From the NCBI GenBank assembly GCA_019359045.1, contig JAHHIA010000006.1, positions 62,001-126,000 of the forward strand: a stretch of 64,000 nt of DNA. Direction: 5' to 3'. Below the pieces are notes generated by a model, which did not search any database, had not been told where the DNA came from, and was given only the letters and a program-made list of their open reading frames with translations. Position 1 is the first letter of the stretch, and each line of letters starts with the position of its first letter. This DNA comes from Scytolyngbya sp. HA4215-MV1 (GTDB lineage: Bacteria > Cyanobacteriota > Cyanobacteriia > Leptolyngbyales > Leptolyngbyaceae). A program made the translations under genes and the position numbers. Below, piece after piece: positions 1 to 64,000 of this stretch.

Positions 1-254
1 TTTTGAATGAGTTCTTTAGCTCCTTCAGGATCAGCATGATAATTTCCTAATATAGGCTTCAGGCTAATTAGTATTAAGTAAACCAGTAAGGATTCTGTCC
101 CAATTGCTTGAAGTGATTTAAAGACACTTTTACCCAATTCGTCTTCGATTCTTCTGCTAACGCTTCTGCGTAATTCATCTGCTCCTAAATGAACCTCATC
201 ACCAAATCTAGGTTGATTTGTGTCAGTGTCTTCGTCAGTAAAATCTGGTGGCAT
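1..254 (-). CDS. Hypothetical protein, N-terminal part only
   Basis: An open frame starts at an ATG (complement of 252-254) and runs off the left edge, giving about 84 residues. The start is acidic and rich in Asp and Thr, beginning MPPDFTDEDTDTNQPRFGDE. A basic stretch (LRRSVSRRIEDELGK) and a hydrophobic segment near residues 58-70 follow, ending in GNYHADPEGAKELIQ. I do not recognise the family. The hydrophobic stretch could be a membrane helix. The frame stays open to the window edge and its composition looks protein-like, which is the main support. Confidence 0.5.
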   Translation of the reverse strand, partial: MPPDFTDEDTDTNQPRFGDEVHLGADELRRSVSRRIEDELGKSVFKSLQAIGTESLLVYLILISLKPILGNYHADPEGAKELIQ

Positions 255-513
255 GATCAATCTCTATTGAATTTCTAGGCTTTTGAACGGTATTTACAGC
301 TCAGTTGAGAAGTAGGTAAATCGTACTACTTTTCTACCTATAGATGCAGCTTAAGCATAGCTCCCACTTCTCGACTGATAAACTTCAAAGTCTACTTAGT
401 TAAAAAACTTTGAGGATAGAACCCGAATAGACAGCTTGGATGAACTGCCCTATTGAGAAACCAGCAGGCTAACTACTTTATAGACAGATCCGATCTATCT
501 AACACGCTCCTAC

Positions 514-590
514 GGGGTATATAGGCAGAATAACGTCCGTCTATATGCCCTTGCGGGGTATATAGGCAGAATAACGTCTGTCTATATACC
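514..590. repeat. Two tandem 41-bp imperfect palindromic repeats
   Basis: The unit GGGGTATATAGGCAGAATAA continues with CGTC(C/T)GTCTATAT and occurs at 514-550 and again at 555-590, a 41-bp period. Within each unit TATATAGGCAGA pairs with a near-complement (C/T)GTCTATAT, so each copy can fold. Degenerate relatives (atagacagat, tttagacagaatatat) lie on both sides at 470-655. The array is just upstream of an integron-type integrase fragment, but I see no convincing attC core sites. Confidence 0.6.
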
Positions 591-671
591 TAAAACAACA
601 ATTAAGGCAGACGAAGTGCCGTTTATATACCCAAATCGGACTTTAGACAGAATATATCCTCCCATTGAGAA

Positions 672-851
672 ATTAGTGCTTCAACACAGAATCAAGCCCT
701 CAGCGCCTTACTTTTTCTCTACCGCTATGTCCTTCAGCAGCCCTTAGAATCATCGATTGACGCAGTTCGGGCAAAGCAATCCCAGCATCTGCCGACTGTG
801 CTGACTCCGACCGAAGTGCGTGAGATCATTCAGCAGCTAGCGAGTGTTTAG
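672..851 (+). pseudogene. Integron-type tyrosine recombinase, N-terminal-domain fragment
   Basis: This frame translates as about 59 residues. They include SASTQNQALSALLFLYRYVL and then LPTVLTPTEVREIIQQLASV. That matches the SAM-like N-terminal domain and the start of the catalytic domain of IntI-type integrases (the STQNQAL...LLFLYR signature). There is an in-frame stop just upstream and a TAG at 849-851. The conserved continuation with the catalytic Arg and Tyr boxes is missing. The coding similarity ends where an intron-like sequence begins on the opposite strand, so the gene looks truncated by insertion and decay. I find no catalytic part elsewhere in the window. Confidence 0.75.
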
Positions 852-1442
852 CTTTGCATCTAACGTGTCCCTCAGTTGGGTTCCATTACTTCGACCTTTG
901 GGTGATTCACCTGACCCACGTCTGCCCCCTTTCAGGGCGGGCAATTGCCCTATCCAGCAGGTTATGATTTCCCTTGTCCTTTCGGAGCACTGGCATTCGC
1001 TTTTTGGGTCATCCTCTTCCCACTGAGGATTTAAGTCTTCCTTGCGGTTGACTGACTGTAGTCGTTGCTTCAGACCTCATTGGGGTTGTCACGTTTCACA
1101 CGCTTGAGATACATCTGGAGAGGGTGTCTCCTTTACTGCGGGGACAGGTGTCCTCAGACCTAATTCCACCGGCTAGGTCTCCTTGTCCCAATATCACCGT
1201 TTCAGCCCTATTTCAGTGACCGGAATTCACGCAGCCTCTTCAGAGATTCACTCTCGTTCACCCATCCAGACTTCCCCTTGCCCGGAACCCCTTGTATGGC
1301 TAAGAGCCTCCTTAGACATTACCTCCTTGCAAAAGACCTCTCCGTTACCAGAAACGCCCTTGGAGGTTGGGGATAGGTTTTTGGATACTAACCTAGAGAA
1401 GTCGGCTTCTCACTCAAGAACGTGCAACTTCGTGTCGCACGA
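846..1442 (-). mobile_element. Degenerate group II intron with frameshifted start of its reverse transcriptase ORF
   Basis: Read on the minus strand from 1442, the sequence opens GTGCGACACGAAG, matching the GUGYG 5' end of group II introns. It continues with intron-like text to about 846. Near 1080-1020 it encodes the characteristic start of an LtrA-type intron protein (SEATTTV, then NRKEDLNPQWEE). The two parts are in different frames because GTCA is duplicated (ACAGTCAGTCAACCGC where ACAGTCAACCGC would keep frame). No reverse transcriptase core and no recognisable domain V follow, so the element should be dead. The exact 3' boundary near 846-850 is inferred from where the integrase similarity stops. 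Confidence 0.55.
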
Positions 1443-1595
1443 CGGAATTTTTCCGCCTATTTTCAGATTCACTCCTGGGATGAGCATGGGCGCGATGAGA
1501 TGCCTGGTACATCAACTGGTCTCCTATGCAACCCTAACCCAAGAAGTCGTTAGACCCAAGTGCGAGAAGGCATTCAGCTCTCTGTATTCTGCATT

Positions 1596-1619
1596 CTGAC
1601 TCCTGACTCCTGACTCCTG
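1596..1619. repeat. Short heptanucleotide tandem repeat (CTGACTC)3
   Basis: CTGACTC is repeated three times followed by CTG, just beyond the 3' end of the phosphoketolase gene. Seven-base tandem repeats of this kind (STRR) are scattered through filamentous cyanobacterial genomes. Confidence 0.7.
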
Positions 1620-1632
1620 TATTCTGAATTCC

Positions 1633-4068
1633 TTAGCCTTGCCACTTCCACTCAACAATCTCCGGCTTATCAATGCCATGTTCGTAGGCATAGTGGCGGC
1701 AAGCAATTTGCTCATTGCGGAAGCGCTCTTTGGCATGAGCACCTGCCACTCTCAGCTTGGGCACCCGATCGATCACATCAATGGCAATGCTAAAGCGATC
1801 GATCTGATTATTCATCGCCAACTCTAGAGGCGTGTTAATGTTGCCTTTCTCTTTGTAGCCCCGCACATGCATATTCTCATGGTTGTGGCGACGATAAGCC
1901 AAACGATGAATCAACCAGGGATATCCATGGAAGTTAAAGATCACGGGCTTATCTAAGGTGAAGATAGAATCGAAGTCGCGATCGCTTAAGCCGTGGGGAT
2001 GCTCCGTATCCGGTTGCAGCTTAAACAAATCCACGACATTAACAAACCGAATTTTTAGTTCGGGAAATTCTTCGCGTAGCAAGGCTGTCGCAGCCAAGGC
2101 TTCTAGCGTAGGAATATCCCCCGCAGTTGCTAAGACAACATCCGGCTCATAGCCCTGGTCATTACTTGCCCAATCCCAGATGCCGATTCCTTTAGTACAG
2201 TGAGCAATCGCAGCATTCATATCGAGATACTGCAAATGCAATTGCTTATCCGACACAATGACATTGACGTAATTTGTACTTCGCAAACAATGATTCGCGA
2301 CCGATAACAATGTATTCACATCGGGTGGCAAATAAATGCGCGTCACGTCCGGACTCTTGTTCACCACCACATCCAAAAAGCCCGGATCTTGGTGAGTGAA
2401 GCCATTATGGTCCTGCCGCCACACTGTAGAGGTAATCAACAAATTCAACGAAGCAATATCCGATCGCCAAGCAATGTGATTACAAATCTCCAGCCACTTG
2501 CAGTGCTGGTTGATCATCGAATCAATCACATGCACAAACGACTCATAAGTCGAGAAGAAACCATGCCGTCCTGTAAGCAGATATCCTTCCAGCCAACCTT
2601 CCAGCGTATGCTCACTTAACATTTCCATCACTCGCCCATCCGTTGCCAACTCTCCGCCATCGGCATCTTCAGGCAAATATTCAGCAATCCAAAATTTCTT
2701 GCTGGCTTCATAGACTGCATCTAGCTTATTGGAGGTGGTTTCATCCGGTCCAAATACCCGGAAGTTATGCGGATTGTTGTGCAGAATATCGCGTAGAAAA
2801 ACACCCAAAGGATGGGTATTGCTCACTTCAATTTGTCCTGGTTTCGCGATCTCGATGCCATATTGGCGGAAATCAGGCAACTTCAAATCTTTGCGCAATA
2901 AACCGCCGTTGGCGTTGGGGTTGGCGCTCATCCGCCGATCGCCCTTGGGCGCTAACTCCTTCAGTTCAGGCAGCAATTTGCCGGATGCATCAAACAGGTC
3001 TTCGGGCTGGTAGCTTCGCATCCAGTTTTCCAGCATTTTCAGATGTTCAGGATTCTTGTGCATCCCTGAGAGCGGAACCTGATGCGATCGCCAGAAGCCC
3101 TCTACTTTGTGCCCATCGACTTCATCCGGTCCTGTCCAACCTTTGGGACTGCGCAGCACAATCATGGGATAGCGAGGACGAATCGCATTGCCTGTCCGGC
3201 GAACCTCTGCCTGCATCTGCTTGATTTCTACAATGCAATGCTCCAGAGTTGCCGCCATTGCCTGGTGCATACTTTCGGGATCAGAACCTTCGACAAAATA
3301 AGGAGTGTAGCCATAGCCCTGGAACAAGTCATTTAGCTCTTCGTGACTCACCCGCGCCAAAATCGAGGGATTGTTGATTTTGTAGCCATTCAGGTGCAGG
3401 ATGGGCAGCACCACTCCATCTCGAACAGGGTTCAGAAATTTGTTGGAGTGCCATGCGGTTGCCAAGGGTCCGGTTTCCGATTCGCCATCTCCCACCATCA
3501 CAGCACTGATCAGATCGGGATTGTCGAAAACGGCTCCGTATGCATGAGAAAGGCTGTATCCCAGTTCACCCCCTTCATGGATAGAACCGGGGGTTTCGGG
3601 GGTGCAGTGGCTACCAATACCGCCAGGAAAGGAAAATTGCCGGAAGAAGTTGAGCATTCCTTCTTCGTCTTCGCTCTTGTCAGGGTAAATTTCGGAATAA
3701 GTGCCTTCGAGATAAATCGGACCCAGAATGCCGGGTGCACCATGCCCTGGACCTGCCAAAAAGATCATATTCAGGTCGTATTTTTTGATCAGACGGTTCA
3801 GGTGGACATAGGTAAATGCCATACCAGGACTCGATCCCCAGTGACCGAGTAAGCGTTTTTTGAGGTGTTCGATCTGGAGGGGTTCTTTGAGCAGGGGGTT
3901 TTGCCGCAGGTAGATCATGCCGATCGCCAAATAGTTGCAGGCACGCCAATAGGCATCGATTTTGCGGATTTCTTCAGCGTTGAGCGGAGTTCCTTCGATC
4001 GTTGAGCGGGCAATCCCAAAGGCACGAATGGAGGTCTGTAGCGTGGGTTTAGGTGGAGTAGCTACCAT
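1633..4068 (-). CDS. Xylulose-5-phosphate/fructose-6-phosphate phosphoketolase
   Basis: The protein has 811 residues, the usual length for bacterial phosphoketolase. The family is thiamin diphosphate dependent. It cleaves xylulose 5-phosphate or fructose 6-phosphate with phosphate, giving acetyl phosphate plus glyceraldehyde 3-phosphate or erythrose 4-phosphate in the cytosol. Visible hallmarks are AGPGHGAPG near residue 105, the cofactor motif [19 protein letters not shown] near 195, and [19 protein letters not shown] in the second half. The ATG start ([11 protein letters not shown]) gives the expected N-terminus. It stands alone, with a decayed region downstream and a long gap before murJ. 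The family assignment is firm; substrate preference cannot be read from sequence. Confidence 0.95.
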
Positions 4069-4561
4069 ATTCGAGAATCTCCAAAAGTTGATTTGAATAA
4101 CTCAATCACGGATGCGGATGACTCTAAACGGTTTCTCCGTTAAAGCCTTGCATGATTAACTGTCGCCAAGTTGCTTACTGAGGACATCGGCATCAACAGG
4201 AGGGCTTCGTTCCCAACAACCAGGAGTTCCCCCCTTGCACTCCGTCCTAATCCAAATAGCTATAGCCATACCAATAAAATGAGCCGCGAGACATCATCAG
4301 ATTGATGGATTTATCCAACAGCAGGATACAGAAGTGACCAAAAGCATAGAACTGATCAAACAGGGCTTTTGTTTCACCTTGAAGCTTAAGCCCTATTTCC
4401 TGGTTGCCCCATGTTCCATTTAGACTCTTTTCAGATTCGCAGCGATAGATAGGTCTTGGAAATCAATGAAAAGCTCTGCTGATATTTTTGAAAATCTCAG
4501 CAACCAATTGAAAATACGATCCAAGGGATTATTTTCTCTAAAAGGGCTGTAAACCCTTATT
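4069..4561. other. Intergenic region between murJ and phosphoketolase
   Basis: I see no gene here. The right end holds the probable murJ terminator and the left end presumably the phosphoketolase promoter. The rest is low in coding character on both strands. Confidence 0.6.
4536..4560 (-). terminator. Weak intrinsic terminator after murJ
   Basis: Read on the minus strand, AAGGG, a 7-base loop and CCCTTTT begin four bases after the murJ stop. The stem is only 5 bp, so termination is plausible but weak. Confidence 0.45.
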
Positions 4562-6229
4562 CTAACGTCTGAGTAATTTTTGGCGTAAGCGATCGAACAC
4601 GGTATTGACTTCTGGCAACTTCAATTGAGTCGCAATCAGCACGAAGGTTAGCAATCCCACCAAGCTTGAAATACACAATTGCAGTAAGAGAATGAAAATC
4701 CCTTCTTTGCCCAGCCATCTTTCCGTCAGCTGCAAAGTCCCCCAGGCTAAGCCCCCTGAAATAATGCTGCCACCAGTTAATCCTGCGATCGGGACAAACC
4801 ACTCCCAGAGCGGCAACCGATTCAGCCGACGGTTTAAGATCCACAACATTGTTAGCAGGGAGATCAAGTTCACTCCGACGGTTGCCATAACCAAACCCGG
4901 TGCCCCAAACGGCTTCACGAAAAAAAAGTCCAACAGTGCATTCAGAAAAATATTGACTACACTAATCCGAAATGGGGTGTCCCCGTCTTCCAGCGCGTAG
5001 AAAACCCGAACCAGAACATCTCGCCCCAAATAGAAAAACATCCCAGACGCATAGGCAATCATCACAGAGGCGGTTAAGTATGCATCCTCGGTTTTGAAAG
5101 CGTAACGCTCATATACGACTCGTGAGATTGGCACTGCCAGCGCAATCATTAAAGCACTAACGGGCAGCATGGTGACTGCCGTCATCACTAACCCCTGACG
5201 GATTCGGGTCTTCAGTTCATCCCAGTTTTCTGGAGCCGCTAACTTGGCAAAAATTGGCAAAAAAGGCACCAAAATAGCATTCGACAAGATACCCAAAGGC
5301 GTGAGAACCAGAAGTCCGGCATATCCCATTGCTGAAACTGCCGCCGCTGCATTGGGAATAAAGGAGGCAAAAAACAGATCCGTCCAGACATTAATTTGCA
5401 TCATGCCGGAGGAAAATGTTGCCGGTCCCATGATTTTGATCACCTCTTGCACTTCAGGCTGACGAAAATTGAACCGCAACCGGAATCCCGCCAAACCCGA
5501 TTTCCACTGTGCCGGAATCTGGACAAACCATTGCAATATGCCCCCCGCCAGAGTTGACCAAGCCAGAACTGCCCCTCCCAAAGCCGCATATTCGGGTGCT
5601 GTCATCTTGTCGCCCAGGTAGATTGCTAGCCCCCCCAAGCCAATCAATACAGTCACGCTGGAAAATAACGGACTAATCGATGGCAACCAGTATTGATCGG
5701 TCGCATTGAGTACACCAAACCCAATACCAATCAGACCTGCCAACACCGCCATCGGTGCCATAATCCTGAACTGTTGAATGGCGATCGCCTTCGTTTGCAG
5801 CAACACCTGGTAGACTTCTGTCGTCATTCCTGATGCTTTTGCCTGGGCTTCAGAAATGAACAAACCGGGTGCCACCAGATGCATTAAAGGTTCTGCAAAG
5901 AACACCAAGCCAAACATCACCCCCAATAAAATACCAACCACTAAGGTTGTAATCGTTTCGACAATGGGGGCGATCTCTTCCCGCTTACGCTTTGCCAGCA
6001 CGCTGACGATCGCACTATGAAAGGGACCATTAATCCCTCCCAACAGAATCAGCAGAAAGCCAGGAATGACATAAGCAAAGTTATATGCGCCAAAAGCAGG
6101 ACCGACTCCAAAGGCAGCCGCGATCGCCTGCTGGCGTACTAACCCAAAGAGTTTACTAACCAGGGTTGCAACTGCAACAATGCCAGCGATGCTAGTGAGA
6201 GAGCGAGAAGGCTTAGGAGATTCAGACAC
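4562..6229 (-). CDS. murJ: Lipid II flippase MurJ (MviN family)
   Basis: This 555-residue polytopic membrane protein has about 14 hydrophobic segments, typical of MurJ/MviN. It begins SLTSIAGIVAVATLVSKLFGLVRQQAIAAAFG, the conserved family opening with the GLVR motif. Later family features are PLYRF-like helices and the ANAAAA...FLPIFAKLA region. MurJ moves lipid-linked peptidoglycan precursors across the inner membrane. The gene is transcribed alone, divergent from sfsA across about 350 bp. The start MSESPKPSRS is followed directly by the conserved first helix, so no longer N-terminus is needed. Confidence 0.92.
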   Translation of the reverse strand: MSESPKPSRSLTSIAGIVAVATLVSKLFGLVRQQAIAAAFGVGPAFGAYNFAYVIPGFLLILLGGINGPFHSAIVSVLAKRKREEIAPIVETITTLVVGILLGVMFGLVFFAEPLMHLVAPGLFISEAQAKASGMTTEVYQVLLQTKAIAIQQFRIMAPMAVLAGLIGIGFGVLNATDQYWLPSISPLFSSVTVLIGLGGLAIYLGDKMTAPEYAALGGAVLAWSTLAGGILQWFVQIPAQWKSGLAGFRLRFNFRQPEVQEVIKIMGPATFSSGMMQINVWTDLFFASFIPNAAAAVSAMGYAGLLVLTPLGILSNAILVPFLPIFAKLAAPENWDELKTRIRQGLVMTAVTMLPVSALMIALAVPISRVVYERYAFKTEDAYLTASVMIAYASGMFFYLGRDVLVRVFYALEDGDTPFRISVVNIFLNALLDFFFVKPFGAPGLVMATVGVNLISLLTMLWILNRRLNRLPLWEWFVPIAGLTGGSIISGGLAWGTLQLTERWLGKEGIFILLLQLCISSLVGLLTFVLIATQLKLPEVNTVFDRLRQKLLRR

Positions 6230-6580
6230 GAAAAGTTACAAACTGCTAAAGTGCCTTACCTACTTTAACCGTGAATTGAACCATCCTCACGGAATCCTAA
6301 GTTTGAATCCGCACTAACCCGAACGGGTGATAATACCAGCCTGCGAAGCCGATTACAGTGATTGCATCCGGGTTTGCTGTCCGGAAAGTGAGTTGAGTGG
6401 CAGGGAAAGGTTGGTTCGTCCGCTAATCCCTGCTTTTTTGTGGGTCTTGTGGGTTGATCAGCAACATCCCCTCCTAGACTTTAGACAATCGATACTGAAC
6501 ATTAGGCTGACTGAAAAGCATTTCCATCTCAGTGAGAATGCTGAAACCAGATTCAGCGTTACCGTTTCCCACTCCCCTCC
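6230..6580. other. Divergent intergenic region murJ / sfsA
   Basis: It separates two divergent genes and should hold both promoters. An 85-codon open frame at 6327-6584 has no recognisable similarity and a Cys/Trp-rich, frame-artefact-like composition, so I do not call it a gene. Confidence 0.5.
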
Positions 6581-7315
6581 ATGAAGCCGATTTACCCCTA
6601 TCCCCCATTGCTGCCCGGCATTTTGGTCAAACGCTACAAACGCTTTTTGGCCGATGTGGAGTTAGCGACCGGTGAAGTCATTACCGCCCATTGCCCCAAT
6701 ACGGGTCCTATGACAGGCGTTTCAACACCAGGGAGTACTGTACAGGTCTCTCGCAGCGATCGTCCACAGCGGAAGCTCTCCTACACCCTGGAAATGATTG
6801 AAGTACACGACAATCAACCGACTTGGGTCGGTGTCAACACCAGCCTGCCCAATCGCGTGGTCAAATGGTTACTCGAAAATCATCTGATCCCTGAACTAGA
6901 AAGTTACAACCAAATCCGCCTGGAAGTGCCCTACGGACAAGATAAAAAGAGCCGTATTGACTTACTGCTCACGGGTGAGGCAGCAGATCTGCCGATTTAT
7001 GTGGAGGTAAAAAGCACAACCTGGGCAAAACAGACACTCGCCCTATTTCCGGATACCGTGACCACACGCGGACAAAAACACCTGCGTGAGTTAGCAACTC
7101 TGAGACCTGCTGCCCGCGCAGTGATGCTTTATTTCATTAATCGAGGCGATTGTACTCATTTTGCCCCAGGAGAGATCGCTGATCCCGCCTACGGGAATCT
7201 TTTACGGCAGGCGATCGCGGCAGGGGTAGAGGTGCTGGCCTGCCGATTTGAGGTTAGTCCAACCGGGATTTGCTATAAGGGGTTGGCAGAGTTCTTGCCA
7301 AGAATGCCTATCTAA
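6581..7315 (+). CDS. sfsA: SfsA family DNA/RNA nuclease-like protein
   Basis: The 244-residue protein matches SfsA over its whole length. It has the N-terminal OB-like region with AHCPNTGPMTGVSTPGS near residue 36, a central SRIDLLL, and YVEVKSTT near 140. FPDTVTTRGQKHLREL near 155 and a C-terminal CRFEVSPTGI end the match. The ID...EVK pattern resembles a PD-(D/E)XK nuclease core. The family was first named for sugar fermentation stimulation in E. coli, and its physiological role in cyanobacteria is unsettled. The ATG start gives the conserved MKPIYPYPPLLPG N-terminus. Confidence 0.9.
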   Translation: MKPIYPYPPLLPGILVKRYKRFLADVELATGEVITAHCPNTGPMTGVSTPGSTVQVSRSDRPQRKLSYTLEMIEVHDNQPTWVGVNTSLPNRVVKWLLENHLIPELESYNQIRLEVPYGQDKKSRIDLLLTGEAADLPIYVEVKSTTWAKQTLALFPDTVTTRGQKHLRELATLRPAARAVMLYFINRGDCTHFAPGEIADPAYGNLLRQAIAAGVEVLACRFEVSPTGICYKGLAEFLPRMPI

Positions 7316-7481
7316 TCTGATGGGGATCAAGGGGAGATCGCTTCGAAGCACTTGTCAGAAAGTTGATAATCTTTCTAATTAAGTGGGGTATAAACATTGT
7401 CAAAAATGGGTGATGACTCACAATTCAGTCTTAAATCAGGTGTAGAAGCCGTCCAATTCCAATTTTTGATTAATTTTTAAG

Positions 7482-7491
7482 AGAATATTCT
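7482..7491. promoter_or_regulatory. Upstream AGAATATTCT palindrome in the fur promoter
   Basis: AGAATATTCT is a perfect 10-bp palindrome in AT-rich DNA about 95 bp upstream of the fur start. It may be a second metalloregulator site or part of the promoter. This is inference from symmetry and position only. Confidence 0.3.
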
Positions 7492-7552
7492 TATCGCACT
7501 TTATTCTCATTAATAAAGCTTTCTTGAAAATCAACAAGATATTGTGTATGAT

Positions 7553-7576
7553 TCTCAATAAATAAGCTTATTGAGA
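7553..7576. promoter_or_regulatory. Palindromic operator overlapping the fur start region
   Basis: TCTCAATAA and TTATTGAGA form a perfect 9-bp inverted repeat separated by six bases. The centre (AATAAGCTTATT) is itself palindromic. It ends 8 bp before the fur ATG, so a bound protein would block transcription or initiation. Fur proteins commonly autoregulate through AT-rich inverted repeats. That this is an iron box is inferred. Confidence 0.55.
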
Positions 7577-7584
7577 GGTGAACC

Positions 7585-8040
7585 ATGCCAATCTACACAG
7601 CAGCTTCTCTCAAAGCCGAACTTAACGAGAAAGGTTGGCGCTTAACTCCTCAGCGAGAAACGATTCTACAGGTATTTCAGAACCTGGCTGAGGGAAAACA
7701 TCTGAGTGCAGAAGACCTTTACTATATGCTTCAGAATGAGGGTGAGCATATTAGTCTTTCTACAATTTATCGGACGCTGAAGCTGATGGCCCGCATGGGA
7801 ATTTTGCGGGAACTAGAGCTGGCAGAGGGGCATAAGCACTATGAACTGAATCAGCCTTATCCGTATCACCATCACCATTTGATCTGTGTACGTTGTAATA
7901 AGATGATCGAATTCAAAAGTGAGCCAATCTTGAAAATTGGGAGTAAGACGGCTCAAAAAGAAGGCTATCACTTACTCGATTGTCAGTTGACGATTCATGC
8001 CGTTTGCCCAACTTGCCAGCGATCGCTATTGCCAGCCTAA
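7585..8040 (+). CDS. furA: Ferric uptake regulator FurA
   Basis: The 151-residue protein is a full-length Fur family repressor. It closely resembles cyanobacterial FurA in pattern: SLKAELNEKGWRLTPQRETI at the N-terminus, the winged-helix segment ISLSTIYRTLKLMARMGIL, the metal-binding run PYPYHHHHLICVRCN (His95-98, Cys101, Cys104), Cys133, and a C-terminal CPTC (Cys141, Cys144). FurA uses ferrous iron as corepressor to silence iron-acquisition genes. It is also linked to heme and redox responses in Anabaena. The gene is monocistronic, behind a strong palindrome at 7553-7576 that suggests autoregulation. PerR and Zur paralogues are less likely because the tail and Cys pattern match FurA. Confidence 0.9.
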   Translation: MPIYTAASLKAELNEKGWRLTPQRETILQVFQNLAEGKHLSAEDLYYMLQNEGEHISLSTIYRTLKLMARMGILRELELAEGHKHYELNQPYPYHHHHLICVRCNKMIEFKSEPILKIGSKTAQKEGYHLLDCQLTIHAVCPTCQRSLLPA

Positions 8041-8068
8041 AGCACAGATAAACCTGGTCGTTAAAATT

Positions 8069-9559
8069 CTATTCTGGTTGCTCAGTCACATCGAGCCAAA
8101 CATCCCCTGTGCCATGATGGATGGTTTTGACCCACTTTAGCCGCTTGGGACGAATGGACATCCGAGCCGTGGTACTAGAAACAATCGGAATCCAATGCAG
8201 CATATAGACAATTCCCAAGAGGGTTTGTAGCAAGGTCACCCCGATCGATTGCCAACGGTCGCGATCCGACAACACTCGTTTTTCTTGTGGCAAACTAGCC
8301 TGAGCAGCTTTTACCTGGCGTAAGCCAGTAAACATACCAACTAGAGATAAGAAAATCGTCAATTCAGCGATCGGACTAAATAGCATCGGACGATTTCGGA
8401 CGATCGCCATGAAAAAATCAGGAATCGCCGCGGTTGGCAAGAGATACTGTGTGATGTAAAACATCATCATATCCAAGGTCTTTCTCGTCCCCATGCGATT
8501 TCTCATTAAGGGTCGCCAGTAATCTAAATAGCGCTGATAGCCGCCTTCAATCCAGCGATTGCGTTGATGCCATAGGGCAACTGCCTTGGTGATTCCTTCC
8601 TCTTCCACTGCGGGCACAGTCATTACATCGATATCCCAACGATGGAGATGAAGCCGCAAAGTCAGATCCAAATCATCTGTAATGGTTTCTTCGTTCCAAC
8701 CACCACATTGATTCAACGCCGTTCGTCGGACAAACTGGCCATTGCCGCGCAACTCACCAATTCCTCCGATCGTTACCCTTTGTCGCTGGATGTAAGTATC
8801 CAATGCCATCTCAGCAACCTGACCCTGCAACCAAAAATTGTTGGGATGCAGGTAAGCCAACACCGATTTACGCACCTGGATCGCCCCAATCTGAGGACGA
8901 TCGAAGACTGGCAATACTCGTTTGAGGAGATCATCAGTGACCTGGGCATCGGCATCAAAAACTGCAATGATGTCTCCTTGCGTCAGGGGCAGCACTTGAT
9001 TCAAGGCGCCAGACTTTCCTCCACTGGCACCAGCACCCCGATGAAACACATGCAGTTGGCGATACTGCTCCTTCATCTGATCGAGAAGAATGCCTGTGCG
9101 ATCGGTGCTGTTGTCATCGATCACCCAAAGTTCGTAGCGGCTAGACGGGTAATCTAACTCACAAAGCATTTTGACTAGTCGCCCAATGACCGCTTCCTCA
9201 TTTTTAGCTGCTACCAAAAGTGAAACAAAGGGCAAAGTTTCTGGATCAGAGTTACAAGTATCCAATGGCTCTGGCAAGGGTAGAGGGCGCGCCAGCAAAA
9301 TTCGAACGGCATGAATGCCCATCAGTGTGGTTAATCCCAACACTAACCAATAGCCCCAGGACAACAGATGGAGGACGATCGTTCCACTCCAAATCATTGC
9401 CAGTACCATGGCAGCTTTACGCCTGCGCCCCTCCATTCCATGAAAGGGCTGGTTACCCGGATCTTCAGAATCCGATAAATCAGAGAGGTCTACTAGCAAC
9501 GAACTCAGAGATTCGAGTTCGTTGCGGGAACCGTTTTCGGGCCAGGAATTCTCCGGCAT
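8069..9559 (-). CDS. mgdA: Beta-monoglucosyldiacylglycerol synthase (GT2 family)
   Basis: The 496-residue protein is a processive-type family 2 glycosyltransferase. It resembles Synechocystis Sll1377 (MgdA) from end to end. It has N-terminal helices (residues about 50-90) and VSLLVAAKNEEAVIGRL at the start of the catalytic domain. Acidic motifs are DDNSTD and DADAQV, followed by GELRGNGQFVRR, ITDDLDLT and HQRNRW. A C-terminal membrane region ends in SSTTARMSIRPKRLKWVKT. The enzyme adds glucose from UDP-glucose to diacylglycerol, the first step of cyanobacterial galactolipid synthesis, before epimerisation to MGDG. It works at the membrane. The gene is convergent with fur. Confidence 0.85.
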   Translation of the reverse strand: MPENSWPENGSRNELESLSSLLVDLSDLSDSEDPGNQPFHGMEGRRRKAAMVLAMIWSGTIVLHLLSWGYWLVLGLTTLMGIHAVRILLARPLPLPEPLDTCNSDPETLPFVSLLVAAKNEEAVIGRLVKMLCELDYPSSRYELWVIDDNSTDRTGILLDQMKEQYRQLHVFHRGAGASGGKSGALNQVLPLTQGDIIAVFDADAQVTDDLLKRVLPVFDRPQIGAIQVRKSVLAYLHPNNFWLQGQVAEMALDTYIQRQRVTIGGIGELRGNGQFVRRTALNQCGGWNEETITDDLDLTLRLHLHRWDIDVMTVPAVEEEGITKAVALWHQRNRWIEGGYQRYLDYWRPLMRNRMGTRKTLDMMMFYITQYLLPTAAIPDFFMAIVRNRPMLFSPIAELTIFLSLVGMFTGLRQVKAAQASLPQEKRVLSDRDRWQSIGVTLLQTLLGIVYMLHWIPIVSSTTARMSIRPKRLKWVKTIHHGTGDVWLDVTEQPE

Positions 9560-10236
9560 AGGTTACTTGATTCAACCACCAATACTTGTCTACACCTTTA
9601 AAGAAGCTTGGAATGAGATCGCATTAACAGTAAACCCTCCCAGATGGGGAGTTTGACCTGCAACGGACGGTATTCTTCCACAACTTCATGTTTGTCGATA
9701 CAACTTACACAGCTTGTCCTCGATCGCAATTCGATGACTGAGATCACTTCATCGAGCCAAACTGAGCGCGCATACTAGAATGACATAAACGAAAACTTCA
9801 TAAATTTTTTCGGATTCACCTTTAGAAATAACAATAATTCTTACAGGCACGCAACACAAGCACTTGTTTTTACTAAATCATCTGCTGTGTGGACTGAAAC
9901 CAAATACTTGGCTTGCTTTACCCGTAGAATTATGTGTTTTCATCAATTTGTCACGATCGCCCCCCCAACCGCTTCCATCCAAACCAGATCAACGCTATCC
10001 TTCAACGAGTTTTGTCGCACAAGTGCATAATATTACCAGGCGATTGGGAATCCTATTCCAACGTCAGCAGGTTGTGGTTCTAAGCCTGTGGTTATCTTTC
10101 TAAAAACCTGACTGAGTCGGGGTCCCAGAACTTTTGACCCTGCCTTCGCGATTTCCTCAAGCGGTGGAGCCTTAGTTCTCCAATAACGATTTGAGTTTAA
10201 CTCCGCTTCCAGACTGAGACTTAAGGAAGATTGAGC
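9560..10236. other. Long divergent intergenic region mgdA / ebsA-like
   Basis: No credible gene is present. A short hairpin (CTCCC, AGAT, GGGGAG) lies near 9636-9650 in the region that should hold the mgdA promoter. The 79-codon frame at 9864-10103 looks like noise. The ebsA ribosome-binding site AAGGAAG sits at 10223-10229. Confidence 0.5.
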
Positions 10237-10614
10237 ATGTCTATTGAAAAGCTTAAGCCTGCTGCTGCGCAGCACGTTAGCGTCTACGCCCCTTACTATC
10301 CTCAAGCCAATAAACGGGCAATTTTGCCTCTCGCGATCGGTCTTTATCAAGAAGGCGTGCTAGAGGGGCAACGAAATATTGAGGGAGGTGAGAGTATCCC
10401 TTTTGTCGCGACCTGGAATGTATCCACACTCCCAGCCGATCTCTGCCGTTGTCGAATGCAATTCGATGGCAATGCGGATCTGAGCTATGAGATCAGAATG
10501 GCAAATTTTGAATTTGTTGATTTTCTGATTGATGTCATCTTGAATTTTAAGCGTGCTCGTATGGCAGATTTTTCCCAGGGCTTTTACCGGAAGCTGTTGC
10601 GTCTAGATGATTAA
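10237..10614 (+). CDS. EbsA-like protein (type IV pilus / biofilm self-suppression family)
   Basis: The start is set at the ATG at 10237, seven bases after AAGGAAG; a TTG two codons upstream would crowd the ribosome-binding site. The product has 125 residues. It carries a core I recognise from the cyanobacterial EbsA family: PYYPQANKRAILPLAIGLYQ, IPFVATWNVSTLPADLCRCR, MQFDGNADLSYEI, and a terminal DFSQGFYRKLLRLDD. EbsA of Synechococcus elongatus associates with the type IV pilus and Hfq machinery. It is needed for biofilm self-suppression and competence. There is no signal peptide or membrane helix. The family call rests on remembered similarity. Confidence 0.65.
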   Translation: MSIEKLKPAAAQHVSVYAPYYPQANKRAILPLAIGLYQEGVLEGQRNIEGGESIPFVATWNVSTLPADLCRCRMQFDGNADLSYEIRMANFEFVDFLIDVILNFKRARMADFSQGFYRKLLRLDD

Positions 10615-10716
10615 CTTCTCAACTCAACACTTTGGGTTCAATTGTTTTTCCCAATCAGCCTGTCACCTTTAGAATGAGGTGAGTATTGTTCTAGGGTTCG
10701 ATCAGGGAGTAAGGGC

Positions 10717-11796
10717 GTGCCAGAGTCCGCTAAGTATTTGGTAATTGGGTCCACTGAGGCCTACAGTGGTAAGTCTGCAACGGTGTTAGGCATGGCTTAC
10801 CATTTTCAAGAACGCGGGCTAGATATTGCTTATGGCAAACCATTAGGAACGAGTTGGCATAAGGAAGATGAGAAAGGCTTGGAGCCAGATGTCCGATTTA
10901 TTGCCCAACGGCTAAATTTATCGGCCGATCGTCTGCGTCCTACCTTGTTAACCTTGGATGAAACCACGCTCCAAAAGCACCTGTTGAGCGATAATCCACC
11001 AGATTACCCCCAAATTTTGGCTGAGTATTTGAAGATGCCAGGGGGGGATTTGGTGTTGTTAGAGGGACCCGCCAATCTGGAGGAGGGGACGCTATTCAAT
11101 CTTTCGGTGCCCCAGGTCGCCCAAATTTTGGATGCGTCTGTCCTACTGGTTGCCCGGTTTCATTCGCTGCTGATGGTGGGATCTCTGGTGTCGGCTAAAC
11201 GTCGCCTGGGCGATCAACTGATTGGTGTTTTGATCAACGACATTCCCAGCGATCGTATCGAAGAAGTGATGACCATTGTGAAGCCATTTCTAGAGAAACA
11301 AGGCATCCCCATTTTTGGCATGTTGCCACGCAGTGCGCTGTTGCGAAGTGTCAGTGTGGGGGAACTGGTCAAACAATTGGGGGCAGAAGTCCTGTGCCGC
11401 CCAGATCGGTTGGATTTGATGGTCGAGAGCCTGAGCATTGGTGCTATGAATGTAAACTCCGCCCTGAAGTATTTTCGTAAAGGGGAAAATATGGCGGTAG
11501 TTACGGGGGGCGATCGCACAGACATTCAGTTAGCTGCGCTCGAAACCTCCACCCATTGCCTGATTTTGACGGGACATTTGCCCCCCCTACCAGCGGTGTT
11601 GAGTCGAGCTGAAGATTTGGAGGTGCCAATTTTGTCGGTCGATCTCGATACGCTCACCACAGTGGAAATTGTCGATCGTGCGTTTGGACAGGTGCGTCTG
11701 CATGAAACGGTTAAGGTGCAGTGCATTCAGCGCATGATGGCAGAGTATTTTGAGGTCGATCGGCTAATCGCCCAATTGGGGCTGCAACCTCGATAA
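10717..11796 (+). CDS. P-loop / DRTGG domain protein (phosphotransacetylase N-terminal-like)
   Basis: The start is GTG. The 359-residue protein has a BioD-like P-loop domain in its first half (LVIGSTEAYSGKSATVLGMA, Walker A near residues 8-20). A DRTGG domain follows (VTGGDRTDIQLAALET near residue 260). This is the arrangement found in front of the catalytic domain in long phosphotransacetylases, but the acetyltransferase domain itself is absent. Cyanobacterial genomes often label such proteins 'phosphotransacetylase family'. Acetyltransfer is unlikely; a nucleotide-sensing or regulatory role is more plausible. It lies about 100 bp after the ebsA-like gene and could be cotranscribed with it. 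Confidence 0.75.
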   Translation: MPESAKYLVIGSTEAYSGKSATVLGMAYHFQERGLDIAYGKPLGTSWHKEDEKGLEPDVRFIAQRLNLSADRLRPTLLTLDETTLQKHLLSDNPPDYPQILAEYLKMPGGDLVLLEGPANLEEGTLFNLSVPQVAQILDASVLLVARFHSLLMVGSLVSAKRRLGDQLIGVLINDIPSDRIEEVMTIVKPFLEKQGIPIFGMLPRSALLRSVSVGELVKQLGAEVLCRPDRLDLMVESLSIGAMNVNSALKYFRKGENMAVVTGGDRTDIQLAALETSTHCLILTGHLPPLPAVLSRAEDLEVPILSVDLDTLTTVEIVDRAFGQVRLHETVKVQCIQRMMAEYFEVDRLIAQLGLQPR

Positions 11797-11910
11797 CTTC
11801 TGAAAATGTGCGCCCCTGTTTTTCTACCACAGAAGCATGGAAGAGATTTTTATCTTCTGGGATGCTCAGCCTTCATGTGAACACTGCGATCACCTGAAAT
11901 TTGCAATCGC

Positions 11911-13347
11911 CTACGCCGGTTGCCAAGTGCCATGGAAGCCAGGGGGAATAACACCTGGTAAACCTAAGCGACAGATGGGTGGCTGATCCAGATGGGCAGC
12001 GTTGTATATCCAGACTTCACTGCGATCGCAGTTGCCATCAAACACCACAGTCACAATCCACCCCTGAGCCGGATCATGCCGATCGGGTGCATAGATTGGC
12101 TCCATTGGATAGCGATTTTCTCCCAAATCAGCAATCGTCAACGTCTCAGTTTGGTAATCAAAGCGAGCGATCGCCCCAAAGAGTTCCTGGTGGGGATCAA
12201 TGCCAGGGCGATGGGTGGACAGATAGGTATACCGAGAAGCCTGCCCCACTTCTTGCGGATTCACCACGGGAAACTCACAACCCCGATCCGTCACTGGTGT
12301 CATTTCCAACATTTTGCCAGTTTTGGGGTCAATTCGCAGTTGGCAAAGCTGCCCAGTCGCAGCTCTTTGGGTCTCACCATTTCCCACTTCTTTCAGAAAC
12401 TGATTAGTTTCATCAAAGTCTCGATAGCGCACTAGATCCAGCACTACCACACCGTCAGTCTCCACAAAACCATTGCCAAAATGCCATTGATACCAGGCTT
12501 CTGCCTCACTTCGGCAAACAACCTCTAGCGTATTGCGATCGACCACCACAATTTGCGTTCCCAACTCAGGTTGCCAAGCCAACGAGTCACTATAGCTTTT
12601 AAGCCGAGTCAGAAAATAAAGCGGATTCATCCGCACAGGTGAGACAAAAAATAGTAAGTATGATCCTGCCATGACAAAATCATGGATCAGGGGCAGTCCA
12701 TCGAGCGGAATGGTGCCCTTCTGGAGAATCTTACCTGTTGCTCCACTGCGGTATACATTAATCGCTCCCGTTTTGCCGTAAGTGATCCCAAAATTGAAAA
12801 TTTCACCGGTTTGGGGGTCACGTTTTGGATGAGCTGAATAGGGTAGATTTTCCGGTAAACCACCCAAATCATCCAACCCAATTGTGTCCAGAGTTTGCAA
12901 ATCTAGGGCGTGAGGATTTCCGCCTTCCCAAAGGGCCAAAAGCTTGTCTGGCAACGCCAAAACCGAAGTATTAGCAGCATTCTTTGTGGTTTTGAATCTG
13001 TCCCAGAGTGCGCCAGGGGGTGTCATGCCATACCCCCCAAAGAGCAGTTTGCCTGCTTTTTCTTCTGCTTCGTAAGCGGTAGTTTTGACATAGCGATAGA
13101 CTGCTGTTGCTCCGGCTTCAGCAAACTGCACCGCCAGCACCGCACCATCGCCATCAAACCAATGCCCTACCCGTTTGCCACCCCGTTCTAGCCGAGCGGG
13201 TCCATTTCGATAGAGCGATCCCCGGAGTCCTTCAGGAATACTGCCAGACAAGACGGAAAGTGTTGTCAGCCCAAATTCGCTGGCAGTCTGACGAACCGCT
13301 TTCGACCAGGTGGGAAATTGTTTGCGCTGGGAGATTGTTGCCACCAT
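11911..13347 (-). CDS. Carotenoid cleavage oxygenase (RPE65/CCD family, apocarotenoid type)
   Basis: The 478-residue protein is a seven-bladed propeller dioxygenase. The four iron-ligand histidines are visible: SAHPKR (His173), IHDF (His222), YQWHF (His289) and GFHGTW (His472). Other family landmarks are GSLYRNGPARLE, HWFDGDGAVLAV, LALWEGGNPHALD and CEFPVVNP. Length and motifs resemble Synechocystis apocarotenoid-15,15'-oxygenase, which makes retinal from apocarotenals; substrate is inferred. The gene faces away from a PadR regulator across 217 bp of palindromic DNA, so PadR control is likely. Confidence 0.88.
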   Translation of the reverse strand: MVATISQRKQFPTWSKAVRQTASEFGLTTLSVLSGSIPEGLRGSLYRNGPARLERGGKRVGHWFDGDGAVLAVQFAEAGATAVYRYVKTTAYEAEEKAGKLLFGGYGMTPPGALWDRFKTTKNAANTSVLALPDKLLALWEGGNPHALDLQTLDTIGLDDLGGLPENLPYSAHPKRDPQTGEIFNFGITYGKTGAINVYRSGATGKILQKGTIPLDGLPLIHDFVMAGSYLLFFVSPVRMNPLYFLTRLKSYSDSLAWQPELGTQIVVVDRNTLEVVCRSEAEAWYQWHFGNGFVETDGVVVLDLVRYRDFDETNQFLKEVGNGETQRAATGQLCQLRIDPKTGKMLEMTPVTDRGCEFPVVNPQEVGQASRYTYLSTHRPGIDPHQELFGAIARFDYQTETLTIADLGENRYPMEPIYAPDRHDPAQGWIVTVVFDGNCDRSEVWIYNAAHLDQPPICRLGLPGVIPPGFHGTWQPA

Positions 13348-13473
13348 TATCTAACTCCTTGATGAGAATAAAACTGGGGAGAAGTGCAAGTAAAAACTAA
13401 GCACGATCGTTTAGCGTCTAGCCAAGCTGCTACCCTTTGCGTATGATTCAATTTCATATACAACCAATTGCTT

Positions 13474-13548
13474 ATGCAATAAATTGCATTTGATCAAAGC
13501 TTATATTCAAAAAAGTGCATATGTCAAGCGAGGATATGCAAAAAAGTG
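13474..13548. promoter_or_regulatory. Cluster of inverted and direct repeats between carotenoid oxygenase and PadR genes
   Basis: ATGCAAT and ATTGCAT, two bases apart, form a perfect repeat at 13474-13489. TGCATAT at 13516-13522 pairs with ATATGCA at 13534-13540. CAAAAAAGTG is directly repeated at 13508-13517 and 13539-13548. The cluster lies 16-90 bp before the PadR ATG and in the shared divergent promoter. PadR dimers bind AT-rich inverted repeats, so these are candidate operators. Confidence 0.5.
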
Positions 13549-13564
13549 AATACTGAGGGATAAA

Positions 13565-14122
13565 ATGACGCTGACTTATGCGATTCTGGCGCTTTTGGTG
13601 GACTTTCCCCAGAGCGGCTACGATTTGACCAAAAGTTTTGCGGGGTCGATCGGCTTTTTTTGGAAAGCGACCCATCAACAAATCTACCGAGAACTTGCCC
13701 GCTTGGAAGACAAGCAATGGATTCATGCAGAAGCCATTGCCCAAGATGGGCGACCCGACAAAAAGCTCTATCGCCTGAGTGAAACGGGGCGAGCCGCATT
13801 GATGAAATGGATTGTGGAACCCTGCGAAATGGCTCCTGTCAAGGACGAACTCCTCATTAAGGTCTTTGTAGGAGAATTGGTGTCCTGCACGAAGCTGCTG
13901 CAGGAATTGGAACGCCATCGCCAATTGCACCAGAAAAAGCTAGCGACCTATCTCGATCTGGAGCAACGCTTTTTCCCTCAACCTGAGCTTCTACCTTTGG
14001 CTAGAAAATATCGGTATGTTACTCTCCGCCAAGGAATTCGCTACGAACAAGAGTGGCTGGCTTGGTGTGATGAAACCATCCAGTTTTTGTCTGCGGAAGT
14101 GGCGGTTTCGGTAGAAGCTTAG
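13565..14122 (+). CDS. PadR family transcriptional regulator
   Basis: The protein has 185 residues. The N-terminal winged helix (MTLTYAILALLVDFPQSGYDLTKSF, then THQQIYRELARLEDKQWI) and the wing with GRPDKKLYRLSETGRAAL are typical PadR. The second half (residues about 95-175) is a helical Vir_act_alpha_C-type dimerisation domain. It probably represses itself and the divergent carotenoid oxygenase gene through the repeats at 13474-13548. The ligand is unknown; an apocarotenoid would be a natural guess, but nothing in the sequence shows it. Confidence 0.88.
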   Translation: MTLTYAILALLVDFPQSGYDLTKSFAGSIGFFWKATHQQIYRELARLEDKQWIHAEAIAQDGRPDKKLYRLSETGRAALMKWIVEPCEMAPVKDELLIKVFVGELVSCTKLLQELERHRQLHQKKLATYLDLEQRFFPQPELLPLARKYRYVTLRQGIRYEQEWLAWCDETIQFLSAEVAVSVEA

Positions 14123-14225
14123 GCTTTTAATCTCATCCCTTGCCGATCGACGACTCGCCACAAACTACAAACAACTTACTCTTACTCTGTTAAAATATCT
14201 GGGTTGTTCAGGCAGAGACCGTCTT

Positions 14226-14729
14226 TTGAGTCAGTCCATTGATCTTCCTAAAGTAGACGAGTTTTTACAAGAATTAGCGACGATCCAACAGACCAGTTCT
14301 AAACGAATCGCCGTGTTGGGTTCTCGTCATGTGCCAATTACGCATCAAAACTTGATTGAGATGATGACTTACGCCCTGGTATTGGAGGGTAACCGGATCA
14401 TCACTTCAGGTTCTACAGGCACTAACTTTGCTGCAATTCGGGGTGCGTTGCGGGCTGAACCGAGTCTGCTTACTGTGATCTTGCCACAAAGCCTCGATCG
14501 TCAACCGCGCGAATCGCGGGAGCAGCTTGAGCAAGTTATGCATTTAGTTGAGAGTCCCGAAGGTGATGATTTGTCTCTCGCAGAAGCAAGCGCGCTCTGT
14601 AACCAAGAAATTGTTTCTCGGTGCCAGCAGTTGATTTGTTTTGCCTTTCACGACAGTCATACGTTGCTGAATACCTGTCGAGAAGCGGAAGAACAGCGCA
14701 AGGTCGTCACTTTGTTTTATTTTGATTAG
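14226..14729 (+). CDS. DprA-like DNA recombination-mediator family protein
   Basis: The 167-residue protein starts with TTG (SQSIDLPKVDEFLQEL). This start is chosen because it yields the conserved N-terminus seen in cyanobacterial relatives. It is a short Rossmann-like protein with RIAVLGSRHVPITHQNLIEM, RIITSGSTGTNFAAIRGAL and SRCQQLICFAF. These resemble the nucleotide-binding-like fold of DprA/Smf. It is much shorter than true DprA and lacks its SAM and winged-helix domains. Annotation as a recombination mediator is by family label; the actual function is uncertain. Its end abuts the regulatory region of the DAHP synthase gene. Confidence 0.65.
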   Translation: MSQSIDLPKVDEFLQELATIQQTSSKRIAVLGSRHVPITHQNLIEMMTYALVLEGNRIITSGSTGTNFAAIRGALRAEPSLLTVILPQSLDRQPRESREQLEQVMHLVESPEGDDLSLAEASALCNQEIVSRCQQLICFAFHDSHTLLNTCREAEEQRKVVTLFYFD

Positions 14730-14820
14730 CGCTGTATACTGAACGACTTTCAGTCAGCGCAATCCCAAATGATTTCTAGCAATTTACTGTCTTGTTTAAA
14801 TTGGCAACAGAAATAGTTCT

Positions 14821-14844
14821 GTTTGGATGGTTAACCATCCAAAC
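14821..14844. promoter_or_regulatory. Perfect 24-bp palindrome upstream of the aromatic leader region
   Basis: GTTTGGATGG, TTAA and CCATCCAAAC form a perfect palindrome about 90 bp before the proposed promoter. No U-run follows on either strand, so it is not an ordinary terminator. It could be an operator, or an RNA hairpin ending the preceding transcript. Confidence 0.5.
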
Positions 14845-14932
14845 AGTTCGTCATGGGCGATGTGTATCAATGCATCTTGATTGAAGAAGTCTTTAGCAAG
14901 TTGCCAAAATTCGCAGTTACTGAATAGGGGGG

Positions 14933-14961
14933 TTGACGTGTTCTAGGGTCTCTGTTAGCCT
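14933..14961 (+). promoter_or_regulatory. Candidate sigma-70-type promoter of the aromatic attenuator operon
   Basis: TTGACG (14933-14938) is followed after exactly 17 bases by TAGCCT (14956-14961). Transcription would then begin about 18 bases before leader peptide 1, which suits a ribosome-coupled attenuator. Confidence 0.5.
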
Positions 14962-14985
14962 CAAAGCACGTAAAGTTTTTAACCC

Positions 14986-15042
14986 ATGTCTCCCAGCAAG
15001 ATTTACTTTTATTTTTGGTTCGAGGCGGTTCACTTGGAGTGA
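14986..15042 (+). CDS. Aromatic leader peptide 1 (18 residues)
   Basis: An ATG-to-TGA reading frame encodes MSPSKIYFYFWFEAVHLE. Codons 7-12 are six aromatic residues in a row (TAC TTT TAT TTT TGG TTC), covering Tyr, Phe and Trp. Its last codons (15025-15039) can pair with 15061-15075, and a strong terminator follows. This is the architecture of a ribosome-mediated attenuation leader, as in the trp and phe leaders of enterobacteria. The downstream gene is DAHP synthase, the common first enzyme for all three aromatic amino acids. The ribosome-binding site is weak. Existence as a translated peptide is inferred, but the codon run, placement and competing hairpins agree. Confidence 0.75.
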   Translation: MSPSKIYFYFWFEAVHLE

Positions 15043-15075
15043 ATACAGTTCGTCTTGAACTTCCAGGTGGACCGC
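15025..15075 (+). promoter_or_regulatory. Antiterminator 1
   Basis: GCGGTTCACTTGGAG (15025-15039) pairs with TTCCAGGTGGACCGC (15061-15075) over 15 continuous base pairs, three of them G-U. A small AGTTC/GAACT hairpin can sit in the loop. The 3' arm uses the first bases of the terminator stem (15071-15075), so the two structures exclude each other. The 5' arm lies in the last codons of leader 1. A ribosome reaching the stop codon would cover it; one stalled at the aromatic codons would leave it free. Confidence 0.7.
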
Positions 15076-15103
15076 AGAGTAAAATCTGCGGTCTTTGTTT
15101 TTT
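15071..15103 (+). terminator. Attenuator terminator 1
   Basis: ACCGCAGA (15071-15078) and TCTGCGGT (15085-15092) form a perfect 8-bp stem with a 6-base loop. CTTTGTTTTTT follows. It is a strong intrinsic terminator located after leader peptide 1. Confidence 0.85.
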
Positions 15104-15129
15104 GAATTTTTCTCAAAGTGGATTGTGAA

Positions 15130-15192
15130 ATGCCCCAGCTGAATGGTTTCTTTTTTGGTTTTTATTTTTGGACCAGGGATACCCCCGGCTAG
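15130..15192 (+). CDS. Aromatic leader peptide 2 (20 residues)
   Basis: A second ATG-to-TAG frame encodes MPQLNGFFFGFYFWTRDTPG. Seven of eight consecutive codons (7-14) are aromatic: Phe x3, Gly, Phe, Tyr, Phe, Trp. It starts 27 bases after the first terminator's U-run and is followed by its own antiterminator and terminator. It repeats the logic of leader 1 without being a sequence copy of it. Phe codons dominate here, whereas leader 1 balances Tyr and Phe, so the two stages may differ in sensitivity. Translation is inferred. Confidence 0.75.
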   Translation: MPQLNGFFFGFYFWTRDTPG

Positions 15193-15225
15193 GTTCGTCA
15201 CGCAGGTGTTCGGATAGCCCGGGGT
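15181..15225 (+). promoter_or_regulatory. Antiterminator 2
   Basis: ACCCCCGGCTA (15181-15191), which overlaps the last codons and stop of leader 2, pairs with TAGCCCGGGGT (15215-15225). Ten of eleven positions pair, with one C-C mismatch. The 3' arm contains the 5' arm of terminator 2, so the pairings compete. Confidence 0.65.
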
Positions 15226-15244
15226 TTAGGCTCCGGGCTTTTTT
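15216..15244 (+). terminator. Attenuator terminator 2
   Basis: AGCCCGGGG (15216-15224) pairs with CTCCGGGCT (15231-15239), one G-U included. The following U-run spans 15239-15244. It ends 32 bases before the DAHP synthase ATG. Confidence 0.88.
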
Positions 15245-15276
15245 ATGTTCATTACCCTTTGTACAGGAGTTACTCA

Positions 15277-16125
15277 ATGTTGGATGCTAACTTAGCCAAT
15301 AAATCTCACCCTCAACAGCGGACGATCGTCCAGTTATCAGAACAAGTTGCCCTTGGCGATCGGGAAATCGTCATCATTGGTGGACCTTGTACGGTTGAGA
15401 GTTTGGCTCAAATGGAAGCAGTTGCCTCAGTTGTGCCAGTGAATGCACTACGGGGCGGGGTCTACAAGCCCCGTACCTCGCCCTATGCCTTCCAGGGACT
15501 CGGTGTAGAAGGGTTAGAGATTCTGTCATCTGTACGACGACGCTACGGCTTGCCAGTGGTCACAGAGGTGATGGCGATTTCCCAGATTGAGACGATCGCA
15601 GCTCATGCCGATATGCTCCAGGTGGGTAGTCGAAATATGCAAAATTTTGATCTGCTCAAAGCGTTGGGTCAGGTAGACAAACCGATACTGCTCAAACGAG
15701 GGCTATCTGCCACAATCGAAGAATTTGTGATGGCAGCCGAATATATTCTCAGTCACGGCAACTCGCAAGTGGTGTTGTGTGAGCGCGGGATTCGCAGTTT
15801 CGATACCTATACCCGCAATGTCCTGGATCTGGGAGCAGTGGTTGCCCTCAAGCAAATTACCCACTTGCCAGTTCTGGTTGACCCCAGCCATGCCACCGGT
15901 AAACGCGAACTGATTCCCGATCTGTCTAGGGCTGCGATCGCTGCAGGTGCAGATGGGTTAATCATTGAGTGCCACCCAGAACCTGAAAAATCGGTGTCGG
16001 ATGCCCGTCAGGCGCTGTCCTTGGAAACGATGGTTGAGTTAATTCAGAGCCTGAACGAGATCGCCACAGCAATCGGACGACAAATTCACCTGCCAAAGCT
16101 CCAGGTTCCAGCCATGGCTGCCTGA
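15277..16125 (+). CDS. aroF: 3-deoxy-7-phosphoheptulonate (DAHP) synthase, AroF/type I-beta
   Basis: The ATG at 15277 follows CAGGAG at a proper distance, giving 282 residues. The enzyme condenses phosphoenolpyruvate and erythrose 4-phosphate, the first step of the shikimate pathway. Motifs in order: IIGGPCTVES, RGGVYKPRTSPYAFQG, QVGSRNMQNF, LLKRGLSATIEEF, LCERGIRSFDTYTRN, VDPSHATGKRELI and GLIIECHPEPEKSVSDARQAL. The barrel begins near residue 30. The N-terminal ferredoxin-like or chorismate-mutase regulatory domain of allosteric type I-beta enzymes is therefore absent, and protein-level feedback may be weak. Expression appears to be controlled by the two leader-peptide attenuators upstream. 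Confidence 0.93.
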   Translation: MLDANLANKSHPQQRTIVQLSEQVALGDREIVIIGGPCTVESLAQMEAVASVVPVNALRGGVYKPRTSPYAFQGLGVEGLEILSSVRRRYGLPVVTEVMAISQIETIAAHADMLQVGSRNMQNFDLLKALGQVDKPILLKRGLSATIEEFVMAAEYILSHGNSQVVLCERGIRSFDTYTRNVLDLGAVVALKQITHLPVLVDPSHATGKRELIPDLSRAAIAAGADGLIIECHPEPEKSVSDARQALSLETMVELIQSLNEIATAIGRQIHLPKLQVPAMAA

Positions 16126-16132
16126 TCAGGCT

Positions 16133-16229
16133 GAAGATTGGGCGTTGCTGAAAAGCAGGATGATTTGGAACGAAGTTTCAAATCATTCAGCATCATTTTC
16201 ATCCCGTTGTTGAGCAACGCCGAAGATTG
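16133..16229. mobile_element. MITE-like element, 81 bp, with 8-bp target-site duplication
   Basis: The 81-bp unit at 16141-16221 starts GGCGTTGCTGAA and ends TTGAGCAACGCC. These are 12-bp terminal inverted repeats with one mismatch. It is flanked on both sides by the identical octamer GAAGATTG (16133-16140 and 16222-16229), the signature of transposition. Internal arms (GATTTG / CAAATC) allow the whole unit to fold. It has no coding capacity and would need a transposase in trans. It separates aroF from the convergent kinase gene and may double as a terminator. Confidence 0.75.
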
Positions 16230-16237
16230 ACTACCTG

Positions 16238-17644
16238 CTATGGCTGAGGTGCGATCGGTAACCAAACGCGAAAGGTTGTGCCCGGGTTCGCAGTGATTCT
16301 ACCCCCGATCGCCTCAGGCAAAGCGGGGCTAAAAACTTGAATTTCGCCACGCATCTGTTGAATTAATTCTTGCGCGATCGCCAATCCTAACCCAGTTCCA
16401 GGAATTTCTCCCGTTGCCTGTACGCCTCGATAATGGCGTTCAAACAGATGTTCTAAATCTTGTGGAGGAATGCCTGGACCCGTATCGCTAAGCTCGATCG
16501 CTTGTTGTATACCGAACTCAGTCGTGCGTTGTGCTCCGACTTGCAGAAAGACTTCACCCCCCGTTGGAGTGTATTTCAAAGCATTGTCAATCAGATTGCT
16601 CAAAACTTCACGCAATGCCAGTGGGTTCACCAAAACCAGCGGCATGTCTGATGGGATAGAGGTCTGCAAGCTTAGCCCACCCTCCTGAGCGATCGCAGCG
16701 GCAGAAGCCAATAGCGGTTCTAAGCAGTCGGCTAAAGGGTAGATAACTACTTGAAAGTTCGCATTGCTTGATAAGCCGGATGCAGGCAGCAAAATCGGTT
16801 GAGCTGTAGGTGGCAAAGAAACCAATTGCTGAGAGACTAAATCTGGATTGGGGTCTTTAGTCGCAGAGCGCAAGTAGGGCGAGTTTGCGTTACCCAAATC
16901 AGCCACTTGATCCAACTGCTGAAGCAACTCGTTCAGACGATCGCTTTCTCGAATAATGCTAGACGCCACTTCTCGATTGGTATCACTTGGTAACAAACGC
17001 TTCAGCAACAGTTTGCCAAATGTTTTCAGCGCAGTCAGCGGGCTCCGAAACTGGTGCAGTAAGTTATCCATTAAGTCTCGCTGCCGCGCTTGCAAAATCT
17101 CTTGCTGATGGTGAGCTTGCTCAAGCCACTGATAGCGCTGATCCAAAACGCAGGCGATCGCGAGCGTTTCGGCAATTCGCTCAATTTGAGTATGCTCCCA
17201 ATCTGTCCAGGCACGATCTTCCCGCCCAGTGACCAAAAAACCCAGCATTCCCTCGTCCTGCATCAAAGGAATCACAATTTGGCGCGGTTGTGACAGCGTA
17301 TGATTCGGTGGCTCTACAGTAAATTGAACTTCGGAATCTGCCGTCATTTCAGAGCGAAGGTGCAGCGTTGTCATCAAATCGGGGGATGTCAGATCAGCTG
17401 ACAGCACGGCAGGCGAAGCACTCATTGCTTGAATCTCATCTGAAGGCAAAGCCCAACCTTCCATATCTTGCCAAGCAACCGCCGTTTCAGGGTAAGCAAA
17501 AACAGGCACAAGTTGGGTCTCTCCCCCCTCTACAATCTGGTGCGTGAGATAGACAACCCCCAACGATGCCCCGAAAGTTTGGGTCAGCAGAGCTACCTGA
17601 GAACGACACAGGGCAACAAATTCGGGACTGGCAGATATCAACAT
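16238..17644 (-). CDS. GAF-domain sensor histidine kinase, Hik2/CSK-like
   Basis: The soluble 468-residue kinase has an N-terminal GAF-like sensor domain (residues about 10-165). The dimerisation helix carries HQFRSPLTALKTFGKLLLKRL, with phospho-acceptor His197. The ATPase domain has NLIDNALKYTPTGG, DTGPGIPP and GTGLGLAIAQEL. The HQFRSPLTALKTF box and domain order are those of Hik2, the cyanobacterial homologue of the chloroplast sensor kinase that reports plastoquinone redox state and salt stress. A Rre1-like regulator, the known Hik2 partner, is encoded 2.8 kb away. The family match is from memory, so the specific name is tentative. Confidence 0.7.
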   Translation of the reverse strand: MLISASPEFVALCRSQVALLTQTFGASLGVVYLTHQIVEGGETQLVPVFAYPETAVAWQDMEGWALPSDEIQAMSASPAVLSADLTSPDLMTTLHLRSEMTADSEVQFTVEPPNHTLSQPRQIVIPLMQDEGMLGFLVTGREDRAWTDWEHTQIERIAETLAIACVLDQRYQWLEQAHHQQEILQARQRDLMDNLLHQFRSPLTALKTFGKLLLKRLLPSDTNREVASSIIRESDRLNELLQQLDQVADLGNANSPYLRSATKDPNPDLVSQQLVSLPPTAQPILLPASGLSSNANFQVVIYPLADCLEPLLASAAAIAQEGGLSLQTSIPSDMPLVLVNPLALREVLSNLIDNALKYTPTGGEVFLQVGAQRTTEFGIQQAIELSDTGPGIPPQDLEHLFERHYRGVQATGEIPGTGLGLAIAQELIQQMRGEIQVFSPALPEAIGGRITANPGTTFRVWLPIAPQP

Positions 17645-18072
17645 AGATAGCTGTAGATGTGGTTACACCGTCTCTCCGTCTTTCCAAACTACAGCACTCG
17701 GTCTCTTCTGTCCGAGTAAATCAGCCTTTCGTAAACCCTCCAGGATAATTTGACAGGATTCAATCTGGATAACTTTTGACTGTATTGACCGCAAAACTGG
17801 AATCTTGAGAAAATGAATGTCAAGATGAAAATGGTTAAGTTAAGTAAAAATTGATTGATTTTTTTTGGCATTTTCTTTGATTCTATGAAGTAATGGGTGC
17901 AAGGAATGAGACCACCACGCTGATAAGCGTCCTTTTCACAGAATCTTGAGGAAAAATTTAGATTTTGTATCGAACCGTTAAGAGAAGTTGAAATCTGAGA
18001 GCCAAGTCGATATACTGACGACGGTTTTTGTAACTATCATTACACTTGGTATTGAAAAAAGGAGGTAAGGGG
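17645..18072. other. Divergent intergenic region, kinase / DUF3155
   Basis: AT-rich DNA without a credible gene. It should hold the promoters of the Hik2-like kinase and the DUF3155 gene. GGAGG at 18061-18065 is the ribosome-binding site of the latter. Confidence 0.5.
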
Positions 18073-18390
18073 TTGGCAAGGAGACGCAAGCGCAAGAGTC
18101 GTCGGCGGCAGGAGGGTCGCCGGATACTTGAGAACGTGCCTCAATATAGCATTGAGTGTGGGGAAGATAAACCTGTCACCGCGGCGCGAAAATTCATTCA
18201 ATCCGAAGGCATTCTTCCACCTGCGCTACTTTTAGTTAAGCGCAATGAGCACACAACAGATCGATATTTTTGGGCAGAAAAAGGGCTTTTCGGTGCTCAG
18301 TATGTTGAAGAAAACCATTTTCTGTTTCCCAGCCTAAGACCTTCAGATTCAGAAGTAGAAAGTTTACCGATCGCTGTTCGCAGCCGTTGA
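18073..18390 (+). CDS. DUF3155 family protein
   Basis: The TTG at 18073 is chosen because GGAGG lies seven bases upstream and the conserved family N-terminus MARRRKRKSRRRQEGRRILE begins there. The product has 105 residues. The strongly basic first 20 residues are followed by VPQYSIECGEDKPVTAARKF, LPPALLLVKRNEHTTDRYF and WAEKGLFGAQYVEENHFLFP. This matches the small cyanobacterium-specific DUF3155 family of unknown function. The basic head suggests nucleic acid or ribosome contact, which is inference. A clear terminator follows at 18435-18469. Confidence 0.85.
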   Translation: MARRRKRKSRRRQEGRRILENVPQYSIECGEDKPVTAARKFIQSEGILPPALLLVKRNEHTTDRYFWAEKGLFGAQYVEENHFLFPSLRPSDSEVESLPIAVRSR

Positions 18391-18434
18391 CTCTCTACTT
18401 TCCTAACCGCATCGAAGAATCTATTATTTCGGAT

Positions 18435-18469
18435 AGTCCCCCATTGCTCGTCAGTGTGGGACTCTTTTT
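18435..18469 (+). terminator. Terminator after DUF3155 gene
   Basis: AGTCCC (18435-18440) and GGGACT (18458-18463) close a hairpin, followed by CTTTTTA. Confidence 0.75.
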
Positions 18470-18487
18470 ATTGCGTCACAAAGCCCA

Positions 18488-18534
18488 CAAAAATTGAGGA
18501 GACGAGTGCACTGGGGTGCGCCCATCTCCTCAAT
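18488..18534 (-). terminator. Terminator after the complex C assembly gene
   Basis: ATTGAGGAGA (18493-18502) and TCTCCTCAAT (18525-18534) form a perfect 10-bp stem. Read on the minus strand it is followed by TTTTTG, 33 bases after the stop codon at 18568. Confidence 0.8.
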
Positions 18535-18567
18535 TGCCAATCCGAGCCATACATACTTAGTCCAAGA

Positions 18568-19104
18568 CTATTGAATCGTCTTGAGTTGAAAGGCGCGTTT
18601 TAGCGCTGCTAGCTCATCCCGGTGTGCCACCACTTTAACGAAAGTTTGGTCCGTGCCGCCTAACTGATTGTCAGTATCAATTTTGAGAGAAACTCGTTCA
18701 GGGCGAGCTGCCGATCGCCAATAGAATACACCCGCTCCAGGCGCCAGCAAAACTAAGCTTAACAACAGGGTAGAAAACTGAGGTGGCAGCAACAGCGATA
18801 AAACCAGAACCAGACAAAGAATCCCCACTGCTGCTAAAAAGCTTAGAAAGATCGCCAGGAAGAGGCTCGGACGGACAAATCCTTCAAACGTCAGCTGGTT
18901 GGACATAGCACCAGATTGTACAGGCAAGTACGCCCGCTGGACAAAATACTGCTGTACCTGATCAAGCAAGTCTGCCTGTGACTGAGTGGCAACTAGCCTC
19001 TCTTCCTCCGTGCGATCCTTCACAGAAGCACGGATAAAGAAGAAGAGACCGATCGCCATCAAAAAGGTCAGCAAAAAAGTGGAAACAAGAACAGAGATCG
19101 TCAT
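18568..19104 (-). CDS. Cofactor assembly of complex C subunit B-like (CCB2/CCB4 family)
   Basis: The 178-residue membrane protein has an N-terminal helix (SVLVSTFLLTFLMAIGLFFFIRAS, residues 4-27) and a paired hydrophobic region (residues about 80-128). Soluble segments follow: YFVQRAYLP...LTFEGFVRPSLFLA and a C-terminal VVAHRDELAALKRAF. The FFFIRASVKDRTEE start and layout match cyanobacterial CCB2/CCB4-type proteins, which help attach heme ci to cytochrome b6. It lies 34 bp downstream of a PadR gene on the same strand and is probably cotranscribed. The family call is from memory of the pattern. Confidence 0.6.
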   Translation of the reverse strand: MTISVLVSTFLLTFLMAIGLFFFIRASVKDRTEEERLVATQSQADLLDQVQQYFVQRAYLPVQSGAMSNQLTFEGFVRPSLFLAIFLSFLAAVGILCLVLVLSLLLPPQFSTLLLSLVLLAPGAGVFYWRSAARPERVSLKIDTDNQLGGTDQTFVKVVAHRDELAALKRAFQLKTIQ

Positions 19105-19138
19105 AGAAACTATAGTATCCCTGCTCTGCCCTCAATTG

Positions 19139-19573
19139 CTATGCCCCATTGCCGCCACTATGGGCTAAACCGCTACTACGAGCTGTATGGCTATTATTGC
19201 GGGTATAGTCTTGCCAAAGGCGATTCAGTTCCTCGGCTTTATCGCGCACATCTGCACCCAGCTGGTACATACGCCGAGGACGACCTCGTCCTTCAACCTT
19301 TTTCCAATACCCAGTGATCACTTCTTCATCTTCCAAAAACTTAAGTGCACTGTACAGCACTGTGTCGGAAAGACGATAGTTAGGATATTCACTTTCAAGA
19401 AGCTGAATCAATTCTGTTCCGTAAGAATCGCCCCGGAGCAAAACTGCAAGAACGTAACAAACAGCAAGTTCCTTGTTCAAATAGAACGGCGGTGGAACTT
19501 GGAAAAATTGATAGATATCGTCAAATTTCATTGCCTTTCGAGTGAGTTGAGCTTCTGTTTGTGTGGAAGACAT
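19139..19573 (-). CDS. PadR family transcriptional regulator
   Basis: The 144-residue protein has the PadR winged helix: KELAVCYVLAVLLRGDSYGTEL, YRLSDTVLYSALKFLEDEEVI and the wing GRGRPRRMYQL. Cyanobacterial relatives usually begin at MKFDDIYQFF (19531 here), so that internal ATG may be the true start; the longer frame is kept because both are open. It lacks the long C-terminal helical domain of the PadR at 13565. The gene leads a two-gene unit with the CCB-like protein. Confidence 0.85.
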   Translation of the reverse strand: MSSTQTEAQLTRKAMKFDDIYQFFQVPPPFYLNKELAVCYVLAVLLRGDSYGTELIQLLESEYPNYRLSDTVLYSALKFLEDEEVITGYWKKVEGRGRPRRMYQLGADVRDKAEELNRLWQDYTRNNSHTARSSGLAHSGGNGA

Positions 19574-20449
19574 AAAGATCCAAGGAGGAAATTATAGCAG
19601 CATCTTAGAGATAACAACGATGCGTTGATATTTGCCTCATCCCAAAGAATGATCCAAGAGCATAAAATTTAGATCCTCTTGAAGTCTTGAGATGATCGAC
19701 CAACTGAAAACTAAGACAAATTTGTGCCTGTAGGGGGAGTCAGCAACAAATTCACTAGATATTGGCAAATTTCCAGGAACTATTCTCAGTATTTTGCTTA
19801 CCAAGCTCTAAACAAAACGGGGCTGCATCTGATTCGGAGCACAAAAACGCTGGCAGCTCGCCTATAGAAGTATCGTTAGACAACAATACTCTACAACGAA
19901 AAGGAATAGCCTGTCTTCTTATTCTAGTGACTTAATTTTCGATTTGCTCGTTAAATCAGCAAAAAGTTGTAGACTCGATTGCACCGTTCTCATCCTCTAA
20001 GCGACTGGTGGACAATTTTAAGCCGATCAGGTAGAAAAATGTTACCAGATTTGAGCGATTTAACCCAATACACTAAGGAATAGCGACATTTTTGCAGGCT
20101 ATTTATCAAGTAGGGACAGCATTGCTGTCCTAATAGACTCAAAGTCTGTGTATGGGGAAAGGACAAGCGCCTCAATAGAATGGAAGGTGGGTAAAAAATC
20201 TGAATGGCTATTAGGTGACCTACTACTATTTAATCGAAACCACTCCAGAGAAACATCTCCCCGATCGGGGGATTTCAAGAACGTAAGCAGGAGAAGGAAA
20301 GTATAAATCCATTGTCTTGAGGGTCATTCAGCCGATTTTTTTCCATCCAAAAAAAGCGCTTCTGGAAGCAAGACGATTCTCTAAGTTAGAAGTTCCAAGA
20401 TTTTTCTCCTTTTTCTCAATTTTGTTGGCAATGGGGTGAATCAACACGC
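19574..20449. other. 876-bp non-coding region between PadR and Rre1-like genes
   Basis: I find no credible protein gene. GGACAGC (20114-20120) and GCTGTCC (20124-20130) form a 7-bp hairpin. CCCCGATCGGGG near 20262-20273 is a palindrome. The length suggests an untranslated RNA could be hidden here, but I recognise none. Confidence 0.45.
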
Positions 20450-21124
20450 TCAAACAATCCCTGAACGCAAAGCGACCACCGCTGCCTGGACCCGATCGTC
20501 GACCGCTAACTTGTTCATAATTCCCCGGATATGGGTTTTTACCGTATTGGGACTTAAGTAGAGTGCAGCCGCAATCTCGGGATTGCTACGTCCTTCCACC
20601 ATCAGTTTGAGAACTTCTAATTCCCGCTGGGAAAGCTGCCCTACATTTCCGGTTGGCGTTGGAGGCTTCAGGTGTTCAACGACACGGCGAGCAATTTGCG
20701 GGTCTAGGTAAGTTGCACCTTCTTGAGCGGCAGCGATCGCGGCAAGTAAGCGATCGACACTGGTGCCTTTGATGCAATAAGCATCTGCACCACTTGAAAG
20801 CGCCGCAATGACTTCTGTCTCAGTGGTATGAGAAGTCAGCATCACAATCCGCACGGCTGGAAGCGCCGCCTTAATCTGCTGGGTGGCAGCGATGCCATCT
20901 AATCGAGGTAAGCCAATGTCCATGACAATCAGGTCAGGCTTAAGCTTGAGGGCAAGGTCAACGCCCAAGTAGCCATCGTTCGCTTGCCCTACAATTTCAA
21001 ATTGGGGACAGTCTTCGAGCGATTGCTCTAAGCCCAGTTGCATCATGGGATCGTCTTCTACGATCAAAATCCGCAAAGGCGAAAGTTCCTGAGAATCATT
21101 TGAGGGAGCAGTAAGGTCTGACAT
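20450..21124 (-). CDS. NarL/LuxR-type response regulator, Rre1 (Ycf29)-like
   Basis: The ATG at 21124 is preferred; a TTG four codons upstream is possible. The product has 224 residues. The receiver domain has ILIVEDDPMMQLGLEQSLE with the phospho-acceptor Asp in LIVMDIGLPRLDG (residue 69 from this start). The C-terminal LuxR helix-turn-helix is QLSQRELEVLKLMVEGRSNPEIAAALYLSPNTVKTHIRGIMNKL. MQLGLEQSLE, ADAYCIKGTSVDRLL and VDDRVQAAVVALRSG are typical of cyanobacterial Rre1. That regulator acts downstream of Hik2 and Hik34 and controls heat-shock and stress genes. The Hik2-like kinase in this window is a candidate partner. Confidence 0.75.
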   Translation of the reverse strand: MSDLTAPSNDSQELSPLRILIVEDDPMMQLGLEQSLEDCPQFEIVGQANDGYLGVDLALKLKPDLIVMDIGLPRLDGIAATQQIKAALPAVRIVMLTSHTTETEVIAALSSGADAYCIKGTSVDRLLAAIAAAQEGATYLDPQIARRVVEHLKPPTPTGNVGQLSQRELEVLKLMVEGRSNPEIAAALYLSPNTVKTHIRGIMNKLAVDDRVQAAVVALRSGIV

Positions 21125-21489
21125 GTCAGGGAACAAGATAAAGGGAGAGGACGAACAAGAACTCGCGCTTTTCAGAGCTAATCATCAGGAATGCGGACTA
21201 GTGTGACGATGAGAAAAGGTTTCAAGAGATAGTCCTTTCTAACAGCCACAAAGGAAAGTGATAATCGGTGTGAATCCGCTCAAACCGCAAAATTGATCAA
21301 GATTTATCCTATCCGCTAAATCTCGGACTGGAACGTATATTAAGAACAAGTCCAAGATTGTGATCTCCTGCTTCGATGGGTATAGAGGCTTTAAATTAAT
21401 GAATCAACCTGAATTTCCCTCGATTTTCAATCAAATTGGCGATCGCCAACCTGCTCAAGCGCAATCTGGCAACGCTACTATGGGAGACT

Positions 21490-21586
21490 AATGGGGTAAG
21501 TGCGAATCCGCTCTCTTTTGAGCGTGCGATCCTTCAGCGTTCAGTGCTGAGTTCGAAGCTTAAGCCTGCGATAGGCGCAACCCATT
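21490..21586 (+). ncRNA. Candidate structured leader RNA upstream of DUF3611 gene
   Basis: AATGGG (21490-21495) pairs with CCCATT (21581-21586), and TGCG (21501-21504) with CGCA (21576-21579). Inside are three hairpins: CGCTC/GAGCG (21509-21524), TCAGC/GCTGA (21534-21550) and GCCT/AGGC (21564-21576). A closed multi-branch fold of this kind, ending 27 bp before the start codon, could be a cis-regulatory RNA. It matches no riboswitch I know, and the stems are short. Confidence 0.3.
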
Positions 21587-21613
21587 CTTGCTGATTATGA
21601 TGCCAGAGTCGTT

Positions 21614-22189
21614 ATGTTAGACAAGCCAGGCTCCTCTTCGCTTGCACCCACACTCAACGAAATTGCTAAGACTTTCCGGCTAACGGGTTGGGTTAGTTTT
21701 TGGGTGCAACTGGTTTTGACGGTCATTTCCAGTATTATTTTGATTTTTGCCAGTGCCTTGAGCCGTACCCCGGGTGCCGGTACCAATAGTCCCAGTACAG
21801 GGATTGGGGTCGTGGTGACTGTTTTCGGCATTGTGGTGCTGGGTTTCAGCATGTATTGGGCGTTGTTTCGGTATATTCCGATCGGCAGAAAATTAGCTGG
21901 CAATCCAGCTGCTCGTCCCAAAAAATCAGACACGGTTCAGGTGCTCCGCATGGGGTTGATTGCCAGTATGGTTGGAACTTTGCTCTCTCTTTTGGGTGCA
22001 GAAGCAACGATCGGGCTGTTGGCAGCAAAAGCCTTTAGTCAAGGTGTAGGCGGATTTGTGAATACTGATCCGAGCAAATTTATTCAGCCGCTCGATATTT
22101 TGGTAGTTCAGGCAAGTATTAACGTCATCCTGGCGCAATTTTCAGGGATTTCGGCATCGCTCTGGTTGCTAAATCGAATGAATCGGTGA
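21614..22189 (+). CDS. DUF3611 family membrane protein
   Basis: The 191-residue protein has four hydrophobic segments (residues about 28-50, 60-85, 115-140, 155-180). It opens with NEIAKTFRLTGWVSFWVQLVLTVISSIILIFA and has RYIPIGRKLAGNPAARPKKSDTVQVLRMGL in the middle, the layout of DUF3611. The family occurs in cyanobacteria and chloroplasts and is of unknown function. It is convergent with the DUF2949 gene, and the two share the terminator at 22232-22273. Confidence 0.75.
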   Translation: MLDKPGSSSLAPTLNEIAKTFRLTGWVSFWVQLVLTVISSIILIFASALSRTPGAGTNSPSTGIGVVVTVFGIVVLGFSMYWALFRYIPIGRKLAGNPAARPKKSDTVQVLRMGLIASMVGTLLSLLGAEATIGLLAAKAFSQGVGGFVNTDPSKFIQPLDILVVQASINVILAQFSGISASLWLLNRMNR

Positions 22190-22231
22190 GAATTTTGAGA
22201 TTTGGGATTGAAGACGGCTAGTTCTTTGGTA

Positions 22232-22273
22232 AAACCGATCAAGGGAAGCTTTTTCCACCTTTCCCATCGGTTT
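22232..22273. terminator. Bidirectional terminator between DUF3611 and DUF2949 genes
   Basis: AAACCGAT (22232-22239) and ATCGGTTT (22266-22273) are perfect complements. GGGAA/TTCCC pairing lies inside. It sits between two convergent stop codons. Confidence 0.7.
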
Positions 22274-22280
22274 ATCAGGT

Positions 22281-22481
22281 TTAATTGGTGATTTCCATCC
22301 AATCGAAAATTTGTTCTAACTGTTCAAGAGAAACGAGTCCATACTGCCAAAGGACGATTGGTAGGGGGCCGTGATCCTGTTCACAGTAGCGCAATGCGAT
22401 CGCGATTGAGTTGGCTGAAATTGCTAACTCTTTTTGTAAAAAATTGATGAGTTGAGTGTCGCTACTGGGAGGTTCCATCAC
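22281..22481 (-). CDS. DUF2949 family small protein
   Basis: The 66-residue protein contains LINFLQKELAISANSIAIAL and LPIVLWQYGLVSLEQLEQIF. These match the short cyanobacterial family DUF2949, of unknown function. There is no membrane helix. It stands alone, facing the DUF3611 gene. Confidence 0.75.
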   Translation of the reverse strand: MMEPPSSDTQLINFLQKELAISANSIAIALRYCEQDHGPLPIVLWQYGLVSLEQLEQIFDWMEITN

Positions 22482-22707
22482 TCGATATGCATCCTTAAGC
22501 GGGAAGAAAGTTCCTATGACACTTACTTAAAGCACAACTTTTCAGAAACCAGTCTTTAAATTTAATTGCTAATTGAATTAGCTATTTTAGGAAAATGCTG
22601 TCAGTAGTGGCGATTTTCATCAAGAATTTGCAAAGACGCTACATCTAGGAATGAAGTCTTTGCAAAAAATCGGTTTAGAGATTTTCAAGAATATTGAGGT
22701 TTGATGA

Positions 22708-23394
22708 TTAATTTCGCAAAGTGTAACCGACTCCGCGCACAGTCTGAATCAAGCGTTTTTCGTTCTTTTCTTCCAACTTGAGGCGCAGGTAACGGATATA
22801 GACTTCGATGATGTTGGAGTCACCCATAAAGTCATATCCCCAGACCTGTTCTAAGATGCGATCGCGGGTGATGACCTGTCGGGGATTGGTCAACAGATAT
22901 TCCAGCAGATCAAATTCTTTTGCGGTGAGTTCGATCGCCCGACTGCCCCGAAAAACTTCTCGAGTTCGACGGTTCAGGCTCAAATCTTCAAACTGGAGGG
23001 TGTCGGCGTCCTCTTCTTGCGTACGGCGCAGGTGTGCCCGGACTCTAGCCAGGAGTTCTTCGACACTAAAAGGTTTGACCACATAGTCGTCGGCTCCGGC
23101 ATCCAACCCAGCCACGCGATCGCCCACTTCATCTTTTGCGGTCAATAAAATAATGGGGACTTTGTTGCCTGTGGAGCGCAATCGCCGACACACCTCTACA
23201 CCGGGTAGTCCAGGCAGCAACCAATCCAAAATCACCAAATCAGGGTTTTGTTCGCGTGCGGTCGTGAGTCCAGCCAATCCATCGTGAGCCACGCTTACTT
23301 GATAGCCTTCATAGCTCAGTTCCAATTCGACAAATCGAGCCAGTTTGATTTCGTCTTCGACAATTAGAATGTGTGCGGGGGTGGTCATGGTCAT
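22708..23394 (-). CDS. OmpR-family response regulator (winged helix)
   Basis: The protein has 228 residues. The receiver domain runs from [19 protein letters not shown], with phospho-acceptor Asp57 in [13 protein letters not shown]. The C-terminal winged helix has [37 protein letters not shown] and [11 protein letters not shown]. It follows its partner kinase by 9 bp, so the pair is one operon. The sequence recalls manganese-responsive ManR-type regulators of cyanobacteria, but that link is tentative. Three Met codons (MTMTTPAH) leave the start uncertain by a few residues. Confidence 0.88.
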
Positions 23395-23403
23395 GTTCTC
23401 CCT

Positions 23404-24852
23404 TTACGCTGCTGGCAAGGTGATTGTAAACGTGCTGCCAACGCCAATTTTGGAACGGACGGTGATAGTGCCATTCATGCCTTCTACGAGGGTTTTGACA
23501 ATGGAGAGTCCCAGTCCAGTCCCACCCGTTGTGCGGGCGCGGGCTTCGTCTACGCGATAGAAAGGTTCAAAGATGCGGGTCTGATGTTGGAGCGGGATGC
23601 CACATCCATGATCGGATACTTGAATGGTGACTTGGTGATCGGCTTGACTTAAATTGATAATGATGGACTCGGATGGTTCCGAATATTTAACTGCATTGTT
23701 GATCAGGTTCATTAGGACTTGCTGAAGGCGGTTGCGATCCGCTTTTACCCAAATCCGATGCTCTGCTTCTAGTGCAATCGCTCGGTTGCTGTACTTTTCA
23801 GCCATTTCTGCCAGTTCACTCACTAACTCGTTTAAGTCCAGTGACTCCATTTGAAAGTGCATGTAGCCGCTGTCTGCCCGTGCTAGATCCAGCAGATCTT
23901 GCAGGAGACGAATGGTGCGATCGGCTTCGGATGCGGCGATTTCCAGCGCTTCTCGTTGCATCTCGGTCAGGTTGTCGCTGCGGCGTAGCGTACTTTGCAG
24001 GTAGCCATGAACGATCGCCAAAGGAGTTCGCAGTTCGTGCGAAACATTACTGACAAATTGCCGTTGCTGCTCCCAAGATCCAGAGAGGCGAGATAACATT
24101 TTGTCCCACATTTCTGCCAGTTCTTTTACTTCACTAGGGGCGTTTTTGAGCTCAATTCGGGCTTGTCCCAAATCTTCAGCAGAAATCACGCCTGCCAATT
24201 GACTCATTTGCCTCAAAGAAGAGAGCGATCGCCGCACATAGTAGGCAATGACAAAAGTCATCCCTAGAACCGATAACAGACTGGCAATACTCAAAATCCG
24301 AATCGCTGCAATAAACATAGTTTGCTCACTAGTGATGTCCTGAGCGGCGTACAGTTTGCCAACCGTTTCTCCTTTCACAGTCAGTGGAATGCCACAGAGT
24401 GCCCAATAGTGCCCATGAATTTGATGAATCTGAGGTGCCATCAATTTGCCAGAAAATGCCAACAATTGCTGGGTGACTTGGTGGTTTTCAGTGGAGGGGG
24501 CAGAGAGCGCTTGCGATTGAGCAATGATACTGCCATCAGGTTGACTGACCCAAAGCAGTAAATTGACGGTTGTGCGGTTGTCAATGGCTTTTTGCAGTCC
24601 CGCTTTGACGGGCATCATCTCACTGTAGAGAGCCGCATCTTGGGACAAGCGATCGACCACCGCCCAAATTTGCTGCTTCTGAGACGCAATCAAAATCTGC
24701 TGCATTTGCCACCCTGTCCATCCGGCGACGCCACCCAATCCCAAAGCTGAAACCAATACAACGCCAATGGTTAAACGCACCTGAAGCGAGAATGGATCGA
24801 CTCGTTTCCAGGCTCTCCCGATTGTAGCTATGACGTTTTGAGGAAATTTCAT
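23404..24852 (-). CDS. Membrane sensor histidine kinase
   Basis: The 482-residue kinase has two membrane helices (residues about 25-50 and 181-205) around a periplasmic sensor of about 130 residues. A HAMP-like linker follows, then the phospho-acceptor His272 in SNVSHELRTPLAIVHGYLQ. The ATPase motifs are NLINNAVKYS, VSDHGCGIP and GGTGLGLSIVKTLVEG. It is the first gene of an operon with the OmpR-type regulator at 22708. The layout resembles ManS, the manganese sensor of Synechocystis, but no metal-binding motif stands out, so the signal is unknown. Confidence 0.85.
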   Translation of the reverse strand: MKFPQNVIATIGRAWKRVDPFSLQVRLTIGVVLVSALGLGGVAGWTGWQMQQILIASQKQQIWAVVDRLSQDAALYSEMMPVKAGLQKAIDNRTTVNLLLWVSQPDGSIIAQSQALSAPSTENHQVTQQLLAFSGKLMAPQIHQIHGHYWALCGIPLTVKGETVGKLYAAQDITSEQTMFIAAIRILSIASLLSVLGMTFVIAYYVRRSLSSLRQMSQLAGVISAEDLGQARIELKNAPSEVKELAEMWDKMLSRLSGSWEQQRQFVSNVSHELRTPLAIVHGYLQSTLRRSDNLTEMQREALEIAASEADRTIRLLQDLLDLARADSGYMHFQMESLDLNELVSELAEMAEKYSNRAIALEAEHRIWVKADRNRLQQVLMNLINNAVKYSEPSESIIINLSQADHQVTIQVSDHGCGIPLQHQTRIFEPFYRVDEARARTTGGTGLGLSIVKTLVEGMNGTITVRSKIGVGSTFTITLPAA

Positions 24853-24949
24853 GTTGGGGAGAGGTGATTATCGCCTGAATGCAGTTGATTCTTAGCTTAG
24901 CGATCGATTCTGAGAACAGGATAATAAACTCCTGAAGGGAGGATAAAAG

Positions 24950-25010
24950 ATGGAGGAAGAGGAAGAGAAGGGGTGAAGGGGTGGACGGATGAAGGGGTGG
25001 AGGGGTGAAT
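24950..25010. repeat. Purine-rich low-complexity tract
   Basis: GGAGGAAGAGGAAGAGAAGG followed by repeated GGTGAAGGGGTGGA-type units forms a 60-bp purine tract between two minus-strand genes. It looks like replication-slippage DNA. Confidence 0.5.
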
Positions 25011-25078
25011 TGGATTCGACGCTAGGATGTTGTTCACCTGTAGTATTCAAGAAAAGTCCTGGCATCACGCACCAACGC

Positions 25079-25891
25079 TTAGCTCAGTTGTCGTTTTGCT
25101 TGTTGCCACAGTTGTTCGAGTTCTGCCAGGGTGTAGTCTGCCAAGGGACGATCGGCGAAGGTCTCTAACATGGCAAGGCGTTGCAGGAAGCGCTGGTTGG
25201 TTTCTTGTAAGGCGGCGGCAGGGTCCAGATTTTGCCAGCGTGCCACATTAATCAAGGTAAAGAGCAGATCGCCCAGTTCAGATTGTTGCCGAGCTTTGCT
25301 TTCGTAAGCGATCGCCTGCTGCAATTCTGTTAGCTCTTCGTGAAATTTTGCCCAAACCCCATCCATGTCTTCCCACTCGAACCCGGCGGCAGCCGCTTTT
25401 TGGGAGATTTTCATACCTGCCATGAGGGGAGGCAGCGATCGGGCGTAGCGGCTCAACTTGGCGCTGAGGGTGAGCGGCTTTTGCGGATCTTCACCTTTTT
25501 CGATCGCTTTGATTTGTTCCCAATTTTGTTTCACCTCCTCCACACCCTCGACTGTGGCTCCAGCAAAGACATGGGGATGGCGACGAATCAGCTTGTCAGT
25601 AATGTTTTGGGCAACTTCTGCCAGGGTAAATTGCCCCTGTTCGCTGGCAATTTGGGCTTGTAAAACAACTTGCAACAGGAGATCACCTAATTCTTCTGCG
25701 ATCGCTGCGGGTTCTCCTTGCCGAATCGCATCCACGACTTCGTAGGCTTCTTCAATCACAAAAGGGATCAAACTTTGGGGCGTTTGCTCCAGATCCCAGG
25801 GACAGCCACCTTCTGGAGAACGGAGCTGAGCCACGACTTCAATCAATTCTTGTAACGCTTCTAGCGCAGCAGGAGTGGAGGAATTGGGCAT
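25079..25891 (-). CDS. mazG: Nucleoside triphosphate pyrophosphohydrolase MazG
   Basis: The start is placed at the ATG giving MPNSSTPAALEALQELIEVV (270 residues). The longer open frame would overlap the upstream gene. Two MazG domains are visible. The first has GGCPWDLEQTP, IEEAYEVVDAI and EELGDLLLQVVLQ; the second has FEWEDMDGVWAKFHEELTEL and ELGDLLFTLINVARW. The Glu and Asp residues of EExxE and ExxD bind magnesium. MazG hydrolyses NTPs and dNTPs to the monophosphate, cleansing the pool and modulating stress signalling. It follows the DUF2227 gene on the same strand, about 84 bp away. Confidence 0.92.
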   Translation of the reverse strand: MPNSSTPAALEALQELIEVVAQLRSPEGGCPWDLEQTPQSLIPFVIEEAYEVVDAIRQGEPAAIAEELGDLLLQVVLQAQIASEQGQFTLAEVAQNITDKLIRRHPHVFAGATVEGVEEVKQNWEQIKAIEKGEDPQKPLTLSAKLSRYARSLPPLMAGMKISQKAAAAGFEWEDMDGVWAKFHEELTELQQAIAYESKARQQSELGDLLFTLINVARWQNLDPAAALQETNQRFLQRLAMLETFADRPLADYTLAELEQLWQQAKRQLS

Positions 25892-25974
25892 GGCAGGGAA
25901 AGGGGGGTCAGGTATCAGGGAGGAAAAAGTTTTGAGTTTGAGTGTTAAGACTGAAGACTGGGTGCCGAAGGCTG

Positions 25975-26826
25975 CTAAAACTCTTCTTCGTCCCAATCAG
26001 GTTGGCGCAGAGGCGGAAACTGGGGGAGTTGGGGTTCGCGGCGCAGTTGCCTCTGGGGTGAAGGGGAAGGAACCGATCGCGCGGTTGGGTTGGGTTGGGA
26101 GAGGGCGGAATAGATGGGCTGGTTCCACTGAAGAGAACGATCCGGGACATCCTGAAAAGTGTTTGCCTGGGCAGATTCATCGCCGCGATCGGCTTCATGG
26201 TCAGAATTATCATCCGCTTCACTGATCTTATAAGGCTGGCTGGGTAAACGTTGCCGCTTCATTCGTCGTAACCAGAGGCCTCTCAATCCGTAGGTTTTGA
26301 CTCGTTTATAACGACTCACGAGCATGTCGCTGAGCGAATGGCTCAAAGCCCCTAATTCCAATCCCAGGCACAGCATCAACAGTTCTTTAGGGTAGTGTTC
26401 TAACCCTTGCCGGAGCGTTGTGATCGTATCGTTCAGGATTATCCCTACCAGGGTTTGCCAGTGGTCAATTTTGCCTAGCGCCTGACCCGCGATCGTGCCA
26501 CTCACCAGTACCAGTAGCCCAAACAGACTCAACCAAACTGCGAGATACCCCAAACGCAAAACTGTGCCGATCAGGGGCCCGTGGGAAAAGAACGATCGAT
26601 GCCTCATACTGCGACGATAGGGAATCCAGATCCAGCGGAGGCAACCCCAGCGCAAATACTGCCGGGAATGAATATCCAAATCGGGACCCAACATTAACCC
26701 GCCGACTAAAAATCCAGTCACGACCAAAAGGGTCAACTCACCGCTGCGGGTACGCTCAAAGGCAGTCCCAGCAAGTAATGGCAAACTCCAAAGAGTAATT
26801 CGGTCATGAGTACGACCAGATGGCAT
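25975..26826 (-). CDS. DUF2227 putative metal-binding membrane protein
   Basis: The 283-residue protein opens MPSGRTHDRITLW and has GPDLDIHSRQYLRWGCLRWIW and RRSMRHRSFFSHGPLIGTV. The His/Asp pattern defines DUF2227, a relative of metal-dependent membrane hydrolases. Three or four membrane helices are spread over residues 20-190 (for example LAVWLSLFGLLVLVSGTIAG). A polar, Pro-rich tail of about 90 residues ends DWDEEEF. Function is unknown. A phosphodiesterase- or lipase-like role is suggested only by the HD/H motif pattern. Confidence 0.75.
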   Translation of the reverse strand: MPSGRTHDRITLWSLPLLAGTAFERTRSGELTLLVVTGFLVGGLMLGPDLDIHSRQYLRWGCLRWIWIPYRRSMRHRSFFSHGPLIGTVLRLGYLAVWLSLFGLLVLVSGTIAGQALGKIDHWQTLVGIILNDTITTLRQGLEHYPKELLMLCLGLELGALSHSLSDMLVSRYKRVKTYGLRGLWLRRMKRQRLPSQPYKISEADDNSDHEADRGDESAQANTFQDVPDRSLQWNQPIYSALSQPNPTARSVPSPSPQRQLRREPQLPQFPPLRQPDWDEEEF

Positions 26827-26940
26827 GAATTGCTGTAAACTAAGAAAAGTTGACTAATGACTAGTCTAGAGGCTAATGTCTAAAGTCCAACGTCTCGTTT
26901 AACGAAGACTGTTGATTGATTCAGCATCTGGTTTTCGGAT

Positions 26941-27013
<73 letters not shown>

Positions 27014-27193
27014 TATTTCTGGTTAATTTTGGGGCGCTAAGGAGCATAGGTGTCCCATTGGTCTTTTATATTTTAGTCGAGATATAGTCCAGGCAATGTG
27101 TCGCGTGCGCATTATTAGACTGGTCGATGGGCAAAGGGTATCGCCCTTTGCCCATCCCACGTTTAATTGTTAACGACTTACTGACCTGTTAGG

Positions 27194-28168
27194 TTATTGT
27201 TTTTCCAGCGTCCACTGGTTTTGATGGGCTTCGTTCCGCGATCGGATAATGGTTTCGCCATTATCTTCGTCATTGAGGTACATCGCCCGTCCGCCAAATT
27301 TCACATTGACCAGCATCACACCGTTACCATTTTTCTCAAAACGCCAATACTGCTCGCCTTCGGGGCTATCGGCTTTATCAGCCAGCACAACTTTGCCTGT
27401 ATCGTCATTGGCAGGTACCAGGCATTGACCATCTTTCGCATTGGGAACGATACGGAATGCTTTGGGGAATTCATCGGGTGCTGCTTCAAACTTCCATTTG
27501 CGCGCGTCTTCAGCCGCATCTTTTTTAGAGATGATCCCATCTTGATCATCGTTCAGCGCCAGAAAGAAGTCGTCTTTCTTGATGACGTAGTTGCCATCGG
27601 TGTCAGGCAACACAAAGTCAGAAACCACTTCGGCTTGGTCTTTTAACTCAATGCCATCGTAAGCGCGGCGAAACTCCATCACGCCGGTATTGCCGTCCTG
27701 TGCTGCCCAGCGACCTTTGAGATATTCAAATTTGTTGTCGCGGCTGTAAGTCAGTGAGCGAATCACTGTGTTCGCCAGTTGGTTCGGTCCTTCGAGTAAG
27801 GTATCGGGTTGCCAAACCATTAGCTTTTTATCGAAGTTAAAGTTCCCATCAAACGAATATTTGCCCCAGCTCTTAGGGTTTTTCTTGTCCCTAGCAGTAT
27901 AAATGCCGCTCAGGTTCTTAAAGGGACCTTGAATTTCCAAGGTTACAAAATAGCTGGTTGTGGGTGTGCCTGCCGGAGTAGAGAAGTTCCAGCCTTTGTT
28001 GGTCTGCCAGTTATAGGCAGCATTGGCAGGAATTTTCCCTTTCTGGCTGACCAAGTGTCCTTCCCAGGTGCCGGTCAGGGTTTCAGCTGCGATCGCAGGT
28101 AATCCAAAGCTTGCCGCCAACAGTCCGGCACCGGCAAACAGTGCCAATCCTTGTGTGTGCGTTTTCAT
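27194..28168 (-). CDS. Secreted protein with EF-hand-like loops and a ricin-like C-terminus
   Basis: A clear signal peptide (residues 1-27, MKTHTQGLALFAGAGLLAAS then FGLPAIAA) leads a 324-residue protein. An N-terminal beta-rich domain starts LTGTWEGHLVSQKGK. Two EF-hand-like calcium loops follow (DTDGNYVIKKDD near residue 188, NDDQDGIISKKD near 205). The C-terminal 100 residues have trefoil-like QYWRFEKNG and NQWTLEK motifs, as in ricin-type lectin folds. An extracytoplasmic calcium-dependent carbohydrate-binding role is a reasonable inference. I recognise no named family. Confidence 0.6.
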   Translation of the reverse strand: MKTHTQGLALFAGAGLLAASFGLPAIAAETLTGTWEGHLVSQKGKIPANAAYNWQTNKGWNFSTPAGTPTTSYFVTLEIQGPFKNLSGIYTARDKKNPKSWGKYSFDGNFNFDKKLMVWQPDTLLEGPNQLANTVIRSLTYSRDNKFEYLKGRWAAQDGNTGVMEFRRAYDGIELKDQAEVVSDFVLPDTDGNYVIKKDDFFLALNDDQDGIISKKDAAEDARKWKFEAAPDEFPKAFRIVPNAKDGQCLVPANDDTGKVVLADKADSPEGEQYWRFEKNGNGVMLVNVKFGGRAMYLNDEDNGETIIRSRNEAHQNQWTLEKQ

Positions 28169-28705
28169 CAGAGTCTCCTTAGAGGATGGTTGATTCTATG
28201 GATCGGTTTGGAGCGTCAATAATGGGCGAATTTTTACAAAACACCGACCCATTGCTGATGCAATCGGTTTGTTCAATCCGTCAATTTTGACCGTTGTTTA
28301 GGGATAGGGCATAGACCTTGCGCCATTCGCGTGCTAGAACATGCAGCAGTTCTCAACACTTCTTTCGTCAATGACGATTTTGAATGAAATGCTTGGCACC
28401 AGGACTGGGTGTGGTCACATACTAGGTTCATTATTATACAGAGTCTTTATTATGCAAAGTTTAACTGTAGAATCTCCAATCTGGCGTGGATGCATCGCTA
28501 ACCTGCTGCATCGGCTCATTTTGGAGAAACTACAGTCACAAAACTTTAGGAATCTATCTCGGTCGCCTCAGTAGATTACGTATCTTACTTGGATATATTT
28601 TATACAGCCGTGTAGTGCTATTTTCTATGGGAACCTGATGAGCCTTTTCCAAAAGTGACTTAACATCTATGGAGAAAATTTTCACCGAGAAACGCTATGC
28701 AGTCC
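28169..28705. other. 537-bp intergenic region
   Basis: This lies between the start of the secreted-protein gene and the stop of the helicase gene, both on the minus strand. It should hold the former's promoter. I see no gene, repeat or recognisable RNA. Confidence 0.5.
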
Positions 28706-29989
28706 TTAGGCGGTGCGAAGCCGTTTGCTGCGTCCTCCGGTTGAGTTATTTTTGCTACGAGATCGGTTGGATTCAGTTTGGGGTTTTGCCCGATCGCTGC
28801 GGTGTTGATGAGACCGTTTCCGATTCGACGAGTCTGCTCCAGGCTGGGCGGGCGCAGTGGGTTCGTATCCTGAAATCACATCTTCATCAATCGTTCGCTT
28901 GAGTAATTGTTCAATGCTTCTCAAGCGGGAATATTCATCATGGCAAACCAGAGAAACCGCTCGTCCTTCATTTCCAGCACGACCTGTGCGCCCAATGCGA
29001 TGAACGTAGTCTTCTGGAACATCGGGTAGATCAAAATTGACCACATAGGGAAGCTGATCGATGTCTAGCCCGCGCGAAGCAACATCTGTGGCAACGAGAA
29101 CTCGCACTTTTCCCTGCTTAAAGTCATTAAGGGCGCGGGTACGGGCAGCCTGAGTTTTATTGCCGTGAATGGCTGTGGTTTTTAGCCCATCTTGGGTCAG
29201 TTGCTCAGCCAGACGGTTGGCACCATGTTTGGTACGGGTAAAAACTAATACCTGTCGCCAATTATGGAAGCTGATCATGTAGGCAAGCAACTCTCGCTTG
29301 CGATCGCGATCCACTGGGTGAATAATCTGGGTGACCTGTTCAGCGGCAGTGTTGCGAGGTGCGACTTCAATCAGGGTGGGAGACTTGAGCAGCGTATTGG
29401 CAAGTTGCTGAATCGCCTTAGAAAAGGTGGCAGAAAACATCAGCGTTTGCCGAGAAGCGGGCAGCACTGCCAAAATTTTGCGAATGTCATGGATAAAGCC
29501 CATATCCAACATGCGATCGCATTCATCCAGCACCAGAATCTCGACCTGAGCGAGGCTGAGGGTCTTTTGCCCCAAGTGGTCGAGTAGGCGACCGGGGGTG
29601 GCAACCACAATATCTACACCCCGACGTAGGGCTTGAATTTGGGGAACGATGCCGACTCCGCCATAGACTACCGCGGATCGCAAGGGCAGATGTTTGCCAT
29701 AAATTTTAACGCTATCCCCAACCTGAAGTGCCAACTCGCGAGTCGGGGTGAGAATTAGGGCTCGTGGCGTGCGGTGCCCCTTGTTGGTGGGATCGGCACT
29801 GAGACGCTGCAACAGAGGCAGGGTGAAACCAGCCGTTTTACCTGTTCCAGTTTGGGCGCTGGCGAGAAGATCTTGCCCTTGCAAAATTGCCGGAATCGCC
29901 TGTTGCTGAATGGGGGTCGGCTCACTGTAGCCTTGATCTGCAACAGCACGCAGCAAATCGGTCGTGAGACCGAGGGTTTGAAATGTCAT
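28706..29989 (-). CDS. DEAD-box-family RNA helicase (RhlE-like) with a DECD motif
   Basis: The 427-residue protein has the full helicase core: Q motif [10 protein letters not shown], Walker [10 protein letters not shown] (residues 44-52), [16 protein letters not shown], motif II, SAT in [24 protein letters not shown] and [10 protein letters not shown]. Motif II is DECD (residues 155-158) instead of the usual DEAD, though Asp and Glu are kept, so ATPase activity should survive. A basic, Ser/Arg-rich tail from residue 375 ([14 protein letters not shown]) probably binds RNA. RhlE-type helicases remodel RNA in ribosome assembly and cold response. Confidence 0.92.
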
Positions 29990-30336
29990 GAAGAGATTGC
30001 TCCTGGTGGTGCCCCTAACCCAAATGAAATGCTGGGACCAGTCTAAGAGCAGTGAATTTGTAGTTTAGTTGAATTGCTCAAATTGGCAAATCCCAACCCG
30101 CCAGAAACAGACCGGAGTGTACTGGCGAACCTTCATCTTAACAGAATCGAGTTAAGCCTCTGCACTGCCCTTGAACGATGAGGCTCTGAACTTGAATGAT
30201 GAGGCTCTGAGCTTGCACCTTATTTTCTATGTTTAGTGATCCGGGATAGCAATTGGTGAGTCAGAATCAAGAATAAGTGGGAATACTGAGCCTTAGCCTC
30301 AATTGACCCAGGCTTCATGATTCCAGGAGTCGCTCT
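29990..30336. other. Divergent intergenic region helicase / restriction gene
   Basis: It separates two divergent starts. It contains the 21-bp direct repeat at 30171-30212 and no gene that I can support. Confidence 0.5.
30171..30212. repeat. Two tandem 21-bp repeats
   Basis: TTGAACGATGAGGCTCTGAA plus C is followed directly by a second copy with two changes. It lies between the divergent helicase and methyltransferase starts, about 125 bp before the latter. Confidence 0.65.
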
Positions 30337-32079
30337 ATGTCGAGATTGCTGGTAACACAGTACCAAGCGGAGGTCGAAAAAATCATTCGCTATGGGGGTT
30401 CTAAGAAGGAAACCAGCATTCGCAATGCCTTTGAGCGGTTACTAAATGATTACTGCAAGCCCCGCAACTATCTGCTGATCCCGGAGCTAGATTTTAAGAC
30501 CAAGTTCAATACGACGGTTTTTCCTGATGGCACGGTAAAGGATGCCATCCGCCTGGAGCATGGCTGGTGGGAGAGCAAAGACCAGTACGACAAGCTTGAC
30601 GAAGAGATTGAGAAAAAACTGGAGAAGGGCTACCCCGATGAAAACATTCTGTTTGAAGACTCCCAAACTGCCATCCTGATTCAGCACAGTCGAGAGCAGT
30701 TGCGGGTTTTCATGCGGGATGCGGAGGCATTGGATGGGCTAATCAGTACGTTTGTGGACTATGAACGCCCCGAAGTGCGCGACTTTCGATCGGCGATCGT
30801 CAAGTTTAAGGAAGATGTCCCGCATATTTTGGAAGCATTGCGGAGCATTATTGCTCAGCAGGAGGAGAGTAATCCCCAATTTAGAGAACGCCGCAACACC
30901 TTCCTGGAGGTGTGTCGCCAGTCGATTAACCCGGAAATTGAGATCTTCGACATCCATGAGATGTTGATTCAGCACATTCTCACAGAGGATATTTTCACCA
31001 ATATTTTCCATGAGTCGCAGTTTCACCGCGAAAACAATATTGCGCGGGAACTGTCGGAAATCATCAACACCTTTTTCACGGGAGCCACTCGCAAGAATAC
31101 GCTCAAAAGCATCGAACACTACTATGCGGTAATTCGTCGCCACTCGGAGAATATTGCTAACCACCACGAAAAGCAGAAGTTTCTTAAGGCGGTCTACGAG
31201 AATTTCTACAAAGCCTATAATCCCAAAGCGGCGGATCGATTGGGGATTGTTTACACGCCGAATGAAATTGTCCGCTTCATGATTGAAAGTGCAGATTATC
31301 TGACCCATAAGCACTTTGGTAAGTTGTTAAGTGATCCGGGGGTAGAGATTCTTGACCCCTGTACGGGCACGGGCACCTATGTGACGGAACTGATTGAATA
31401 TTTGCCTGCGGATAAGCTAGAGCATAAATATAAGCATGAAATTCATTGCAATGAGATGGCGATTTTGCCCTATTACATTGCCAATTTGAATATTGAATTT
31501 ACCTATCAGCAAAAGATGGGTAACTATGAGGAATTCAAAAATATTTGCTTGGTGGATACGCTGGATCACTGTACCTCTGAAGGGCATCAGTTTGATTTGT
31601 TTGCCATGAGTGTGCAAAATACGGCGCGAATTCAACAGCAGAATGAGAAAACGATCTCTGTCATCATTGGCAATCCCCCCTATAACGCGCATCAGGAAAA
31701 CTTTAACCAACGCAACGCCAATCGTCTTTACAAAGGGATTGATAAGGCGATTAAAGAGACTTATATCAAAGAGGGAACCGCCCAAAATCAGATTGTTGTT
31801 TACGATATGTACACCCGCTTTTTTCGTTGGGCAAGCGATCGCCTCGGTCAAAATGGCATTATTGCATTTATTACGAATCGATCGTTTATCGATTCCAAAA
31901 CCTTTGATGGCTTTCGCAAGTGTGTCGATCGCGAGTTTGATTATGTTTACATTGTCGATACCCAATCCGATGTAAGGAATAATCCCAAAATCTCTGGCAC
32001 TAAAAACAACGTGTTTGGGATTCAAACCGGAATTGCGGTGATGTTTTTGGTTAAGTGCAGTTCTAGACAAGGGGCTTAA
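30337..32079 (+). CDS. Type ISP-like restriction-modification protein, N-terminal part (nuclease + N6-adenine methyltransferase)
   Basis: This 580-residue product has a PD-(D/E)XK-like N-terminal domain (FPDGTVKD at residues 62-69, then WWESKD with Glu79 and Lys81). A helical linker follows. The N6-adenine methyltransferase core has motif I DPCTGTGTYV (residue 340 on) and the catalytic NPPY in IIGNPPYNA (446-449). It stops abruptly after GIQTGIAVMFLVK, where relatives continue directly into the sequence encoded from 32108. A palindrome-bearing insertion at 32056-32101 adds seven foreign residues and a stop and shifts the frame. No helicase domain is present, so it resembles short ISP-like proteins. 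The target-recognition half is encoded separately. Confidence 0.8.
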   Translation: MSRLLVTQYQAEVEKIIRYGGSKKETSIRNAFERLLNDYCKPRNYLLIPELDFKTKFNTTVFPDGTVKDAIRLEHGWWESKDQYDKLDEEIEKKLEKGYPDENILFEDSQTAILIQHSREQLRVFMRDAEALDGLISTFVDYERPEVRDFRSAIVKFKEDVPHILEALRSIIAQQEESNPQFRERRNTFLEVCRQSINPEIEIFDIHEMLIQHILTEDIFTNIFHESQFHRENNIARELSEIINTFFTGATRKNTLKSIEHYYAVIRRHSENIANHHEKQKFLKAVYENFYKAYNPKAADRLGIVYTPNEIVRFMIESADYLTHKHFGKLLSDPGVEILDPCTGTGTYVTELIEYLPADKLEHKYKHEIHCNEMAILPYYIANLNIEFTYQQKMGNYEEFKNICLVDTLDHCTSEGHQFDLFAMSVQNTARIQQQNEKTISVIIGNPPYNAHQENFNQRNANRLYKGIDKAIKETYIKEGTAQNQIVVYDMYTRFFRWASDRLGQNGIIAFITNRSFIDSKTFDGFRKCVDREFDYVYIVDTQSDVRNNPKISGTKNNVFGIQTGIAVMFLVKCSSRQGA

Positions 32080-32101
32080 GCCCCTTGTTCGACACCAGGA
32101 A
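32056..32101. repeat. Palindromic insertion splitting the restriction-modification gene
   Basis: A perfect 22-bp palindrome (arms ACAAGGGGCTT and AAGCCCCTTGT, 32067-32088) lies in about 46 bp of foreign DNA between codons that are adjacent in related proteins. It brings a TAA for the upstream frame. The AGGA at 32097-32100 precedes an ATG at 32108 and could restart translation. The insertion boundaries are approximate. Confidence 0.65.
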
Positions 32102-32107
32102 AAAAGT

Positions 32108-34162
32108 ATGAGTAAGGCGAAGATCTTTTACTTTACGTTGCAGGATGAACAGACCAAAGAAGAAAAGCTCGATTGGTTTGAACGGACGCGATTTGAGCAG
32201 ATTCCGTTTGACCATATTACGCCGGATCAGAAGGCGAATTGGATTAATTTAACCGATAACGATTTTGATAGTTTTTTGCCGTTGATTGATAAGGAGGTGA
32301 AGGCGGGAAAGTCACAAGGAGCTGTTTTTCAGCTTTTTTCGAGAGGACTAGAGACGGGAAGAGATGAATGGGTCTATGATTTTTCTGAAGTTAACTTGAC
32401 GGATAAAGTTAACTACTTAATAGAAAGTTATCAGACAAGGCTTATAAGTTCAAAGAGGCAGGAATTTGATATTAAATGGGATCGAGAGCTAGAGAAATAT
32501 CTTTCTCGAAACATTCAGAAAAAATTTGAAGAAGACAAAATAAGGAATGGACTTTATAGGCCATTTTCTAAGCAGTTTATTTATTTTGATTCACATTTCA
32601 ATAGATTTCCTGGTCAAGTTCCAATCCTATTTGAAAGGCAAGATTTAGAAATTACCAATATCTGTTTTACTGATTCCGGTTCTCAAAAACCTTTCATGGT
32701 AATTGTTTCCGATCAAATTCCAGATTTGCACGTTGTCGGTGCAGCCTGTTCTGCTCAATGCCTTCCCCTCTACCGCTACGACGAAAACGGGAGCCGCATC
32801 GACAACATCACCGATTGGGCGTTGGAGCAGTTTCGGCGGCGGTATTTGCCCTCACCTCCCCAACCCTCCTCTCCCACGGGAGAGGAGGGAGCCGGACATG
32901 ATCTCCCCTCTCCTGCGGGAGAGGGGCAGGGGGAGAGGGTCAATGCTTCTGGGGAAGAGCAGCAGAGGGAGAAGGCAGACCAATTAGTTTATGTAGCAGG
33001 GGCAAGGCGCAATATTCCAGAGCAACTTTTGCTGCGTGCGAAAGAACTTCGGCAAAAGCAAACTCCGGCAGAAAAAATTCTATGGGAATGTCTGCGAGCC
33101 AATCGGCTACACGATGCAAAATTTCGTCGTCAGCATAACATTGGCCAATACATTGCTGATTTTTATTGTCATGCTGCAAGGCTCGTTATTGAATTGGATG
33201 GTGAAGTCCATAAAATCCAGAAAGACCGTGATGGCGATCGTGATGCCTGGATGCAAGCTCATGGTTTAACTGTTCTACGGTTTAAAAATACAGACCTTTC
33301 CCAAAATCTTGAACAAGTCCTACAAACGATCGCAGATCATCTGCCCTCACCTCCCCAACCCTCCTCTCCCGCAGGAGAGGAGGGAGCCGGACATGATCTC
33401 CCCTCTCCCGCGGGAGAGGGGCAGGGGGAGAGGGGCAATTCTCCTGCGGGAGAGGGGCAGGGGGAGAGGGGCAATTCTCCTGCGGGAGAGGGGCAGGGGG
33501 AGAGGGGCAATTCTCCCGCGGGAGAGGGGCAGGGGGAGAGGGCAATCACCAAAGAAGCCATCTTCCACTACACCTACGCCGTTCTCCACCATCCCGCTTA
33601 CCGCGTCAAATACGAACTCAACCTCAAACGCGAATTCCCCCGCCTGCCCTTCTACGCCGACTTCCAGCAATGGGCAACCTGGGGCAAAGCTTTGATGGAC
33701 TTGCACCTGAACTACGAAACCGTTGAACCCTATGGATTGCGACAGGTCGATGTGGGTCGGGTAAGGGCGAATGGCGATTCGCCCCTACAAGGGTCTTTAA
33801 TTCCCACCGATACACCCGACCCAGCCAAACCGATCAAACGCACCACCCCCAAAGCCAAACTCAAAGCCGACAAAATCGAAGGCAAAATCATCCTCGACAC
33901 CGAAACCACTCTAGAAGGTGTCCCTGCCATTGCCTGGGACTACAAACTCGGCAACCGCTCCGCTCTGGAATGGATACTCGACCAGTACAAAGAAAAAACT
34001 CCCAAAGACCCGACGATCGCCAAACTCTTCAACACCTACAAATTTGCTGACTACAAAGAACACGTCATCGACCTGCTACAACGGGTCTGCACCGTCAGCG
34101 TTCGCACAATGGAAATCATTCAGCAAATGCCCGATACCGTTGAGCATCAGTCTTCAAATTAG
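32108..34162 (+). CDS. Type ISP-like restriction-modification protein, C-terminal part, with inserted DUF559 endonuclease
   Basis: The 684-residue product begins with the continuation of the split methyltransferase (KAKIFYFTLQDEQTKEEKLDW) and ends with the usual tail (GVPAIAWDYKLGNRSALEWI, VCTVSVRTMEIIQQM). At residue 247 the host text LEQFRRRY stops. It resumes at ITKEAIFHYTYAVLHHPAYR near residue 480. The roughly 232 residues between are foreign: Pro/Gly/Glu-rich repeat peptides on both sides of a complete DUF559 endonuclease (KQTPAEKILWECLRANRL, FRRQHNIGQYIADFYCH, LVIELDGEVH). A second small palindrome insertion encodes RVRANGDSPLQGS near residue 553. The reading frame survives all of this. 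Target recognition is probably damaged. Confidence 0.75.
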   Translation: MSKAKIFYFTLQDEQTKEEKLDWFERTRFEQIPFDHITPDQKANWINLTDNDFDSFLPLIDKEVKAGKSQGAVFQLFSRGLETGRDEWVYDFSEVNLTDKVNYLIESYQTRLISSKRQEFDIKWDRELEKYLSRNIQKKFEEDKIRNGLYRPFSKQFIYFDSHFNRFPGQVPILFERQDLEITNICFTDSGSQKPFMVIVSDQIPDLHVVGAACSAQCLPLYRYDENGSRIDNITDWALEQFRRRYLPSPPQPSSPTGEEGAGHDLPSPAGEGQGERVNASGEEQQREKADQLVYVAGARRNIPEQLLLRAKELRQKQTPAEKILWECLRANRLHDAKFRRQHNIGQYIADFYCHAARLVIELDGEVHKIQKDRDGDRDAWMQAHGLTVLRFKNTDLSQNLEQVLQTIADHLPSPPQPSSPAGEEGAGHDLPSPAGEGQGERGNSPAGEGQGERGNSPAGEGQGERGNSPAGEGQGERAITKEAIFHYTYAVLHHPAYRVKYELNLKREFPRLPFYADFQQWATWGKALMDLHLNYETVEPYGLRQVDVGRVRANGDSPLQGSLIPTDTPDPAKPIKRTTPKAKLKADKIEGKIILDTETTLEGVPAIAWDYKLGNRSALEWILDQYKEKTPKDPTIAKLFNTYKFADYKEHVIDLLQRVCTVSVRTMEIIQQMPDTVEHQSSN
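32848..33542 (+). mobile_element. DUF559 endonuclease cassette bounded by 92-bp direct repeats, in frame
   Basis: A 695-bp insert interrupts the host gene in frame. The left repeat is 32848-32939 and the right is 33343-33434; the 92-bp copies differ at about three positions. Each contains GC-rich palindromes built on CTCTCCCGCGGGAGAG and reads LPSPPQPSSP(T/A)GEEGAG in the host frame. Between them lies a Vsr-like DUF559 domain with its core intact (YIADFY...IELDGEVH). DUF559 genes are often seen beside such repeats, so repeat and nuclease may be one mobile unit. That it moves, and how, is inference. Confidence 0.6.
33436..33542. repeat. Three tandem 36-bp GC-rich repeats
   Basis: The unit, beginning CAATTCTCCTGCGGGAGAGG, occurs at 33436, 33472 and 33508 (the last one base short). 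In frame it encodes NSPAGEGQGERG three times. It extends the right-hand 92-bp repeat and presumably arose by slippage. Confidence 0.85.
33765..33784. repeat. Small palindromic repeat inside the target-recognition region
   Basis: GGGCGAAT and ATTCGCCC flank a 4-base loop, followed by CCTACAA. GGGCGAAT/ATTCGCCCCTAC palindromes are dispersed in many cyanobacterial genomes. Here one is translated in frame within the restriction gene. Confidence 0.6.
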
Positions 34163-34172
34163 GAGAGGTTTT

Positions 34173-34790
34173 ATGGCATTTAGTGACTACAAGAACCTGG
34201 CGCAAGTACAGCAAGAATTTCAAATTCGTTATCAAGAAGAAGATGTTGTGCCGGAATTATGGATTGACGTTCCAGCCCTGTTTTTGAATGAGTTTGACTT
34301 TAACCTGACCGTAATGGATGCTTTTTCATCCGAAGCGGCTCGATGTGAATTGGTAATTTTTCCGATCCTCAGAGAAGTTTATAAGCGTTATGCCGATAAA
34401 GCCGCACTCTGGGTGCAAAAATCATTCACTGTGGATAGCACCCTCTGTGGCACACCAGACTACATGCTTTCCCAAAAGTCTAATTTAGGTAAAACGATTT
34501 TGGCATCTCCCCTCGTGCTGCTCGTTGAAGCAAAGCGCAATGACTTTGAACAAGGCTGGGGACAGTGCCTTGCCGAACTCGTTGCAGCCGATCGCCTCAA
34601 TTCCCAATCTCGCCCTGTTTACGGCATTGTTACTGATGGCAAACTATGGGAATTTGGACGTTTATACAATCAGGTTTTTACAAAGAATTTAGCGAGTTAC
34701 ACTATCACCGATTTAGAGAAATTATTTTGTGTGCTTAACGGGCTATTTGATCTCGCAACTCAAGATTTAAAGGTTGAAATTGCACCATGA
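34173..34790 (+). CDS. PD-(D/E)XK nuclease-like protein of unknown function
   Basis: The ATG at 34173 follows AGGAG and lies 10 bp after the split restriction gene, so the genes are probably cotranscribed. The 205-residue product contains GTPDYMLSQK (Asp near residue 100) and LVLLVEAKRNDFEQGWGQCL (Glu-x-Lys near 119), the spacing of a PD-(D/E)XK nuclease core. No helix-turn-helix or membrane segment is seen. Similar stand-alone proteins occur in many cyanobacteria. Context suggests a defence role, but the family also occurs outside defence loci. Confidence 0.7.
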   Translation: MAFSDYKNLAQVQQEFQIRYQEEDVVPELWIDVPALFLNEFDFNLTVMDAFSSEAARCELVIFPILREVYKRYADKAALWVQKSFTVDSTLCGTPDYMLSQKSNLGKTILASPLVLLVEAKRNDFEQGWGQCLAELVAADRLNSQSRPVYGIVTDGKLWEFGRLYNQVFTKNLASYTITDLEKLFCVLNGLFDLATQDLKVEIAP

Positions 34791-34888
34791 CACAGGCACT
34801 TGAACCACGCACCTATACCCATGAAGAATCTGGAATTTTTGACGTTGATGCTTATCGGGCTGAAACCTTAGCGATGAGCAAACAGTGA
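34787..34888 (+). pseudogene. Truncated 33-residue ORF overlapping the nuclease-like gene by ATGA
   Basis: ATG overlaps the preceding TGA (ATGA at 34787-34790), the usual sign of translational coupling. The frame encodes MTQALEPRTYTHEESGIFDV followed by DAYRAETLAMSKQ and then a stop. It looks like the first part of a larger coupled gene whose remainder is gone. I cannot name the family. Confidence 0.4.
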
Positions 34889-35013
34889 CCTGCCGAATGC
34901 CAAGCTCCTTCAATAAATGAACAATTTTATTGTGTGCTCGTTCTTAGCAACGCTTCTAAATTCAAAATCCAAAATTGAAACGATCGCCCCTGCCTCTTCT
35001 TCTTGCAGAAAGC

Positions 35014-35751
35014 TTATTTCATGGCAGCTTGCTTTGCCTCGTAATATCGGCAAGCCACATATCCCAACCCATAAATCAGCGCAGCATCACTTGTCGCCCC
35101 AATCACGGGACCCACGATCGGCAACGCCTCGACTAAGCTCAAGCCAACCTTGAGTGCGCCAGAGCCGCCAAAGGCTAAACCAAAAATGGCTAATACTTCA
35201 CCGCGACGAGCCGGTGCATCCAGCGGTAGCCCATAAATTCCAGCGATGCGATAGACCATGCCTGCTTGCAACGCCGTGACAGCAGCAATATCCACCGCAA
35301 ACAACATCAGGGCGATCGGCGGCACAATGTTGGTCACAATGCCAACGCCTGCGGCTTTCAACGCCGTATCCACAATGACCCGATGGGCGAGTTGAGCAGC
35401 CGACTCTTGCGCGTAAGTTTGTCGCAGTGTTTGGATCTCCGTCTGGGTTTGAACCGGGTTCACTTGCCCCAGTGCGGTCAAAAGCCAGCCAACCCCAGGA
35501 ACCTTGGCAGCGTATCGTACAAACGGGTTGTCCACAATGGGAGTAATCACATTACCGATCGTGGTGGTGCTTTGCTCAATCAGTTGATGCGTCACTTTGC
35601 CCAGGGTTTCACCGGTTTGGGCAGCAGCTTCAGTCGTTTTGGCAACGGTTTCAACGGCAGTTTGCGCGGTAGATTCACTAGCGGCAACGAGTTCTGCGAT
35701 CGCGCGCTCCAGTTGCTCAGACCAAGAAGACGAGGGTTTAGGATCGGGCAT
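35014..35751 (-). CDS. Membrane-associated DUF697/EcsC-like protein
   Basis: The 245-residue protein starts with an Ala/Thr-rich helical stretch (residues 10-75, coiled-coil-like, with AQTAVETVAKTTEAAAQ). Two or three hydrophobic segments follow (GVGIVTNIVPPIALMLFAVD, LAIFGLAFGGSGALKVGL). It ends VIGATSDAALIYGLGYVACR, a pattern of the DUF697 group. Function is unknown. It stands alone between the defence locus and NagZ. The first half resembles phasin-like or apolipophorin-like helices, which is only compositional. Confidence 0.5.
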   Translation of the reverse strand: MPDPKPSSSWSEQLERAIAELVAASESTAQTAVETVAKTTEAAAQTGETLGKVTHQLIEQSTTTIGNVITPIVDNPFVRYAAKVPGVGWLLTALGQVNPVQTQTEIQTLRQTYAQESAAQLAHRVIVDTALKAAGVGIVTNIVPPIALMLFAVDIAAVTALQAGMVYRIAGIYGLPLDAPARRGEVLAIFGLAFGGSGALKVGLSLVEALPIVGPVIGATSDAALIYGLGYVACRYYEAKQAAMK

Positions 35752-36003
35752 TGTTCAAGAAACCAAATAAAAACACACAGCCATGCGACACCCGGAGGGT
35801 TGTCATCGGCATACCAATTGGAATCATCGAGAATGAACTGAAACCCTTATACAGCAAGTTCTGCCATCCAAAGTTCCAAAGCCAAGATGGTATCGCATCC
35901 TTTAGTGTAGAAAAGCCATGGTGGAGGTTGCTTCTTTCTGCGGACAGACGTTACAGCCTGATTTTACTATCTACGCCCCATTCATCCAGCCTGAGGCGAA
36001 GGA

Positions 36004-37656
36004 CTACCGACCCGGCACCTGAAAAAGCGCCTGACTGGAGGCTGCTTCGAGGGAAAACAGTCGTTGCAGCGCGATCGCCTGGGCGGCGGGCATTTGCCCA
36101 TAGGTGAAGACATAGGGAATATCCGCCGACAATTCTGGCAAGAACTTTTCTAGCACATAGGGACTGCCATAGATCACCAATGCCTGAAGCTGCTGGGTTT
36201 CTCGCAAAAAATGGAACCAGGACTCTGCGGTTTGGGTAAGTCCGGCACTGCCCCGAAAAGGATTGCCGCGAATGAAGAGTTGCAGCAGGGTCGGTGAAAG
36301 GGAAGAAGCATGAAGAGAAGGAGGCGTGTGCCGATCGATGAGTTGGAGTTGGTAGCCAAGCCTTTTGGGCAGAGCGATCGCGGGTGTGTGCTGTGCCAAA
36401 AACTCACAGCTGAGGGCATCATCCACCACAATGACATTGCTTAGCGTGGATGACTCCAGCACCTGAATTGGCGGCGGTTCCAATGTCATAGGCGAGACCT
36501 GCATGGAAGCTTGCAAGATCTGCTCGACCGTGGCGATCGCGGCGGGTTGTGCTAACTGTTCTAGCTGAATGGGGGTGGGGGGGAGTTCTTCCCAGGCATG
36601 GCTGGTATCGCCCGCGATGGCAGTGGTGCAAACCCTGGCTTTTGCCTGCCAGATGCGCTCAACCGACGCTTGAATGCGTTCTGCGTGGATGCGTCCAGTT
36701 TCAACTGCCTGACAGACTGCCTGGATCGCCACCTCTGGCTCCAGCGGCATCAACAAAATATCGGCTCCCGCTTCCACAGCCAGCACCGCCGCTTCAGCCG
36801 TGCCATAACGATCGGCGATCGCCCCCATCACCAACGCATCGGTGACAATTAGCCCCTCAAACCCCAGTTTTTCTCTCAGTTCTCCCGTGAGAATGCGGTG
36901 AGACAAAGTAGCGGGATGGCTGGCATCGAGTGCAGGAATCAACAAATGGGCACTCATCACCGCATCCACCCCCGCCGCGATCGCCGCTTGGAAAGGTGGC
37001 AACTCCACTTCTGCCAACCGTTCTGGCGAGTGGGGCAACACGGGTAAATCCAGATGGGAATCGACTGCTGTGTCGCCATGTCCAGGAAAGTGTTTGGCGG
37101 TGGTCAACACAGAATGCTGTTGCGCGCCTCGAATGAAGGCGGTTGCCAGTTGACTGACGATTTCGGGCGATCGACCCCACGATCTCACATTAATCACCGG
37201 ATTGGCAGGATTGTTGTTTACATCCACCACCGGAGCCAACACCCAGTTCAACCCGATCGCTTGAGCCTCCTGAGCTGTCGTTGCACCCATCGCAAACGCC
37301 AACTTTTCCGCCTGAGTTGGGGCGATCGTACTCAATGCCATCGGCGGTGGAAACCAGGTTGCCCCAGCAAACCGCTGCCCTACCCCTTCTTCAATATCAG
37401 CAGAAACCAGCAGGGGAATCTTTGCCCAGGCTTGCAATTGCTGCACCCGCAGACCCACTTCAGCCGCGCTACCCCCTAGCAAAATCACACCGCCCACACC
37501 CAAATCCTGTAACCAGTGTTGCAGCTTGGCAGCAAGGGGTTCCCAGACGGGGTATTGAATCTGGTGATCGAACAAGTAGCCGCTGGCACGCACCACAACC
37601 ATTTGGGCAACTTGTTGCGCCAGGGAAAGCGTTTGCAGGGAGGGGAGAGGAGGCAT
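36004..37656 (-). CDS. Glycoside hydrolase family 3, NagZ-like beta-N-acetylglucosaminidase
   Basis: The 550-residue protein has the GH3 barrel of NagZ over residues 1-340: LLVSADIEEGVGQRF, the hallmark KHFPGHGDTAVDSHLDLPVL (with the general acid-base His/Asp pair), DAVMSAHLLIPALD, and the nucleophile in LIVTDALVMGAI. A C-terminal extension of about 200 residues (LSNVIVVDDALSC...LVIYGSPYVLEKFL) resembles the second GH3 domain. NagZ releases GlcNAc from peptidoglycan fragments during wall recycling; substrate is inferred. It follows rbfA and ycf33 on the same strand. Confidence 0.85.
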   Translation of the reverse strand: MPPLPSLQTLSLAQQVAQMVVVRASGYLFDHQIQYPVWEPLAAKLQHWLQDLGVGGVILLGGSAAEVGLRVQQLQAWAKIPLLVSADIEEGVGQRFAGATWFPPPMALSTIAPTQAEKLAFAMGATTAQEAQAIGLNWVLAPVVDVNNNPANPVINVRSWGRSPEIVSQLATAFIRGAQQHSVLTTAKHFPGHGDTAVDSHLDLPVLPHSPERLAEVELPPFQAAIAAGVDAVMSAHLLIPALDASHPATLSHRILTGELREKLGFEGLIVTDALVMGAIADRYGTAEAAVLAVEAGADILLMPLEPEVAIQAVCQAVETGRIHAERIQASVERIWQAKARVCTTAIAGDTSHAWEELPPTPIQLEQLAQPAAIATVEQILQASMQVSPMTLEPPPIQVLESSTLSNVIVVDDALSCEFLAQHTPAIALPKRLGYQLQLIDRHTPPSLHASSLSPTLLQLFIRGNPFRGSAGLTQTAESWFHFLRETQQLQALVIYGSPYVLEKFLPELSADIPYVFTYGQMPAAQAIALQRLFSLEAASSQALFQVPGR

Positions 37657-37731
37657 GAGGGAGTGATGGGGGATGGAGTGAAGAGGTAAAGGGGTGAGGA
37701 TGAACGGAGTAGAGCTCCTGACTCGCGCCTT

Positions 37732-38148
37732 CTAATCCTCATCCTCCGAAACCACATCTTCCAACTCCGCTTCTTCATCGGGTTCGATGTCGCGCCGTTC
37801 TTGACTGAGGCGGCTGAGCAGGTTCAGGACTTTGTCGCCTCGTTCCAACGATCGATCTTCCAGAAAGATGACTTCAGGGGTGCGGCGCAGGCGTATGCGG
37901 GCGCCTAATTCGCTACGGACAAAGCCTGTGGCAGATTTTAGCCCTGCCATGGTTTCAGCTTTGGCTTCTGCGGTGCCATAGATACTGACAAAAATCTTGG
38001 CATGTTGCAAATCTCCGGACACATCGACATCCGTGACGCTGACCATGCCTGTACCGACCCGATCGTCCTTAATTTCGGACAATAACATTTGGCTGACTTC
38101 GCGCCTAATTAGCTCAGCCACCCGGGCAACTCTTCGACTCGTAGCCAT
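37732..38148 (-). CDS. rbfA: 30S ribosome-binding factor RbfA
   Basis: The start at 38148 ([20 protein letters not shown]) is the canonical RbfA N-terminus. The open frame extends ten codons further upstream without support. The product is 138 residues. It has a KH-like fold with [25 protein letters not shown] and [25 protein letters not shown]. RbfA binds the immature 30S subunit and helps 16S 5'-end maturation and cold adaptation. The acidic C-terminal tail ([16 protein letters not shown]) is typical of cyanobacterial members. Confidence 0.95.
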
Positions 38149-38232
38149 GACGATTTCCTCACGATCGAACCGAGTCATGAGTTCTCAGGGGCTTGTTGCC
38201 CCACCTCAAAACTCAACACTTAAAATTTTGAC

Positions 38233-38436
38233 CTAAACGCTTCCCAATCCCAGCATGGCACGAAGCGTGAAGGTAATGAAGAGAAAACTGGTCACCAATC
38301 CACCGATTAGGGCGATCGCAGTCGTTGGACGCTTCAACAGGGGCACCAGTGGCTCTAGAAAACTCCAGAACACACCCAGACTGACCATGATTAAAAAACG
38401 AGGATAGCGTAAAAGGTTATTCCAAAACTCGCGCAT
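38233..38436 (-). CDS. ycf33: DUF751 family protein (Ycf33)
   Basis: The 67-residue protein opens MREFWNNLLRYPRFLIMVSL and has two hydrophobic helices (residues about 14-33 and 40-62). This matches Ycf33/DUF751 of cyanobacteria and plastids, of unknown function. It is about 85 bp upstream of rbfA on the same strand, and I believe this neighbourhood recurs in cyanobacteria. Confidence 0.88.
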   Translation of the reverse strand: MREFWNNLLRYPRFLIMVSLGVFWSFLEPLVPLLKRPTTAIALIGGLVTSFLFITFTLRAMLGLGSV

Positions 38437-38542
38437 GTTTTTTCTCTTAACGGGATGGTGATGGCGATCGTGCCCGCCTTTATTGTAGGAAACAACTCTG
38501 CTCTGTGATCCGATGAATTAGCGGCAATTGCGATCGCTTGCA

Positions 38543-39082
38543 TCAAAATTCTGGCGACCACAACTCGTCAACTAATACTTGCCAACCCGGAAGCAAATCG
38601 GGAATCGTGAGCATATCTCCATCCTGTAGGGTAACAGGCTCCTGATTGGAGCGACGAATCTCGACCCAGCGTTCCTCTGGGTTAATCAGCATTCCGACCC
38701 TGGTTCCCAGGCTCAAGAATTCGTCGATCTTCTCTCTTAGTTTGGCAAGGTTATCGGTTGGCGACTTTACTTCCACCACCAGATCAGGAGCTAACTCGGC
38801 AAAGCTACGCGGACTCCGGCGTAACCGCTCTGCCAAAACAAAAGACACATCCGGCGCACGCATATCGGAGTTTGGCAAAATGAAGCCTGCACTGGAGCCA
38901 GTGATCCGACCCAAACGACGATCTTCCACCCAGTTAAACATTTTGGCTGCCATGCGAGTCGCAACTTCATCCGACTCATAACCCGAAGGACTCATGACGA
39001 CAATTTCTCCATCGACCAACTCCATCCGATAGTCAGGATTTTGTTGCTGCATCTTTTCCAGATCTTTGAGCGTGAGAGACAT
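38543..39082 (-). CDS. Uma2 family endonuclease-like protein
   Basis: The 179-residue protein fits Uma2 (DUF820). It has YRMELVDGEIVVMSPSGYES at the N-terminus, a central MRAPDVSFVL with the acidic residue, LVVEVKSPTDN carrying the E-x-K of the PD-(D/E)XK core near residues 102-110, and LINPEERWVEI. The family is hugely expanded in cyanobacteria and its role is unknown. Nothing here ties it to a partner. Confidence 0.9.
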   Translation of the reverse strand: MSLTLKDLEKMQQQNPDYRMELVDGEIVVMSPSGYESDEVATRMAAKMFNWVEDRRLGRITGSSAGFILPNSDMRAPDVSFVLAERLRRSPRSFAELAPDLVVEVKSPTDNLAKLREKIDEFLSLGTRVGMLINPEERWVEIRRSNQEPVTLQDGDMLTIPDLLPGWQVLVDELWSPEF

Positions 39083-39172
39083 AGAGCCTCCAGAAAACGT
39101 GAGTCGATCGCTATCTTGACATTAAATTTACGAGTCAGTAGGTAGCCCTAATTAATTGTGAGAAAGGGGTTT

Positions 39173-39208
39173 GGGGGCTGCGCCCCCAGGCAGGGGGTTT
39201 TACCCCCT
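39173..39208. repeat. Two adjacent G/C palindromes
   Basis: GGGGGC/GCCCCC (39173-39187) and AGGGGG/CCCCCT (39192-39208) lie side by side between the porin stop and the Uma2 start. They resemble dispersed cyanobacterial palindromes and may terminate porin transcription. Confidence 0.5.
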
Positions 39209-39274
39209 CCATCCCAAAAACATCTTCAATTTCGTTTAGCCCAGCTACTGAGGGCGGAACAGTTGGCGCAACCG

Positions 39275-41017
39275 TTAAAAAGTGAAGCTCATCCTGACTG
39301 TGCCAATCACAATATCAGGGTTATGACTATCCTGATTCGGAGCCGTTAACCAGATGAATCCAGGCGTGATCGATAGATTCTCCGTCATCTGATATCGGTA
39401 AAATCCTTCAATGTGAAAGGGGAGCGATCGCTGAAAAGAAACCGCAGACCCATTCAAATAAAAACCCGTAAGATAAGGCTCAATGCCAACGAGAATACCC
39501 CCCAGACTGCCCTTTTTGCCTAAGTCTGGCAATGCCAAACCTAAAGCATAAGACCAAGTGTAGTAATAATCCGAGTCTCCCCGAGGAACGGTAAAGTCTC
39601 TGCCATTGGTGGTGGTCACCCAGCCATTGACTACCATGCCAGGGCTGAGACGAAACGTCGCTGCCACGCCAAAGGAATTATTGTACGTATCTTCTGGAAC
39701 AAAAGTGTTGGCAGTCGAGAGTTTGGTGCCAGTCACTTCACCGAAATTGGTATTGACCCGTTTTGTCAGATAGGTATAGTTGTAGGTGAGTCCCAAGGAG
39801 AAGCGATCGCTGGGAGTCACCGTCAATTGTGCCAGAGCCGAGAAACTGCCATTTAACAAACCGCTGCCATCCGTCGGCAGGTTCCCGGTGCCATTCGCCA
39901 AATACCCGAGCGAGACTGACAAGATTTTATTCAGTTGCGTAGTCATGCCAATACCGGAACCAAAGCCGCTGCCCATGCGATAAATCGGGCTGCGTTGCCC
40001 AAACGTAGACAGTGTTCCCCGCCCCCCGTCAAAGTCTTCAAAGTACGGATTTAAGGTGGGTGTGTAATCGGCATGTTCTCCGCCATTGGCGGCAATCACA
40101 ACCTTCGTTGCCGAACCGACGGGAAACCTGTAAAGCAGCGAACCGAGAGAAACAGAGCCATTGGCAAAAGGCTGAAAACCTGAGCTTATACAACAGGCAG
40201 TAGAGTTCGGGATCGAATTAGTAACATTAAAGGTTTGAATTCCCTCAGGAGATGAAAAATTGCTGTCCCCTGCGATCGTAAACCCAGGCAGATTGAAATT
40301 GCCCGATTGTAGTCGCACCTTGAGTAAATCATTGCCATTAAAACTCGTGTTCAAGTCCAATCGCACGCGGTTGGCAAAAACAGCATTTTGGTTGGGTGTC
40401 GTATCGGTGGTTGCTCGATTGACTCGCGTTTGATTGTCATCCCCAGTCAGGATGTCAGTGATGGCAAAAATAACTTCGCCACTGAGTTTGGTTGTGGTAG
40501 AAAACTGCTGTTTTTCCAGCGTGCCAGTGCGGGCTTCTAGCCCATCCACTCGTCCGCGCAAGATTGCCAGTTCAGCCGCAAATTCTTCTCGTAGCTTCTG
40601 CACCGTTGCCAGGTCTGCTTGGGTTGCCAAGCTGGTGGTGCCTGCGGCAATCAATTCATTGACCCGATCGAGGCAAGCATTGACCCCGGCGGCAAACTCG
40701 TAACGAGTCAGCGCTCGATCGCCCTTGAAACTGAGATCGGGATATCCGGCGATGCAACCATACCGCTCCACCAGCGATCTCAACGATTGGAAAGCCCAAT
40801 CGGTAGGTTGAACATCGGCAAGCTGCGACACCGACGTGACTTGCGCCATCTCAGAGTCTGCCCCCCAAACAGACTCAGCTGTTGTCAACTGGGCTTGAGT
40901 CAAAGCATCTTCAGGCTGCGGCTCCACGCCAGTTGCAGGGGCAGAAGTTGCAAACGTTACCCCAACCAGAATGGGGGCAATCCACACAGGTTTCCATCCA
41001 CGAACCGTCTTATCCAT
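39275..41017 (-). CDS. Outer-membrane porin with SLH domain (OprB / iron-uptake porin type)
   Basis: The ATG at 41017 (MDKTVRGWKPVWIAPILVG) gives a signal peptide and is preferred to the frame start 11 codons upstream. The 580-residue protein has an SLH domain (LADVQPTDWAFQSLRSLVER, then LTRYEFAAGVNACLDRV), which anchors to peptidoglycan. A short coiled coil follows (LATVQKLREEFAAELAIL). The beta-barrel of about 400 residues ends in the typical aromatic IGTVRMSFTF. Cyanobacterial members move small solutes, and some support iron uptake. Substrate cannot be read from sequence. Confidence 0.9.
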   Translation of the reverse strand: MDKTVRGWKPVWIAPILVGVTFATSAPATGVEPQPEDALTQAQLTTAESVWGADSEMAQVTSVSQLADVQPTDWAFQSLRSLVERYGCIAGYPDLSFKGDRALTRYEFAAGVNACLDRVNELIAAGTTSLATQADLATVQKLREEFAAELAILRGRVDGLEARTGTLEKQQFSTTTKLSGEVIFAITDILTGDDNQTRVNRATTDTTPNQNAVFANRVRLDLNTSFNGNDLLKVRLQSGNFNLPGFTIAGDSNFSSPEGIQTFNVTNSIPNSTACCISSGFQPFANGSVSLGSLLYRFPVGSATKVVIAANGGEHADYTPTLNPYFEDFDGGRGTLSTFGQRSPIYRMGSGFGSGIGMTTQLNKILSVSLGYLANGTGNLPTDGSGLLNGSFSALAQLTVTPSDRFSLGLTYNYTYLTKRVNTNFGEVTGTKLSTANTFVPEDTYNNSFGVAATFRLSPGMVVNGWVTTTNGRDFTVPRGDSDYYYTWSYALGLALPDLGKKGSLGGILVGIEPYLTGFYLNGSAVSFQRSLPFHIEGFYRYQMTENLSITPGFIWLTAPNQDSHNPDIVIGTVRMSFTF

Positions 41018-41415
41018 ACACTCACACCAAACAAAGACAATCCTCTGCACCCCCTAAAATTTATCTTCAATTTCCTGACACCTATCGACTTGGTAACAAA
41101 GTGAAAGATAGCTCCGTGCAATCGCTGAACTGATGAAGAATCGAGTTGCTGAGCCAGAAGGGAACCGTTTTCTATCTTAGAAAGTCAGGTCTTGGAAAAC
41201 GATCGTTCCTCTTGGCTCAGTAGCAGGCACAAATTGAAGAGTGCTTGCACAAATTGAAAAGTTGGAGTACAAGGAAGCGGCTTTCACCGTGTAAAAACGG
41301 ACTTTTGCCAAAAGTTCATCCAAGCTTTACCAAAAGCCCGGTAAACACACGCAAACGGTGACAGCAAAATCACACGACTTGGGCAAAATAGCCTTGCCAT
41401 TTTGGGGTAATCGCC
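41018..41415. other. Divergent intergenic region porin / giant repeat protein
   Basis: About 400 bp between divergent starts, presumably with both promoters. GCACAAATTGAA is directly repeated at 41228-41260. No gene is seen. Confidence 0.5.
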
Positions 41416-44400
41416 ATGACGGACAACGCCGGAAATACGCTAGGAACTGCAAGAGCCATCAGTCTCAACGCCAGTGTCCAGACTTTCACAGACGCGATCA
41501 ACCCAACCGATCCGATCGACATTTATCGCTTCAGTCTAGGGATTCGGAGTAGTCTCAATCTGTTCGTCAACAACCTGGCTGCCAATGCCAAGCTGGAGTT
41601 GCTTGATGGCGGTGGCAACCTGGTGAGCGTCAATGGCGTACCCCAACAATCCGATAACGCAGGCACCTTTGCCGAATCGATCAATACCATTCTCAACCCT
41701 GGCGTTTACTACATTCGCGTCACCCCTGTTGGCGGTGCTAGCACCGCTTATACCTTGGGTGCAAATATCCAAAACAGTATTCAGCCAGATCTGATCTGGC
41801 GCAACTATGCCACCGGGGGGAAAGTCCTCTGGCGGATGCAGGGAACGATCGCCATCAACACCATTCCGTTTGGGCCTGCGGTCACTGATGTCAACTGGCA
41901 AATCCAGGGATCGGCAGACTTCACCGGTGACAGTCAGCCGGACATCGTCTGGCGCAACCAGGCAACGGGCGACAAAGTGATCTGGCAGATGAATGGAGAC
42001 ACTCCAGTTGCCACTCTGCCATTTGGACCGCCCGTACCTGACACCAACTGGCAAATCCAGGCAACCGCAGACTTCACCGGTGATGGTCGCCCCGACATTG
42101 TCTGGCGCAATCAGGCAAATGGTACGCAGGTAATCTGGCAGATGAATGGCACAACTGCCGTTGCCACCATTCCCTTGAATCCCGTCGTTTCTGATATCAA
42201 TTGGCGCATCGTCGCAGCTGCAGACTTTACTGGAGATGGGCAAAACGACATTGTGTGGCGCAACCAGCTAACCGGCGAGCAGGTAATCTGGCAGATGAAT
42301 GGCACCACCCCCACTGCTACCTTGCCGATCGTCGGTCCCGCTGTACCCGATCCCAACTGGAAAATTGCTGGAGCCGGAGATTTTACAGGGGAAGGGCAAC
42401 CGGATATTCTCTGGCGCAACCAGGCAACGGGAGTGCAGGTGATCTGGCAAATGAATCGCAACACTGCGATCTCCACCATTAACCTGCTGCCCAATGTGGT
42501 TGATCCCAATTGGCGGGTACTGACCCCCTTCAATCGGGTCAATCCACCGACTCGTCTAGATCTGGCAGGCAATGCTGCCAGTCAAGCATTTAACCTGGGC
42601 ACCGTTTCTGGCAGTGGAGTCTATCAAGACTTCATCGGTCCATCGGATCCCGCCGATGTATACAAGTTCACCCTGGCGGCTGCCAGCAGTTTTAGCCTCA
42701 ATCTGACCGGGTTGACCCAAAACCTGGATGTGGAACTGTTGGATAGCAATGGGGCACTGTTGCCCCCTGCCTCCAATAATGCAGGTACAACCCCCGAAAC
42801 CCTGACTCGGAATCTGGCGGCGGGAACCTACTATATTCGGGTGTTTCAGGGCGCGTCGAATCAGAATAGTAACTATGCCTTGGCGATCGCAGTTAACAAC
42901 GCGCCCGACATTATTGCACCCACCACGCCACAGTTTGTGGATCAGAATGTCAGCCTGCTGATTCCCAATGTCAGCATTACGGATCCGGATGCGGTGACGA
43001 GTCAAGTCACACTTTCCACTGCCAATGGCGTCTTGTCGCTAGGGTCAACAGCGGGACTCACCTTCTCTACGGGCGATGGCACCACCGACAGCACCATGGT
43101 CTTCACCGGATCGCTAACCGCGATCAATACGGCGCTGGCGGGATTGATCTATCGGGCAAATAATGGCTTTACGGGACCCACCACTATCAACCTCGCCGTC
43201 AATGATCAGGGCAATGGCAGCACAGCCGCGCCTTTGAGTGACAGTGCCACGATCGACATCACCGTCACCGCAGTGAACGCCGCTCCCGTCATCACCGTGC
43301 CGACCCCTCAAGTCGTTACAGAAGACATTGACACGCCTCTGGCAGGGATTCGGATTGATGATCCTGATGCCTTCAACGGGATTCTGACTGTTAGCCTGTC
43401 AGTAGTAAATGGCACCCTGACCCTGAGCAATACCGCCGGATTAGATTTTGCCGTAGGGGATGGCACGGCGGACAGCAACTTGACGTTTAGCGGTCCACTG
43501 GCGCTGATTAACACTGCCCTCAACAATCTGGTGTATCGCAGTAAGAACAACTTTAATGGGGCAGATACATTAACCATTCAGGTGAGCGATAACGGCAATA
43601 CTGGATCGGGCGTGCCTTTGTCAGATATCAGAACACTACCCATTACTGTGAGTGCAGGCAATGATGCACCAGTGATTACAGCACCAGCCACCCAAACGGT
43701 CAATGAAGACACCAGTTTGACCATTGTGGGCATTAGTGTGAGCGATATTGATGCTGGCAATAACGATCTGACAGTTTCGCTCTCCGCAACCAGCGGAGTG
43801 ATTACCCTGGGCTCGACTGCCGGACTCACCTTCCTGACCGGAGATGGGACGGCCGACAAGGTGCTCTCCTTTAGTGGCACTCTGGCAGAAATTAATGCGG
43901 CGTTGAATAACCTGGTCTATCTGGGCAATCCCAATTTTGCCGGAACCGATAATATTCTGATTAATGTCAATGACAACGGCAATACCGGGGGGATTAATCT
44001 CTCGGATAACAAGACGATCGCCCTGACGGTTTCCCCCGTCAATGACGCGCCGAACCTCACAGTACCAGGGGCGCTCTCAACCACCACTGCAACCAATCTG
44101 CCCATTTCAGGCATTTTGGTCAGCGATGTTGATGTGGTGACGACGCCGTTCAGCTTTACGATTGCTGCCAGCAATGGAGTGCTTTCCCTCGGTTCTACCA
44201 CAGGATTGACCTTTAGTAGTGGCGATGGCAATCAAGATCCGCGCATGACCTTCACGGGTACGCTCACTGCGATTAACAATGCACTGAATACTCTGGTCTA
44301 TCGCAGTTTGCCAGGCTTTAACGGTATTGAAACCCTAACTTTGACGGTCAATGACAATGGCAACACTGGCTTTGGTCCCAATTTGTCGAACACCCGAACG

Positions 44401-47400
44401 ATCGACATTACTATTGGCACCAATCCGGGTGTACCCATTTACAACTTTGGGGCAGCGAGCTTTGCCGTTGCCGAAGGGAACGCCACCAACACCAATAACA
44501 CTGTGATTGCCATCACCCGCAGTGGCAACATCAGCATTGCCTCTTCACTAGATGTCGTACTGAGCGGCGGTACAGCCACCGCAGGCAGTGACTATACTGC
44601 CGGACCCATCACGATCAATTTTGCTGCCGGACAGACCACGGCATTTGTGCCCATTCAACTCCTGGGCGACACCGTCTTTGAACCGGATGAAACGGTGAAC
44701 CTGTTCCTGGCAAACTTCAGCAATGGCGGCACGGCAGGCACCACCCAAGCCACCGCAGTGCTGACCATTACCAACGATGATCAGCCTCCGGCCCCGGTTT
44801 ATAACTTCTCGGCAGCAACTTACAGCGTCAACGAAGGCAATGCCACCAATACTACGACGGTGGTGACCCTGACCCGTAGCGGCAACACCAGCATCGCCTC
44901 GTCGGTAGATGTGATTTTGGCGGGTGGTGTGCTCAACCCGGCAACCCCTGGCGTGGACTTTACCAGCGGTCCCATTACGGTGAACTTTGCGGCGGGGCAG
45001 ACGACCCAGACAGTTAGTATTCAGTTATTGGGTGACATCACTTTTGAACCGGACGAAACGATCGCCCTGTCTCTGGGCAACTTTACCAATGGCGGCACGG
45101 CAGGCAACCAGGGCACGGCAGTTTTGACCTTGCTGAATGATGATCCGGCTCCGGTGCCTGTATATAACTTCTCAGCTGCGACCTACAGTGCGGCAGAGGG
45201 CAACGCTACCAATACGGTCAGCGTCGTGGTGATCAACCGCAGTGGCAATACCAGTGTGACCTCTTCGGTGGATGTGGTGTTAAGTGGAGGCACCGCGATC
45301 GTGGGCACCGACTATACGGGCGGTCCGCTCACTATTACCTTTAATCCGGGTGAAACGACCAAGACTGTTCCGATCCAAATTCTGGGAGATGCCTTCTTTG
45401 AACCTGATGAAACGATCAATCTCTCGCTAACCAATTTTGTCGGTGGTGGTGCGGCTGGCGCTCAAAACACGGCAGTGTTTACCATTACCAACGATGACCA
45501 GGTGCCCCTCTACGATTTCTCGGCTGCCACCTACACTTACGCCGAAAACAGTGCGCCGAATACGGTCACCGTGACCATTAACCGCAGTGGTAACACCAAC
45601 ATTGCCTCTAGCCTCAATTTGATCCTGAATCCAGGTGCAACCAATCCTGCTACCGTGGGCACTGACTTTGCGGCGGGTCCCATTCCCATCAGCTTTGCGA
45701 TTGGAGAAACCACTAAGACCGTGACGATCGCCCTGGTGGATGATGCTATTCCCGAATTGGATGAGACGATCGCCCTGTCCCTGGCAAACTTTGACAATGG
45801 CGGCACTGTCGGCACTACTCAAAGCACCGCGATTCTCACCATCACCAACGACGATCCGACCCCGATCTACGATTTCTCAGCTGCAACTTATACCTACGCT
45901 GAAAATAGCGCCCCCAACACTGTCACCGTCACTATTAATCGCAGCGGCAATACTAACATTGCATCTGCACTCAATTTAATTCTCAATCCAGGCGCAACGA
46001 ATCCGGCAACTGTGGGCACCGACTTTGCTGCTGGACCCATCCCAGTCAGTTTTGCCGTAGGTGAGACAACCAAGACCGTGACGATCTCGTTGGTGGATGA
46101 TGCTATTCCCGAACTAGATGAGACGATCGCCCTGTCTCTGGCAAACTTCGACAATGGTGGCAGCGCAGGTACCACCCAAAGCACTGCGATTCTCACCATC
46201 ACCAACGATGATGCGTCTCCGGTCTATGATTTCTCAGCAGCGAATTATGCCTATGCGGAAAATAGTGCTCCTGGCACGGTGACCGTGACCATTAACCGCA
46301 GTGGCAATACCAACATTGCCTCAACCCTCAATTTGGTGCTCGATCCGGGCTCAACCAATCCCGCGACAGCTGGCGTAGACTTTACAGCGGGCCCGATTCC
46401 GGTCAGCTTCGCGATCGGCGAAACCACCAAAACGGTGACCATTAACCTGATTGACGATACCGTTTTTGAACCCGACGAGACGATCGCCCTGTCCCTGGCA
46501 AACTTCGACAATGGTGGCAGTGCTGGCACCACCCAGGGCACCGCAATTCTCACCATCACGAACGACGACGCAGCTCTTGTGCCGGTGTATGAGTTCTCAG
46601 CGGCGACCTATAGCTATGCCGAAAATGCCGCTCCCAACACTGTTACCGTTACCATCAATCGCACTGGCAATACCACCATTGCTTCAACACTTAATCTGAT
46701 CCTGGCTCCGGGGCTTACCAATCCGGCCACTGTGGGAACCGATTTCGCCGCAGGTCCGATTCCGGTCAGCTTCGCGATCGGCGAGACCACCCAAACCGTA
46801 ACAATTACGTTGGTGGATGATGCCATCCCCGAATTGGATGAAACGATCGCCCTGTCCCTGGCAAACTTTGACAATGGCGGCATTGTTGGCACGCAGAGCA
46901 CTGCTGTTCTCACTATCACCAACGACGATCCAGCTCCTGTGTACGATTTCTCGGCTGCCACCTACACCTACGCCGAGAATAGTGCGCCCAATACCGTCAC
47001 GGTCACCATTAACCGCAGTGGCAATACCATCATTGCCTCGACCCTCAACTTAGTGCTTGATCCAGGCGCAACCAATCCGGCAACACCGGGTGTTGATTTC
47101 ACCGCCGGACCGATCCCTGTCAGCTTTGCTGCTGGACAAACTTCCCAAACGATCACGATCGCCCTGGTGGATGATGCCATCCCCGAACTGGATGAGACGA
47201 TCGCCCTCTCCCTGGCAAACTTTGACAATGCGGGTACTGTCGGCACCCAGGGCACCGCAGTGCTCACCATTACCAACGACGATCCTTCACCTGTGTACGA
47301 GTTCTCGGCGGCGACCTATACCTATGCCGAAAATAGTGCACCGGGCACCGTCACAGTCATCATCAACCGGACGGGCAACACTAACATCGCCTCGACCCTC

Positions 47401-49983
47401 AATTTAGTGCTCGATCCGGGGGCAACCAACCCAGCAACGCCTGGCATCGATTTCACTGCCGGCCCGATCCCAGTCAACTTCGCCATTGGCGATACAACCC
47501 AAACGGTCACGATTGACCTGATCGACGATGCCCTGCCTGAGTTTGATGAGACGATCGCTCTGTCAATGGCAAACTTTGACAATCTCGGCAGTGCAGGCAC
47601 CCAAAGCACCGCCATTCTCACCATTACCAATGATGATCTGGCTCCCCTTTATAACTTCTCCAATATCAGCTACAGCTACGCCGAGAACAGTGCTGCCAAC
47701 ACTGTCACCGTTACGCTAATCCGCAGCAACAATACCAACATTGCTTCTTCCGTCGATTTGATCCTGGGTGCAGGAGCAAACAATCCTGCGACTCCCGGGA
47801 TTGACTTCACTGCCACTCCCATTACCGTCAACTTTGCGGTGGGTGACACCACTCAAACCATCACCATTCCCATCATTGACGATGCCCTGCCCGAACCCGA
47901 TGAGGAGATCGCTCTTTCCCTCGCTAACTTTAACAACGGCGGCACCGCAGGCACCTTTGACACTGCCACCCTGATCATTACCAACGATGATCCAGCCCCT
48001 GTTTATGACTTCTCCGCAGCCACCTATACCTTTGCAGAAAATGCTCCCGCCGGGACAGTCGTCGTCACAATTAATCGCAGTGGCAACACCAACATTGCCT
48101 CAACCCTCAACTTAGTGCTTGATCCAGGTGCAACCAATCCCGCGACTCCTGGCGTTGACTTCACCGCTGGACCGATTCCTATCAGCTTTGCTATTGGTGA
48201 AAATACAAAGACTGTCACCATCAGCTTGATTGACGACACAATTTTTGAGCCAGACGAGACGATCGCCCTTTCCTTAGCAAATTTTGACAATCTCGGCACC
48301 GTCGGCACTCAGGGCACCGCGATTCTCACGATTACCAATGACGATGCAGCTTTTGTGCCAGTCTACCAATTTTCGGCTGCTACCTACAGCTTTAACGAAA
48401 ACGCTGCTCCCAACACCGTGACCATCACCGTGACCCGCAGCGGCAACACCACCATCGCCTCTACCCTTGATCTCATCCTTGATCCGGGAGCCGTCAATGG
48501 TGCAACGCCTGGTGTTGACTTCACGGCAGGACCTATTCCAGTGAGCTTCGCGATCGGTGAAACTACCAAAACGGTGACCATTGGGCTGATCGACGATCCC
48601 GACTTTGAACCCGATGAGACGATCGCCCTTTCTTTAGCAAACTTCAGTAATGGCGGCATTACAGGCACTCAGGCAACGGCTGTGTTGACGATCGTCAACG
48701 ACGACGCTCCCAGCAATGCACCCGTCAAAGACATCTTTAATGGCAATAGCCCCACCGACCCCGTTCCTTCTAACTTGACTGCGGTCGGCAACACCCTCTT
48801 CTTCACCGCCAACAACGGCACCGACGGCATCGAGCTGTGGAAGAGTAATGGCACCCCTGCCGGAACCGTTATGGTCAAAGATATCTTCTCTGGCGCAACT
48901 GGCTCCGCCCCATCCAGTTTGGTCGCGTTTGGTAACACCCTCTATTTTGCCGCTAATGATGGAGTCAACGGCATCGAACTCTGGAAGAGCGACGGCACAG
49001 CGGCTGGCACCGTACTGGTCAAAGATATCTTCTTAGGAGCCAATGGTTCTTCACCCAGCAACCTTTTTGTCGTGGGTAACACCCTTTATTTTACGGCGAA
49101 TAATGGTGCGAACGGTGTCGAACTCTGGAAGAGTGATGGCACTACTGCGGGCACCGTACTGGTCAAGGATATTAACAGCTTTGGTGACGCCTTACCCTAT
49201 AGTTTCGCTGCCATCAACAACACGCTCTACTTCTTTGCCAACAATGGCTTAACCGGGATCGGACTCTGGAAGAGCGACGGCACAGCTGCGGGAACTGTTC
49301 AGGTCAGAGATGTCTCCTTCGTGGTGGATGAAGACCCCGGCAGCCTGATTGCTGTCGGCAATCGCCTTTTCTTTACTGCGGTGGGCAGCACCACCGTAGG
49401 TAGGGAACTATGGACGAGCGATGGCACCACGGCAGGCACAGTTCAGGTGAAAGACATTAACCCCACTGCTGACTTTGGCTCAGGCATCGCTAACCTCACT
49501 AGCTTTAATGGAGCGCTATACTTCACCGCGAGCGATGGAACGGGAACCCGTCTGTGGAAGAGCGATGGAACCGCGGCTGGAACCGTTCAAGTCGCTAACA
49601 GCCCTGCCTCACCGAATCGGTTGACCGTCGTGGGTTCCACCCTCTATTTCCGGGCAGGCAATGGTGGTACTGGAGAATTGTGGAAGAGTGATGGCACGGC
49701 AGCAGGCACTGTTCTGGTACTAGATATCAACGGTAGCACCAACACAGGATCGAACTCGATTGATGAATTGATCAACTTCAACGGCACGCTCTACTTCCGA
49801 GCCAATGATGGCGTCAATGGTCTGGAACTTTGGAAGAGCGATGGCACCGCAGCAGGCACTGTGCTGGTCAAAGATTTCAATCCAACTGGCAGTTCTACCC
49901 CCCAGTTTTTGACCGTGGTGGGGAATCATCTCTTCTTAGTCGCCAATGATGGCACAACCGGGAATGAGTTGTGGGTTATCTAA
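41416..49983 (+). CDS. Giant extracellular repeat protein: PPC, FG-GAP-like, cadherin-like, 12 Calx-beta and ELW-DGT repeats
   Basis: The 2855-residue protein is modular. Residues 1-115 are a PPC-type beta domain (IDIYRFSLG...YYIRVTPVGG). Residues 120-375 carry about five FG-GAP/VCBS-like repeats (ADFTGDGRPDIVWRNQ). A second PPC domain spans 380-495. Four cadherin-like repeats (VSDIDAGNNDLTVSLS, GLTFLTGDGTAD) fill about 500-1005. Twelve Calx-beta repeats cover 1007-2432, and eight ELWKSDGTAAGTV repeats plus a final ELWVI end the protein. There is no signal peptide. Acidic calcium-type loops (DFTGDG, DETIALSLANF) suggest type I secretion and a surface or matrix role. It resembles the neighbouring protein at 50384. 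Confidence 0.85.
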   Translation: MTDNAGNTLGTARAISLNASVQTFTDAINPTDPIDIYRFSLGIRSSLNLFVNNLAANAKLELLDGGGNLVSVNGVPQQSDNAGTFAESINTILNPGVYYIRVTPVGGASTAYTLGANIQNSIQPDLIWRNYATGGKVLWRMQGTIAINTIPFGPAVTDVNWQIQGSADFTGDSQPDIVWRNQATGDKVIWQMNGDTPVATLPFGPPVPDTNWQIQATADFTGDGRPDIVWRNQANGTQVIWQMNGTTAVATIPLNPVVSDINWRIVAAADFTGDGQNDIVWRNQLTGEQVIWQMNGTTPTATLPIVGPAVPDPNWKIAGAGDFTGEGQPDILWRNQATGVQVIWQMNRNTAISTINLLPNVVDPNWRVLTPFNRVNPPTRLDLAGNAASQAFNLGTVSGSGVYQDFIGPSDPADVYKFTLAAASSFSLNLTGLTQNLDVELLDSNGALLPPASNNAGTTPETLTRNLAAGTYYIRVFQGASNQNSNYALAIAVNNAPDIIAPTTPQFVDQNVSLLIPNVSITDPDAVTSQVTLSTANGVLSLGSTAGLTFSTGDGTTDSTMVFTGSLTAINTALAGLIYRANNGFTGPTTINLAVNDQGNGSTAAPLSDSATIDITVTAVNAAPVITVPTPQVVTEDIDTPLAGIRIDDPDAFNGILTVSLSVVNGTLTLSNTAGLDFAVGDGTADSNLTFSGPLALINTALNNLVYRSKNNFNGADTLTIQVSDNGNTGSGVPLSDIRTLPITVSAGNDAPVITAPATQTVNEDTSLTIVGISVSDIDAGNNDLTVSLSATSGVITLGSTAGLTFLTGDGTADKVLSFSGTLAEINAALNNLVYLGNPNFAGTDNILINVNDNGNTGGINLSDNKTIALTVSPVNDAPNLTVPGALSTTTATNLPISGILVSDVDVVTTPFSFTIAASNGVLSLGSTTGLTFSSGDGNQDPRMTFTGTLTAINNALNTLVYRSLPGFNGIETLTLTVNDNGNTGFGPNLSNTRTIDITIGTNPGVPIYNFGAASFAVAEGNATNTNNTVIAITRSGNISIASSLDVVLSGGTATAGSDYTAGPITINFAAGQTTAFVPIQLLGDTVFEPDETVNLFLANFSNGGTAGTTQATAVLTITNDDQPPAPVYNFSAATYSVNEGNATNTTTVVTLTRSGNTSIASSVDVILAGGVLNPATPGVDFTSGPITVNFAAGQTTQTVSIQLLGDITFEPDETIALSLGNFTNGGTAGNQGTAVLTLLNDDPAPVPVYNFSAATYSAAEGNATNTVSVVVINRSGNTSVTSSVDVVLSGGTAIVGTDYTGGPLTITFNPGETTKTVPIQILGDAFFEPDETINLSLTNFVGGGAAGAQNTAVFTITNDDQVPLYDFSAATYTYAENSAPNTVTVTINRSGNTNIASSLNLILNPGATNPATVGTDFAAGPIPISFAIGETTKTVTIALVDDAIPELDETIALSLANFDNGGTVGTTQSTAILTITNDDPTPIYDFSAATYTYAENSAPNTVTVTINRSGNTNIASALNLILNPGATNPATVGTDFAAGPIPVSFAVGETTKTVTISLVDDAIPELDETIALSLANFDNGGSAGTTQSTAILTITNDDASPVYDFSAANYAYAENSAPGTVTVTINRSGNTNIASTLNLVLDPGSTNPATAGVDFTAGPIPVSFAIGETTKTVTINLIDDTVFEPDETIALSLANFDNGGSAGTTQGTAILTITNDDAALVPVYEFSAATYSYAENAAPNTVTVTINRTGNTTIASTLNLILAPGLTNPATVGTDFAAGPIPVSFAIGETTQTVTITLVDDAIPELDETIALSLANFDNGGIVGTQSTAVLTITNDDPAPVYDFSAATYTYAENSAPNTVTVTINRSGNTIIASTLNLVLDPGATNPATPGVDFTAGPIPVSFAAGQTSQTITIALVDDAIPELDETIALSLANFDNAGTVGTQGTAVLTITNDDPSPVYEFSAATYTYAENSAPGTVTVIINRTGNTNIASTLNLVLDPGATNPATPGIDFTAGPIPVNFAIGDTTQTVTIDLIDDALPEFDETIALSMANFDNLGSAGTQSTAILTITNDDLAPLYNFSNISYSYAENSAANTVTVTLIRSNNTNIASSVDLILGAGANNPATPGIDFTATPITVNFAVGDTTQTITIPIIDDALPEPDEEIALSLANFNNGGTAGTFDTATLIITNDDPAPVYDFSAATYTFAENAPAGTVVVTINRSGNTNIASTLNLVLDPGATNPATPGVDFTAGPIPISFAIGENTKTVTISLIDDTIFEPDETIALSLANFDNLGTVGTQGTAILTITNDDAAFVPVYQFSAATYSFNENAAPNTVTITVTRSGNTTIASTLDLILDPGAVNGATPGVDFTAGPIPVSFAIGETTKTVTIGLIDDPDFEPDETIALSLANFSNGGITGTQATAVLTIVNDDAPSNAPVKDIFNGNSPTDPVPSNLTAVGNTLFFTANNGTDGIELWKSNGTPAGTVMVKDIFSGATGSAPSSLVAFGNTLYFAANDGVNGIELWKSDGTAAGTVLVKDIFLGANGSSPSNLFVVGNTLYFTANNGANGVELWKSDGTTAGTVLVKDINSFGDALPYSFAAINNTLYFFANNGLTGIGLWKSDGTAAGTVQVRDVSFVVDEDPGSLIAVGNRLFFTAVGSTTVGRELWTSDGTTAGTVQVKDINPTADFGSGIANLTSFNGALYFTASDGTGTRLWKSDGTAAGTVQVANSPASPNRLTVVGSTLYFRAGNGGTGELWKSDGTAAGTVLVLDINGSTNTGSNSIDELINFNGTLYFRANDGVNGLELWKSDGTAAGTVLVKDFNPTGSSTPQFLTVVGNHLFLVANDGTTGNELWVI
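44434..48711 (+). repeat. Twelve tandem Calx-beta coding repeats (about 357 bp each)
   Basis: Each unit starts (P)xY(D/N/E)FSAATY and ends LTITNDD. Copies 4-9 are the most alike, sharing YAENSAPNTVTVTINRSGNT and LDETIALSLANFDNGG; the first and tenth have diverged most. The uniformity in the middle suggests recent expansion by unequal exchange. Confidence 0.85.
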
Positions 49984-50383
49984 ACCAATCATCCTTAGGA
50001 GATTTCCAGAAAAGATTCTACCTCCTTCTGCCATTGCCCTTTGACTTCACTCAGGGCAAAAGCTGGCTGGGCGGAGTCTAAGCCAGCGGGTAATTGTTTG
50101 CTAGAAATCTCCTTAGGACGAGGAATTTAATAACACGGATAATTTCTCCGTGGGGACGTTATGCCTCGCGTCCCCACGGTAAACAAATTCCGATCCTATT
50201 GAATTCACAATCCTTAATAACAAGCAGTCTAAAAGGACGAAAGAGGCAACTTCGTCCTTTTGTTCGTGTGGTTGTAAATTCACGGACCAAGCACATTAAA
50301 TCTTTAGTAAAGTCCCCGTATTTCCTGTCAAATTAGTTACATTCTTGAGTGAAGATAAAAATGTTCTTCTTGCAAGGGTGCTT
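49984..50383. other. Intergenic region with three inverted repeats
   Basis: CCTTAGGAGATTTC near 49992 and GAAATCTCCTTAGG near 50105 are near-complementary arms about 115 bp apart. CCGTGGGGACG/CGTCCCCACGG (50148-50179) is a perfect 11-bp hairpin without a U-run. The third is the terminator at 50231-50261. No protein gene is evident. Confidence 0.55.
50231..50261 (+). terminator. Terminator downstream of the giant repeat gene
   Basis: AAAAGGACGAA and TTCGTCCTTTT are perfect 11-bp arms with a 9-base loop. The U-rich 3' arm makes it a good intrinsic terminator. Confidence 0.65.
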
Positions 50384-52888
50384 ATGCCTGCGGGTAACAC
50401 TTTAGCGGCTGCCAGTCCCCTCAACTTTAGAGTCAGTGCTCTTCAGGTTGTCGGTGATTCCGTCAGTGCCAATGCGCCTGACTTTTACACCTTTCGCCTC
50501 AATGGACGGAGCAGCCTCAACTTTACTCTAAACAGCCTCACTCCTGGCGGCAATGTTGACTTCAAACTACTTGCCAGCAATGGCACTGTCTTGCAAGACT
50601 CTACGAACAGTGGCAACTTGGCAGACTTCATTAATCGGTTTGACCAGGCAGTCGGGGTCTACTACCTCCAGGTGTATACCGATAGTCCTACCAATGCCAG
50701 CTACAGTCTTAACCTGATCAATCGGAATACGGCGCTTACCGACATCATTTGGCGCAACTACGGAACTCCCGGTCTCAGTGGATCTACTGCCCTCTGGAGA
50801 ATGAGTGGGTTAACCCCAGTCAGCACAGTCAATTTTCCGATCAGTCCTTTGCCCGATTGGCAAATCGCTGGCACAGGTGATTTTAATCAGGATGGACAAG
50901 CAGATATTGTTTGGCGCAACTATGGTGCAACCGTTCCGCCTGGCGGCAGAACAGTGATCTGGACTATGAATGGAGAAACCCCAACTGGCACTGTACCGCT
51001 CAATACTCCGCCAGTTGATGATCCTAACTGGCGAATTGAGGGAGTTGCGGATTTCAACAATGATGGGCAGGGAGATTTGGTCTGGCGCTACTACGGTACG
51101 ACAGGTCCTACGGTAGGTCAAACTGTAATCTGGACAATGAATGGGACTGTGCCCACCAGTACCCTAAATATGCCAGTTCTGGTCACTGATCCCAATTGGC
51201 ATATTGTGGGCATTGGCGATTTTACAGGTGATGGGAAACCTGATTTATTGTGGCGCAACTATGGAGCCATAGTGCCACCGGGAGGTAGAACGGTCATTTG
51301 GACGATGAATGGCACCACCCCCACTTCAACAGTCACTTTTCCGGTTGCGGTCGATGATATCAATTGGCACGTCGATGCGATCGGTGATTTTAATGGAGAT
51401 AACCAAACCGACATTCTCTGGCGCAATTACGGTGCCACGGTTCCTCCAATTGGGAGAACCGTCATTTGGACCATGAATGGGACCGTTCCAACCTCAACAG
51501 TTACCTTTCCTGTTGCAGTTGATGATACGAATTGGCAAGTGGATGCCCTGAGAACTCGCTATGAAGCCCCGCCCTGGCTGGATATTGATGGCAATTCGTT
51601 TACGACTGCCTTCAAAATTGGCAATCTCAACGGGAGTGGACATTACTCTGATCAGGTTGGGAGCAAAGATAGTAACGATTTTTATCAGTTTGATATAGCC
51701 TCCGATCGCACCGTCCATTGGGTGCTGGAGAGCGCAAGTAACAATGTTACGATGCAACTCTATCAAGATGCCAATGCCAATGGAACGATCGAAGATACAG
51801 AAGCGATCTCCTTGACATTTCAGAGAGGTTCCACCTTTCAGAGTGTCAACGCATTTTTGCAGGCAGGCACTTACTATCTGCGAATTCAGAGTGCTAGCAC
51901 CCAACTTCAGAGTACGAATACTCAGCAGTCCCCGAGTACTGGCAGGATCAGATATACCCTAACGATCGATGGCAATGCCAACTATACCGCTCAGGTACTC
52001 ACACCTGCCTTGCCTGATACCTTAAAAGAGGCTTCAGGACTGGTCAGAGGAACGGGAGGCTTTTGGTGGACCATTTTAGATTCTGGCAACCCCAATAAGC
52101 TCTATGCATTGAACGAACAGGGGCAAGTCCTGGCTCAGGTGACTGTAAATGGAGCCACCAATGTGGACTGGGAAGAAATTACTGCTGGACCGAACCCCAA
52201 TGGCAGCGGCAGAGTGCTATTTATCGGCGATTTTGGTAATAATAGCTCGTCTACCACCCTCTCTACCTTTCCAACGGTGGGTAGTCGAACCAATCAAGTG
52301 ATTTACATGGTAGGTGAACCCAGTCTGACCGATACCAGTGTCAACCTATTGCAAACGCTACCTATTCAGTTCCCATCTGTGAATGGGAGTCCAGCCAACT
52401 ATGACATTGAGGCAATGATTTATGATTCGGTGGCACAACAACTGGTACTTATCACAAAAGATTTGAATGGAGTGGCAACTGGACTGGGTGGGGTCAGTCA
52501 TATCTTTACGCGCAGTCTCGATCCAACGCAGCCACTCTTGACTGAAGTCGCAACGTTTGATTTGACTAACCGTCCGTTGACTCCTACTCCAGGCGTTCCC
52601 TATGGGCTCGATCGCCTAGTTACAGGAGCTGCGCTAAGTGACGATGGCAGCGTCTTTTTATTGCGCACTTATGAAAGTGTTTTTCGTTGGGTACGATCGC
52701 CCAATGAAAGCTGGACTCAGCTATTCCAACAAACACCTCAGGTGATTGATTTGATCGCCGAACCCCAAGGCGAAGGAATTGCTTTTGGCAGCAACAACAA
52801 CGATTTCTTTACCATCAGCGAATCTACCGACCCATTTTTAGGAATCCCCGCAGCCACAGGGCAACTTCTCCGCTACGTTGCCTCCTAA
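50384..52888 (+). CDS. FG-GAP-like repeat protein with PPC domains and an esterase-like C-terminal domain
   Basis: The ATG at 50384 follows AAGGG and is preferred; a TTG at 50345 lacks a ribosome-binding site. The product has 834 residues. Order: a PPC-like domain (PDFYTFRLNGRSSLNF...GVYYLQVYTD), five FG-GAP-like repeats (DFNGDNQTDILWRNYGATVP, VIWTMNGTVPTSTV), a second PPC domain (DSNDFYQFDIAS...GTYYLRIQSA), and a C-terminal propeller-like domain (LKEASGLVRGTGGFWWTILD, VDWEEITAGP, FIGDFGNN). The last resembles esterase-like or phytase-like propellers. It lacks a signal peptide. It shares its repeats with the giant neighbour, so both likely came from one duplication and may be exported together. 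Confidence 0.75.
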   Translation: MPAGNTLAAASPLNFRVSALQVVGDSVSANAPDFYTFRLNGRSSLNFTLNSLTPGGNVDFKLLASNGTVLQDSTNSGNLADFINRFDQAVGVYYLQVYTDSPTNASYSLNLINRNTALTDIIWRNYGTPGLSGSTALWRMSGLTPVSTVNFPISPLPDWQIAGTGDFNQDGQADIVWRNYGATVPPGGRTVIWTMNGETPTGTVPLNTPPVDDPNWRIEGVADFNNDGQGDLVWRYYGTTGPTVGQTVIWTMNGTVPTSTLNMPVLVTDPNWHIVGIGDFTGDGKPDLLWRNYGAIVPPGGRTVIWTMNGTTPTSTVTFPVAVDDINWHVDAIGDFNGDNQTDILWRNYGATVPPIGRTVIWTMNGTVPTSTVTFPVAVDDTNWQVDALRTRYEAPPWLDIDGNSFTTAFKIGNLNGSGHYSDQVGSKDSNDFYQFDIASDRTVHWVLESASNNVTMQLYQDANANGTIEDTEAISLTFQRGSTFQSVNAFLQAGTYYLRIQSASTQLQSTNTQQSPSTGRIRYTLTIDGNANYTAQVLTPALPDTLKEASGLVRGTGGFWWTILDSGNPNKLYALNEQGQVLAQVTVNGATNVDWEEITAGPNPNGSGRVLFIGDFGNNSSSTTLSTFPTVGSRTNQVIYMVGEPSLTDTSVNLLQTLPIQFPSVNGSPANYDIEAMIYDSVAQQLVLITKDLNGVATGLGGVSHIFTRSLDPTQPLLTEVATFDLTNRPLTPTPGVPYGLDRLVTGAALSDDGSVFLLRTYESVFRWVRSPNESWTQLFQQTPQVIDLIAEPQGEGIAFGSNNNDFFTISESTDPFLGIPAATGQLLRYVAS

Positions 52889-52954
52889 TCGCGAATCTGT
52901 AAGAAACAGGTAGTATGGAGCATACGTTTCAAAAGATGCTTTTTTGTCCAAGGC

Positions 52955-54289
52955 ATGAGCAACTATTCTGAGACTCCTCAGCCCAGTTCATCTTCTTCAA
53001 TGCCCGAGCCTAGCGATTCTTTAGATCTGGAGACGATCGCTCATCCAGAAAATGCTAATAATGGATCTGCCAATACATTAGCCAATCCCACGCTATTGAC
53101 AAAAGCGGCTTCTTCTAATGTGGAACAAGGGGTATTGTCCTCTAAACCGCGAGGAGCCTCTCATCCCAATTCACTAAATATTTCCCCGGCGAGACCATCG
53201 GCGGTGCTGGTCGTTTTAGGGGCGATCGCAATTCTCATTACGGGCTGGATACTCAACAATCTCTGGTTAGAGCTTGCTGGCACCTTGGTTGCGTTTGTGG
53301 TCTCTCTACGGATTGTTGCGCCTACGCTCAGCGCCATCGTGTCAGAATTGTTATCCCAGGAAGAAAAGATCAACTTGATCGCGACCGGAGGACTGCTCAT
53401 TGCAACCGTGGGCGGACTAAAACTCTTAGGGGTCGATCGCAAAATTGGTGCCTGGCTGAGTCAGGCCAATTGGGACGCAGTAGGGGCGCTAGGGGAGGTG
53501 TTTGGCGCATTAGGTCAGATTTTAATTGCCGTTCTGGCAGTCTATATTGCTTGGCGGCAGTACGTGATTGAAAAAGACTTGACCACCCAGCAAAATCGGA
53601 TTACGCAGCAGCAGACGATCGATTCTTATTTTCAGGGCATTTCCGATTTGGTGCTGGATGAAGAAGGCTTACTGGAAGATTGGCCCCAAGAACGGGCGAT
53701 CGCTGCGGGACGCACTGCCGCCATCCTTGGCAGCATTGATGCCGAAGGCAAAGCCAAAGTAATCCGCTTTCTCTCCTGTGCCAGGTTGCTCTCTCCTCTC
53801 AGACGCGACAACCGACTGGGGCGCGCTATTTTGGATGGATCAGGCGGCTATCAAGAAGATCGGGCGCAGGGCATCCGGGTCATCGACCTGGGCATCATGC
53901 TGGCAAGAGCAGATCTGTCCAAAACCGACTTACGCTGGACGGATCTCAGTGAAGTCAATCTGATCAGAGCCAATCTCAGCGGTTGCGATCTGGTCAAAGC
54001 CAATTTCTGTCGCACCATTTTATATGAAGCCAACTTGCGAAATGCTGACTTGAATGGCACTCGTTTTTTCTACGGTAATGCTGAAACTGCGTCTCCCCGC
54101 AGCCGTACTGACCATCCCAACTACAAAACAGGCGAATTCACGGGTGCAGTAGTTGAAAATGCCAATTTAACCAATGTAGAAGATTTGTCTGAAGAGCAAC
54201 GATATTATTGCTGCGCCTGGGGCGGTGCCAAAACTAGAGCAACTATTCCTGGCGGTTGTGAGGGAATTCCGAATAAATTGGGAAGGTGA
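52955..54289 (+). CDS. Membrane protein with C-terminal pentapeptide repeats
   Basis: The 444-residue protein has a Ser/Pro-rich cytoplasmic start (residues 1-85). Four hydrophobic helices follow: SAVLVVLGAIAILITGWIL, LELAGTLVAFVVSLRIVA, LIATGGLLIATVGGLKLL and ALGQILIAVLAVYIAWR. Next is a soluble region. The pentapeptide stretch at residues about 310-365 includes ARADLSKTDLRWTDLSEVNL and then IRANLSGCDLVKANFC. The tail ends GGAKTRATIPGGCEGIPNKL. Pentapeptide proteins form right-handed beta helices for protein contacts. Function is unknown. Confidence 0.8.
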   Translation: MSNYSETPQPSSSSSMPEPSDSLDLETIAHPENANNGSANTLANPTLLTKAASSNVEQGVLSSKPRGASHPNSLNISPARPSAVLVVLGAIAILITGWILNNLWLELAGTLVAFVVSLRIVAPTLSAIVSELLSQEEKINLIATGGLLIATVGGLKLLGVDRKIGAWLSQANWDAVGALGEVFGALGQILIAVLAVYIAWRQYVIEKDLTTQQNRITQQQTIDSYFQGISDLVLDEEGLLEDWPQERAIAAGRTAAILGSIDAEGKAKVIRFLSCARLLSPLRRDNRLGRAILDGSGGYQEDRAQGIRVIDLGIMLARADLSKTDLRWTDLSEVNLIRANLSGCDLVKANFCRTILYEANLRNADLNGTRFFYGNAETASPRSRTDHPNYKTGEFTGAVVENANLTNVEDLSEEQRYYCCAWGGAKTRATIPGGCEGIPNKLGR

Positions 54290-54386
54290 AGGGCATCTCA
54301 GATTTACGGAGCGCCGTTGAGGCTGACACGGCGACAGGAGGAGACGCGGAGAAGCTGAGTAAAAATTCCCGCGTCTTCCTGAACCA

Positions 54387-55784
<1,398 letters not shown>

Positions 55785-55878
55785 TTACCAACTCGACCAG
55801 AGCCTTGCATATTGGCAAAAGCCTATACGCAAGGCTCTCAGTGTGTTTGCAACTCGGTGTCTGCAACTTGGATAAACA

Positions 55879-55962
55879 GCTTCCCTCCGCTGGTGCTAGC
55901 CAGTCTCAGGTTCTCAGGGTTTGATCTCAGCCTGATACCGCACATCAGGCACCCCTAGCTCG
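55879..55962 (-). promoter_or_regulatory. TPP riboswitch (THI element) of thiC
   Basis: On the minus strand, GGGGTGCC, then GGCTGAGATCAAACCCTGAG, then AACCTGA, and finally GGCTAGCACCAGCGGAGGGA reproduce the conserved core of the TPP riboswitch in order. It ends about 120 bases before the thiC ATG. High thiamin diphosphate should reduce thiC expression. Confidence 0.96.
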
Positions 55963-56075
55963 TTTGGACATCTTATCACCCACAGCTAGAGAGGGATAGG
56001 GCATTCCAGAAACTTGATGCTTCGTAGCAGTTTGTCAAATTTCTCAGAAAATCCTGCACTCATCTACCTATTGAC

Positions 56076-56771
56076 TTATTCACTACAAGTGGACTTGCGA
56101 ATCAGCTTTTTTTGGGGACAAGTCTCGGCAAACATGGCGCGATCGAGGCATTCCAATAAATAGATCACTTCGCTCACTTCTGCCAGATATACCCCTTCAA
56201 TGCGTCGATCAGGAATATTCAATCTCGCTCGACTAAACACCAGTAAAGGAGTTATCCAAGTCAGTTTTTTAAAGTCCTTCACTGCATAAACTTGCTTCAT
56301 CATCTGGGCAATAAAGTCTTTCTCAAAAGCATGAACCTTTTTACCCATTCGTCGTTGCAATTTTTGCTGATAAAAAATAAGTCCTCGATGAGATTTGGCA
56401 TCTAAGATGTAAGTTTTGGCACGGGGAGATGTTAGCAAAAAATCAATATCTCCAATCGAACGAATTTGCAAATTCCGTTCGATTTTCCAACCCCGGTTTT
56501 CAAGAATCTTCAAAACCTCAGCGATCGCGTCCTCACCGGCAATTCCCTGGTCAACGTTTTTGGCTTCTCTGAAAGATTTCTTAGCTTGAAATGCAAAAAT
56601 TCCTGCACTGACCAAGAGAACAAACGAAACCCATCCCGGTAAAGCAGTGTTGGGGATTACAAGTAACAGAATTGGCAGGCTCAAACAAATCAGTGCAGCT
56701 CCAACAAACCCAACAGCCTTAACTCTGCGCTGAAAGGCAAGCCGATGGAGATTCGATCTGGATTGGTTCAT
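56076..56771 (-). CDS. NERD (nuclease-related) domain membrane protein
   Basis: The ATG giving MNQSRSNLHRLAFQRRVKAV is preferred over the frame start eight codons upstream, giving 231 residues. Two adjacent hydrophobic helices (residues about 22-65, AALICLSLPILLLVIPNTAL then VSFVLLVSAGIFAF) precede the NERD domain. That domain has GIAGEDAIAEVLKIL, LQIRSIGDIDFLL, and the nuclease-like TYILDAKSHRG carrying the D/E-x-K. It probably sits at the membrane with the domain in the cytosol. No partner gene is evident. Confidence 0.75.
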   Translation of the reverse strand: MNQSRSNLHRLAFQRRVKAVGFVGAALICLSLPILLLVIPNTALPGWVSFVLLVSAGIFAFQAKKSFREAKNVDQGIAGEDAIAEVLKILENRGWKIERNLQIRSIGDIDFLLTSPRAKTYILDAKSHRGLIFYQQKLQRRMGKKVHAFEKDFIAQMMKQVYAVKDFKKLTWITPLLVFSRARLNIPDRRIEGVYLAEVSEVIYLLECLDRAMFAETCPQKKLIRKSTCSE

Positions 56772-57276
56772 GAAATATTTTTTACCACTCAACATAATAT
56801 AACAGTGATTAATTGAGTGAGCTTTGAGTATTTATTTCCCAATGGGAGTTTCCCCTGCAAGGACTGAGGATTGAGGTCTCAGTTCTGAGTAATGAATCGG
56901 GGCGTATGCACAGATTCACGACCTAACACTGCCTGAATCTATCGCGTTAATTTTTGGAAACATTAATTTTTGCATAGAATAACGATCTTCAGAATTTTTT
57001 CACGGGAAAGATTCTACGCCAAACAAAAGATTGATATGCAAAGAGTACCCCCCAGGGTAATACTAAAGCGCTTTGGGGTAGCCAGAATTGAGTTATGGCG
57101 ATCGCTCTAAAATCCTTGCTCAAAAAGAGATAATTTTGGGCTAAAACAAAAGCCCAAAATTATCGATTACGAGATAAGATTGCCGCTTCTCAGGGTGGTT
57201 TCAAAAATCACTACCAACACTGTAATTGATAACAAGAATTGCTCTCTTTCACTCAACTTCAAAAGGAGACTCGATC
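56772..57276. other. Divergent intergenic region with a strong hairpin
   Basis: It separates the NERD gene and the Cys-rich gene. Apart from the 14-bp inverted repeat at 57129-57164 and the ribosome-binding site at 57262-57268, I see nothing recognisable. Confidence 0.5.
57129..57164. promoter_or_regulatory. Perfect 14-bp inverted repeat before the Cys-rich gene
   Basis: GATAATTTTGGGCT and AGCCCAAAATTATC flank an 8-base AAAACAAA loop, 112 bp before the GTG start. On the minus strand a TCTTTTT run follows, so it could terminate antisense transcription. No minus-strand gene ends here, so an operator or leader hairpin is equally possible. Confidence 0.5.
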
Positions 57277-59154
57277 GTGGTTTTTACCCCTGCTAGAACA
57301 ACTTATTTATTTAAAGGCCAACTTTGTGGACTAATTTGCTCTGAGTGCCCAGAACCCTTGTCGATTGGCAAAGTCCGACTCTATCGTACACGCCAAGAAC
57401 AAAATGTCCCAGCACTGGCAGTTGCCGATCCTAAAGATACCTTTGCCATTTTGACCGACGAAGCGGTTGATGCCAAAGCTAAGTACCTGTTGGCAGAAGT
57501 GACACCTGATGCAGAAGGTCGTTTTACCTTTGAACTGGGCGCGGCGCAAAACTACCATGGCGAAGCCTTCGACATTGATTTTGAATGCGGTACGGTGCCC
57601 CATCGCAAACCCTTTCCTCGTCCACATCCTCCGATTCAATTTTCTATTACAACGCTGCAACCCCAATGGCGGCAGGCACGTCAAAATCTAGCAACCGTTG
57701 CCGATCGTGACCTTCTAGTTGCCTCCTGGGACTATTGCATTCCTTCTCGCTACTGGTGCGCGATTCGCGCTCGCTTTGGCGCCTGGACAATCTGCGGACG
57801 AGTGGTGGATTGCCAAACCAAAATTGCGATCGCGGATGTCAAAGTCTTTGCCTTCGACACCGATATTTTTCAAGACGATGCCCTGGGTTCAGCCACTACC
57901 GATGCCAGCGGCAAATTCCGTATCGACTACACCACCGAAGACTTCCAAAAAACACCGCTTTCGCCTTTCATCAATTTTGAAATCTTCAGCGGTCCCGATC
58001 TTTATTTCCGGATTGAAACCCCCAGCGGCACCATCCTGTTGGATGAACCTCGGCTTCGAGGCAGACAACCCGATCGTGGCAATGTGAGCAACTGTTTCTG
58101 CGTCGAACTGTGCATTGATTCCACGCTCTCAACCGACAACCCTATCTTTACCCATGTCGGACACTTCAACAAAGACTCTGCCATTAATCCTGCCACTGGA
58201 CGCACGAAGCTAGCAATTTTGGGTCATGGTGGTCCCGATTATGGCTTCTTTAACGATCTGAGCCTGCGGGGTTACTGCCCTGCTACCCTGCCCGGAGATC
58301 CTAGTAAGCCAATGCGCTATCGTTTCTCCTACGTCCATCCCAGCGATCCAACTACGGAAGTCCGGTTGATTGGCGATCTCATCTTACCGACGATCGTGGG
58401 TGTTCGCCCCATTCTTTGGGACACCAACGGAGACAGCATTCTCGAATCGACCTACCAAGACATCTACGTTGCGGGTTCCGTGGGTTCCGTGGCAATTCCT
58501 GCTGACCCCACAATTCCACCGCCTCACGTCATCGTGCCAGATGCCGATGGTTGGGTGACGGTTGACCCCAATGTTCATTCAGGTCGATTTGGCTTAGACC
58601 TGATGCGATTTAACTCGCCCCAAGCAGTACCGGGAGGTGCAGCTCCAGAGAATGGCGCAGGAGTGGCACCCAGTGCGCCCCAAAATGGAACGGCTCTAAA
58701 ACTGATCTTTGAGGCGGGAACAGTGGATGGAACCGTTAATTTCCCGAAAGACGAGCTCGCAAAAATCTATATCAACAACTGGAACGAAGTCCGACAGGCG
58801 AATCTGGCGCAATTCCAGGCTCCAGGGGCAGACTCCTGTTCCGAATTGACTACAGCGCTGGATATTCTTTATACCGTTGATCATGAACTGATCAGCAGTT
58901 GGTCGCTCGGTATTGGTGGTGCATCTCCCAACGCCCCCGGACAGGTGCTCCCCCCATTTCCACCCGTTGCTCCAGATGTGGTTCCGCCCCTACCACCTCT
59001 ACCTACAGTCCGAGGTGGGGCTGGCAAAATATCTTTCAATATTTCCAGTTGGGCAAGTTGTTCTTACACGGTGACACTGGCATCTGTCCGCCGTTTGACC
59101 AATGGCTTATCAGATGATGACACCAATAACACTACCCTGACTTTCTGCAAATAG
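57277..59154 (+). CDS. Large Cys-rich protein with transthyretin-like domains, function unknown
   Basis: The GTG at 57277 is chosen because AAAGGAG lies just upstream; the open frame extends 17 codons further without a site. The 625-residue protein contains two or three beta-sandwich segments of the carboxypeptidase-regulatory/transthyretin type: KGQLCGLICSECPEPLSIGK with VTPDAEGRFTFEL, and ICGRVVDCQTKIAIADVKVF with TTDASGKFRIDY. About 16 cysteines are spread through it (for example NCFCVELC). A Pro-rich loop near residue 575 precedes the end. There is no signal peptide or membrane helix. A clear terminator follows. I do not recognise the family. Confidence 0.6.
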   Translation: MVFTPARTTYLFKGQLCGLICSECPEPLSIGKVRLYRTRQEQNVPALAVADPKDTFAILTDEAVDAKAKYLLAEVTPDAEGRFTFELGAAQNYHGEAFDIDFECGTVPHRKPFPRPHPPIQFSITTLQPQWRQARQNLATVADRDLLVASWDYCIPSRYWCAIRARFGAWTICGRVVDCQTKIAIADVKVFAFDTDIFQDDALGSATTDASGKFRIDYTTEDFQKTPLSPFINFEIFSGPDLYFRIETPSGTILLDEPRLRGRQPDRGNVSNCFCVELCIDSTLSTDNPIFTHVGHFNKDSAINPATGRTKLAILGHGGPDYGFFNDLSLRGYCPATLPGDPSKPMRYRFSYVHPSDPTTEVRLIGDLILPTIVGVRPILWDTNGDSILESTYQDIYVAGSVGSVAIPADPTIPPPHVIVPDADGWVTVDPNVHSGRFGLDLMRFNSPQAVPGGAAPENGAGVAPSAPQNGTALKLIFEAGTVDGTVNFPKDELAKIYINNWNEVRQANLAQFQAPGADSCSELTTALDILYTVDHELISSWSLGIGGASPNAPGQVLPPFPPVAPDVVPPLPPLPTVRGGAGKISFNISSWASCSYTVTLASVRRLTNGLSDDDTNNTTLTFCK

Positions 59155-59189
59155 TTTGCAAATAGGATAATTCTGGGTGAATTGTTCCC

Positions 59190-59226
59190 GTTCCCTGCAA
59201 TCTTCGAAATTGCAGGGAACATTTTG
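59190..59226 (+). terminator. Terminator after the Cys-rich gene
   Basis: GTTCCCTGCAAT (59190-59201) and ATTGCAGGGAAC (59209-59220) are perfect 12-bp arms, followed by ATTTTG. Confidence 0.8.
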
Positions 59227-60018
59227 TCTGATCAATTGAAAATGAGATCGATAATGCTTGGAGAAAGTTCTAGGCGTTGGATGATGTGTTGTCTGTGATC
59301 TGGATCAATTTTTTTAACGAATTAAATCACCATAAAACCTCGATCGAAGTCACGATGAAAGAGGTCGAGACTCACAAATCTGACTAGTAAATATCACTCT
59401 ATCAAAGCCAAAAGTAGGCGATGATTGACCGTGGTATATAGAGCCCAAAACTCAATTAAAGTATTTCTGTAGTCTCTGTGATTCTCAAGGAGATTGCCGT
59501 CGCGGGGTTAAAACTCTAAGTTAGCCATTTTTATAGACTATCTTTCGTCAAGTTTTAGATATTTTCCCTAGGGCGAAATTAGCAGAAGGTTTTGGTGTTT
59601 TCATTTAGGAATATGGATTCAATAGAATTGGAAATCATCAGCTGGCGAAGATTTTAAGTTTTGTGCTCGTGTTAGAAAAACATTGAGGTTGGGAAGTTTT
59701 TATCTCTTAAAGGGGCGCTGGTTCAAAGTGTCTTTTCATTAAAAGCATTCACTTTTAAAAAAGTTATTCTAATTGATTTTCAGTCATTCCATATAAGATC
59801 CAAAGATTTCTTGAATCATCATAAATCAATGAACAGCCTGTTTTTATGGTTTGGAATTCCATAAAATAGATTGGATTGCTGTGCTCTATCTTCGCTATTC
59901 TCACTCAGCAGGTTTTTAAGCATTTCGGCTGAAATGGCTTCACACAATAGCTGTTTTTCTTGCCCACCAAATCTGATGAAATGAGTAAAGAATTCGACAT
60001 CGTCGATCGCGGCAAAGC
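59227..60018. other. About 790 bp without a recognisable gene
   Basis: AT-rich DNA with stops in all frames and no repeats or RNA I can identify. It precedes a small coiled-coil gene and may be a decayed region. Confidence 0.5.
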
Positions 60019-60372
60019 ATGATTAACAAACAATTGAAGCTACAGCGACTTCAGCGACTAAGGGAAATCTTTCAATGGCAACACACTCGCATTCGCTCGG
60101 AAGAATCACTTCTCCAAGCAAAAAGTGAAAGGTTTAGCCTATTAGCCGCAGAGAGTTATCAAATTGTTCAATATCTGACAGTAGGCAAGTTTACTGATCA
60201 TGAGCGACGAGTTATTGGTTGTCGCATCGAAGAAATCGCGATCGAATTAGAGTTACTCAATCAAGAAATTGAAAAACTTCAGATCGCTTCAGAACATACC
60301 AGTAAAGATGTTGCAGCCGTTCGAGCTGAGTACGGATTTCTGATGGAGGAATTCTGGCATTGTGAAGCTTGA
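60019..60372 (+). CDS. Small coiled-coil protein, unknown
   Basis: The 117-residue protein is almost wholly helical and charged. Heptad-like stretches are seen at residues 1-45 (KQLKLQRLQRLREIFQWQHT) and 65-105 (IEEIAIELELLNQEIEKLQI). No signal peptide or domain is recognised. Codon use and the well-formed helix pattern support a real gene; the ribosome-binding site is weak. It sits isolated between two long non-coding stretches. Confidence 0.5.
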   Translation: MINKQLKLQRLQRLREIFQWQHTRIRSEESLLQAKSERFSLLAAESYQIVQYLTVGKFTDHERRVIGCRIEEIAIELELLNQEIEKLQIASEHTSKDVAAVRAEYGFLMEEFWHCEA

Positions 60373-61065
60373 GCGTTCATCAAGACACGCTTCGTGCATC
60401 TAATTGAGTGCCAGCATTTCTGATGGCCGATCCAAATTGTCATTTGAGCTAGTTTTTTGGGCATCTTTTGCAGATTTAACCTCTGCAAGAGATGCTTGGT
60501 TTTGCGATCGGCACCTCTTAATAACCTCTTATAAAATTTATTTTTATTTAAATAGCACCCACAATTTGGGAAGAAACGTTAGCATATCCGTAAGGTTGCT
60601 TGCACAATTTTCTCTGTAAAAATCTTGTGCGTTTCGGGATGCTCGTTGCTTTCTACCCACGCGCTATCGCTATTCCTGATTACAGATGCTGTTAGGTGTC
60701 CTGAAAAGATAAGCTTCCTGGAAGGATTTTTAACGCTTAGGGTTTATTTGAAAAGGTATTAGCTGTGATGTTGAGCTCTCAGCGATGCCTCCTAACCCCC
60801 TTAAAAACGGGAGAATCAGCCTCAAAATCTCCCTTGGTTCTAGCGCAGCGGTGCGTTAGCATGAGGATTTAGGGGAGTGTATCTGTTGCTACTTGAGACA
60901 GGACTTTTAAAACAGCTCTAATGTAAATCAAAATTTTCAGGGTAGATTCTCACATTTTTGGAATGAATAATTTAGGTTTGTGATTGGTTTTGCTATAAGC
61001 AAAACAGCATCACCATTCATCAATCACGTTGAGACTGTTGCTAATTCTTATAAAAAACACGATCA
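60373..61065. other. About 690 bp without a recognisable gene
   Basis: It contains a CCTAACCCCCTTAAAAACGG...CTCCC stretch near 60787-60830, a type of repeat common in cyanobacteria. No open frame that I can support is present. The right end should hold the promoter of the ethylene-receptor-like kinase. Confidence 0.45.
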
Positions 61066-64000
61066 ATGCTGGAATTGCTCAAAACCTTGCTTTCACCAAG
61101 TCAATATATGCCCCATGGATACTGCTATCTGTGGCAAACACCCCTGGTATGGCTGCATGTGGTGAGTGACGCACTGATTGCGATCGCCTATTTTTCTATC
61201 CCGGCAATGCTGATTTACTTTGTTTGGAAACGGAAAGATATTCCTTTTTCCAAAGTGTTTTTGTTGTTCGGAGCCTTCATTATCTTCTGTGGCACCGGGC
61301 ACCTGTTAGACATTTGGACACTTTGGCATCCGGCTTACTGGCTTTCTGGTTTTGAACGGGCAATCACAGCATTGATTTCTTGTTTCACTGCCTTAAAATT
61401 AATTGAACTGCTACCCCAATTTTTATCGCTCAAAAGTCCTAGACAACTTGAACAAGTCAACCAGGAGTTGGAAAAGCAGATTGTAGAGCGGCGGCAGGCT
61501 GAAGATACGCTCCGGCAAATTGTGGCTGGCACAGCAGCTGTGACGGGAGAAGAGTTCTTTTCTGCCTTGGTCAAAAATTTGGCTGGAGCTTTAGCGGTTG
61601 ATTATGCGATCGTCTCGCAAGTGGTAGGGAACCCCACGGAGGCACTATCGATGCTTGCCCTGTGGTCGATCGACCATCTTGCCGAACCCAATCAATATCA
61701 AATAGACGGTACGCCTTGTGGACAAGTGATTCAAAATCAGCAACTTTGCTATTACCCACAAGATTTGCAGAGATATTTTCCAGGCAATGAATTGTTGACC
61801 GCAATGAACGCAGAGAGCTATGTGGGGATGCCACTGCTAGACAATGACCAGAATGTGATCGGGAATCTTTGCATTATTGACACCAAACCCCAACCAGATA
61901 ATCAAAATACCCGAGCCATTATGACGGTATTTGCTGCGAGAGCTGCCGCAGAACTCCAGCGAAAATGGGCAGAAGAGGAAAAGAGCCGCGCCTACGAAGA
62001 ATTGGAGTTTCGGGTGCAATCTCGCACCACAGAACTGATGCAGAGCAATGCTGCATTGGCGACCGAAATTCAGGAGCGGATTGCGGTACAAGTGAAGTTG
62101 CAACGTCTGGCAGAACAAGAACGGGCAACGAGTCTGGTAATCCAACAATTGCGCCAAAGTTTGGATCTGGTAGATATTTTTAATACCACTACCGCAGAAT
62201 TGCGCCGAGTCATGCAGTGCGATCGCGTTTTGATTTATCGCTTCAACCCTGACTGGAGTGGCAAAGTCGTTGCCGAGTCAGTAGCAGAAGGCTGGAACCA
62301 ACTGGTGCCCGTGCAGGTAAGCGATGCGAACCTGACTCAGGGGTTGGTCGAACCCGACACTTGCGTGATCAAGCAAATGGATAACCCCGACATTGTCATT
62401 CGAGATACTTATTTGCAAGAAACTTCAGGCGGAAATTATCAATACCGAGGTTACTACCGCGCCGTTTCAGATATTTATACGCGAGGCTTTGACTCTTGCT
62501 ATCTCGATTTTTTGAACGGAATACAAGCCCGTGCTTATGTCACGGTGCCCATTTTTCGGGGGCAACAGCTTTGGGGGTTGTTGGCTGTCTATCAAAATGC
62601 GCAACCTCGCCAGTGGCAAGAGGATGAAATTCACATGGTCTCTCAAATTGGTGGACAGGTTGGGGTCGCCGTACAACAAGCCGAACTTTTAGTGCAAACT
62701 CAGCAACAAACCGTAGCGTTGAAACAAGCTAAAGAAACGGCTGATGCTGCCAATCGGGCAAAGAGTGAGTTTTTAGCTAATATGAGCCATGAACTCCGAA
62801 CGCCACTGAATGTTGTTTTGGGCTTTGCTCAACTGATGGTGCGGGATGCAACATTGACCCCAGTTCAACAACGATATTTGGACATCATTAGCCGGGGAGG
62901 AGAGCACCTACTGCGGCTGATTAATGATGTCCTAGCGATGTCAAAAATTGAAGCAGGACGGATTGTTTTAGAAGAAACCTCCTTTGACTTATCGCTACTG
63001 TTGGGTAATTTGGACGATATGTTGCGACTGCGCATTGAAAGTAAAGGATTACAGTTTGAGGTCATTTGCGCAGCAGCCGTTCCTCAATCGATCAAAACCG
63101 ATGAGAGTAAACTGCGTCAGGTTTTGGTGAATTTGCTCAGCAATGCGATTAAGTTTACAGAGACGGGCAGTGTGGTGTTGCGCGTCTCTCTAGGACAACC
63201 CAAAACAGCTGATCCAACTGAGATCACCCTTCATTTTGAAGTGGAGGATACGGGCATGGGTATTGCGCCTCACGAATTACCCAAGTTGTTTCAACCCTTT
63301 GAACAAACGATGTCAGGTCGGGCTTCCTCGGAAGGAACGGGTTTGGGACTTGCCATTAGCCAAAAATTTGTCCAGCTCATGGGGGGCAACATCACGGTCG
63401 AGAGTCAACTGGGGCATGGCAGTTGTTTTTGTTTTGACATTACGGTCGGGCAAGCCACCAAGATCGCACCTTCACCTAAACCTGCCATTACTCAAACGAT
63501 TGTGGGTCTTGCACCCAACCAACCGACCTACCGAATTCTTATTGCAGAAGATCATCCGACCAATCGCTTACTACTGTCCAAAATGTTGTCTCTAGATGGG
63601 TTTGAGCTAAAAGAAGCCGTCAATGGAGAAGAAGCGATCGCTTTGTGGCAGCAATGGCAACCCGATCTGATTTTTATGGATATGCAAATGCCCATCATTA
63701 ACGGTTTAGAAGCCACTCAACACATTAAATCAGCCACCGAAGCACAAGAAGCGCCGATCGTGATTGCTCTCACAGCAAGTGCTTTTGATGAGCAACAGCA
63801 AGCATGTTTTGCAGCAGGTTGTGATGACTTCATCCGTAAACCCTTTCAATATCACGAGCTGTTTACCAAAATGAGTCAGCACTTGGGGGTGCAGTATCTT
63901 TACCAGGATGAGCCTTCTGGAGTCGTCCTCAATCAGAGCAGCCCGGAAGCGTCCTCAACCCCCGCTTCTAAACAGGACTTGCTTTTGGCGATCGCAGCGA
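61066..64000 (+). CDS. ETR1-like hybrid sensor kinase (ethylene-binding, GAF, phytochrome-like GAF, kinase, receiver), partial at right edge
   Basis: At least 978 residues are encoded before the window ends. Residues 1-115 form three membrane helices of the ethylene-receptor type, with FCGTGHLLDIWT placing Cys75 and His79 four apart, as in the copper site of plant ETR1 (Cys65/His69). A GAF domain spans about 165-290. A phytochrome-like GAF spans about 365-545 (CDRVLIYRF; Cys478 in FDSCYLDFL aligns with bilin-binding cysteines). Kinase motifs are SHELRTPLNVVLGFAQLM (His575), NLLSNAIKF and GTGLGLAISQKF. The receiver has Asp872 in LIFMDMQMP. The domain order resembles Synechocystis Slr1212. The remainder may hold an Hpt domain. 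Confidence 0.85.
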   Translation, partial: MLELLKTLLSPSQYMPHGYCYLWQTPLVWLHVVSDALIAIAYFSIPAMLIYFVWKRKDIPFSKVFLLFGAFIIFCGTGHLLDIWTLWHPAYWLSGFERAITALISCFTALKLIELLPQFLSLKSPRQLEQVNQELEKQIVERRQAEDTLRQIVAGTAAVTGEEFFSALVKNLAGALAVDYAIVSQVVGNPTEALSMLALWSIDHLAEPNQYQIDGTPCGQVIQNQQLCYYPQDLQRYFPGNELLTAMNAESYVGMPLLDNDQNVIGNLCIIDTKPQPDNQNTRAIMTVFAARAAAELQRKWAEEEKSRAYEELEFRVQSRTTELMQSNAALATEIQERIAVQVKLQRLAEQERATSLVIQQLRQSLDLVDIFNTTTAELRRVMQCDRVLIYRFNPDWSGKVVAESVAEGWNQLVPVQVSDANLTQGLVEPDTCVIKQMDNPDIVIRDTYLQETSGGNYQYRGYYRAVSDIYTRGFDSCYLDFLNGIQARAYVTVPIFRGQQLWGLLAVYQNAQPRQWQEDEIHMVSQIGGQVGVAVQQAELLVQTQQQTVALKQAKETADAANRAKSEFLANMSHELRTPLNVVLGFAQLMVRDATLTPVQQRYLDIISRGGEHLLRLINDVLAMSKIEAGRIVLEETSFDLSLLLGNLDDMLRLRIESKGLQFEVICAAAVPQSIKTDESKLRQVLVNLLSNAIKFTETGSVVLRVSLGQPKTADPTEITLHFEVEDTGMGIAPHELPKLFQPFEQTMSGRASSEGTGLGLAISQKFVQLMGGNITVESQLGHGSCFCFDITVGQATKIAPSPKPAITQTIVGLAPNQPTYRILIAEDHPTNRLLLSKMLSLDGFELKEAVNGEEAIALWQQWQPDLIFMDMQMPIINGLEATQHIKSATEAQEAPIVIALTASAFDEQQQACFAAGCDDFIRKPFQYHELFTKMSQHLGVQYLYQDEPSGVVLNQSSPEASSTPASKQDLLLAIAA

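Follow-up and report, generated by a model that had tools for sequence, protein, structure and literature searches.

Within the 64,000 nucleotides of Scytolyngbya sp. HA4215-MV1 that we analysed (the window), two short reading frames rich in Phe, Tyr and Trp codons lie one after the other ahead of aroF, a DAHP synthase gene that opens the aromatic amino-acid pathway, and each is followed by an intrinsic terminator. This raises the question of whether one gene is governed by two leader-peptide attenuators in series and, if so, what the two units would sense. An earlier note, made from the sequence alone, had read the locus as ribosome-mediated attenuation, doubled. Comparison of orthologous loci supports this logic, while transcript ends, ribosome occupancy and a response to starvation remain inferences. 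In the absence of transcript, termination or ribosome data, we regard it as very likely that the two units are ribosome-mediated transcription attenuators in series on aroF.

Layout of the locus and its enzyme

The elements follow one another on the + strand in the order sigma-70-type promoter, leader 1, terminator 1, leader 2, terminator 2 and aroF (Table 1). What the earlier note had claimed of this arrangement held. The two serial leaders were found exactly as described, with six consecutive aromatic codons in the first and seven aromatic codons out of eight in the second. Both terminators were confirmed, as were the competing pairings between arm A and arm B, which comprise 15 bp with no mismatch and three G-U pairs in unit 1 and 10 of 11 positions in unit 2. 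The downstream gene was confirmed as aroF with NCBIfam. An in-frame GTG at 15118 provides an alternative start for leader 2. Counting both strands, the 1-kb region holds 4 terminator-like sites against 1.1 expected from shuffled sequence, and a stricter consensus promoter scan returned no promoter in 14500-15500.

Table 1. Elements of the aroF leader region, numbered from the first letter of the window
Feature	Position	Strand	Details	Basis
Promoter	14933-14961	+	-35 TTGACG 14933-14938, 17-nt spacer, -10 TAGCCT 14956-14961	Sequence; motif kept in relatives
Leader 1 ORF	14986-15042	+	MSPSKIYFYFWFEAVHLE, then stop; aromatic codons 15004-15021	Kept in orthologues
Antiterminator 1, 5' arm A	15025-15039	+	Codons AVHLE (GCG GTT CAC TTG GAG)	Pairing and comparison
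Antiterminator 1, 3' arm B	15061-15075	+	7-nt overlap with 5' arm of terminator 1	
Intrinsic terminator 1	15069-15103	+	Stem 15069-15094, then U-rich tract to 15103	
Leader 2 ORF	15130-15192	+	MPQLNGFFFGFYFWTRDTPG, then stop; aromatic codons 15148-15171	Kept in orthologues
Antiterminator 2, 5' arm A	15181-15191	+	Codons TPG and part of the stop codon; mostly Ser-Gly in relatives	
Antiterminator 2, 3' arm B	15215-15225	+	Spans the 10-nt 5' arm of terminator 2	
Intrinsic terminator 2	15216-15244	+	Stem 15216-15239, then U tract to 15244	
aroF	15277-16125	+	282-aa type I-beta DAHP synthase; AGGAG at 15265-15269	

Upstream lie two genes without an evident role in the aromatic pathway (13565-14122 and 14226-14729), one for a PadR-type regulator and the other for a small protein that resembles DNA_processg_A/DprA only weakly, below the cut-off. 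Soon after the stop codon of leader 2 a stretch resembling GTCATGC or GTTGTGC recurs in many loci (window 15194-15203; columns 28-41 of the unit-2 alignment described below), which may mark a pause of the polymerase or form the foot of a small hairpin.

The 282-residue aroF product scores above the NCBIfam cut-offs for type I-beta DAHP synthase. It aligns to NF006421 only from model position 70 onward and, among solved structures, covers the 272-residue chain 3pg8 almost fully and the 338-residue chain 1rzm only from residue 74, and thus it lacks the N-terminal domain of its longer relatives. Both chains we take to be Thermotoga enzymes, and in the DAHP synthases of Thermotoga the N-terminal domain carries feedback inhibition. 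Because this domain is absent, we infer that the short aroF is likely to be controlled mainly at its leader attenuators. The same genome has two further PF00793 genes, one of them encoding a long I-beta-like enzyme, and no aromatic codon run was found upstream of either.

Conservation, pairing and coding in orthologous loci

Orthologues were collected from 58 genomes including the window's own (51 with a match at E <= 0.001, 34 with a stretch of at least 69% identity), from the phylum (38 of 386 genomes matching at E <= 1e-90) and from the 80 best loci of a scan of named genomes, among which L069-L093 are closely related and belong to Cyanobacteria and Melainabacteria. The locus set does not include a partial match in G037. 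The detector, promoter and coding counts omit L003, L074, L079, L085 and L086, each a genome present twice, and L028, whose leader-1 segment is identical to that of L024 though it comes from another genome; the detector counts also exclude L002, a long paralogue.

We scored upstream regions with a strict detector that demands an aromatic-rich ORF, a terminator and an overlapping competing helix. Of 84 orthologous loci it assigned two units to 65, a single unit to 16 and no unit to 3 (L055, L058, L067), so that 81 carry at least one. It recorded no unit in 420 dinucleotide-shuffled upstreams and none in 45 upstreams of the relatives' pheA (23) and trpE (22) genes, a scan that left out eight PF04715 loci (L194-L201) and two further matches. 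The 56 other loci L093-L148 yielded a single unit (L124); loci of other lineages were measured here from the matched core, with less true upstream covered where an N-terminal region exists and almost none at L136. Inspection by eye raised the two-unit loci to 74 of 84 by adding L020, L029, L031, L032, L055, L069, L081, L089 and L090. Culturable strains with the tandem include Desmonostoc muscorum FACHB-395 (L074) and Hydrococcus rivularis NIES-593 (L069). Eight loci have a single unit, of the leader-1 type in L059, L061, L088 and L091, of the leader-2 type in L057, L058 and L075, and of other sequence in L068; L058 and L085 are one genome, with the leader-2 type unit only. L025 is cut by a contig end and still retains terminator 1.

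In a typical orthologue leader 1 reads ..SYFYFWF..VHLE or VHRE before its stop codon and leader 2 reads ..SWFYGFYFWPR..SG, in the same order. N-termini and lengths vary, and conservation is found mainly in the aromatic codons and those of arm A. The earlier note had named orthologues without codon runs and stems as its refutation; the orthologues carry both, usually as two units in the same order, and their alignment revealed compensatory changes in antiterminators and terminators together with conserved aromatic codons.

A single promoter motif accompanies this arrangement. Of 74 loci, 72 (all but L083 and L088) have TTGAC-N16-19-TANNNT in the 160 nt before leader 1, against 3 of 74 reversed sequences; between terminator 1 and leader 2, where the gap has a median of 34.5 nt, none of 68 loci has it. 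With one motif before leader 1 and none between, the units should act in series, unit 2 being reached only by polymerases that have passed unit 1.

To assess the pairings we aligned 75 unit-1 segments (A1) and 75 unit-2 segments (A2). A1 lacks the leader-1 units of L020 and L081, which the script misfiled; A2 lacks the leader-2 units of L032, L055, L058 and L069, which it missed, and retains the leader-2 segment of L028, and L068 was excluded from A2 and the coding counts. The segments were picked by a detector requiring helix and hairpin, a choice that inflates pairing percentages and should not inflate double changes relative to shuffles. In A1, 86.6% of the antiterminator 1 cells are paired and 10 of its 15 pairs show double changes; there are 77 double-change cells against a shuffle expectation of 27.7 (0/500 shuffles reach the observed value) and the covariation is 0.264 against 0.153 in shuffles (0/500), while slid versions of the helix pair in at most 48.5%. 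Terminator 1 is 99.7% paired with double changes at 4 of 9 pairs, and its number of further pair types is not above shuffles (129/500). In A2, antiterminator 2 is 84.9% paired with double changes at 5 of 11 pairs, and its 37 double-change cells exceed the 17.4 of shuffles (0/500); two of five covariation measures do not exceed them (pairs with double changes, 149/500; further pair types, 219/500). Terminator 2 is 90.9% paired with double changes at 5 of 10 pairs.

The compensation can be read in the peptide itself. Leaders 1 ending in VHLE (CAC TTG GAG) face the partner CTCCAGGTG, those ending in VHRE (CAC CGG GAG) face CCCGGTG, and those ending in VRPE (CGC CCG GAG) face TCCGGGCG, so the C-terminal residues of leader 1 seem likely, as inferred from this sequence comparison, to be set by RNA pairing. 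Helices of each locus also outscored swapped and shuffled ones, with means for own, swapped and shuffled A:B of 30.9, 24.9 and 15.2 in unit 1 (58 loci) and 23.5, 21.0 and 13.6 in unit 2 (55 loci). A candidate pause or protector hairpin in leader 1, TTCAC/GTGAA, is 94.4% paired and showed no double change and no covariation; only leader 1 was considered for it.

The 3' arms share 7 and 10 nt with the 5' arms of the terminators; complete A:B pairing and a complete terminator are therefore mutually exclusive, and a shortened A:B helix can coexist with terminator 1. Ribosomes have a footprint of 13 nt from the A site, and we assumed this value for the geometry. On this assumption arm A is hidden under a ribosome that has reached the stop codon of either leader, and most of it is free when the ribosome stalls in the aromatic run. 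Distances among ORF end, arm A and terminator stay within a narrow range in the aligned segments. The stop codon precedes the end of arm A in four loci for leader 1 (L005, L029, L042, L062) and in three for leader 2 (L027, L052 and its duplicate L086), and L055 has a leader-2 frame without a stop near arm A. When folding was followed stepwise, at least 6 A:B pairs formed before the 3' arm of the terminator existed in 75/75 unit-1 and 74/74 unit-2 segments; placing a ribosome on the last aromatic codon left 5 or more of these pairs in 69/75 and 72/74, and with arm A covered the terminator formed in 75/75 and 69/74. At equilibrium the window's unit 1 favours the terminator with a shortened A:B (-31.1 kcal/mol) over the full A:B (-27.9), and unit 2 is nearly balanced (-25.3 versus -24.6 kcal/mol), so antitermination would have to be kinetic.

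Evidence for coding comes from leader 1. Of the three codons just ahead of the last aromatic one, -3 is aromatic in all 75 segments and -2 and -1 in 74 each (223/225). Their second base varies among T, A and G; a T-initial codon with a middle G is always TGG and never TGT, TGC or TGA, and a middle T never gives a Leu codon. Frame 0 holds 6.0 (leader 1) and 6.8 (leader 2) aromatics per nine codons and the other frames 1.5-2.6, a comparison that is partly circular in that the nine-codon stretch was chosen for its aromatic content. The third codon position of leader 1 is not more variable than the second, so the usual third-position excess is absent; this entropy test is uninformative for coding because exchange among F, Y and W changes the second base. 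Phe, Tyr and Trp codons are all present in 72 of 75 leader-1 and 68 of 74 leader-2 segments. The earlier claim that the sensed residues match the three end products of the pathway is refined by this count, in that both leaders mostly carry codons for all three.

The weakest point for translation of the leaders is the missing Shine-Dalgarno-like sequence, which is almost absent at their starts (2/74 and 5/75) and present at the aroF start in 73 of 84 loci. This is no refutation, since a C. glutamicum leader without a ribosome-binding site has been published (cited in PMC4046766). Sequence and comparison together establish the reading frames, the conservation of their aromatic codons, both alternative structures, the order of the elements and the one promoter motif.

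Proposed mechanism and competing explanations

The mechanism that we propose is inferred from these features, as are leader translation, stalling on uncharged tRNA, premature termination, the starvation response and the multiplicative logic. When the Phe-, Tyr- and Trp-tRNAs are charged, the ribosome would cross the aromatic codons to the stop codon and cover arm A; A:B pairing would then fail, the terminator would fold and transcription would end. If any one of the three charged tRNAs were short, the ribosome would stall in the aromatic run and leave arm A free to pair with arm B on the 5' side of the terminator, and RNA polymerase would continue to aroF. Each leader would in this way act as an OR gate over Phe, Tyr and Trp. 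Because terminator 1 precedes leader 2 and no promoter motif lies between, both terminators would have to be passed (an AND of two OR gates), which would give low leak and a steep, multiplicative response. That both units sense aromatics and multiply read-through is a prediction without experiment, towards which we lean by a modest margin.

The locus meets what is expected of an amino-acid-leader attenuator, with a codon run for the pathway's own products, an intrinsic terminator (judged by sequence and structure only) and a mutually exclusive antiterminator whose 5' arm would be covered by a terminating ribosome (given the assumed 13-nt footprint). It also meets what is expected of a tandem attenuator, namely two complete units with no promoter between, promoters being judged by motif only. 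No Rfam family reached its gathering score; the best of 11 matches had 20.7 bits against a gathering score of 77, and no T-box, Trp or Phe leader family was among them.

The alternative that survives best, and remains possible, is that the leaders differ in specificity, for instance Tyr/Phe against Trp according to codon position relative to arm A, and integrate two signals as in mgtCBR. Residue order does differ: the final aromatic codon encodes Trp in 59 of 74 leader-2 and 23 of 75 leader-1 segments, and the distance from this codon to the start of arm A is 6-12 nt in 68/74 leaders 2 and 3-7 nt in 68/75 leaders 1. Against this stands the presence of all three aromatics in most segments of either leader, as counted above.

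An unlikely alternative is that one unit alone regulates and the other is a back-up, a fail-safe terminator that lowers leak without sensing. The single-unit loci listed above speak for it; however, two-unit loci keep both aromatic runs and both antiterminators with compensatory changes, and a mere terminator would need neither an aromatic run nor an antiterminator. We consider it very unlikely that the ORFs are functional small hydrophobic peptides, or untranslated, with the hairpins forming a protein- or ligand-binding element. The leaders without Shine-Dalgarno-like sequences and the lack of expression data leave room for this view, but it is mainly aromatic and arm-A codons that are kept, with variable N-termini and lengths, the Rfam search gave no family at its gathering score, and the distances among ORF end, arm A and terminator are narrow. 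Chance, by which AT-rich intergenic DNA yields TTT/TAT runs and hairpins, is all but excluded: the genome does hold other aromatic runs, with 4 matches of four TWY codons followed by TGG and 8 of the reversed control pattern, but the 0/420 shuffles, the 0/45 control upstreams, the compensatory changes and conservation in orthologues refute it.

Relation to known systems, distribution and significance

Attenuation by two like ribosome-mediated units in series, the reading we prefer, has partial counterparts. In C. glutamicum the aroR leader before aroF acts by ribosome-mediated attenuation through a Phe-Tyr-Phe leader (PMC11802643, PMC4046766), likewise an aromatic leader on a DAHP synthase gene; that actinobacterium has one leader, reported to respond to Phe and not Tyr (PMC11802643), whereas here there are two, most with F, Y and W codons. 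The proposed Acholeplasma attenuator uORFC-13-1 (PMC8632094) shares an aromatic uORF and a downstream terminator before aroF, but it is a single leader, its pairing sequences differ by eye and the gene begins before the matched core. In our own scan L095, L100 and L102 (Acholeplasma/Acholeplasmataceae) have one Tyr/Phe-rich leader (..YYYFYQM-like) and a terminator about 360 nt upstream of the aroF core, which probably correspond to this published motif. L124 (Ruminococcus sp. zg-924) and L140 (Syntrophobacteraceae) show a single aromatic-rich ORF and a terminator-like hairpin about 330-480 nt upstream of the core; they are possibly further independent DAHP synthase attenuators in other phyla, and the strict detector passed only L124.

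The E. coli trp and phe leaders combine regulatory codons, a stop near a pairing arm, and an antiterminator competing with an intrinsic terminator, and the present units share these traits (the trpL and pheL attenuators are mentioned in PMC11802643). Here, unlike there, arm A lies within the last codons of the leader, and its direct partner is the 5' side of the terminator, so the default without translation should be read-through; nor is a covarying 1:2 pause or protector hairpin shown here, leader 1 having been looked at. Tandem short ORFs are known from Salmonella mgtCBR, where mgtM and mgtP sense ATP and proline, an arrangement its authors called singular (PMC3641672). In both systems transcription is controlled by a pair of short ORFs that follow one another in a single leader mRNA; there the signals are different, whereas the aromatic codons of the two present units specify the same three amino acids. 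Streptococcal mefA/msrD has two attenuators for one signal in one operon, its leader ORFs mefAL and msrDL both answering erythromycin (PMC10314930). There, however, a drug and not tRNA charging is sensed, and the second attenuator controls msrD only and the first both genes, while here both precede one gene. The Merino list in PMC1173090 (Table 7, confined to tyrA operons and without a cyanobacterium) predicts attenuators before Thermus thermophilus aroAI-beta and two units in the aromatic supraoperon of Streptococcus pneumoniae, the latter at different places of the gene cluster; the passage does not say what kind of attenuator is meant.

For cyanobacteria, PMC4833913 (2016) stated that reliable data on attenuation were lacking. 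The earlier note knew of no described case of two serial aromatic leaders on a cyanobacterial DAHP synthase gene. In the open-access literature that we searched (subscription papers and the Merino database being outside its scope), we likewise met neither an aromatic leader in cyanobacteria nor a pair of leaders in series for the same amino acids. Single aroF leaders and tandem attenuators for different signals are thus known already, and what appears new, within that literature, is a serial aromatic pair on aroF inferred to sense the same signal.

The distribution was followed with covariance models of unit 1 (R1) and unit 2 (R2), searched in 386 genomes of the phylum with Infernal's stricter filters, so that weak units may be missed. 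R1 exceeded 60 bits in 36 of 38 short-aroF genomes (missing from G191 and G387) and nowhere else among the 386; 39 genomes had R1 in all, three of them outside short aroF with at most 36.9 bits. R2 matched 59 of 386 genomes, 36 of the 38 short-aroF genomes at 33.1 bits or more (missing from G164 and G387) and 23 others at 31.9 bits or less, a thin margin. Both models matched in 35 of 38 short-aroF genomes. Matches there are expected because many of these genomes supplied the models, and the informative part is the near absence of R1 away from short aroF. The three R1 matches elsewhere were rejected as a decayed aroF locus (G084), a match inside a coding frame (G404) and an ordinary-looking terminator (G304).

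Decay and disruption were also seen at individual loci. In G084 (L237) a decayed leader 1 is fused to aroF remnants, the system apparently being in loss, and in G424 (L067, L239) about 6 kb of inserted DNA, its first frame integrase-like by eye, splits both leaders and the aroF start from the rest of the gene.

Outside the photosynthetic lineage, both units with the GTGAACCGCAG core at terminator 1 occur in L083, L089 and L090, the second leader of L090 having only four Tyr codons; L091 has one varied unit, and no unit was found upstream of aroF in L093. L090 and L091 are labelled Candidatus Obscuribacter, L083 and L093 Melainabacteria, and L089 only Cyanobacteria. A quick tree of 138 enzymes (L060, L067 and L136 left out) places 78 cyanobacterial proteins together with those of L083, L089, L090, L091 and L093 (support 99), the latter five forming one group (support 94), with many forks unresolved; Gastranaerophilales have a different, distant enzyme. 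Two further points refine the first reading: there is one conserved promoter motif, and the system occurs well beyond this genome, some Melainabacteria included.

The tree fits descent from a common ancestor, and an old transfer remains possible. A bolder reading, which we hold to be slightly less likely than not, is that a same-signal two-stage attenuator, an AND of two Phe/Tyr/Trp OR gates behind one promoter, already existed in the last ancestor shared by photosynthetic Cyanobacteria with Candidatus Obscuribacter and the Melainabacteria related to it, and that it was retained from then on by a DAHP synthase gene whose product has no regulatory domain. If this were true, it would be among the oldest traceable leader-peptide-type switches and, to our knowledge, the first established ribosome-mediated attenuator in cyanobacteria.

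The tandem offers a strong and widely conserved case of attenuation in cyanobacteria, and a model from nature of how a steep, low-leak switch could be made by placing two similar sensors in series, with natural single-unit variants available for comparison. Aromatic supply in cyanobacteria, hosts engineered for aromatic products, is also likely to be controlled at this point, and we infer that deleting both terminators should derepress a DAHP synthase that has no regulatory domain.
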